DNA of 34,914 nt from a virus, in the IMG/VR virus record IMGVR_UViG_3300010354_009973, positions 1 to 34,914 of that record; one strand, 5' to 3'. Both the position numbers and the translations under genes were made by a program. Positions 1 through 34,914 of the stretch are shown here, piece by piece. Below the pieces are notes generated by a model. It saw only the letters and a program-made list of their open reading frames with translations. It made no database searches and had not been told where the DNA came from. The first letter of the stretch is position 1; every line of letters starts with the position of its first letter.

Positions 1-404
1 CTTACATCGCAGTTTGCATTAATAAGTTTTTCTTTTTCTATTATTTCCTGTTTTATAACTTCTTTTACTACTTCTACAGTTTTAATTTTCGTTATGACTT
101 TAGTTTCGATAACTTTTACTACTTCTGCTTGTCGCCCTTCTAATTCTTTAACTTTGGCTTCTACTTCTGCTACACGTTCTCTCCACATGCGTTCAACTCC
201 GTATCCACCTGCATAGAATGCTCCTACTCCGTATAGAATAACACCAATAAGTTCTAAAGGAATTTTATAACTTTTGATAAAAGGAAGCCACGCAACGACT
301 TTACTTAAAATATATAAAGTAATACCTATACCAAGTATCGAATAAGTTGCTAGTTCAATCCAACTGTCTGGAATTAAACTGTACATGAATTGTAAATACC
401 ACAT
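1..404 (-). CDS. Partial two-TM membrane protein with coiled-coil tail (spanin/holin-like)
   Basis: An open frame begins with ATG at 404-402 and runs off the left edge after about 134 codons. It overlaps the stop of the preceding gene as TAATG, which implies translational coupling. Residues about 16-36 and 42-64 are hydrophobic and probably form two membrane spans. They are followed by a long charged stretch rich in Glu, Lys and Val that should form a coiled coil, ending near INANCDV at the window edge. One or two N-terminal spans plus a periplasmic coiled coil with a late Cys resembles Rz/i-spanin-like or holin-spanin proteins of marine phages. The C-terminus is missing, so a structural membrane protein is also possible. 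The frame is certain; the function is inferred. Confidence 0.7.
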   Translation of the reverse strand, partial: MWYLQFMYSLIPDSWIELATYSILGIGITLYILSKVVAWLPFIKSYKIPLELIGVILYGVGAFYAGGYGVERMWRERVAEVEAKVKELEGRQAEVVKVIETKVITKIKTVEVVKEVIKQEIIEKEKLINANCDV

Positions 405-1141
405 TATGATCTCTCTAATGTTAATGCATAATTTTCATTTTCAAATACAAAATAATTGTTTATTTTATTAATATTATAATTGCCTAAGTATTTTGTAAAA
501 AATAAAACTTCTGCTATATCTTTTGATTCTATCATTAATTTTCCGGTTAATTTTCTATACACGGTTTCTTTTAATCCGAATTCTTTAATTTTCATACGTA
601 AAGGCTCTGCATATTTTTTTTGAAAAATTAATGTATCGTTATCAACATCTACACTTTCTAAATAGCTTTTGTTAAAAAAATTGGAAAAATTATTTAATTT
701 ATTTTCTTGAATTTTCAATTGATAATCATCTTTACTTGTAGGAATAGTTTCTTGTAAATTAGTTTCTGATACTTCCATACTATGAAAGCTTTTGTAATAT
801 CTAAATTTAAAATTATCAATTTCACATAGTTTTCCAACACCATACAATATTTCCATAATTTGTTCAGGAACACGACGAGTTCTTTCCATCTCTATAAAAA
901 CTTTGTATTTTCCATTTTGAAGTTCGCCAGGAGTTGAATCTGCATCTAAAACAAATTCATACCCTCTTTCGATAAAATTAACAAGATCTTCGGCTGGTTC
1001 TTTTTGTTCTACAGTAAAAGATAGTACTACTATGTCTTCATCTGATCCCATTTTACTAGCATAGCTATCAATTTCAAAAATATTATCTACTAGCATACGT
1101 AGATCACCTGCTAGTAATTCTTCATTAAGCTGCTGGTGCAT
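404..1141 (-). CDS. Conserved hypothetical phage protein, 245 aa
   Basis: I do not recognise a domain. The protein is soluble and acidic, with mixed alpha/beta composition and a Lys/Asn-rich C-terminal half. No signal peptide or membrane span is visible. The start is supported by GGAG placed six bases before the ATG. The first 17 bases overlap the end of the upstream gene, and the last base is shared with the next start (TAATG). The three leftmost minus-strand genes therefore form one tightly coupled unit. From memory, similar proteins recur in T4-like marine phages without a known role. That recollection needs a database search. Confidence 0.8.
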   Translation of the reverse strand: MHQQLNEELLAGDLRMLVDNIFEIDSYASKMGSDEDIVVLSFTVEQKEPAEDLVNFIERGYEFVLDADSTPGELQNGKYKVFIEMERTRRVPEQIMEILYGVGKLCEIDNFKFRYYKSFHSMEVSETNLQETIPTSKDDYQLKIQENKLNNFSNFFNKSYLESVDVDNDTLIFQKKYAEPLRMKIKEFGLKETVYRKLTGKLMIESKDIAEVLFFTKYLGNYNINKINNYFVFENENYALTLERS

Positions 1142-1688
1142 TAGGAGCTCCCATAGGTGCAGGCGCCGCTGGTGCAGCCATGCCTGGTTGTAGTGCAGCT
1201 TGATCTGCTGCTTGTGCTGGTGCTGGTTCTACTTTAGATGTTTTTCCTATACCCATGCTTTCTCGCATCTTAGTCATATAACCATTTGTTGTATCTTCTA
1301 CTAGTTTTTTAGGCATAGTAATTTTTACTACCCAAACTGGTTTTCTATCCATCTTGCCCTTTTTAGTTCCCGGTCTAAAATCATCAGGATCTTTAACTTG
1401 TCTAGGAGAAAGCAGATGTGTTTCTTCATAGACGACCTTACATCCGTAATCTAATAATCGTTTAGCTGCCATAGGATCAGGCATCTTGTCTTTCGGCCAC
1501 ATAAAACTAGCAGTCACCCAATGTCTTTCAACTATAGGGCCTTCTACTAATTCACCGTCGATCCAATTTCTATATACATACATATCCATTTCATCTATTA
1601 CACGCTCAACATCTTTTAATGTGCTTAGACTTGAATTGCTGTTATAAATTGTTTGAATATTTTCAATGACGTCTAGGATATCTCTCAT
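1125..1688 (-). CDS. Conserved hypothetical phage protein with Ala/Pro-rich tail, 187 aa
   Basis: Residues 1-145 look like a compact domain with conserved-looking segments (FMWPKDKMPDP, DDFRPGTKKGK, PVWVVKITMPKKL). Residues about 152-187 form a low-complexity Ala/Pro/Gln/Met tail that ends in repeated PAAPAP-type units and is probably disordered. A weak GGAA lies before the ATG. A CTAAATAAGTA stretch at about 1710-1719 could be its late promoter. The architecture recurs, as far as I recall, in marine T4-like phages as an unknown protein. I assign no function. It is the first gene of the coupled left-end unit. Confidence 0.8.
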   Translation of the reverse strand: MRDILDVIENIQTIYNSNSSLSTLKDVERVIDEMDMYVYRNWIDGELVEGPIVERHWVTASFMWPKDKMPDPMAAKRLLDYGCKVVYEETHLLSPRQVKDPDDFRPGTKKGKMDRKPVWVVKITMPKKLVEDTTNGYMTKMRESMGIGKTSKVEPAPAQAADQAALQPGMAAPAAPAPMGAPNAPAA

Positions 1689-1709
1689 AATTTGTTCCAG
1701 TAAATGCTA

Positions 1710-1719
1710 TACTTATTTA
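1710..1719 (-). promoter_or_regulatory. Candidate late promoter (CTAAATAA/AATAAGTA)
   Basis: On the minus strand the sequence reads CTAAATAAGTATAG, about 20-30 bases before the ATG at 1688. It resembles the NATAAATA/CTAAATA late boxes seen elsewhere in this window. The match is imperfect and no sigma70 -35 is visible. Confidence 0.4.
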
Positions 1720-1764
1720 GTTGGCGTAGGAGTTTAAGCTATAGCTTTACTTTTTAAATTATTG

Positions 1765-1772
1765 TATAAGTA
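1765..1772 (+). promoter_or_regulatory. Candidate phoH promoter (TATAAGTA)
   Basis: TATAAGTA differs by one base from the T4 late box TATAAATA. Late start-site geometry would place +1 near 1779, just where the leader hairpin begins. No TTGACA-like -35 lies 16-18 bases upstream, so a host-type sigma70 promoter is less likely. Confidence 0.4.
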
Positions 1773-1777
1773 ATTTT

Positions 1778-1825
1778 GTAGGACCTCTGTAGTAACTGGG
1801 CGGTCGCTACAAGTCCTGCTTTTTT
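1778..1825 (+). terminator. Terminator-like leader hairpin upstream of phoH
   Basis: GTAGGAC (1778-1784) can pair with GTCCTGC (1813-1819, one G-U pair). An inner GTAG (1789-1792) pairs with CTAC (1807-1810). Six Ts follow at 1820-1825, as in an intrinsic terminator. It lies between the only visible plus-strand promoter candidate and the phoH ribosome-binding site, with no plus-strand gene upstream. It may therefore be an attenuator, or the end of a very short RNA. Confidence 0.55.
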
Positions 1826-1842
1826 ACAAGTGGGAGAACTTA

Positions 1843-2559
1843 ATGAGTAAAAGAGTGAAAAAACGCTTTACTTCAGACGTAAATGTAATTGATTTTCAAC
1901 CATACCTTCCTAATAAGAAGCAGCGAGTGCTGATTCATCCTCGAAATAAACACCAAGAAACATATCTAGCCAAGCTAAATGATGATAGTAAAAACATAGT
2001 ATTTGCTATCGGTCCTGCCGGAACGGGTAAGACTTTATTGGCTGTACAAATTGGTATTAGGCAATTTCAGGAAGGCAAGGTCGATAAGATTATAGTTACT
2101 AGACCCGCCGTTAGTGTAGATGAAGATTTGGGATTTTTGCCGGGCACCTTAAATGAAAAAATGGCGCCTTGGACTCGTCCAATTTTTGATGTATTAGGAG
2201 AATATTATAATCAAAAAGATATCGAAAACATGTTGTATGAAAATGTTATAGAAATAAGTCCTTTAGCATATATGCGTGGTAGAACATTTAAACATGCTTA
2301 TATTATAGCAGACGAAATGCAAAATGCTACGCAAAATCAAATGAAGATGCTGTTGACTAGATTAGGTGAAGGGAGTAAAATGGTAGTTACCGGAGATCTA
2401 GCACAAGCAGATAGATTAAAAGATAATGGTCTTATTAATTTTATAGAAAGGATCGAACAACACAAAAAATTAGAATTTATAGATGTTGTAAGATTTGACG
2501 GCAATGACATAGAACGTCATGATGCAGTTAAAGAAGTTTTAACAATCTACGGAGACTAA
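1843..2559 (+). CDS. phoH: PhoH-like P-loop ATPase
   Basis: This 238-residue protein matches the PhoH family of cytoplasmic P-loop ATPases. Walker A is GPAGTGKT at residues 57-64 and Walker B is IIADE at 154-158. The typical TRPAV and VVTGD segments follow (about 86-90 and 181-185). Host PhoH is linked to phosphate starvation and RNA metabolism, but the phage role is not settled. The length is near the family core, without the extra N-terminal region of bacterial PhoH. GGGAGA lies seven bases before the ATG. It stands alone on the plus strand with its own hairpin leader, and its stop overlaps the convergent deaminase gene by four bases. Confidence 0.93.
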   Translation: MSKRVKKRFTSDVNVIDFQPYLPNKKQRVLIHPRNKHQETYLAKLNDDSKNIVFAIGPAGTGKTLLAVQIGIRQFQEGKVDKIIVTRPAVSVDEDLGFLPGTLNEKMAPWTRPIFDVLGEYYNQKDIENMLYENVIEISPLAYMRGRTFKHAYIIADEMQNATQNQMKMLLTRLGEGSKMVVTGDLAQADRLKDNGLINFIERIEQHKKLEFIDVVRFDGNDIERHDAVKEVLTIYGD

Positions 2560-3053
2560 GATGATAGGGGAGGTAACTCCCCTATTTGTTCTACTGGTAT
2601 CCCTGACCGTAGTAAGAAATCAATTCCTGAGCGATCGCGGTAGTCTTGAGAATAAAACACGCGACTAATGCCAGACTGATAAATGAGTTTGGCGCATTCA
2701 AGACAAGGGCTGTGTGTGATAAAAATATCAGCATTGGCACCACTGTTATGACTACGAGCCAGTTTACTAATTGCGTTTGATTCTGCATGTAGTACCTCCG
2801 GTTTAGTTTTTAAATTATAAAGTTTGCCGTCGTCGTCTTTGTACTGCCATTCATTCGCATCAACTGTCCATTCGTTAGCATATACACGATTTTCACAGTC
2901 ATTGTCCCATCCGGCTGGCATTCCATTATATCCATAACTAATAACTGTATCATCTTTGACAATTACTGCTCCTACTTGTAACCGTCGAGCATGACTAAGT
3001 TGAGCTAATCGTTTAGCCCAATCCATATATAAATCGATAAATTTTTGTTTCAT
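2556..3053 (-). CDS. Deoxycytidylate (dCMP) deaminase
   Basis: The enzyme converts dCMP to dUMP, feeding dTMP synthesis during phage replication. The zinc-dependent deaminase signature is clear: HAE at residues 89-91 (zinc His and catalytic Glu) and PCLEC at 116-120 (zinc Cys117 and Cys120). At 165 residues it is a little shorter than T4 Cd. The start overlaps the stop of the DUF2452-like gene as ATGA, showing coupling. Its 3' end carries the terminator hairpin of the convergent phoH gene inside coding sequence, and the two stops overlap by four bases. It is the last gene of the minus-strand unit that starts at 4996. Confidence 0.95.
   Translation of the reverse strand: MKQKFIDLYMDWAKRLAQLSHARRLQVGAVIVKDDTVISYGYNGMPAGWDNDCENRVYANEWTVDANEWQYKDDDGKLYNLKTKPEVLHAESNAISKLARSHNSGANADIFITHSPCLECAKLIYQSGISRVFYSQDYRDRSGIDFLLRSGIPVEQIGELPPLSS
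2564..2590 (+). terminator. phoH terminator with GNRA loop
   Basis: ATAGGGGAG (2564-2572) pairs perfectly with CTCCCCTAT (2577-2585) around a GTAA tetraloop of the GNRA class. TTGTTCT follows on the plus strand. The hairpin begins five bases after the phoH stop. It lies wholly inside the last codons of the deaminase gene. The minus direction has no T run, so termination of the opposing unit here is doubtful. Confidence 0.75.
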
Positions 3054-3487
3054 GGAACAGGATTTCCTTTTTCATCTACTTCTAACCATGTATAATCACC
3101 TAACCATTTAACTCTTGCAATATACTCGTAGTTATCAGGAGATCCAGTAGTCCAATCATTAGGACCCATAGGGCTAAGTCTTGTTTTTTTAACTTTATTA
3201 TCAAATACTAACCAGTAGATTTGATTATGATATATTTGAAATTGGTATTCGGCCGCATGGACAGAATCTGTTATCTCAATTCTACGTTTAATTTGATCGG
3301 CTTGTTTTTGCATTACACGAACAACTTCCATAATTCGTTCATACTCTTGTTGAGCATGTAAACGAGCTACATTGAGCATTATGTCTTTTTGTTTCTTAAC
3401 AGGAACCAGATCAAACTTAGGTGCTCCTACTTCCATAGGATATGTTAGACTATTACGTCTTTCTGGATCCTTAGGATCTAATTCCAT
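3050..3487 (-). CDS. DUF2452-like conserved protein, 145 aa
   Basis: The N-terminus has NSLTYP and GAPKFDLVPV. A helical region (residues about 35-75) contains QADQIKRRIEITDSVH. A C-terminal part contains YHNQIYWLVF, LSPMGPNDW and VKWLGDYTWLEV. This order matches what I know of the DUF2452 family, found in T4-like phages and some bacteria without a known function. It is coupled on both sides: its start shares one base with the clamp-loader stop (TAATG), and its stop overlaps the deaminase start (ATGA). The setting suggests a replication or nucleotide-metabolism role, which is only inference. Confidence 0.8.
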   Translation of the reverse strand: MELDPKDPERRNSLTYPMEVGAPKFDLVPVKKQKDIMLNVARLHAQQEYERIMEVVRVMQKQADQIKRRIEITDSVHAAEYQFQIYHNQIYWLVFDNKVKKTRLSPMGPNDWTTGSPDNYEYIARVKWLGDYTWLEVDEKGNPVP

Positions 3488-4401
3488 TAGATATGAGCCA
3501 GTCTTATTAAAGTTGCTGCAAGATTAATTTCTGGATCACTAACTAGTGTATGATCTACCAACCCTTGTTTGATAATTAAAATTGCTTTTTCTTGTTGGTC
3601 ATCATTACCAAAGATTGTGATATTATCATACAGCCATCTGAAAATTTCTTCCATCTCTTCAGGCCTAGCTTGACTGCATACTAGTTTACGTGCATCGGAT
3701 ATCTTACCTTTTTTGAACAATTCTACCATTTCAATTTTATAGTCTTGTTCTCCAGTATCTCCTTTTTCCGGTGTATGTAAAGTGCCAGAAAGACTGTTCA
3801 TTTGTACAGTATTAATACATTTACGTAGATCTGGATAAGTTGCTTTTACGAACGTATCAAGCGTGTCCAACTCAAAATCAATTTTTTCATTAACAAGAAT
3901 AGTAGCAACACGAGCGGTAAACTCAGTAATATCCGTTCGTTCAACGTGAAATCCTTGACATCGTGAATGTATAGCAGGGATAATGCGATTAGGGTAGTTA
4001 CAGGTGAGGATAAAACGAGAAGTTGTATGATACTCTTCCATGACACCCCGGAGAGCAGCCTGCGCATTAGGACTAAGATAATCTGCTTCATCTAATAATA
4101 CCACCTTAAAATTTCCAAAAGGAATCATCTGAACAAAATTTACAATTTTGTCTCTAACATCTTCTACACTATTTGTACGACTAGCGTTAATTTCTAAAAC
4201 ATCTAAGTCGTTGATTTCTAATTCATTTAACAGTATTTTTGCTAGTGTAGTCTTACCAATACCTGCATTTCCGCTGAACAGTAAATGAGGAATACTACCT
4301 TGCTTAACCCAACTTTCTATTTGTTCTTTTTGATGGTTATCACGAAACACATAACCATCTAATGTTTTAGGGCGATACTTTTCTACCCATAACTCTTTCA
4401 T
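3487..4401 (-). CDS. 44: Sliding-clamp loader ATPase (T4 gp44-like)
   Basis: This is an AAA+ ATPase of the RFC/gp44 class that loads the processivity clamp onto primed DNA. Visible motifs are the N-terminal WVEKYRP signature (5-11), Walker A SGNAGIGKT (43-51), Walker B VVLLDEAD (100-107), and the SRC sensor/arginine-finger motif (146-148). Its 304 residues fit the T4 protein. It works with a small subunit (gp62) and a clamp (gp45), neither of which is in this window. It sits in a coupled cluster between a 48-residue TTG-start gene and the DUF2452-like gene. Transcription probably comes from the sigma70 promoter at 5015-5043. Confidence 0.96.
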   Translation of the reverse strand: MKELWVEKYRPKTLDGYVFRDNHQKEQIESWVKQGSIPHLLFSGNAGIGKTTLAKILLNELEINDLDVLEINASRTNSVEDVRDKIVNFVQMIPFGNFKVVLLDEADYLSPNAQAALRGVMEEYHTTSRFILTCNYPNRIIPAIHSRCQGFHVERTDITEFTARVATILVNEKIDFELDTLDTFVKATYPDLRKCINTVQMNSLSGTLHTPEKGDTGEQDYKIEMVELFKKGKISDARKLVCSQARPEEMEEIFRWLYDNITIFGNDDQQEKAILIIKQGLVDHTLVSDPEINLAATLIRLAHI

Positions 4402-4547
4402 TAGTTTACCTCTTTAGTTAATTCATGTAATCGATCAGCACATTTTCGAATATCTTCGCTGAGCTGTCCTTTACCAATTTTTTGCTCTATCATTGCTGCG
4501 ATTCTATGTAAATCGATTACCGCATCTGCGTATTCTGGATTAATCAA
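4401..4547 (-). CDS. Small TTG-start protein, 48 aa
   Basis: An open frame fills what would otherwise be a gap between the cytidylyltransferase and clamp-loader genes. TTG at 4547-4545 overlaps the upstream TGA stop (TTGA), and a good GGAG lies five bases before it. The frame ends with TAA overlapping the clamp-loader ATG (TAATG). The peptide is helical and charged, including EYADAVIDLHRIAAMIEQ and a C-terminal CADRLHELTKEVN. No family is recognised. An internal ATG (4493) would give a shorter product without a good ribosome-binding site. Perfect coupling at both ends is the main reason to call it. Confidence 0.65.
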   Translation of the reverse strand: MINPEYADAVIDLHRIAAMIEQKIGKGQLSEDIRKCADRLHELTKEVN

Positions 4548-4996
4548 TTTGACTCCAATTGTGGTATATGTTTCATACGTTTAATGTCTTCAGCATACAC
4601 TACGCGATTTCTTAATTCTGTAGTACTAAATGAGTGCTGTCGACGATTAAAATGTAATTCTATTCCTTTTAATATACATTCTTTTTTACCAGTAAATTCT
4701 TTATTTTCATACTCATCACCTAATATTCTGATATTGATAGGATAACTGAGTAAGATATCAACTAGGTCTTTTTCTGTAGCATATACAATAATTTCGTCTA
4801 CATACTTACAAGCTTCTAATTGAACATATCTTTCAAAAATACTTTGAATCGGTTTGTTTTTTTCTTTTCGATCAATAGTAGGATCTGTTTGTAACCCTAC
4901 TATTAACCGATCACACACACTCCTTGCTTCTTTTAACATCATAATGTGTCCTGCATGAAAAAGATCAAAAGTGCTACAAGTAAAACCAATTTTCAT
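4544..4996 (-). CDS. Cytidylyltransferase-like nucleotidyltransferase
   Basis: This 150-residue protein belongs to the HxGH nucleotidyltransferase superfamily. The N-terminus has GFTCSTFDLFHAGH with HAGH at residues 14-17. A C-terminal FSTTELRNRV matches the second nucleotide-binding motif seen in glycerol-3-phosphate cytidylyltransferase (TagD) and RfaE2-type enzymes. It probably joins CMP (or AMP) to a phosphorylated sugar or polyol, a step in surface-polymer synthesis; the substrate cannot be read from the sequence. The ATG follows AAAGGATTAAACT. A sigma70 promoter at 5015-5043 gives a leader of about 12 bases. It is the first gene of the unit ending with the deaminase. Confidence 0.85.
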   Translation of the reverse strand: MKIGFTCSTFDLFHAGHIMMLKEARSVCDRLIVGLQTDPTIDRKEKNKPIQSIFERYVQLEACKYVDEIIVYATEKDLVDILLSYPINIRILGDEYENKEFTGKKECILKGIELHFNRRQHSFSTTELRNRVVYAEDIKRMKHIPQLESN

Positions 4997-5014
4997 AGTT
5001 TAATCCTTTGTAAT

Positions 5015-5043
5015 ATTATAAAGAAAATAAAAGGGTCAGTCAA
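5015..5043 (-). promoter_or_regulatory. Sigma70-type early promoter nested in a terminator
   Basis: On the minus strand TTGACT (5043-5038), a 17-base spacer and TATAAT (5020-5015) form a near-consensus promoter. The -35 box is the loop of the terminator hairpin at 5030-5051. Predicted +1 is about 5008, with AAGGA almost at the 5' end of the mRNA. Confidence 0.8.
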
Positions 5044-5051
5044 GACCCTTT
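5030..5051 (-). terminator. Intrinsic terminator after the MazG-like gene
   Basis: AAAGGGTC (5030-5037) pairs with GACCCTTT (5044-5051) around a six-base loop. In the minus direction the stem is followed by a T-rich tail (TTATTTTCTTT). It starts three bases after the stop of the 5054-5416 gene. Confidence 0.8.
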
Positions 5052-5053
5052 GA

Positions 5054-5416
5054 TTAGATATATGCGGATAAATTGGGAGGAACCCAGCCTTCGGGTTTTA
5101 ATACTTTGCCATCTTCACGTTTACGAACCTTTCCAGTTTCTGGATCTATTTTGGCCATATTAGTACGCATGACTTCATTCCATGCACCTTCGCCATCTGC
5201 GCCCATACTATGAATAGCACCAACAGTTACAACAAGTATATCGATTAGCGCATCTAGACATTCTACGTTGTCATTATTTTTTATACCTTGTTGTAATTCT
5301 TTGAACTCTTCATCTATTAAGGCACAATACATATCAAATTGAGTGCCATTAAATTTTTCAACTGTTTGGTCACAAGCAGTCATAAATGTTTTTTGATCTT
5401 TAAACGGATTAGTCAT
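5054..5416 (-). CDS. MazG-like NTP pyrophosphohydrolase
   Basis: This 120-residue all-alpha NTP pyrophosphohydrolase-like protein probably splits a nucleoside triphosphate to the monophosphate and pyrophosphate. The metal-binding pattern is EEFKE at residues 36-40, followed by ECLDALID at about 52-59 (E52/D55/D59). The C-terminal segment NMAKIDPETGKV ... GKVLKPEGW is typical of phage phosphoribosyl-ATP pyrophosphohydrolase-like members. Phage MazG-like enzymes are proposed to clean up the nucleotide pool or alter host starvation signalling. The ATG at 5416 shares one base with the stop of the GroES-like gene. A terminator follows directly. Confidence 0.85.
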   Translation of the reverse strand: MTNPFKDQKTFMTACDQTVEKFNGTQFDMYCALIDEEFKELQQGIKNNDNVECLDALIDILVVTVGAIHSMGADGEGAWNEVMRTNMAKIDPETGKVRKREDGKVLKPEGWVPPNLSAYI

Positions 5417-5760
5417 TATGACCCTTCTCCTACCTGAACGTCAGAAGGTTTATCATCTGAAACAATTAAAATTTCATCATTATCAATTTTTCTAATAATA
5501 ATTTCTCCCTCTGTTTCGTCCATGACTTTGATCCCTCTAGTCCATCTTCCATGAGCAACACATACCCAGTCACCAATTTTAAGATCAGTAACTTCAGGAC
5601 CTATAGCCCAAACACGACCCCATCTAGGCTTAATTCCTTCTAGTTTACCATCTAATTTTTGTATAATAATACCTGAACTAGTTCTTTCTTCACCAAACTC
5701 CATGTCAGTGACTAGTATATTTTTCTTAATTGGTTTTATTTTTCCCTGTACTACATTCAT
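5416..5760 (-). CDS. GroES-like co-chaperonin (gp31 analogue)
   Basis: This 114-residue beta-rich protein follows the GroES layout: PIKKNILVTDMEF near the N-terminus, a mobile-loop-like stretch (EERTSSGIIIQ), then GRVWAIGPEVTDLKIGDWV, and a closing strand (IRKIDNDEILIV). It should cap the host GroEL ring and help fold phage proteins, as gp31 does for the T4 capsid protein. GroES-like genes are common in marine T4-like phages. The start overlaps the next gene by four bases and the stop is coupled to the MazG-like gene. The C-terminal tail after about residue 103 is short and polar. Confidence 0.85.
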   Translation of the reverse strand: MNVVQGKIKPIKKNILVTDMEFGEERTSSGIIIQKLDGKLEGIKPRWGRVWAIGPEVTDLKIGDWVCVAHGRWTRGIKVMDETEGEIIIRKIDNDEILIVSDDKPSDVQVGEGS

Positions 5761-5996
5761 GCTTCACCTTTATTTTTAGGCATAACAATGTTTTTGGAAT
5801 CAGTATGATATTCTGTCATAATATCTTCTCTTTTTTTGATAATTTTGCCCCCTGGACCTAACTCGTCTCCTCGGGCATTTACTCGGACATTTCCGACAGC
5901 TAATGTCATTTCATTTTTCATTCTAAGTTTATCTAGATCAATTTCTTTACCTTGCATTGTTCTGTAAACTTTACGTGGTGATTCTTTCATTCCCAT
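5757..5996 (-). CDS. Small conserved phage protein, 79 aa
   Basis: The peptide is basic and polar. It contains ESPRKVYRTMQGKEIDLDKL, then NEMTLAVGNVRVNARGDEL, then GPGGKIIKKRED. I recall near-identical small proteins throughout T4-like cyanophages and pelagiphages, always unannotated. There is no membrane segment or known motif. AGGAG lies seven bases before the first ATG, so that start is preferred over the second Met. It sits between the DnaE-like fragment and the GroES-like gene in one early unit. Confidence 0.85.
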   Translation of the reverse strand: MGMKESPRKVYRTMQGKEIDLDKLRMKNEMTLAVGNVRVNARGDELGPGGKIIKKREDIMTEYHTDSKNIVMPKNKGEA

Positions 5997-6017
5997 AATA
6001 AACTCCTATAATATACT

Positions 6018-6025
6018 TACTTATC
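6018..6025 (-). promoter_or_regulatory. Weak late-box-like GATAAGTA
   Basis: GATAAGTA on the minus strand overlaps the stop codon of the DnaE-like gene and lies about 22 bases before the ATG at 5996. It differs by one base from GATAAATA. It may be chance, as the gene already lies in a sigma70-driven unit. Confidence 0.25.
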
Positions 6026-6506
6026 TTAAGAATTCTTGCCAGTTTAATTTATATTTGATACTATCAATTTTGTGAACGCCTAGCAAAAATAATGTATAAC
6101 TAGCCACACTAGATCCTCGACCCACTCCCCAAACTATATTATTGGCTCTACAAGTGTCTACAAAATATTTGAGCCAACGTAATAGATCTATCATATTTCT
6201 TGATCTAAATTCTTGTAATTCATCTATAAGTCGTTGATAGTTTTCTTTTGGACAAATGTGTACTAGATAACTCTCTATGTCCATATTTTGGTATTCAGCA
6301 GGAACAAACCAATTTTTTTGTAATTGATCATCCGATTCGTTAGCATCATTTTTTTGTATTTTTAAATTAGAAAATATTTCTAATCGTTCGATATCGTGAC
6401 TAGATTCGGATATAATATTTTCTAAAATATCTAGTTCGTTGGTATAAAGTAGATCAAATATATCTTTGTCGTCAAAAATAGATTGACCGGTAGGACTAAT
6501 TTTCAT
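6021..6506 (-). CDS. DNA polymerase III alpha (DnaE)-like fragment, 161 aa
   Basis: Residues about 120-161 read NIVWGVGRGSSVASYTLFLLG followed by HKIDSIKYKLNWQEFLR. This closely resembles the GxGRGS palm segment of bacterial C-family polymerases, where it is followed by a 'DIDPLKYGL..ERF' stretch. The rest of the polymerase is absent: no PHP domain, no PDxDxDF catalytic aspartates, no beta-binding tail. It is therefore not a polymerase. It may be a stand-alone nucleotide- or DNA-binding piece, or a decoy of host PolIII. The ATG lies six bases after a -10 box (TAAAAT) and has no ribosome-binding site, so a leaderless mRNA is likely. Confidence 0.75.
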   Translation of the reverse strand: MKISPTGQSIFDDKDIFDLLYTNELDILENIISESSHDIERLEIFSNLKIQKNDANESDDQLQKNWFVPAEYQNMDIESYLVHICPKENYQRLIDELQEFRSRNMIDLLRWLKYFVDTCRANNIVWGVGRGSSVASYTLFLLGVHKIDSIKYKLNWQEFLR

Positions 6507-6512
6507 AAAGTT

Positions 6513-6541
6513 ATTTTAACTAACTTTTATTAATTTGTCAA
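6513..6541 (-). promoter_or_regulatory. Sigma70-type early promoter for the DnaE-like unit
   Basis: TTGACA (6541-6536), a 17-base spacer and TAAAAT (6518-6513) lie on the minus strand. The -35 is inside the last codons of the 6516-6746 gene, and its TAA stop forms the start of the -10 box. Standard spacing puts +1 on the A of the ATG at 6506. Confidence 0.75.
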
Positions 6542-6746
6542 GATCTTGATTTCGATTTTCTAATTGTTGTTGAAGAAGTTTTGATCTGCGATTTCGAAGT
6601 TCGTTGTTATAAACATCTAATAGCATTCTAATTTGATATTGTACATCTGAATTTCTTGTTTGCCAATATTTTTTACTTAGATCCAGAATTTTAGATTCTA
6701 ATTCTGGATCTTTTAAGTCTTCAAGATTGTCTACTAATGGATGCAT
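6516..6746 (-). CDS. Small helical conserved phage protein, 76 aa
   Basis: It begins MHPLVDNLEDLKDPELESKI and continues as an almost entirely helical, Gln/Asn/Arg-rich sequence likely to form a coiled coil (residues about 10-70). Similar short proteins lie next to structural genes in marine T4-like phages, as I recall, without a role. Its start shares one base with the stop of the 6746-7312 structural gene, so it probably belongs to the late structural unit. Its last codons hold the -35 of the next early promoter. Confidence 0.75.
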   Translation of the reverse strand: MHPLVDNLEDLKDPELESKILDLSKKYWQTRNSDVQYQIRMLLDVYNNELRNRRSKLLQQQLENRNQDLDKLIKVS

Positions 6747-7312
6747 TAAGAGAAAGTTCCTACATGTTTTACAAACATATTGTCTCCGCCATCGAGTGTA
6801 CTAACTTCAAAAATATGTGTTACATCTACTACTAGTCCTGTACTAAAAGGAAGAGTTAAAGATGCTTCTTTTCTAGTTACACCTCCAGGTGACGATGAAG
6901 TAAAATTCACAGTAAAATCAATTTCTGTGCTTGTTGTGTTTATATGTAAAAATATTTTTCGATATAAATTATCAGCTGGCCATTGACTTAAAGTAAGATT
7001 AGTATTACCAGTGCAGCTAACTTTGAATAGGTCTGCATCTCTGGTGTCTAATATAACATCCCCAGAAACTCCAGGTTGAACATCTACAGAATGATATAAT
7101 CTTCTAATTTCAGCATTTCCGATAATTACTCCATTGAAGTCATTATCATCATTTGTTTTTGCAGTATTGTTTTCTAAATTGGTAATTTCAGTTCTTGCGG
7201 TAGATAATGCGTTTTTTATGATATTAAAATTATCTCTAAAACCTTGACTATTATTATCTTTTCCTGCGGTCGGAAATTCTTCGTCGATTGTGTTAAAAAC
7301 TATTGAGCTCAT
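6746..7312 (-). CDS. Virion structural protein with KVN-NF-type anchor, 188 aa
   Basis: The N-terminus has NNSQGFRDNFNIIKNALSTA, a divergent form of the 'R.AF.KVN.NF..L' segment seen in three other structural proteins here. A short coiled coil (TARTEITNLENN) and a beta-rich domain follow. It overlaps the 861-residue gene upstream by four bases (ATGA). Probably a baseplate or fibre component; no specific family is recognised. Confidence 0.75.
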   Translation of the reverse strand: MSSIVFNTIDEEFPTAGKDNNSQGFRDNFNIIKNALSTARTEITNLENNTAKTNDDNDFNGVIIGNAEIRRLYHSVDVQPGVSGDVILDTRDADLFKVSCTGNTNLTLSQWPADNLYRKIFLHINTTSTEIDFTVNFTSSSPGGVTRKEASLTLPFSTGLVVDVTHIFEVSTLDGGDNMFVKHVGTFS

Positions 7313-9894
7313 GATATTGTGGTCCTGTCATTTCTAAATGCAATATATTTATCTTTGCTATATCCGGTAACTGCATCTATGATATATCTATCAATAGTAT
7401 AATCAATTTGGCTAAAATCGAATCCACTATTTTTAATACTCAATAATAGGTCAGAGGATTTTCCAGGTTTACAATAACAAATAGGAATAGCAGTAATATA
7501 TCCAAGAGGTTGTACTTGCCCAGGTTGAATACTACGCATCCATAATGGCAAATAATTACTATCTATCAATCCTAATTCTCGAATTCTTTTGCGCCAAATT
7601 GAAATGCTACTGGCAAATTTTAATGAAGTTTCTGGATCGCTGGCATACACGTCTGATCTATCTACAGTAGCTAAAAAAGGATTGGCCCTTGAAAAACTAG
7701 GAGTGTTTTGATCAAACGGCCCTGCATAAAATTGATTGTTTTGATCTACCGTAATTAATCTAGATTGCTTTGAAGTTACTACCGGAGTAGGCAAATATTT
7801 TTTTCCTATTTCTAAAGGATCAAACACTTCTATATAAACAACTTCGTAAACAATAGTATCGGTGTACGGTATTGTAGCTATTGCATTTTTAACTGATCCT
7901 AACTTGAATCTTTTAGGTTTATGATTTCGGCCAGTCATACCTACAACTTCTGCTGCTGTTTTGGTTTCAATACCAGCATATACTAACATTTTTAAATCTT
8001 TTTGTATACCAAAATTTAAATCGCTAGGTCTATAAATTAAATTATTTTCAAAAATATCAGGATTATTAATAAAAGTTTTCCAAGCATTTCTTTGATCTGT
8101 TTTTAAGAATGGCTTTACAATTAAATTACTGAATAATCTATCGTTAGGAGTATCGATATTAATAGTGAACACTCGTCTAACAGCACTATACCCTAGCACA
8201 TCTCTTGCTTCTACTTCGAAAGAGTATGATCTATCGACGGTAGTTTCTCCGTCGTCAAAAGTTAATGCGCCGCCGTCAAATAGTATTAACCCTGGAGTAT
8301 TGTCGATTTCAAACTGATTTACTTTACCTACTATTTCACCGTCAAAATTTAATGTTAATCCTGGAGGTAATTGTCCACTAATTAAAAAGTATAAAACTGG
8401 CGATTGTGTGAAAGTAGTAGTTGCACTAATACTTAAAGTGCTTACATAGTTAGCACCAATTGATCCTAGATTGCTATCAGTATTCCATACTATAGTAGAA
8501 TCAATTTCTCCAATTATTCTAGCAGTAAATATTCTCTTACTACTAGCAGTTTCACCTTTCTCTGTAAACCTTGTAGCCTTGATAGTAAATTTATAATCTT
8601 TAGTAATTGCAGTCTGATAAGGTAATACACCAAATACTTCGCTGGTAGTTGGGTCAAACAACATTCCTGGTGGAAGCACACTATCTGTACCTAAGTACAG
8701 ATTAGTAAAATTTGGAATATTACTAGTAAAGCTACCTACAATAGTTAATAGATAATCTGTTTCTGATAATTTTGTTACACTAGAAATTGTATAAACTGTG
8801 GCACTAGCATTTTCGACGTATTCTGAAAGTTGTATTTTATGTCCTACTAATGGAATTCCTTTTACATTTTTTAGTCTTAGTTTGTTTGTACCAATTTTGT
8901 TTTCTGCCATACTAGTAGTGTAAGACACGCCAAAAATTTCAGGATTAACACTTTCTAAAGAATATACAATTGGTCCTACAACAAGAGCTTCATAAGTATC
9001 TAATTTAAATGTTTTATAATTATTAGCTCTAAAAGTTCCTAAGAAATTAGGAGTTGTCCAAATTGGTGCTCTTGCATAGGTAATATCTGCTGTAAATGTA
9101 TTATTGCCAGCAGTGGTTACAGTATTATCTGCCCTGAAGAAATCATCTCCTACTACAAAGATTCTAAATTTTCTTGCAGTTTGACTGTCACCATCGGTTA
9201 CTATTACGTTGAATTCAAAATTTCTATTTAATTTTTTTGGAGGTAAGCTTTCAGTTCCAAAATCAAAAGTTAATAAATCAAAAATAAAACTGTCGTAACC
9301 ATTAGTAGGTCTTAATCCATAATCGTAAGCATATTCGTCAAATAGTTGTTTGTCAAATCTGCCATTGCCTTTAGCTAAGGGAGGAGCTAATACTGGTTGT
9401 ACCCATCCAACAATTCGTCCGCTATCTGTTAAAATTAAACCAGGGGGTAGTTCTCCACCACCACTAGGAATAAAATATTTTAATTCTTGACCAGCAGCGG
9501 TATCTGTATCTATTACAGATAGTTGAAAATCTATATACGAACTGTCTAAAATATAGTATGCGTCATTAGGCCCTATAGGAAGAGCACCTGCTGCGGTGTT
9601 CCATTCTGGAATATCTGCACCGGTGACATTAATAAAGAAAGTTCTATCAGAAAACTCTGTACCTAATCTGGCTCTAACTACAAATTTAAATTCTGTATCC
9701 CTTGGTACTTCGAAAGCAGTTCCTACTATCAAGGAATTTTCTAATCTTAAACCAGGAGGTAATTGACCAGAAATAATATTATATTCGATTCCTGGTCCTA
9801 GTGGGCTTTTTAACGGTAAAGAAATACTGACAATGGTTCTTTCTGGTATGGTACCAAAACTATAACCTGATCTTTCAGTCCAAATATCTAACAT
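7309..9894 (-). CDS. Virion structural protein with Ig-like (LPPGL) repeats, 861 aa
   Basis: Several copies of a putative-Ig (He_PIG-like) element are visible: SGQLPPGLRLENSLIVGTAF near residue 45, GGELPPGLILTDSGRIVGWV near 148, SVLPPGMLFDPTTSEVFGVL near 408, and SGQLPPGLTLNFDGEIVGKV near 509. Such repeats form beta-sandwiches in adhesins. The last 250 residues (about 590-861) lack the repeat and probably form a different domain that anchors or trims the fibre. The ATG at 9894 follows AGGATTATCTA, which lies in a hairpin arm. The perfect late box TATAAATA is 21 bases upstream. It heads the late unit 9894-6516. The exact virion location is unknown. Confidence 0.85.
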   Translation of the reverse strand: MLDIWTERSGYSFGTIPERTIVSISLPLKSPLGPGIEYNIISGQLPPGLRLENSLIVGTAFEVPRDTEFKFVVRARLGTEFSDRTFFINVTGADIPEWNTAAGALPIGPNDAYYILDSSYIDFQLSVIDTDTAAGQELKYFIPSGGGELPPGLILTDSGRIVGWVQPVLAPPLAKGNGRFDKQLFDEYAYDYGLRPTNGYDSFIFDLLTFDFGTESLPPKKLNRNFEFNVIVTDGDSQTARKFRIFVVGDDFFRADNTVTTAGNNTFTADITYARAPIWTTPNFLGTFRANNYKTFKLDTYEALVVGPIVYSLESVNPEIFGVSYTTSMAENKIGTNKLRLKNVKGIPLVGHKIQLSEYVENASATVYTISSVTKLSETDYLLTIVGSFTSNIPNFTNLYLGTDSVLPPGMLFDPTTSEVFGVLPYQTAITKDYKFTIKATRFTEKGETASSKRIFTARIIGEIDSTIVWNTDSNLGSIGANYVSTLSISATTTFTQSPVLYFLISGQLPPGLTLNFDGEIVGKVNQFEIDNTPGLILFDGGALTFDDGETTVDRSYSFEVEARDVLGYSAVRRVFTINIDTPNDRLFSNLIVKPFLKTDQRNAWKTFINNPDIFENNLIYRPSDLNFGIQKDLKMLVYAGIETKTAAEVVGMTGRNHKPKRFKLGSVKNAIATIPYTDTIVYEVVYIEVFDPLEIGKKYLPTPVVTSKQSRLITVDQNNQFYAGPFDQNTPSFSRANPFLATVDRSDVYASDPETSLKFASSISIWRKRIRELGLIDSNYLPLWMRSIQPGQVQPLGYITAIPICYCKPGKSSDLLLSIKNSGFDFSQIDYTIDRYIIDAVTGYSKDKYIAFRNDRTTIS

Positions 9895-9896
9895 TA

Positions 9897-9930
9897 GATA
9901 ATCCTATTATTACATATTTATAGGATTATC
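9897..9930 (-). promoter_or_regulatory. RBS-hiding hairpin around a late promoter
   Basis: GATAATCCTAT (9897-9907) and ATAGGATTATC (9920-9930) form a perfect 11-bp inverted repeat with a 12-base loop. In minus-strand RNA the 3' arm contains AGGA, the ribosome-binding site of the 861-residue gene. The late promoter overlaps the 5' arm. A late transcript starting near 9908 lacks the 5' arm and leaves the site free; read-through RNA would mask it. Confidence 0.75.
9915..9922 (-). promoter_or_regulatory. T4-type late promoter TATAAATA
   Basis: A perfect match to the T4 late -10 box on the minus strand, 21 bases before the ATG at 9894. Predicted +1 is near 9908. No sigma70 -35 is needed for this class, which is read by the gp55 late sigma with the sliding clamp. 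Confidence 0.8.
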
Positions 9931-9935
9931 CTTTC

Positions 9936-11318
9936 TTAATATAAGACGTTCCAATCGCTGCCGTCGCAGTAAATTTCTTTTACAGAAAGTGCATTAACGG
10001 TGGTTATAGTAGTTAATCCATACTTAATAGTAATAACCCATGTAGCGTCTTTATTGATAATACACAAACGTAATCCTGAAATAGAGCTAGAAGGACTAGG
10101 AAGTGTTAAATCTCGATTAGACCCCATTCCAGTTGAATACATATAATTTGAATCAATCTGTGTATATAATAATGTAATATTACCTGCTGAAAAATCTAGT
10201 TCTTGCGGAGGAACAGTAACAGGTCCTCCGAATATAGCATATTTTTTGCTAGTTAATATAACTACTGGTTGTGGTGTACCTACATTATCGTTCGTACCTA
10301 AAACTAAGGAACCATTAACATATCCAGAGCTTACTGCTTCGACTTGTGTTGTTATAAATGCAGAGCCTCGTTGAACAGTTCCGTCATTACCTGACATTAA
10401 AATTGTACCTAGGTAATCACCGACTTGTACTGCTGCTTCTGAGGCTAATGTACCTCTAGATCTAGCGTAAATTGTAGCATTAACAAATTGAGTATCGTAT
10501 ACATTTTTAAAAACTGTGTGTACAAGATTTGGATCAAAGTCTACATTTTGCACTAGTAGTTTTGTTGAATATTCAGTTGAATCGACTGTACCACCAAGTG
10601 TAATAAAAGGACTAGCTATATTTCTATTAACGATAGGTAACACAGCATTATCGGTATAGATAAGATTTGTTTCTAATCTTGTAGAAAATAATTGTCCTGT
10701 AGGTTCATCATAGCTCAATGATCCAGTATCTGTGCCTTCTACATTACTTGCATTGTTACGATAAAATGCTATTGATCCAGCACTACCTACTTGAACACGC
10801 TCGGTATTAGTGATAATAATTTCATCACCTGTTCCTACACTCACTCCTACTGCACCTGCTCCTGAAAATTTTAAAGTTTCCCCATCTGTAATTGATCGTG
10901 TACTAGTACTGTCGTCGCCTGTAATAGTAAAAGAAGTCATCGAACCGCCGCCACCGGTTTCAGCAGCATTTACCCAATTTGATCCGTTATATTTCAGTAT
11001 TTGTCCATTAGATGGACCAGTAATAATTACATCGGTTAATCCATCTAAATTACTAGATCCAGCTCCAGTATTATCAGTGCCATTTACCCAATTAGCACCA
11101 TCAAATTTTAAAACTTGTCCAGATGATGCACTAGTTATAACAACATCGGTTAAACTGTTTAAGTTGACTGGAATAGCACCGCTAATACTATTACCACCTG
11201 CTGTGGTTCCATCGCCTACATAAATTTCTTTTGTGTCGGTCGTATAAATTAATTCGCCGCTGGCCGGGGTTATACTTAGTCTGTCACTAGATAACCCTTG
11301 TCTTAATTTCAATGCCAT
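9936..11318 (-). CDS. Tail-fibre-like protein with Mtd_N-like head, 460 aa
   Basis: The N-terminus (MALKLRQGLSSDRLSITPA then GELIYTTDTKEIYVGDGTT) fits the N-terminal domain of phage tropism determinants (Mtd_N type): an R..G..Dr stretch followed by GEL....T..iyvGdG. Two copies of a short repeat follow, LTDVVITSASSGQVLKFDG and LTDVIITGPSNGQILKYNG, each ending in NWVN. The rest is beta-rich, and the C-terminus ends in DGSDWNVLY, common for fibre tips. GGAGAAACAA precedes the ATG. It follows the 184-residue gene in one late unit. Probable receptor-contact or adaptor protein; no retroelement is present, so diversification is not implied. Confidence 0.8.
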   Translation of the reverse strand: MALKLRQGLSSDRLSITPASGELIYTTDTKEIYVGDGTTAGGNSISGAIPVNLNSLTDVVITSASSGQVLKFDGANWVNGTDNTGAGSSNLDGLTDVIITGPSNGQILKYNGSNWVNAAETGGGGSMTSFTITGDDSTSTRSITDGETLKFSGAGAVGVSVGTGDEIIITNTERVQVGSAGSIAFYRNNASNVEGTDTGSLSYDEPTGQLFSTRLETNLIYTDNAVLPIVNRNIASPFITLGGTVDSTEYSTKLLVQNVDFDPNLVHTVFKNVYDTQFVNATIYARSRGTLASEAAVQVGDYLGTILMSGNDGTVQRGSAFITTQVEAVSSGYVNGSLVLGTNDNVGTPQPVVILTSKKYAIFGGPVTVPPQELDFSAGNITLLYTQIDSNYMYSTGMGSNRDLTLPSPSSSISGLRLCIINKDATWVITIKYGLTTITTVNALSVKEIYCDGSDWNVLY

Positions 11319-11334
11319 TTGTTTCTCCTAAACC

Positions 11335-11889
11335 TTAAAATGTTCCTAAATCTAAATTCAATACAGTATCAAACGATGTTATAATAAATGGTCCAAAATC
11401 TAAATCAGTCTGACCTAACAAAAATTGTATAGGGTTAGTAAATGATCCATCTAAATCTGGAAAACTAAAATCTATTCCTGATTCAGCGGTACTACCTGGA
11501 CCCCATGTGGCTCCTTGCCATACTAATGCTTGTCCTACGTTTGGAGAAACTGACGATACATTGCCAAGATCTCCTAAATTATGATTAGAAATGTCGCTTA
11601 CTTGCCCAGTAAAAGTTGCAGTTGATGCAATAGTAATACTGGATCCATTGTAGGCGATTTGTATGTTTGCACCACTGTTTAAACTTCTAAAAGTAAGATT
11701 ATCACCTACTTCTAAACTACCTACTTTACCTGCAAATACAGGAGCTCCGGCTCCTAGATTGGTAGCACCTGATATAGTAACATTATCTAATGCAGTAAAA
11801 TTACTGTTAACTTTTTCAAAAGCCGTGCGTAAATCGTCGCCGGTTCCGTCGTTTGCAAAATTTCCTAAATCTACTAAAGTGATAGGCAT
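11335..11889 (-). CDS. Structural protein with GTGD-KVN-NF anchor, 184 aa
   Basis: It starts MPITLVDLGNFANDGTGDDL followed by RTAFEKVNSNFTALDNV, an anchor motif shared with three other proteins here. A third relative of the 9936-gene repeat follows (about residues 104-133: LGDLGNV...GQALVWQGATW). The C-terminus is beta-rich and acidic. A GATAAATA late box at 11906-11913 precedes it, and AGAGAG lies before the ATG. Likely a fibre or baseplate adaptor. Confidence 0.78.
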   Translation of the reverse strand: MPITLVDLGNFANDGTGDDLRTAFEKVNSNFTALDNVTISGATNLGAGAPVFAGKVGSLEVGDNLTFRSLNSGANIQIAYNGSSITIASTATFTGQVSDISNHNLGDLGNVSSVSPNVGQALVWQGATWGPGSTAESGIDFSFPDLDGSFTNPIQFLLGQTDLDFGPFIITSFDTVLNLDLGTF

Positions 11890-11905
11890 AATAATCTCTC
11901 TAATT

Positions 11906-11913
11906 TATTTATC
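11906..11913 (-). promoter_or_regulatory. Late promoter GATAAATA
   Basis: GATAAATA on the minus strand, 17 bases before the ATG at 11889, overlapping the stop of the desaturase gene. Unlike the boxes at 9915, 27167 and 33001 it is not enclosed by an inverted repeat. Confidence 0.7.
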
Positions 11914-12616
11914 TGGTTTTGGTTTTTGCTAATTTAAGGGTCTCTAAAATTCTAATATAAAACCATCCTATATCAAATTCCCACCATTTTTGACTTAATT
12001 TTGCTGAAACGCCGTCTGCGTGGTGATTATTATGTAGTTCCTCGCCACCAATGATTATTCCCCACGGAACTAAATTACGACTAGTATCTGCTGTATTTGT
12101 ATTTCTATACCCTATATAGTGCGCTAAACCATTAATTACACCAGCTGCCCAAAATGGAATCCATAACATTTGTACACTCCAAACTACTAATCCCCAAGGG
12201 CCAAAAAGAACAAGATCTATGATCAACATCAAAAGAATCCCTAACCAAGGATGCGGAGTGTATACTTTACGTTCAATCCAGTCACTGGGTGTACCAATTC
12301 CTAATCTTTGAATCATATCTTTGTCTTGAGCAGCACGGGCGTATAAAAATGCTCCGCCAAACAGTACTTTCCATATTCCTTCTAGTTTAGGGCTATGAGG
12401 ATCGCCTTCAACATCACAGCTTTGATGATGTTTACGATGTATAGCTACCCATTGTTTAGTAACCATTCCTGTAGTTAACCATAACCAAAAACGCATAGGA
12501 TGACTGACGAAAGGATGAAATGTTACTGATCGATGTGCTTGACTACGATGTAGATAAAGTGTAACACACATAATTGTTATGTGTGTCATTAAAAGTGTTA
12601 TTAAAATAAGTTCCAA
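11909..12616 (-). CDS. Fatty-acid desaturase (acyl-CoA delta-9 type)
   Basis: This integral-membrane di-iron desaturase shows all three histidine boxes: HRSQAH, HRKHH and HNNHH. Hydrophobic spans lie between them. It would introduce a double bond into a fatty acyl chain and change membrane fluidity. An upstream ATG at 12676 would overlap the fibre gene by 58 bases. I prefer TTG at 12616, two bases after the fibre stop, with GGAATTAATT before it. This gives 235 residues and a normal short N-terminus before THITIMCVTLYLHRSQ. ATG 12589 is a further option. The gene is an auxiliary metabolic gene set inside the fibre cluster, immediately followed by a late promoter. Confidence 0.9.
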   Translation of the reverse strand: MELILITLLMTHITIMCVTLYLHRSQAHRSVTFHPFVSHPMRFWLWLTTGMVTKQWVAIHRKHHQSCDVEGDPHSPKLEGIWKVLFGGAFLYARAAQDKDMIQRLGIGTPSDWIERKVYTPHPWLGILLMLIIDLVLFGPWGLVVWSVQMLWIPFWAAGVINGLAHYIGYRNTNTADTSRNLVPWGIIIGGEELHNNHHADGVSAKLSQKWWEFDIGWFYIRILETLKLAKTKTR

Positions 12617-12618
12617 AA

Positions 12619-15600
12619 TTAATTCCAAGATCCGCCACTTTGTTGCCAAGCACCATCTGTAAAGATCAGTGTACAAAATGCTTGGCTATCAACATATGAA
12701 GCGTTAGCATCATTGAATATTCTAAATGGGTACAGTAGTCCGTTAGTTCCTGTACCACCACCTATTCTGTAAGTAGCCACAGTAACACCTACGTTTGCGG
12801 GCGTTGCTCCATTCTGTGTAACTAGATTCATGATTTGACCTTCTACACCGTCGGCTAGTGTATAACTACCGCTAGTTAATTTGTTGACTGCTTTAGTTAG
12901 ATCCAATGGTGTAGGATTTGGAGTTATAGAATCAACAGTTAATACAATAGATGGACCACCGTTAAGTGAAGCATTACCGTCCACTGTACCTAAAGAGTCG
13001 CCTACTGCCCAATTTGTTAGTGAACTAGGTGTTACTACTTCAACAGTGACTATTGAATTGCCTGCAATAATAACTTGGATCATTCCATCGACACCGTAGG
13101 TAACAAGATAGCTACCATCTGGCCACAACGGATCAGCTGATGGACTGGCTAAAACTGATAAAACTGTTCCAGTAGTTGACACATTTTTTGTCACGGTGCT
13201 GTTAACTACAGTACCTGGTAAGGCAAGATTGCCATCTGTACCAAAAGTCCAAGTATTACTGTTAGTTCCAATAGAAACAACACCGTTTTCCCCTAGTTTT
13301 AGGTATTTGTCGTCAGTACCAAAGTATTGATCATAGACTGAAGGATTGCCTGTGCTAAGATGTAAGTGTACTGGATTATCGCCGCCGTGTATTCTAAAAT
13401 ACATATCGGCCGCAAGATTAGGACCTGGTGCTAGATTTAATCCGTTACCACCGTAAGCATCACCTGTGCCCTGAAGTTTGTTGCCTACTACTGTGAGATC
13501 ACCGATAGGTGTGCTCAGCACATACTTGGTTGGTACTAGGAAGTTGCTGTTGTCTGTAGTAGGAGTTTGCGTAGCTGTAATTATGTTACCAGAATTGTCA
13601 CTGTCAGTTTTACCAGCGTTGGTGACTGTGATATCTGACGCAGTGTTATTTAGAATACCGCTGAAACTGGATCCTTTAAAGTCCCAATCGCCTGTAGTAA
13701 ACAATGTACCACTACTGCTGATTTGTGCTATAAACGCAGTATCAGCGGAAGGCCCCGGATCGCCAAATGTACCAGAAACAGCCACGTAACCACTTTTAAC
13801 TGCGATATTACTACCGCCACCAGCACTAAACCAATTACTACCAAATGTCCAGGTTGTAGTATTATCTAATAGACGTTGCCATAAAACAGATCCTGATGTG
13901 CTGTATTTGGCTATGACAAATGTGTAGTCGCTGGTAGCATTATTACCAGTTACACCTGATAGATATAAACAGTTGTCTGGTCCTACTACCACGCTGGTAG
14001 CCACATCTTGACAGTCGCCTACTACTCTGCGACTCCATTGTTTAACACCATTGCCATCCATCTTTAGCAGACTCATTGCTGTAGACCAAGGACCGGCGCC
14101 ATCGGGTCTAGTGTAAGTACCACAGATATAGATATTACCTGATGAGTCTATGTCAGCATCTGCTCCTGAACAATCAAACCCTGCGTCGAACTGGATAGCT
14201 TTCTGCCATTGTATACTTCCTGCGCTGTCATACTTAACTACCAGCATCTTGTCATATTCGTCGCCAGCAGTTACAGAACCAACTTTGAGAATCATGTCAT
14301 CAACGCCTGTAACGCCACCAAATGATTCTCCAGAAATAGTGCCGATTATTCCATCAACAGATCGATTGCCTAAAATATCTACTATGTTGGTAAATGTTGG
14401 AACACCATCTACAAAACTAACTGTACAACTAAATTCCCCGCTGATAAAAATTCCTGCACCTGCGGTCCAGTTAGGATTACTTACAGGATCTGTGTATAAT
14501 GTTGAGGCGGCATTTATTACACCAATGTTATCCATGTAACCTATGACTACGATTTCACCTGAAGGACCCACAGCCATACCATAACTGTATTCACCATTTT
14601 GTCCGTCTAGTTTTCTACTCCAAACAATATTACCAGTATCTTTATCGACTTTAGTAGTGGTAACAAAGGCCTGACCAACACTATAAACATAACCTACCAT
14701 AACAGGATTGCCGTCGCTGGCTACATCTACTACTGTGCTATTGCTTTCGTCCTCAAAGTCATAACTCTTCATCCAAATGATGTTGCCGTTGGCTGTGTTT
14801 AACTTCATCAATGAACTAGTCTGATACTCTGCTGGACTTCCTATACCGTTTAGTTCTCCTGCTACATAGATTGCAGTGCTGTCTACAGCCAACCCCCAAC
14901 CATCTGAAAACTGTCCAAATGCAAATCTCTGCTGCCATAGTTTATTGCCGCTGGTGTCAAACTTAGCTACACTGATATATCTTTCACTGTTGTTAGTATC
15001 GTCGTGACTGAATAGTACTACAACATTGCCGTCCGGATCATATTCTACGCTGGTAGCACCTGTTACATTATCACCTAGTGTATCTGAAGCAAATGTTTCT
15101 ACCCAAATGTTAGTATCTGCAGAGGTCCCGCCGCCTAACACTGAACTGCCGTTTGAATCTAAAATATCGCCGCCTGCGGGTAGTGTTAAATTACCATCAT
15201 CTCCAAACTGCCATTGATGAGCACCGTCGTTAGTATAGATGTTGGCAACACCTAGAGCTTCGACGTTAAAGTTGGTCATACCACCAACTTCTAGATTACT
15301 GCCGTCCGCACGGATCTCACTATCATTAGGTAATGTTAAATTACCTGTATTATCAAATGTCCAAGTATGCGGAGTGACGCCCACTCCAAGAGTGCTAGTT
15401 CTAATTACTACATTGTTTGTGGTATCGCTGACTCGAACAAATGTCTGTTCTGCTCCAAGATATAAATCAGCAGTTGACTGATCCTGTACACCTCCAGCAC
15501 GTATATGAATATGTCCAGGTTCGCCACCTGTAGGATCTATAATGAGATATTGATCGTTGCCAGTATAATCGCTTAGACTAGCATCTGGGATTAACTTGAT

Positions 15601-15843
15601 AGTGTCGCGGCCATTACCGTCACCTGAATCAGCATCTGAACCATACAAACGACCAGGAGCCAAAACCATGCTCTTGAGATGTGTTCTGGTTCCATCAAAC
15701 ATCATCAAAGTTAGTTTGTCTGGATTTGGCTCAGTGTTTAAGTACACCGCAATTTCACCGAACGGGCGAATTTCGTTTGTGTCATTAGTATCGGCGCTGT
15801 TGCCGTCTACTTTACTTGTTACAATTTTTCTAATAGTTGTCAT
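12619..15843 (-). CDS. Large fibre protein with beta-propeller-like repeats, 1074 aa
   Basis: The N-terminus (FGEIAVYLNTEPNPDKLTLM) loosely recalls Mtd_N-type heads. Residues about 160-240 hold two fibre modules: WTFDNTGNLTLP and WQFGDDGNLTLPAGGDILDS followed by SSVLGG. Residues about 245-720 contain six or seven repeats of the form 'a.V.kyd..Gn..W.r....... VD..gn.yv.G', for example AKFDTSGNKLWQQRF, VDKDTGNIVWSRKL, VKYDSAGSIQWQKAI and AKYSTSGSVLWQRLL. These match beta-propeller (SBBP/PQQ-like) blades. A third fibre module (WTFGTDGNLALPG, near 870) and a beta-rich tip follow. GGGGCAAAACAA precedes the ATG. A propeller could bind glycans, making this a candidate receptor-binding protein. Confidence 0.85.
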   Translation of the reverse strand: MTTIRKIVTSKVDGNSADTNDTNEIRPFGEIAVYLNTEPNPDKLTLMMFDGTRTHLKSMVLAPGRLYGSDADSGDGNGRDTIKLIPDASLSDYTGNDQYLIIDPTGGEPGHIHIRAGGVQDQSTADLYLGAEQTFVRVSDTTNNVVIRTSTLGVGVTPHTWTFDNTGNLTLPNDSEIRADGSNLEVGGMTNFNVEALGVANIYTNDGAHQWQFGDDGNLTLPAGGDILDSNGSSVLGGGTSADTNIWVETFASDTLGDNVTGATSVEYDPDGNVVVLFSHDDTNNSERYISVAKFDTSGNKLWQQRFAFGQFSDGWGLAVDSTAIYVAGELNGIGSPAEYQTSSLMKLNTANGNIIWMKSYDFEDESNSTVVDVASDGNPVMVGYVYSVGQAFVTTTKVDKDTGNIVWSRKLDGQNGEYSYGMAVGPSGEIVVIGYMDNIGVINAASTLYTDPVSNPNWTAGAGIFISGEFSCTVSFVDGVPTFTNIVDILGNRSVDGIIGTISGESFGGVTGVDDMILKVGSVTAGDEYDKMLVVKYDSAGSIQWQKAIQFDAGFDCSGADADIDSSGNIYICGTYTRPDGAGPWSTAMSLLKMDGNGVKQWSRRVVGDCQDVATSVVVGPDNCLYLSGVTGNNATSDYTFVIAKYSTSGSVLWQRLLDNTTTWTFGSNWFSAGGGSNIAVKSGYVAVSGTFGDPGPSADTAFIAQISSSGTLFTTGDWDFKGSSFSGILNNTASDITVTNAGKTDSDNSGNIITATQTPTTDNSNFLVPTKYVLSTPIGDLTVVGNKLQGTGDAYGGNGLNLAPGPNLAADMYFRIHGGDNPVHLHLSTGNPSVYDQYFGTDDKYLKLGENGVVSIGTNSNTWTFGTDGNLALPGTVVNSTVTKNVSTTGTVLSVLASPSADPLWPDGSYLVTYGVDGMIQVIIAGNSIVTVEVVTPSSLTNWAVGDSLGTVDGNASLNGGPSIVLTVDSITPNPTPLDLTKAVNKLTSGSYTLADGVEGQIMNLVTQNGATPANVGVTVATYRIGGGTGTNGLLYPFRIFNDANASYVDSQAFCTLIFTDGAWQQSGGSWN

Positions 15844-15857
15844 TTGTTTTGCCCCAA

Positions 15858-18800
15858 TTAATCATCGTAATATTCTGAACCGTAAAACACTTTGGCAGTC
15901 CAATGTATTTTAAGTGTTTTGCTTTCACCGTCTATGCGACGATATTTTATTTGCCCTTCTGTGGTAACTAACCAAAGGTCATCGTTCTCACCATCTGTGC
16001 TACCACTTTGTACTTCTTGATGGCTGATGTGTTCTTCGCCGTCGTCGTCTACGATGTGTATGGTTCCAATAATGGTTGATTCGCCGGTCCAAGCGTGATA
16101 GTCTATGATAGCACCACGGAAGTTGCCACTACTGCCAGGCAAGTCTGCCTTGTCCCACCATACTACAGGCTCAGCACCTGTGTTATATCTAAAGTAGATT
16201 GTGTCGCCTTGATTATACGAAACTAATGTTGGCGATATGCTATAAGCTCTTTCATTTCCATCAAACCCTTGACTACCTTGCCATCTATACCAATTATTGT
16301 TGTCTATTGAAAATTCAAAGTTATAAGCGTTATTATAGTTTCCTGGATTATTAATGACGTCGTCTATTGTTGTAGAGGTAATGTCTACCCAGATATCAAA
16401 AGTATTGCTACCTGCTCTTGATGCTACAGTAGTTAAACTATTAGTCACACGCGGAGTAACTGAGACCTGATTGTAGCCTGTGACTTCCTCTATTCTACGA
16501 TTACCAGGAGCAGTTGATTTTATACGACCAATACCCGAAGCAGATTTTAGTATAGTGCCATCTGAAAATTTAACACCTTCGTTGAGTTGGGTTAGATCTA
16601 TCTCTTTTCGTGTGTAACTAAACCCACCACCCGCATTGCCCTGTGTCCAACTTAAGAATTTAATAGCATAATACTTTTCTATGCTAGGCACATACATTAC
16701 ACATTCTGTGCCTACTATCTTATTTCCTAATCCACCATTACCAAACGCCGCATATAGATTAGTATATGTTCTTGTTTCAACATCGGACAGATCATTCCAT
16801 CCATCAATATTCCATTCTGTACCTTGAGGACTGACATTTTCATTCCATCCTTCTTCAGTGAATGGATTATAGATGCCATTGTTCTCTCCTCGAGTTATAC
16901 CAATCTGTATTGTAGAATCGTCTTCAATAACGTCTACGTTGTTAGCAGTGGCGTAGTCTTCTTTTCTAAAATAATTAGGATCAGTTACTTCTGTTCTGGT
17001 ATAAGAGTAACCACCGTTGTTGCCACCCCAAGCAGTAAAATCAAACTTGTAATACTTGTCGTTGACGATATCGTGCATGACAAGTTCACTGGCTACTATG
17101 TTATTTCCTACCTGATTGTTTAAGGCCTGACGCCAGGTTACATATGATCTAGTGCCAATACCTGTTAAATCTCCCCATCCGTCACTGTTCCATTCTGTGC
17201 CTAAAGGACTGAGATAAGTGCTATTATCGTATTCTAGTTCTACTGCACTGTTATAGATTCCTTGATTTAGATCTCGTGTCAGTGTTAATCCTGGACTGAT
17301 CTCATCAAATATTTGTACTGGTTGATAATCAATGCTAACATTTCCGTAGCCTGCTGAATTGTTTGTTGCAACACCAGTAAAGGCAGCATTAGCAACAGTT
17401 AATATGCCGCCAGATTCGTTTACTGTGTCTATGGTAAATGTTATGCTATCGGTAGCATCGTTGGAGCCGCCAATTTGATAACTGTAGATTTTATAAGTCG
17501 TACCTGGTATATAACCAGAGCCAGCTTGAGATACTGTAATTCCGCCTAACACTGGTCCTTCTAAAATATCCACTTGAACTAGAGCATTGATACCTGACAA
17601 AGGTACTGTAACAGTAACTGGTGTTCCTAATATCGCAGGCTGTGTGATAAAAGGTGTGTCAGTTAGTTCTAGGTATGGCTGTACTGGTCCTGCGGCACCA
17701 CCTAATACTGAATTACCTATACTGTCTCTAATATCACCTCCTGCTGGTAGGTAGATATCACCGTTGATATCGAACAACCAACCTTTAGTATCGGCACTTA
17801 TCATCAGTTCTTGCGAACTACGAATGTTAGATAAATCTGCTACTCCTGGTGGTGGACTAATAGCAATTTGTAGACTGTAAGGTCCGCTGCCCATCATTTG
17901 CATAAGGATGTCTACATTAAAACCTGTTATACCGTGATCTGCTTCTGTGTATCTAAAGGATTGCTGTCCAATATAACCTCTGTTAGTTTCGAAAGTAGGA
18001 TCATCTGCTAACCATTCAAACGTTGCTCCGTCTCCTTGTAGTTCCACATTGAAACTGGCTGTGCCGTCACCTTGGAATGTGCCTCCACCTACATAGTGTG
18101 CTGCATCAAATACTGCGGTAAACTGAATAGGCCATTTGTTAGGTAGTTCTATGTCGCCTTGAGCATTGAATTGCCAATATAAAGAACCGCCACGTAGCCC
18201 TTCTGCGTTTGAAATAACAGTTAGGTTACCTTTTGACGTTAGGGCGATATCACCACTTATTGAACTAATTTCGGCACCCTGTATAAGTAGTTGATCCCCC
18301 CCAGTGATCGCTGGAAATGTTACATAAGGATTGGCTCCTCCTGTTAGAATTAATTCTACATCGCCTACTACCAGTCTATCTGTAGTTACTGTACCAGTAC
18401 TTCCAGGCACAGGTTGTTCAGTAACTTGTCCAGGATCAGTAACTTTTTGTACTAACAGCGTACCATCATCATTACTCAGTTTGATATCACCAATATAAAC
18501 AGAACCTTCAGATACAAAAATGTCTTTCCACTGTTTTGTAGGACTACCTAAACTAGAATTTAAATTAATAGTTGGTTCTAAATTACCAGCTACAGTTAAA
18601 TCGCTTTTAATTTCAACTGCTTGATCTATTATTACATTAGAACTATCGGTGGTTGTGATTACATTACCAGCAAATTCAAACGATCCAATCGCTGCTGTCT
18701 CTTGATCGTCCCAGTAGGCGAGACTGTTCCAAGCACTTGTACCAGTACCTATTTTAATTTTATTATTGGTCAAGTCGATACCAATCTCGCCTTGTGCTAA

Positions 18801-18863
18801 GGTTGGATTAGTACTAGACCAATTTGCTGCTGTATCTCTTCTTAATTGAATTCTACGTGCCAT
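15858..18863 (-). CDS. Large tail-fibre protein with Mtd_N-like head, 1001 aa
   Basis: The head reads MARRIQLRRDTAANWSSTNP then LAQGEIGIDLTNNKIKIGTG ending TSAWNSLAYW, a strong Mtd_N-like match. Modules WQFNAQGDIELP (near residue 230) and WLFDINGDIYLPAGGDIRDS with NSVLGG (near 370-397) are shared with the 1074-residue protein. Two tandem copies of about 80 residues follow, each with 'LSPLGTEWNSDGWGDL' or 'VSPQGTEWNIDGWNDL' and a 'YYKFDF/YYAIKF...GGYSYTR' ending. Start choice: an ATG at 18881 lies inside the upstream gene, whereas ATG 18863 has GGAG six bases before it and follows the upstream stop. Probable side-fibre or adhesin; target unknown. Confidence 0.85.
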   Translation of the reverse strand: MARRIQLRRDTAANWSSTNPTLAQGEIGIDLTNNKIKIGTGTSAWNSLAYWDDQETAAIGSFEFAGNVITTTDSSNVIIDQAVEIKSDLTVAGNLEPTINLNSSLGSPTKQWKDIFVSEGSVYIGDIKLSNDDGTLLVQKVTDPGQVTEQPVPGSTGTVTTDRLVVGDVELILTGGANPYVTFPAITGGDQLLIQGAEISSISGDIALTSKGNLTVISNAEGLRGGSLYWQFNAQGDIELPNKWPIQFTAVFDAAHYVGGGTFQGDGTASFNVELQGDGATFEWLADDPTFETNRGYIGQQSFRYTEADHGITGFNVDILMQMMGSGPYSLQIAISPPPGVADLSNIRSSQELMISADTKGWLFDINGDIYLPAGGDIRDSIGNSVLGGAAGPVQPYLELTDTPFITQPAILGTPVTVTVPLSGINALVQVDILEGPVLGGITVSQAGSGYIPGTTYKIYSYQIGGSNDATDSITFTIDTVNESGGILTVANAAFTGVATNNSAGYGNVSIDYQPVQIFDEISPGLTLTRDLNQGIYNSAVELEYDNSTYLSPLGTEWNSDGWGDLTGIGTRSYVTWRQALNNQVGNNIVASELVMHDIVNDKYYKFDFTAWGGNNGGYSYTRTEVTDPNYFRKEDYATANNVDVIEDDSTIQIGITRGENNGIYNPFTEEGWNENVSPQGTEWNIDGWNDLSDVETRTYTNLYAAFGNGGLGNKIVGTECVMYVPSIEKYYAIKFLSWTQGNAGGGFSYTRKEIDLTQLNEGVKFSDGTILKSASGIGRIKSTAPGNRRIEEVTGYNQVSVTPRVTNSLTTVASRAGSNTFDIWVDITSTTIDDVINNPGNYNNAYNFEFSIDNNNWYRWQGSQGFDGNERAYSISPTLVSYNQGDTIYFRYNTGAEPVVWWDKADLPGSSGNFRGAIIDYHAWTGESTIIGTIHIVDDDGEEHISHQEVQSGSTDGENDDLWLVTTEGQIKYRRIDGESKTLKIHWTAKVFYGSEYYDD

Positions 18864-18864
18864 A

Positions 18865-19170
18865 TTATGCTCCGCCCCCATCTAATTTTGTTTCATCATC
18901 AAACACTGTGGAGGCCGCTCCTCCGTCATAATCTTGTGCTACAATGATATTTAATGTATTTGTTGCATCATTATATTCCACTGTTGCACCTTCATGAGTA
19001 CCATTAACAAACATCTGTGCCGCATAGTCTTGTGCTAATTCGGTCAAACTAGTTACACCGACTAGTGTGTATAGTTCAGTAAAATTAGCATTTACTTTTG
19101 TAAATGCTGTGCGTAAAGGATCACCGTCACCTTTGTCAGGAGTACCAATATTGATAGTTTGTTTTGTCAT
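18865..19170 (-). CDS. Short structural protein with KVN-NF anchor, 101 aa
   Basis: It starts [20 protein letters not shown] followed by TAFTKVNANFTELYTLV, a clear copy of the shared anchor. After about residue 35 there is a short helical/acidic part ending in KLDGGGA. It has no fibre domain of its own. It lies between two fibre genes, with one-base overlap to the giant gene upstream (TAATG-type). It may be a linker or cap for one fibre, or a worn-down fibre that kept only its anchor. Confidence 0.78.
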   Translation of the reverse strand: MTKQTINIGTPDKGDGDPLRTAFTKVNANFTELYTLVGVTSLTELAQDYAAQMFVNGTHEGATVEYNDATNTLNIIVAQDYDGGAASTVFDDETKLDGGGA

Positions 19171-22100
19171 TATACACGCCCCACAGCAACTTCGATAACA
19201 CCAGCTTCCAGTGTATCCTTATCTTGCAATGCTTTACCTATAATTGTACCTACTTGAGGATTAATAGCTTTAGCAGCATATCCTGCTACACCAGCTGTGG
19301 TAAGCATTTCTCCTTTTTTAATTTTACCAACTACCTTACATGGAACTCGCCCTTGTAGTGCGATACATGCTCGTGTTCCTTGTAGTGATCCATTCATTTT
19401 GAATCCTGGATCTGTCGAAACAACACCTGCCACACGACTATCACCAAATGTTGTAGTGGTAGTCACTTCAGCATCTCCACCAAATATTAATACAGTTCCA
19501 GGTTCGTATTCTATATCTGCACTATACCATTCTGCTAAGTCAGCGAAGGTAGCTTCTAGTGTAGCGTTCGCTCCTAATTGCCATTGACCTTTTACTTCTA
19601 CAGGTGTTGCTGTATCAGTAGAACCTTCCCATGTTAATATAGGAATACCGCCAAGAGTTTTTAATTGAGTAGTAGTAGCAACATCGGAGAAAATACTTAA
19701 TAATCCCGATGCTATAGTTGCTGGCTTTTCAATTATATTATTTGAAGATAGTTTGTAAGCAGTAGCATCAATAGCACCAGTGCTCGAAGTCTTTACTATA
19801 CTATTATTAGCTCCAGAAGTTGAAACTATATTCATAGCAAATGTACTAGCAGCTTCAGTGGCTCCTTTCGTAAATGTGTACGCATACTCTGTGCTAAGAG
19901 ATGTACTGCCGTTAAATGTATCCCATGTCCCTCTCTTAAACAAATCAGTAGGAGTAACCGCAACAGGAGTAACCGCACTAGTACCTAGATTACCTATAAC
20001 TGAATTAGCAGCCAGAGTGGCCATTTCACCTAACGATACTCCATTAGCCTTAATACCGATCCAACCATTATTAGTAATTTCGAAATTAGCAGTATCAAAT
20101 AATGCCGATCCTCTTTGTAATGTAATATCTCCACCACTTACATAACTATCGGTTAAACTACATGTAACAGCAGTTATAGTAGTCGATGATGATACTACTA
20201 CCCATTCTTGATTATAGATATTAGGATTAACATTTGTTAATACAATTCTTTGGCCGATACTATATGGAGCACTACCTACAGCACCATATGTTATTCTAAC
20301 CTGACCAGGAGTAGCTCCTATACCACCAGTAGCACCGGTACTAGGAAATAGGCCTGTGATAGGAATACTAATTGCACCGTCGCTGGATGACACTTGAGCA
20401 TTGGCTAAACTTAATTTAGATTGTTGTATACCAGCTGCATAATTAATTTCTATATTACCAACAGCGTTAGGTGTTATTACTGCTGCTACAGTATTTGCAG
20501 AACTATCAAATTGTAGTTGTATGTCTCCAGTTACTGTAGCATTTTGCCAAAGATTTAATCCAGTATAAGGACCACTTGAACCTACATATACTAATAAATC
20601 TGCTGCTTCAGGGCCTAGTATTTCTACATCATTTAGTTCAGATAAGGAATCGTACTTTGCAACTTCAGTATCGACATACACTTTATTAGCTGCATCGTCG
20701 TCTAGTGTAGGAGCCTGTACATTGTTTATTTGAAAACCGCCAAGATTCATATTAGCTGAAGCAGCGATTGCTCCGTTTCTTGGCATATATCCAGGACCAA
20801 TAAATTTAGTAGCAATGCCGCCATCTCTATTCAAATGTAAGATGTAGCTAATATAGTTTACAATTGCCTGTTCGGTTGGAACAGTGTCCGGAGCAGCATC
20901 AGTCATTTCGTCGTCTGAGCTAAATTCGTTAACTGTTACACCTCGTTTAAAACCAATACCAGTTAAGTTAGTAAGTGCAATTCCTGCATTAAAACTAACA
21001 TCTCCAGTTCCTTGATCAACTTTAAAATATCTACCTACTCTAAAGATACCATCCTGATCGGTTGTGACATAAAATACTCGTCCAGTAGTTTGTTCAAATA
21101 CTTCTTTAGCCGAATCTTTTTCTGAAACAGGATCTCCAAAAATATTATTAGGATAGTTAGAACTATTATAACCTCCTGTACCAACATTTAATAAATCATG
21201 TCCAGTGGCTCTCATTGTACTAATACGTACATAGATATTAGCAGGAACTCCACCTTGGAATCCTGCTCTTATGGCATAATCTTGTATAGCACTGAATGGT
21301 TGTTGAATACCGTCTGCTACCGGTGATGTGTTAATATTAATATCTGGACTTAAGTTAGCAATTTCAATGTATGCAGGAACCAATCCAGAACTTTCTACAT
21401 ACTGTACAATACGATGTGTTTTACCTCTCCAAGCGAAAACCTTATCTCCTTCATTTAATGCAGCGATAGTTATAGGATCTGTAATATCTAAAACTGCTAA
21501 TCGTGTATCTCCTGCTGTAGCACCCATTGTTTTTGGAGCACCATCGACTGGATCAGTAGTAGTTGTATTAAGTGCTTCTACTTGAGGTAACCAATAACTA
21601 AAACTAGTATCAGTAGTGATCACCGCATGGTTATCGGGTAGATCGCCAAGAGCACTAGGAGCATTAATACTAAATGCAATAGATCTATATACTACATTGT
21701 CTTGATCATCAAAAATGATAGCAGTACTTGGTCTAGTTACTGGTATTTCGTCTAAATTTGAAAATTGTTGTTGTTGTAGTACACGTATATCTAAAATTTC
21801 TTTATTAACTATTTCTTCTTGAACACCGCCTGCACTACCACCTGTAGTTCCAGCAGTACTCAACTGTGCTTTCATTATTTCACTACCACCATAAGCTATG
21901 CCACCACTAGTATATGCGCTGTATGCAATAGTATTTGTATTAAGAGAAGTTACTAGTTGTTGATCAATATATAAAGAAAATTGAGTAGAACTTATGTTTT
22001 TAATGTAATAAACATTGCCGCTTACATTATTATTAATTGCAGTCATGCCTGCTACATTTTTAATTCGTAGCATATTACCGTCTACAAGATTATGACCAGG

Positions 22101-25100
22101 CGCTGCTACTGTGACCACAGCTGGATTAGCTTTACTAATATTTGTTATAGTAAATGCTTCCCATGCACGACCATTACCTGAGCCTACACCTGAAGCGGTA
22201 AATTGTGTATCTACAGCAGGTTGTCCGGTTATAGTAGTTGAGCTAACATTTTGTGTATTATTAACCACATAAGTTCCCATTCCTCCAGTACCAGTGCCAA
22301 ACTGTTCGATAAATGTTCCAGGAGTAATTCCAGTTCCAGTAATATAAGTACCAAGAGCTAATGTTCCAGATGTAACGAATGTCACATCTAAAATAGTTCC
22401 ATCTCCGCCAGACCCATTGCTAATAGTTCCAGTTACTACTGCTGATGCTGTAGCACCAATAGTAACAAAGTTTGTGGTCCCTACAAATTGTACAATATAA
22501 TTTCTTCCAATATTAAATTCGCCTGCCGCCGTACCAGCCGCCACACTAGTTTTCTGTAAACTTGTTATTTCATATCTTGTTAAACCTTCCACAGGATGGC
22601 TAAATTCAGCTTCACTTACATTAAATGGAGGATATACATAGTCATAGACATAAAACACAGTGCTACCTTGATCTACTGCCGGATAAGGATTTCTTCCAGT
22701 TACAAACACTTTAGCTGATTGAACTTGTCCAAATACTAAATTTACATCGTCAGGAATTTCAGTAGGATCTTGACCACTTGCTCTTAAGCCATAAACACCA
22801 TAACAACTTGATCCGTTAGTAGAACGTATTTGTGATCCATTGCTGGCCATATAGGATGTATAACAGTAGTAGGTAAATGTACTAACTTGTTCTGTCAAAC
22901 CATTGTTATTAGCTAAAATACCATAACCTAAATCGTTTACTTGAGTAAAATCGTTAGCCAGCATCGATCGATAACCAGCTGTTTCAATATCAATGTTTGG
23001 AGTTCTTGGATATGTCCATGGTACAGGTTGTTGTGTAATCTTAGTTTCAATTGGGACTAGTTGTGGAGTACCACTAACAGTATATGAACCGATGCCCCCA
23101 GTAGTTCCGGATAATTGATTAACAATAGTAGTCGCTGCTGCAACTCCGGTGCCTGTAATTGTTGCTCCTAGAAGCAAAGTACCTCTAATTATATCAGATA
23201 CAATTAAAATATTGCCTGGTCCTCCAGAACCGTTTTGTATTTCTGCTAAAAATATAGCTTCGGTTCCTGGATCATTTGCTGGCCATGGAGTAGTAGGATT
23301 TAATAATACCGCAGTGTTTCCAGTACTAGGATCATAAGCAGACACACTGTCAATTTGAAATCTAACATCGTTAATATAAAAACTTGTAGGAGTTTGTAGT
23401 TCTCTTCTTTGTAAATCTGCGCCTGTTAAATTTAATACTTGAACTCCACTAGTAACATAAAAGCTGTCAATAGTTGCACGAGTCCTTCCTGTGAATCCAT
23501 CAATAAATTGTCCACCGGCAAATCTTTGTCTATTAGTACTTCCACTTACACTTGTACAGGTTTGTGCATATGGTGATCTACTTAAAATTTGACCTGCTGG
23601 ATCAAGTACCATCATAAATCCGCCATGCCCTTGGCACGTTACATTTCTTACAATAGTTGCATCGTTACATAAAAACACATCCATCAACTTATTATTTTTT
23701 GGAGGGTTATATGCTGGATCAAATGCAAAAGTTATAGTGGAAATTAAATTATTAACTACAATTTTTACAGTATTACTTTCAGAAGGAATAATGAAAGTGT
23801 TTATATATGTAGAAATGTAATTCATACCAGTAATACAGCTGGCAGTAAAAGTTACATCAGAAAATTTTCCTTGTTGTTCTAAACTATATTCTCTACCGCC
23901 TAATCTTAAATCTTTAACAATTGCATCTATGATATATCCAATATCTCTTTCACTTTTTTCAATTTCACTAGGAGAAAGAGCAGGACCTAATCCTGAAGTA
24001 TAGATTGTTACAGCATTTGCAATCATAGGTTTATTACCTTCGATTGTATCTGCTGCTGAATTATAATTTCCAGGATTAGCAAAACTAGGACCAACATTTA
24101 CATCTCTATCAGGATCTCTTAAGTAGTGATATCCAAATTCTGTTGTTTCGTAGATATACCATTCAGTAGCTGGAATAGCAGCCTTGGTGACTAAATCGTC
24201 ATGCAATTCCACAGTCATGTTTCCAAGATTAACAGCTTTGATAACACCTTCTCCACCGTTACCGCCCCAGATTTGACCAATCCATGAAGTGCTAGCTACG
24301 CCTGTTCCTAATGCTACGTTAATTATTCCTGATGTGTCAGATGGTCTAAATGCTGTTCCTGTTCCAGATGTTGTACCTGTAGCGGTGAATTCTGTACCTG
24401 ATGCATAGCCAGCCGGTGCTCCGACTAATGACCAGTTTGTAGTTCCAACAACATCAATGATATATCTTGCACCGATAACCAGAACACTAGAAGAAACTGG
24501 ACCTTGACCAGTATAGGCTTTCACTCCTGGAGGTGCATTATTTGTAGGATTAGGAGATCCTACAAAATCAGTAATTCGTAATCCATCGAACACTGAATCT
24601 CTTCTAAAAAATGTATTTGCCCATGGGCTCTGACTTATACGATTATTAGGACGGATTAATACTCTTCTAAATTCGTCTCCGACAATGGAAATATTTTGTG
24701 AAAGTCTAATAGGATAATCTTCAAAATATACTCCACTTTCTATAAAGATTGAGATGTTTAAATCTTTAATTGGTTCGCCATATTCTAGTTCTTCACCTTC
24801 TACAAAATTAATTGGTTTTAGAAGTTGAAAACTTAATCTGTCTTTACCTGGAGACGAGTTTCTTTCATATCTAAAAATTTTACCTATTGCACCACTTATC
24901 TTACCTCTTACAAGTTTTCCTGCAATAATATCAGTGTTAGCAGGATTTCCTTGATCTACATAGCCAACAGCTCCATTACTAAATTCAAATCTGTATATTC
25001 CATTACCAAATGTTGGTGCTGCGATTCCTTCATAACCGTTTTTAATAATATCGATTAATGTTGTGTACCGTATTAAAACTATATCATCTGTTACACTAAA

Positions 25101-26801
25101 TTCTGCAGGAGTTGTTCCATAAGGAGTAAAAGTTACTGTATCATTATAATAAGTTCCAGGTGCAGAATTATCAAGTGCTAATTGTAATAATTGTTGAAAA
25201 TAATCTAATGCAACTAAGGTTTGTCCTAGTTGTCTACCTCTAGCTAATAAAGAACTTGCATTTCTGTAATAAGATTTACCTGCCCAAATAGTTTGATATG
25301 TGCCTCCGGTTAACAAATCGATACATAAACCTTCGATGATTAATCCTAAATCTCGTTTACATAAATCTTTATTGTAAACAAAATCTTTAAAATCAACATC
25401 TCCATAACCTGATAATGTAACTGTGGATTCATTTTCTATTAGGTTATCGATATAAGCAATAACTTCTTCTTGAATAAAAAATTTGTTCTCTAGAATATGA
25501 GCTACAGTATCATTATATCCTGTTGAATTTATTATTTCGTAAGGATCAGCGGTAGTATTGTATAGTGTGTTTCCAATAGTATAAGAAATAGTTTGAGTAT
25601 AATTTCCTAATTCTTGATTAGCTATTTCTAATAATTGTTGTGCTCTTAAACAAGCGGCTCCTACTGTGGCATATGCATAGGACCAACTTCTTCCTTCGCT
25701 GCCTGATGGAGTTTTACGTTGTAAGTCGTCACCAATTGTGGATACAAACAGATTTGTTGGACTTCTGTGACTAGAATTATCTACATAATATTTGGTAGCT
25801 GCTTGTAAATCATCACCTGCATTAGGTGTTCCGAATCCTTGTAATTGTCCAGGGTGATCATGCAGTGTTAATGCACCAGTCATAGTATCGCCTTGACGAC
25901 GAACTACAGAATTTCTTGGTAATATTTCGTCGGTTAACCAATTACCTTCCAACAATTCATTGTAAGTTATATCAGTAAAAGTTTGTGTACCAGTTCCTGA
26001 TCCATCGGGGATTACAATTTTATTTGTATTAGCTCTAGCTTCTGCTTCAGTTGGATGGAGACTTAAATGATCTCCGTCGACATATCTAATGTAATAAAAA
26101 CTGCCATTAGCTAGTCCAGTAGCCGGAGTTCCAGTAGTGTTATATCTAATCTTTAAACCATCGCTGCCTGCATTAAATCCATGACCGACAATTTTTGCAA
26201 GTCCTGGACCGAATGCGCTGATAGTTTCCCACCCGACTAAAGTATACGTAGATTCTGGACTTAATGGTTCTGATCTAGCACGTTGAGGCTTTCCTACTCC
26301 ATTAAGAGATTTTTGCTGATATCTTCTATCGTTATAACCTTTATCTGTAACAAAATCATCTTCTAAAATTGCTGTACTGCCTTCTAGATTATGCACAGTA
26401 TTAAATTGATCAATAACTGCTGTACTAGGGTCAGCAACTTTAGCGATTCCGAAATTATTACCATATAATGAAGCACCAAGACTTGGACTAATATCAGAAT
26501 TCAATTCCGAAGAAGTACTTGCCACAGTTACAGTAGTATCAGTTTGAGTAATACCGATACCGTTACCAGCTACTAGTGTTTTAGCTAAAACGTTGTCGCC
26601 AGCATTATTGACAACAAATATCTGTTGAGCTTCGTAACTAGAAGGAAAGTCGTCTAAGTCAGTGCTCTTTATAAAATCGCCTTGACCAAATACAGCATAC
26701 AAATCTCTAAAGTTTTCATTAACTTTTCTAAAAGATTCACGAATGCTGTCACCAGTTCCGTCGTTACCTACAACACCAATGTCAATTATTCTTCTAGCCA
26801 T
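19170..26801 (-). CDS. Giant tail-fibre/adhesin protein, 2543 aa
   Basis: It starts [20 protein letters not shown] followed by [19 protein letters not shown], the fullest copy of the shared anchor. Typical fibre elements occur early ([18 protein letters not shown] ... ATKYYVDNS, about 310-345) and late ([15 protein letters not shown] ... [11 protein letters not shown], near 2030). In between are a [10 protein letters not shown] module (about 200), a right-handed-helix-like stretch (about 680-1100), two copies of a YI..VGTTN module (about 770 and 1430), two copies of an NGSGGxG-ITGTG module (about 1185 and 1454), and an FCCH-like [12 protein letters not shown] module (about 1555). The C-terminal 105 residues ([13 protein letters not shown] ... 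[15 protein letters not shown]) form a compact capping domain known from marine phage fibres. AGAGG precedes the ATG. It is the second gene after erpA in the same late unit. Confidence 0.9.
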
Positions 26802-26814
26802 TTATCAACCTCTT

Positions 26815-27147
26815 TTAATATTCCGATGGAGCGAAGCTTGATCCGCATCCGCAAGTAGTTTCTGCATTTGGATTTTTAATAACAAAAGAAGATCCATGTA
26901 TATCTTCTTTATAATCAACTTCTGCTCCTTGAACGTATTGAAAGCTCATAGAATCAACGATCACTTTAACACCATGAGATTCTATAGAAAAATCGTCTTC
27001 GTTTTCTATTTCATCTAATGTAAAACCATATTGAAATCCAGAACACCCTCCACCTTGAACGAACATTCTAAGTTTTAGGTCTGGGTTGCCTTCTTCTTCG
27101 CATACTTCTTTAATCTTGTTAGCAGCAGATTCTGAGATTATAAGCAT
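26815..27147 (-). CDS. A-type Fe-S cluster carrier (ErpA/IscA/HesB-like)
   Basis: This 110-residue protein matches the HesB/IscA family, which carries or inserts Fe-S clusters. The three ligand cysteines are present: C35 in [10 protein letters not shown], and C99/C101 in [10 protein letters not shown]. The length is typical. Marine T4-like phages often carry one, possibly to load phage or host Fe-S enzymes or a baseplate spike. The start, ribosome-binding site and late promoter are enclosed in a 10-bp inverted repeat (27146-27186). It heads the late unit leading into the giant fibre gene 13 bases downstream, so it is probably made with virion proteins. Confidence 0.95.
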
Positions 27148-27186
27148 AAAATCCTCTTCGATGTAATATTTATCAAAGGATTTTAT
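27146..27186 (-). promoter_or_regulatory. RBS- and start-hiding hairpin around the erpA late promoter
   Basis: ATAAAATCCT (27146-27155) and AGGATTTTAT (27177-27186) form a perfect 10-bp inverted repeat. In minus-strand RNA the 3' arm carries AGGA and the first two bases of the start codon. The 5' arm lies upstream of the late promoter at 27167-27174, so late mRNA starting near 27160 cannot form the stem. Confidence 0.75.
27167..27174 (-). promoter_or_regulatory. Late promoter GATAAATA (erpA and fibre unit)
   Basis: GATAAATA on the minus strand, 20 bases before the erpA ATG, in the loop of the 27146-27186 inverted repeat. It is the only clear promoter before the 26.8-12.0 kb fibre block. Confidence 0.75.
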
Positions 27187-27207
27187 AATCCGAATGTAAA
27201 TAAAATT

Positions 27208-27495
27208 ATGTTTATACGGGAAGAAAAAATAGAAGAAGTGTATTACCGCACTAGTAAATTAGGTATACAACACGAATATACACGTATAAGAACAAATGTT
27301 GTTTTTACTTGTGATAATTGTGGACATAATTTTTCTAGACCAAAAGGAAGCGTTAGTCCAAAAAGATTAAGTAACAATTATTTTCATTGTTGTAACAACT
27401 GTGATAGTAAACGATTTGCTCAAAAAAAAGGAGTAGAGCGTAGATTTATTTGGGATTTACCTGCTAGTAGTACACTGCCTATAAACAGATTTTAA
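27208..27495 (+). CDS. Small zinc-ribbon-like protein, 95 aa
   Basis: Two cysteine pairs, CDNC (about 35-38) and CCNNC (about 62-66), suggest a zinc ribbon. Basic residues ([23 protein letters not shown]) surround them. The C-terminus is [15 protein letters not shown] recall close relatives in many T4-like marine phages, with no assigned role. A DNA- or RNA-binding regulator is a reasonable guess. No ribosome-binding site is visible before the ATG. A TATAAT (27184-27189) lies upstream without a matching -35. It is divergent from erpA. Confidence 0.8.
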
Positions 27496-27514
27496 TTTAT
27501 ACATAGTTTAATAC

Positions 27515-27522
27515 ACTAAATA
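27515..27522 (+). promoter_or_regulatory. Candidate late promoter ACTAAATA
   Basis: ACTAAATA lies 18 bases before the ATG at 27541, the same distance as the other late boxes, and is followed by AAGGAG. It varies at the second base from NATAAATA. Confidence 0.5.
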
Positions 27523-27540
27523 AATCACAAGGAGATTTCT

Positions 27541-27885
27541 ATGGAAATTATTATTGCTATCGTGGCTTTGGCTGTGGTTGTTTATGTAGGTTATCGAATT
27601 CTAAATAAAGAAACCCCAGATGGAAGCCATCCATTAGATGCTGCTACTCGAGCACCTTATAAAGTCGAACCTCCTATGACAACTAAAGCAGATGGTATTG
27701 GTCATGAAAGTATTCCTGTAATGCCAACATTAACTAATGTTTTAGATGTAAATGGTGACGGCAAAGTCGATTTACAAGATGCTAAAGAAGCAGTGAAAAA
27801 AACTAAGAAAAAAGTTAAAGAAGTTACTGATGAAGTAGTAGAAAAAGTTAAAAAACCTCGAGGTAGAAAATCAAAAGCAGAATAA
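27541..27885 (+). CDS. Membrane-anchored EF-hand/dockerin-like protein, 114 aa
   Basis: Residues 3-20 are a single hydrophobic span (IIIAIVALAVVVYVGY), likely an N-terminal membrane anchor. A polar linker follows, then DVNGDGKVDLQDAKEAV (about 69-85), a near-perfect calcium-binding loop of the EF-hand/dockerin type. The last 30 residues are Lys-rich and end in KKPRGRKSKAE, which could bind nucleic acid or anionic surfaces. AAGGAG lies seven bases before the ATG and a late-type box lies upstream. A strong shared terminator follows. The family is not recognised; envelope or lysis-stage function is inferred. Confidence 0.82.
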   Translation: MEIIIAIVALAVVVYVGYRILNKETPDGSHPLDAATRAPYKVEPPMTTKADGIGHESIPVMPTLTNVLDVNGDGKVDLQDAKEAVKKTKKKVKEVTDEVVEKVKKPRGRKSKAE

Positions 27886-27909
27886 AAAAGGGCTCTCCGG
27901 AGCCCTTTT
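27886..27909. terminator. Bidirectional terminator with UNCG loop
   Basis: AAAAGGGCTC (27886-27895) pairs perfectly with GAGCCCTTTT (27900-27909) around TCCG, a UNCG-class tetraloop. T runs lie on both sides, so it should stop transcription from the EF-hand gene (+) and from uvsE (-). The two genes converge here. Confidence 0.9.
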
Positions 27910-28927
27910 ATTTTGATAAACTTCGTTCGTATAATGCAAAACTAGCAAGATTTTTTGCTTTTGATTCGCACATAAGATCCGCCCATTCATTATGGGTCAA
28001 TGCCCAATCATTTACAGCGTCATTCCAATAAAAATCACTGTGTGCTCTTAGCTTTTGTTTTTTGTGTCCTGTTAATAATAGTTGAGTATGATCAGGCAAT
28101 GTGTTTACACAATGCTCAACAAGTATGTCTTCACGACTAACACTATAATGACAGACAGGACGGATCCCGCGCCAACTATCAACAACACGTTGAACCCTAT
28201 GATCATTAGGTTGGATATACTCTCCTTCACGGACCCAGTGGTGATGTATGTCCATAACAATAGGCACAAGGTCGCTAATACGTAAGCAGTCATCGAGTCC
28301 ATAACTTATCTCTTCATTTTCAATTGTAAGTGTGTTACGTGCTTCGGGACTGAGACGTTGATAGGCAGCACGAACGCCGTCTGGACCTTGCCGTCCAGCA
28401 ATATGAACATTAATTTTAAAGTCTTGAAAAGTTTTGCCATATCCCATCCAGCGAGCCATATCTACGTGGTACTCGAACTCGTCAATGCTACGGGTGACAA
28501 TATCTGGATTATCGCTTGCCAAAACGCAAAATTGGCCTGGATGAAAAGATAGACGCACATCACGACTACGAGCCAACTGACCCACTTGGCTAAACTGTGA
28601 TTCACAGTAAGCCCTAACGTCACTGCGACGCCAAAAATAACTCCAAGTCCGCTCAGTGTATACTGGTAAAATGTCAGAACTGATACGAACCATTCTAAGT
28701 CGTTCATTTAAATCCCCCACTCGTTCAACGAGTAATCTAGTTGCTTCAATATTTTGGACCATAAGGTCCCATAGTTTTTGTTCAGCTACTTCTTTTGTTT
28801 GGCGATTAAGCCAAGCTACAGTAGTAGTCCCTGTATTATATTTTTTACAATCATCCTTTGGTTTAATACCATCTATTTGATGTGGATGATCGATCCATTT
28901 GCAAGCGAAACCTATACGTTTAGTCAT
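27908..28927 (-). CDS. uvsE: UV damage endonuclease UvsE/UvdE
   Basis: This 339-residue TIM-barrel enzyme nicks DNA 5' of UV photoproducts and starts an alternative excision repair. Conserved segments are RISSDILP (81-88), FHPGQF (128-133), NVHIAGRQG (173-181), ENEE (203-206) and MDIHHHW (225-231). These supply the metal-binding His/Glu/Asp set. Surface-ocean phages benefit from repairing sunlight damage. The promoter is a perfect TTGACA-17-TATAAT whose predicted +1 is the A of the ATG. No ribosome-binding site is visible, so translation is probably leaderless. It ends in the bidirectional terminator. Confidence 0.95.
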   Translation of the reverse strand: MTKRIGFACKWIDHPHQIDGIKPKDDCKKYNTGTTTVAWLNRQTKEVAEQKLWDLMVQNIEATRLLVERVGDLNERLRMVRISSDILPVYTERTWSYFWRRSDVRAYCESQFSQVGQLARSRDVRLSFHPGQFCVLASDNPDIVTRSIDEFEYHVDMARWMGYGKTFQDFKINVHIAGRQGPDGVRAAYQRLSPEARNTLTIENEEISYGLDDCLRISDLVPIVMDIHHHWVREGEYIQPNDHRVQRVVDSWRGIRPVCHYSVSREDILVEHCVNTLPDHTQLLLTGHKKQKLRAHSDFYWNDAVNDWALTHNEWADLMCESKAKNLASFALYERSLSK

Positions 28928-28933
28928 GTGTAT

Positions 28934-28962
28934 ATTATAAACATATCAACGCCAGTTGTCAA
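28934..28962 (-). promoter_or_regulatory. Consensus sigma70 promoter for uvsE
   Basis: TTGACA (28962-28957), 17 bases, TATAAT (28939-28934) on the minus strand match the consensus at all twelve positions. Six bases separate the -10 box from the ATG. The spacer contains the stop codon of the glycosyltransferase gene. Confidence 0.88.
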
Positions 28963-29644
28963 CGATAATTGGGTCTTGTACGTCCGAAGGTTTTGGTTCA
29001 CCATGAAATACCAACACTTTGGTTCTAGGATCGATTTTTGGATTTTCAATTGATCTAAAAATACGTTTGTTATCTAATCTTACAATATCTGCTTTGTTTC
29101 TAATTTCCCACTTATAACTTTGAATCCATTCATCTGGCCAAAAGGAAAAGTTATGTTTAATTTGAGAAAATATCCAGTCTTGATCTCCATGCATTCTTTT
29201 TACAACATCTTTTTCTTTTAAAAAGTTTTCCCATACATACGAGTGACTGCCTTTTTCTAGTTTAAAAATACTACTATTAAACTTATTCCAATTTTTTACA
29301 GTACTACGATTAAAATCTCTTATGATACAAAATTGACTATTATTATAATTCCATAATTCATCGATTGAATTTATAACAACAACATCTAAATCAAAGAAAA
29401 GAATAGATCCAGATAATGGTAGTTCATTACTGAATACCCAAGTTTTATACCACCATCCTGACAAGTTTAAATGAATAGGGATAGGAATAACTTTAATTTT
29501 TTCATTTAAACCGCTAGGATTTTCAGTAATACAGGCAAAGTTAAAGTTAACTGTACTATTTCTTCTAACCATATTGTACAGTTTGTTTACATAATCAGAA
29601 CTATACTTGTCTCCGTGTTTTAGACAAACTATCCATTTATCCAT
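28946..29644 (-). CDS. Glycosyltransferase-like protein with DxD motif
   Basis: This 232-residue protein looks like a GT-A glycosyltransferase. ILFFDLDVVV at residues 81-90 holds the DLD metal/nucleotide-sugar motif. GDQDWIFSQI (about 153-162) and VLVFHGEPKPSD near the C-terminus are typical of GT8-like enzymes. The donor and acceptor are unknown; a phage surface, DNA or host LPS target is possible. The ATG lies eight bases inside the kdsA end, with GAGG before it. Its neighbours kdsA, the QueD-like gene and the DUF115-like gene suggest an envelope-sugar cluster. Confidence 0.75.
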   Translation of the reverse strand: MDKWIVCLKHGDKYSSDYVNKLYNMVRRNSTVNFNFACITENPSGLNEKIKVIPIPIHLNLSGWWYKTWVFSNELPLSGSILFFDLDVVVINSIDELWNYNNSQFCIIRDFNRSTVKNWNKFNSSIFKLEKGSHSYVWENFLKEKDVVKRMHGDQDWIFSQIKHNFSFWPDEWIQSYKWEIRNKADIVRLDNKRIFRSIENPKIDPRTKVLVFHGEPKPSDVQDPIIVDNWR

Positions 29645-30455
29645 TAACTGCCTCGTAAACTTTTTTTATGCTTTCTAATAAAGCACTTAATTCACTTAAT
29701 GGAATCATATTAGGACCATCGCTAGGAGCGGAATCTGGATTCTCATGTGTTTCTATAAAAACTGCATTTACACAACCAGTAGCTATAGCCGCCCTCGCCA
29801 AGTATGGGACCATTGATCTATCTCCACCTGAGCTTGTTCCCATTCCTCCAGGCTGTTGTACACTGTGAGTACAATCAAAGACCACGGGATAACCAGAACG
29901 TTCCATAATAGGTAGACTACGCATGTCAACCACAAGATTATTGTATCCATGTGTTACTCCTCTTTCACATAACATAATACGATTATTACCAGTACTGGCT
30001 ATTTTTTCAGCAGCTTTACTGATATCGTTCGGAGCCATAAATTGGCCTTTTTTAATATTAACAGCAAGGCCTGTTTCTCCTGCTGCTAATAATAGGTCTG
30101 TCTGTCTGGAAAGAAAAGCTGGAATTTGTAGAACATCGATATTTGCTTCTTTGCAAAGTCTAGCTTGTTCGGGATGATGTATGTCCGTGAGTGTGGCTAC
30201 ATTTAAGTTTTGCTTTACACCAAACATTACATCCAATCCTTCTTTAATACCTAGGCCACGTTTGGTGCTGATGCTAGTTCTATTAGCTTTATCGAAACTA
30301 CTTTTATAGATGAAGTTCATGCCTAGATTATCTGTAATTTGTTTTACAGTTTCGGCTATCATCAAAGCATGTTGTAGTGATTCAATTTGACATGGGCCAG
30401 CAATAACAGTTAATGGCTGTCCCTTGCCAACATAAAAATTAGATATCTTTATCAT
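29637..30455 (-). CDS. kdsA: 3-deoxy-8-phosphooctulonate (Kdo-8-P) synthase
   Basis: KdsA condenses phosphoenolpyruvate with arabinose 5-phosphate to make Kdo-8-phosphate, the first dedicated step to the inner-core LPS sugar Kdo. Clear signatures are VIAGPCQIE (C22), KSSFDKANRTS (51-61), ATLTDIHH, LQIPAFLSRQTDL, DCTHSVQ (H197) and FIETHENP...SDGPN (E235, D246). Its 272 residues are full length. The Cys/His/Glu/Asp set fits the metal-dependent class, not the Asn-type metal-independent enzyme. The ATG lies three bases after the queD-like stop, with a weak ribosome-binding site. A phage-borne copy could boost or reshape host LPS. Confidence 0.95.
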   Translation of the reverse strand: MIKISNFYVGKGQPLTVIAGPCQIESLQHALMIAETVKQITDNLGMNFIYKSSFDKANRTSISTKRGLGIKEGLDVMFGVKQNLNVATLTDIHHPEQARLCKEANIDVLQIPAFLSRQTDLLLAAGETGLAVNIKKGQFMAPNDISKAAEKIASTGNNRIMLCERGVTHGYNNLVVDMRSLPIMERSGYPVVFDCTHSVQQPGGMGTSSGGDRSMVPYLARAAIATGCVNAVFIETHENPDSAPSDGPNMIPLSELSALLESIKKVYEAVNG

Positions 30456-30457
30456 GA

Positions 30458-30961
30458 TTAATCAAACAACTCTTCATTCCATTCTCTGTGACCTTCTCTA
30501 AAAGCCATATTACTTTGTGTTTCGCGAACTTCTACACGATAACACCAAAGACGTTCAGCTTCGCTTGGTCCCCACATGTCTGGAATATAAACGCCATTGA
30601 CAAATTTATAAAGCTGATCGGCAAGCCCTTCGCATCCTAGACGAGGAAGTACTACTATCTTTGCCATTTTCTTTTCTTGTAACAGTTTAAATGTCTCTAG
30701 TTCAGGATCATCTTGTGCTACAATAAGTGTGTGATCGAATTGGTCTTCTAGAATCTTTTTAAGTTCTTTGAGACCACCGTAATCAGCTGCCCAATTACGT
30801 ACATCTAAATCATCTGTACCAAAATAAAACTTCATCGAAAAACTATAACCATGAATTAAATTACAGTGACTATCAGCACGCCATTGACGGTAGGCGCACG
30901 GAAAGGCATCGTGATATTCTTTTGTACTAGTATATTTGTAAATTTTTGTTGGGTAAGACAT
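30458..30961 (-). CDS. QueD-like 6-carboxytetrahydropterin synthase family protein
   Basis: This is a tunnelling-fold pterin-synthase-like protein of 167 residues. The segment RQWRADSHCNLIHGYSFSM (about 25-43) corresponds to the QueD 'C..LHGH.Y' region. VRNWAADYGGLKELK (about 54-68) and DQFDHTL match the next core elements. The third metal His is Tyr here (HGY), and the usual early 'AAH' His is absent, as I recall in a separate phage/alphaproteobacterial subgroup. QueD makes the precursor of 7-deazaguanines used in queuosine and in some phage DNA modifications. No queC, queE or folE is in this window. GGAGA precedes the ATG, and a sigma70 promoter lies at 31045-31074. Confidence 0.82.
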   Translation of the reverse strand: MSYPTKIYKYTSTKEYHDAFPCAYRQWRADSHCNLIHGYSFSMKFYFGTDDLDVRNWAADYGGLKELKKILEDQFDHTLIVAQDDPELETFKLLQEKKMAKIVVLPRLGCEGLADQLYKFVNGVYIPDMWGPSEAERLWCYRVEVRETQSNMAFREGHREWNEELFD

Positions 30962-30970
30962 GCTACTTCT

Positions 30971-30993
30971 CCTATGTTAAATTTTAGCATAGG
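30971..30993 (-). repeat. Inverted repeat in the queD leader
   Basis: CCTATG (30971-30976) and CATAGG (30988-30993) are perfect inverted arms, with TAAA/TTTA pairing inside on either side of one mismatch. In minus-strand RNA the 3' arm covers the first part of the AGGAG ribosome-binding site. It lies inside the leader made from the promoter at 31045-31074. It could limit translation or be a protein operator. Confidence 0.45.
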
Positions 30994-31044
30994 CTTGCAG
31001 AATTTGTAAAGCGGGAATGAAAGCCAGAAAGGCCGCTATGTGTT

Positions 31045-31074
31045 ATTATATACTTATAATTTTGTTATTGTCAA
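31045..31074 (-). promoter_or_regulatory. Sigma70-type early promoter for queD-kdsA unit
   Basis: TTGACA (31074-31069), an 18-base spacer and TATAAT (31050-31045) lie on the minus strand. The -35 is in the last codons of the DUF115-like gene and its stop lies in the spacer. Predicted +1 is near 31038, giving a leader of about 77 bases. A TATAAGTA in the spacer resembles a late box but is probably secondary. Confidence 0.8.
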
Positions 31075-31635
31075 GTTCTTAATATCCTTCCACTGATCTG
31101 GAATTCTCCAACCTTCTGGTTGTAGTTGTTCGAACTCAATAGTCGAATAGTGATTGAATACTCTTTTCAGTTGATAGATCCAAAAGTCTGGAGCAACTCT
31201 TCTATCGTGTGGTCCTGCATAGTTTGCAGTTCCTTTATAGATGTTATTAATGAAACTTGTTTTACTCCAAAGATCAAACCCTAATAATATTATTTTTTTT
31301 GGATTTTTTAAACAAGCAAGAAGAACAGCGTATGGCCCACTATTCCAATGAAATGGTTGATCTACTTTATTAACACCTGTAAACGGTAATAAAGGTAAGG
31401 ATTTCACTTGTCTAGTGTGCTGATAATGATCGAACCAATCTTCTCTAGTATAGACTATTTTTCCTTTGTTAGCTTCGTTTCTTAGTATTTCGTCCACCAT
31501 TCTTCGATCAACCGCAACATATTCGTCACAGGTATGATCTCTGTGTACCGCATTGCAACCTATAGTGTGATCTTTAATTTGATTAAGGGCAAAGCTTTCT
31601 CGACTTTGCCCGTTTCCTATAACCCAAATTTTCAA
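31054..31635 (-). CDS. DUF115/Maf-like Rossmann-fold protein
   Basis: The protein reads KIWVIGNGQSRESF, then GCNAVHRD, YVAVDRRM, NSGPYAVLLACL and KIILLGFDLW. This order resembles DUF115 (MAF_flag10-like) and related glycosyl/sialyl-transfer proteins that begin with a short Rossmann strand and loop. A frame-open ATG at 31707 would overlap the fibre gene by 67 bases and add an unrelated N-terminus. TTG at 31635, five bases after the fibre stop, puts the first strand at residues 2-6 and gives 193 residues. The ribosome-binding site is weak, so the start is not certain. It follows the fibre gene in a late unit and probably acts on sugars. Confidence 0.75.
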   Translation of the reverse strand: MKIWVIGNGQSRESFALNQIKDHTIGCNAVHRDHTCDEYVAVDRRMVDEILRNEANKGKIVYTREDWFDHYQHTRQVKSLPLLPFTGVNKVDQPFHWNSGPYAVLLACLKNPKKIILLGFDLWSKTSFINNIYKGTANYAGPHDRRVAPDFWIYQLKRVFNHYSTIEFEQLQPEGWRIPDQWKDIKNLTITKL

Positions 31636-31640
31636 TTGTT

Positions 31641-32981
31641 TTAAGTTCTTGTAATTGCACCAAAGGGAGCCCAGATGCCAGGTGTTCCAGGAGTAATGCA
31701 TACCCAACCTATGTAGCTAGTTGGTTTAGGATCATCGTTCCATACAATGTCGCCTTTATTGTATTGACCAGATGAAGGATAGTTGGATCCAACTTCAAAT
31801 TTCTTTCTTTGGAAGCTGACAGGTCCATCTACAGTTAATTTTACACCTTCTTGAGGAGCAGATATTCCGATAGTTACATTTCCATATAAGTTTAAAGGTC
31901 TGCTTAAATTTTCATAATTTCCAATAACTATTTGATCTGATAATTCAAAATCTACTATATTAGAATTTTTAATAGAAAAGTTTTGTTGGAATGTAAGTTG
32001 ATGTTCGTCGATAACAAACCTTCCGACTTCTATTTGACTAGTACTAAGACGTCGTGTTATTGCAGCATCGCCCGCTACTTGTAATTCTGTTAATACACCT
32101 ACAGATGTTAAAGAGCTTGTTGTTATACCTGGACCAAGGGTGTTTCTATTTAAAACTACTCTTCCATCGATCATATATGATTTTTCTAAAGACAAATCTA
32201 ATGATTCAGTAGAATAAAATCTTTCTGGTTGTCCATGCAATACAAATTGTTTATTAGGCCCTTTTAATCCAGCCCACATCAATCCCTTGCCATAATTACT
32301 AACTGCTTCGGTTTCTTTGAAAATTAATAAACTTGTTTTTTCAGTGTGAATTTCGTCAGCAGTTAATCTACCATGAACTCTGACTTCGCCATTTCTATAA
32401 ACAGTAATTCTAGCTTTGTTATCTGTTACTATTTCAAGATGATTACTGGTCAGTGTACCGATAATACCTGTTTCTGCTTTTGAACTACCTATGCCTAAAT
32501 CAACACCGTTTTCTCTGATTCCTAATGCTAGCTGTGGACTGTCATTATTAATTCCTATTTTGTTTTGATCGCTACTTACATAAAAGAATTCTCCAAATTC
32601 TCCATTGCCGGAAACTTTTAATGACTTTAGTGTGCCGACAGTTTTTAAATTACTCTTTACAACAGTGCTTCCTAACTCGTATAAAGACAAGACTGTGGTG
32701 TTTGAAATTTTATAATTCTGATCTTCGTTTAAATCGATAGATAAATCAGAATATATACTTTCTTTTTTGTATAGTAATCCTTTATTTTTTCTACCGTCAG
32801 TCCAAGTAAAACCTTTGTTTTCTAATTCAGAAAAACTGTTAGCCGTTATTTTAACAGCTGATGTTCCTTCCACATTAGCAACAGTAATTTTACCGTTGGT
32901 TACTAATAAGGTATCCTGTGTGGCTAAGTCGGAAATACCTTGACTGCGAAATTTAAGGGGTTCATAAACATTTAGGGCCAT
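31641..32981 (-). CDS. Tail-fibre-like structural protein, 446 aa
   Basis: The sequence is beta-rich with recurring fibre segments (VSSDQNKIGINNDSPQLALG, LKVSGNGEFGEFF, LQVAGDAAITRRLS, NLYGNVTIGISAP). Two halves each pass through a 'STxSLxLSLExSYMIDGR / SIYSDLSIDLNEDQNYKI' block, suggesting an internal duplication. The C-terminal tip ends SGQYNKGDIVWNDDPKP then GWVCITPGTPGIWAPFG, typical of phage fibre or spike ends. Its ATG lies inside a 13-bp stem that also surrounds a GATAAATA late promoter. It is followed by the DUF115-like gene. Virion position is unknown. Confidence 0.8.
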   Translation of the reverse strand: MALNVYEPLKFRSQGISDLATQDTLLVTNGKITVANVEGTSAVKITANSFSELENKGFTWTDGRKNKGLLYKKESIYSDLSIDLNEDQNYKISNTTVLSLYELGSTVVKSNLKTVGTLKSLKVSGNGEFGEFFYVSSDQNKIGINNDSPQLALGIRENGVDLGIGSSKAETGIIGTLTSNHLEIVTDNKARITVYRNGEVRVHGRLTADEIHTEKTSLLIFKETEAVSNYGKGLMWAGLKGPNKQFVLHGQPERFYSTESLDLSLEKSYMIDGRVVLNRNTLGPGITTSSLTSVGVLTELQVAGDAAITRRLSTSQIEVGRFVIDEHQLTFQQNFSIKNSNIVDFELSDQIVIGNYENLSRPLNLYGNVTIGISAPQEGVKLTVDGPVSFQRKKFEVGSNYPSSGQYNKGDIVWNDDPKPTSYIGWVCITPGTPGIWAPFGAITRT

Positions 32982-33019
32982 AGAAATACTCTCTTTTGAG
33001 TATTTATCTATGGCCCTAA
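32972..33019 (-). promoter_or_regulatory. Strong start-hiding hairpin around a late promoter
   Basis: Outer arms TTAGGGCCATAGA (32972-32984) and TCTATGGCCCTAA (33007-33019) are a perfect 13-bp inverted repeat. Inner arms AAATACTC (32984-32991) and GAGTATTT (32998-33005) extend the stem. In read-through RNA the start codon and part of the GAGAG site are paired. The late box 33001-33008 overlaps the 5' arms, so RNA begun near 32994 cannot form it. It may also stop or trim RNA from the gene ending at 33026. Confidence 0.8.
33001..33008 (-). promoter_or_regulatory. Late promoter GATAAATA (446-aa fibre gene)
   Basis: GATAAATA on the minus strand, 20 bases before the ATG at 32981, within the inverted repeat described at 32972-33019. 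Confidence 0.75.
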
Positions 33020-33025
33020 CTTAAC

Positions 33026-34204
33026 TTACTGTACTTTTAGTAGAATAGTTTCTTCGTTAATTCTGCCATTCATTTTAGTGTCAGTTGCTTTAATTTCGTC
33101 TAAGAACTTACGAAGTGCAACCTTACCTGCAGATTTAAAATCTTTTAGCTGATCCGCAGGTTTTCTTAGTGTTTTTTGAACACTAGACCCTTCGCTGAAA
33201 CCAGTAATTGTAGTACCTTTAACGCCGAGTTCATTAAACTCAGCAGCTACATATTTGCCTAATTTGCGAGTTTTAGTGTTGTAAACCCACAATTCTTTAG
33301 AACCAATAATATCAGCAGGATTGATACTAACCAATTTTAAAGGTTCATCTGACTTTTTATACTTGAGTTTAGCTACAATCTTGTCAGCAGGTACTACCTT
33401 CTTAGCACGAGGCTTACGATTAACTTTGCTTTCTTGCATGAGCATAGTACAAGCAGAATTGACTTCGTTGTAAAAGTCGATCAGTTTACGAATATGTTTT
33501 TTACTACGATGACTGTAAGCTTCGCGCAATTGCTCGTCAGCAGATCCGCTGGACAATTCTTCTAACTCAGCTAAATTGCCAGCATATTGATCTCTAATTA
33601 CACGAGCATGAGCAGCTTTGGCATCTTTACCTTTTAGCAAATTAAGTACCTTAAATGCTTTAGGTTCAAAAGATTCAGGATCCGTTTGCCAACTTTCAAT
33701 AGCTGACTCAATGTCTTCAGTCATACTCAGCGCAACTTCGCGCAGACGATCTTGAATACTAGGTTGTATAGTTGTTGTTTTAGCAGTATCTTGTGTTGCT
33801 TCTTCAACATTGAAGTCACCAGAATCAATAACCTTTTTTACTTCTGCTAACAACCATTCTGCTGTATTCTTACCATTGTTAAAATCAGCTCGCTGCTCGG
33901 GCATACCCCTCAGCAAACAGCTAGCCACAGTTCCCATAGTAAGATGACTGCGCCAATCTTTAGTACGCTTAAACGACGTTATAATGCTTTTGTCCACGCC
34001 TTTTTGTGTTAGCCATTTAATAACCTGCGGCTTCAGTTCTTTGCCGCCATATTCGGAACGGTAATACAACGAACTGTTATGAAAATGTGCGTAAAACTTG
34101 TCAATATCCCAGCTTTCGCTACCTTCCCAATTTGGGCTAGTATCACGTTTGGTTTTAGAAGTTGCGGATTTTACAACGACTTTTTTAGCTTTGACGCGAG
34201 CCAT
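33026..34204 (-). CDS. Conserved hypothetical protein, 392 aa, basic N-terminus
   Basis: The protein begins with a basic stretch (MARVKAKKVVVKSATSKTKR) and then a domain containing WDIDKFYAHFHNSSLYYRSE and VIKWLTQKG (about 28-70). A long charged helical middle follows, with a second basic patch (KVNRKPRAKKVVPADKIVAK, near 265). The C-terminal part contains ELWVYNTKTRKLGKYVA and KGTTITGFSEGSS. Nucleic-acid binding is plausible from the charge pattern, but no family is recognised. GGAG lies five bases before ATG 34204; an in-frame GTG six bases earlier lies on top of the Shine-Dalgarno and is rejected. A sigma70 promoter at 34233-34262 suggests early expression. Confidence 0.82.
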   Translation of the reverse strand: MARVKAKKVVVKSATSKTKRDTSPNWEGSESWDIDKFYAHFHNSSLYYRSEYGGKELKPQVIKWLTQKGVDKSIITSFKRTKDWRSHLTMGTVASCLLRGMPEQRADFNNGKNTAEWLLAEVKKVIDSGDFNVEEATQDTAKTTTIQPSIQDRLREVALSMTEDIESAIESWQTDPESFEPKAFKVLNLLKGKDAKAAHARVIRDQYAGNLAELEELSSGSADEQLREAYSHRSKKHIRKLIDFYNEVNSACTMLMQESKVNRKPRAKKVVPADKIVAKLKYKKSDEPLKLVSINPADIIGSKELWVYNTKTRKLGKYVAAEFNELGVKGTTITGFSEGSSVQKTLRKPADQLKDFKSAGKVALRKFLDEIKATDTKMNGRINEETILLKVQ

Positions 34205-34232
34205 AATCACTCCTAGTTGTTAATTATGAGTA

Positions 34233-34262
34233 ATTATAGCATAGCTGGATCTTTTTTGTCAA
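34233..34262 (-). promoter_or_regulatory. Sigma70 promoter with extended -10
   Basis: TTGACA (34262-34257), 18 bases and TATAAT (34238-34233), preceded by TGC (extended -10), lie on the minus strand. The -35 is in the coding end of the 74-residue gene, and its stop overlaps the -10. Predicted +1 is near 34226. Confidence 0.85.
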
Positions 34263-34458
34263 CCGGTTCTTTTGGCATTTCGGCTGGGTTCATAATGGTA
34301 TGTCTTAACCATTTAGCAATACCCATGGAAATGTAAAACCTCATTATTAGATTATTAACAATTAGCAATCCAGCAATGATTATAATGAATCCAAGAGTTA
34401 GTAAGAAAGCACTATTAACAAAATTAATAGCAGATATTACTGTAGAATAATCGTTCAT
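34234..34458 (-). CDS. Small membrane protein, 74 aa
   Basis: Residues about 13-45 are strongly hydrophobic (AFLLTLGFIIIIAGLLIVNN and following), giving one long or two short membrane spans. The C-terminal 25 residues are soluble and charged (MPKEPVDKKDPAML). The size would suit a small phage envelope or holin-like protein, but no known family is recognised. No good ribosome-binding site is seen before the ATG. It lies just after the terminator of the signal-peptide gene. Confidence 0.7.
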   Translation of the reverse strand: MNDYSTVISAINFVNSAFLLTLGFIIIIAGLLIVNNLIMRFYISMGIAKWLRHTIMNPAEMPKEPVDKKDPAML

Positions 34459-34472
34459 TTTTAAATCTTTAG

Positions 34473-34509
34473 AAAAACCCGGATATGAGCTACGCTACAG
34501 GGATCCGGG
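34473..34509 (-). terminator. Intrinsic terminator after the signal-peptide gene
   Basis: CCCGGAT (34478-34484) pairs with ATCCGGG (34503-34509). Five Ts follow in the minus direction (34477-34473). It starts 15 bases after the stop of the 34524-34763 gene. Confidence 0.85.
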
Positions 34510-34523
34510 CCGTGTTAATCAAA

Positions 34524-34763
34524 TTACTTCTTTTTTGGTTCTTCTTTTGGTGCCTTAACTACAGGCTTTTCAATTTTTGGCATTTCTTTAGGCTGCTTTT
34601 TACACTCAGTTTTATCTGCGTTTTTAGCATCCTTGCAGTCAATCTTTGCTGACTTTGGTACACGAACTTCATAAGTTTTACCATCAACTTTTACGTTCTT
34701 TTCTTCGCCTGCTACAGCAAAGGTCATTGCTGTGGATAATACAAGTGCTGTGATTAATTTCAT
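34524..34763 (-). CDS. Small secreted (signal-peptide) Lys-rich protein, 79 aa
   Basis: MKLITALVLSTAMTFAVAGE is a textbook Sec signal peptide with probable cleavage after AVA (residue 18). The mature part is short, with a VKVDGKTYEVRVP segment, two cysteines (about 43 and 54) that could form a disulfide, and a Lys/Pro/Glu-rich tail ending PKEEPKKK. It should be exported to the periplasm, perhaps late in infection at the envelope. AAGGAG lies eight bases before the ATG, and a late AATAAATA box lies upstream. It has its own terminator, so it is a single-gene unit. No family is recognised. Confidence 0.8.
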   Translation of the reverse strand: MKLITALVLSTAMTFAVAGEEKNVKVDGKTYEVRVPKSAKIDCKDAKNADKTECKKQPKEMPKIEKPVVKAPKEEPKKK

Positions 34764-34782
34764 AGCGGTCTCCTTTGTTGAA

Positions 34783-34790
34783 TATTTATT
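34783..34790 (-). promoter_or_regulatory. Late promoter AATAAATA
   Basis: AATAAATA on the minus strand, 20 bases before the ATG at 34763 and overlapping the stop of the preceding partial gene. CTTTG (rc of 34796-34800) and CAAAG (rc of 34773-34777) could form a weak 5-bp version of the RBS-hiding stem. Confidence 0.65.
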
Positions 34791-34914
34791 AAGTCCAAAG
34801 ACTTTCGCGAATCTTGATAAGACGAATCATCATTTCTTCATCTTCTTTATTGTACGCTTCTTCGATTTCTCTACTCTTGTCCAAAGCAGAGTCTCTCATT
34901 TTTGCTTCTTCTTC
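34789..34914 (-). CDS. Partial gene, C-terminal 41 residues
   Basis: An open minus-strand frame enters from the right edge and ends at TAA 34791-34789. The visible peptide is acidic and helical: EEEAKMRDSALDKSREIEEA, then YNKEDEEMMIRLIKIRESLW. It probably forms a coiled coil or long helix. The start lies outside the window and no family can be assigned. Confidence 0.65.
   Translation of the reverse strand, partial: EEEAKMRDSALDKSREIEEAYNKEDEEMMIRLIKIRESLWT

Follow-up and report, generated by a model that had tools for sequence, protein, structure and literature searches.

A probable T4 gene-e-type late-expression switch at the fibre gene of an uncultured T4-like phage

The lysozyme gene of phage T4, gene e, carries an early/late hairpin (McPheeters et al. 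1986, reviewed in PMC3014915) which represses it approximately 100-fold (PMC3014915, PMC2988022). T4 soc, 49 and I-TevI share with gene e an arrangement in which the start site is buried in the longer early RNAs, and late promoters beside or inside the hairpin produce an RNA without its 5' strand (PMC3014915, PMC2988022). Here we describe a site that is very probably a switch of this type in a viral DNA fragment of 34,914 nucleotides (IMG/VR record IMGVR_UViG_3300010354_009973, analysed over its whole length and hereafter called the window), for which a nucleotide search for matching isolates gave no match. The mechanism is already known; what is new is its probable occurrence at the fibre gene of an uncultured T4-like phage.

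The likeness to gene e has three parts: an early read-through RNA hides the Shine-Dalgarno sequence and AUG (here by fold prediction), the RNA from a late promoter located in the structure's 5' strand lacks that strand, and an early gene lies shortly upstream (nudE at 37 nt in T4, P0002 at 44 nt here). Unlike gene e, the target here is fibre-like and the stem is longer (13 + 7 bp), reaching codon 4; the approximately 100-fold repression is known in T4, whereas here we infer repression from sequence alone. T4 soc, 49, I-TevI and segB and Aeh1 mobE are also late genes in early units, with a sequestered start site and a late promoter within or beside the hairpin (PMC3014915, PMC2988022). However, those are capsid decoration, nuclease and homing-endonuclease genes, whereas our case is a P0002-to-fibre junction that uncultured phages have rebuilt with different stems. 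Cyanophages share the late-promoter octamer, reported as NATAAATA, and a gp55 homologue, but masking hairpins are not mentioned at their NATAAATA promoters in the excerpted text of the review (PMC2984593).

The features of the locus, in the order in which an early polymerase would meet them, are as follows:

34233–34262, minus strand: early sigma70-like promoter, TTGACA-18-TATAAT with an extended -10 TG, matching the consensus at 12 of 12 positions
33026–34204, minus strand: upstream early gene P0002 (phrog_11903 by profile match, function unknown), found in all related contigs searched
32972–33019, minus strand: switch hairpin with a 13-bp outer stem, 2-nt bulge, 7-bp inner stem and 6-nt loop (inverted-repeat search and fold)
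33007–33019, minus strand: 5' outer arm, present only in the read-through RNA (fold and 5'-end scan)
33001–33008, minus strand: T4-type late promoter GATAAATA (motif, and strand skew in relatives)
32998–33004, minus strand: 5' inner arm, largely the promoter's own sequence and missing from the late RNA (fold)
32995, minus strand: predicted late transcription start, the sixth base past the octamer (T4 late promoter geometry and spacing mode)
32985–32991, minus strand: 3' inner arm, overlapping the Shine-Dalgarno sequence GAGAG at 32993–32989 (sequence and fold)
32972–32984, minus strand: 3' outer arm, containing the end of the leader, the ATG and codons 2–3 (fold and orthologue comparison)
31641–32981, minus strand: putatively masked late gene P0001, a fibre-like virion protein of 446 aa (phrog_6002, phrog_23059, phrog_2617)

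A PDB search found no relative of P0001. Downstream of it, at 28946–30961, QueD-like, weakly DAHP-aldolase-like and glycosyltransferase-like genes stand in a row.

Read from 33019 to 32972 on the minus strand, the hairpin is UUAGGGCCAUAGAUAAAUACUC-AAAAGA-GAGUAUUUCUAUGGCCCUAA, where dashes mark the loop. Positions 33019–33007 pair with 32984–32972 to make the outer stem, 33006–33005 form the bulge, and 33004–32998 pair with 32991–32985 to make the inner stem. The ATG (32981–32979) lies within the outer stem, and the octamer (33008–33001) runs from the outer stem's inner end across the bulge into the inner stem. An earlier note on this DNA had claimed inverted repeats around the late promoter with the ATG in the outer stem, and both the search and the fold recovered them, with outer and inner stems of 13 and 7 bp. 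Its statement that the arm extends into codons 1–4 holds for codons 1–3, but only the first base of codon 4, where the 3' arm ends, is included. The minimum free energy of a 101-nt RNA covering the site is -32.2 kcal/mol, compared to -13.4 ± 3.1 kcal/mol in 200 dinucleotide shuffles (z = -6.0), none of which was as stable.

The predicted cost of opening the start region depends strongly on where the RNA begins. In a 5'-end scan it was 20.5–21.6 kcal/mol for RNAs beginning between 33045 and 33018, 7.8 kcal/mol for a 5' end at 33009, 2.2 kcal/mol for 5' ends at 32997–32995 and approximately 2 kcal/mol over 32997–32993; the late leader, computed from the assumed start point, folds at just -1.0 kcal/mol. 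The earlier note had a late RNA, starting near 32994, that lacks both 5' arms, and the model agrees: the predicted start at approximately 32995 is past both, and opening cost falls from 21 to 2 kcal/mol. We defined a switch index as the opening cost of the read-through RNA minus that of the late RNA, and computed it in a survey of 149 NATAAATA sites that precede ORFs in the window, T4 and 20 related contigs. The fibre-gene site ranked third of the 149 with an index of 19.1 kcal/mol, above T4 gene e (14.9 kcal/mol), and the survey recovered the known T4 cases e, 49, I-TevII and segB, which served as a positive control.

Short stems are common in AT-rich leaders, so one could ask whether chance or base composition produced this one. 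We found nothing strong in favour of that reading and give it virtually no probability: it is refuted computationally by the z-score, by shuffling the 40 nt upstream of the promoter alone (0/60 shuffles reached the native masking), by conservation over diverged relatives, and by the specificity of arm swaps in other gene groups (described below).

Both promoters have support beyond the window. Upstream of P0002, all 21 relatives tested have a sigma70-like promoter with 11–12 of 12 consensus matches, and no terminator-like site was called between P0002 and the fibre gene. The early sigma70 unit proposed in the earlier note is thus a credible prediction, its promoter being strong and conserved and nothing resembling a terminator standing before the hairpin. 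In relatives, GATAAATA occurs 48 times in sense and 3 times in antisense orientation just ahead of genes with 150 or more codons, and most control octamers have a much lower frequency and a weaker strand skew. T4 late promoters start transcription approximately one helical turn downstream of their 8-bp TATA box (PMC2988020). The octamer-to-ATG distance in relatives has one mode at 5 nt, which would place +1 on the A of the ATG, and the assumed late start point fits this. The window is a fragment without the late-sigma region, so the late sigma was scored from the close relative G002, whose fibre protein is 93% identical to the window's and which has a gp55-type late sigma gene (phrog_12791, E 2e-80); at this search sensitivity, G001, G036 and G039 gave no late sigma match.

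The relatives are uncultured contigs, some of them near-duplicates, and are not phylogenetically independent. P0002 is present in every checked contig that bears a fibre-gene relative, and wherever a late fibre gene sits directly behind it in the same direction, a hairpin surrounds GATAAATA at all sampled junctions. The stem is nearly that of the window in L002, L005–L008, L030, L153 and L160, shares only the core in L032, L034, L148, L155 and L157, and is unrelated in sequence in L031, L033, L037, the L040 group and G014. One class counts against the pattern: L032/L034-type stems derive mostly from the promoter core, which itself provides the 5' arm, so that shuffling the sequence upstream gives nearly as strong a result. 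We rejected the idea that unrelated genes stand behind P0002, since 7/7 scanned genes match the same fibre-like PHROGs. The stems are therefore best viewed as rewritten versions at one locus and not as wholly independent origins. In isolated phages with P0002 homologues (PA5oct, phiM12, Cr30, BUCT-ZZ01 and DLP6), other genes adjoin P0002, and the one isolate junction that was folded, that of PA5oct, has no strong promoter hairpin.

Two groups of relatives have additional structures. In L037, L038 and L043, the promoter hairpin is second to a terminator-like one, GGGCGATTATGTCGCCC, which has a T-rich tail, making two barriers in series. In L040, L041, L045 and L047–L049, the hairpin is approximately 17 bp, its 3' arm lies in codons 7–13 and the start codon is in the loop; the late mRNA of this group is predicted to be leaderless.

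These junctions bear on whether the hairpin simply ends or stabilises the early P0002 transcript, with start-codon masking incidental. It begins 6 nt past the P0002 stop codon, and a 20-bp stem can slow exonucleases. However, it does not combine a GC-rich stem with a T-run as an intrinsic terminator does (no T-run follows the stem), the 3' arm consistently extends as far as the start codon, and the L037 group has its separate terminator-like hairpin besides the promoter hairpin. Furthermore, where a convergent gene faces P0002, no promoter hairpin follows P0002: the octamer itself is absent there in L028, L036, L039, L042, L044, L054, L055, L057 and G003. We consider this reading improbable and rejected it. 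That the hairpin is an RNase III-type site at which early and late messages are cut apart is extremely improbable in our judgement: the approximately 20 bp in total, with a bulge, would suit such an enzyme, but junction stems in many relatives are only 10–14 bp, and cleavage would leave unexplained why the 3' arm follows the ATG.

In the fibre orthologues of G003 and G009/G010, an inserted gene facing the opposite way precedes the fibre gene; the late promoter is kept, but the strong stem is gone. The G003 orthologue (L004) folds at -3.6 kcal/mol, compared to -16 to -29 kcal/mol in other orthologues, and overall the strong stem is present in 9/9 orthologues versus 0/2 lineages with the opposite-facing insert (p 0.018).

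An arm-swap test joins one relative's upstream arm to another's leader and computes the opening cost. We applied it to three groups of other late genes (those encoding an MLxxW N-terminus, those behind a 196-aa ORF, and the L031/L033 pair), where own combinations cost 12–24 kcal/mol to open and unrelated foreign arms mostly 2–10 kcal/mol, with one at 14.7 kcal/mol. In these groups, the conserved property is complementarity rather than sequence. This matters for a reading in which the inverted repeat acts at the late promoter as DNA, forming either a protein operator (I-TevI autorepression may be compared) or a cruciform. The closeness of the repeat's centre to the promoter speaks for it. Homologues of other late genes swap the stem sequence completely while keeping complementarity, which excludes a fixed operator sequence; in addition, the position of the 3' arm follows that of the start codon, and where read-through is impossible the stem is lost though the promoter stays. 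We therefore rejected this highly improbable reading too.

Among the window's nine close fibre orthologues, arms are largely interchangeable in the arm-swap test. Pair counting found 98.2% of cells paired, versus 33–52% when the arms were slid, but covariation was modest: 36/500 shuffles reached the observed score, and one pair was changed on both sides. Since these orthologues are too conserved for covariation to be decisive, we used the arm-swap and neighbour-context tests. The coding sequence carries a signal of its own, in agreement with the earlier note's claim that it is constrained by RNA structure. At synonymous sites, codon 2 is GCC in 9/9 orthologues, while 0/12 later invariant fourfold-type residues keep a single codon, and codon 3 (CTA or TTA) retains a G-C, G-U or A-U pair in 9/9.

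Across all late promoters, the hairpin's link to gene orientation is a weak trend. Strong sites, above 8 kcal/mol, number 17/72 in co-directional versus 2/40 in divergent context (p 0.016), with equal medians, and sites with z ≤ -3 number 14/53 versus 3/32 (p 0.09).

Other late promoters in the window also lie in stems. At 9922 (minus strand), TATAAATA is in an 8-bp hairpin, GATAATCC/GGATTATC, ahead of an 861-aa gene (7309–9894); the stems of its homologues in G022 and G029 are entirely different in sequence yet complementary. At 27174 (minus strand), GATAAATA is in a smaller stem, AAAATCC/GGATTTT, ahead of an Fe-S-biogenesis-like gene (26815–27147), and G016, G017 and G019 have related stems. 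The ORF neighbouring the 27174 site faces away despite the stem, which counts against the switch explanation.

Spacing between NATAAATA and the ATG of long ORFs in the 20 related contigs and the window (loci L063–L142) is sharply bimodal: non-redundant sites number 56 at 4–8 nt, 1 at 9–14 nt and 92 at 15–34 nt, with none at 0–3 nt or 35–44 nt. Scrambled octamers showed no such gap, and T4 has no site below 12 nt. From sequence, this bimodality predicts that many late mRNAs of this T4-like group are leaderless, those of virion structural genes among them; a literature search found no description of this.

At the fibre-gene site, the late promoter lies in the hairpin's 5' strand, the start site is paired in the folded read-through RNA, the late RNA is computed to be unable to form the hairpin, and the sequence has a co-directional early promoter upstream with no terminator between. 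T4 e, soc, 49 and I-TevI have the same anatomy, so we file the case with those, under the known mechanism. The anatomy, conserved complementarity and two promoter sequences are supported by computation. Under the proposed mechanism, early polymerase would start at 34262–34233, transcribe P0002 and continue into the fibre gene. The read-through RNA would fold into the 20-bp hairpin, burying the Shine-Dalgarno sequence and AUG, so we propose that there is no early fibre synthesis. Polymerase with a gp55-type late sigma would later start at GATAAATA within the hairpin, and the resulting RNA, beginning in the loop without either 5' arm, would be translated. RNA made too early thus probably folds and hides the fibre start signal, while late RNA does not. 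From the arrangement as a whole we infer early expression, early read-through, the late start point, translational repression and a need to block early translation; avoidance of wasted synthesis or of premature assembly is a plausible reason for making no early fibre.

A broader role is doubtful: the hairpin might serve generally to insulate junctions between early and late genes, re-evolving quickly and also guarding predicted leaderless late genes (the L037, L040 and G014 types). As hiding a Shine-Dalgarno sequence would be pointless at leaderless genes, its main role would then be to keep ribosomes from re-initiating on the fibre gene once they have completed the early one.

A gene-e-type switch at this site extends the T4 lysozyme mechanism to fibre genes of uncultured T4-like phages. 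It also supplies natural variants, i.e., rewritten stems with complementarity kept and lineages which lost the stem once early read-through became impossible, so that the few T4 cases become a testable comparative rule. It also yields a rule for annotation: a late gene whose promoter lies in an inverted repeat and directly follows an early gene is to be marked as translationally masked.
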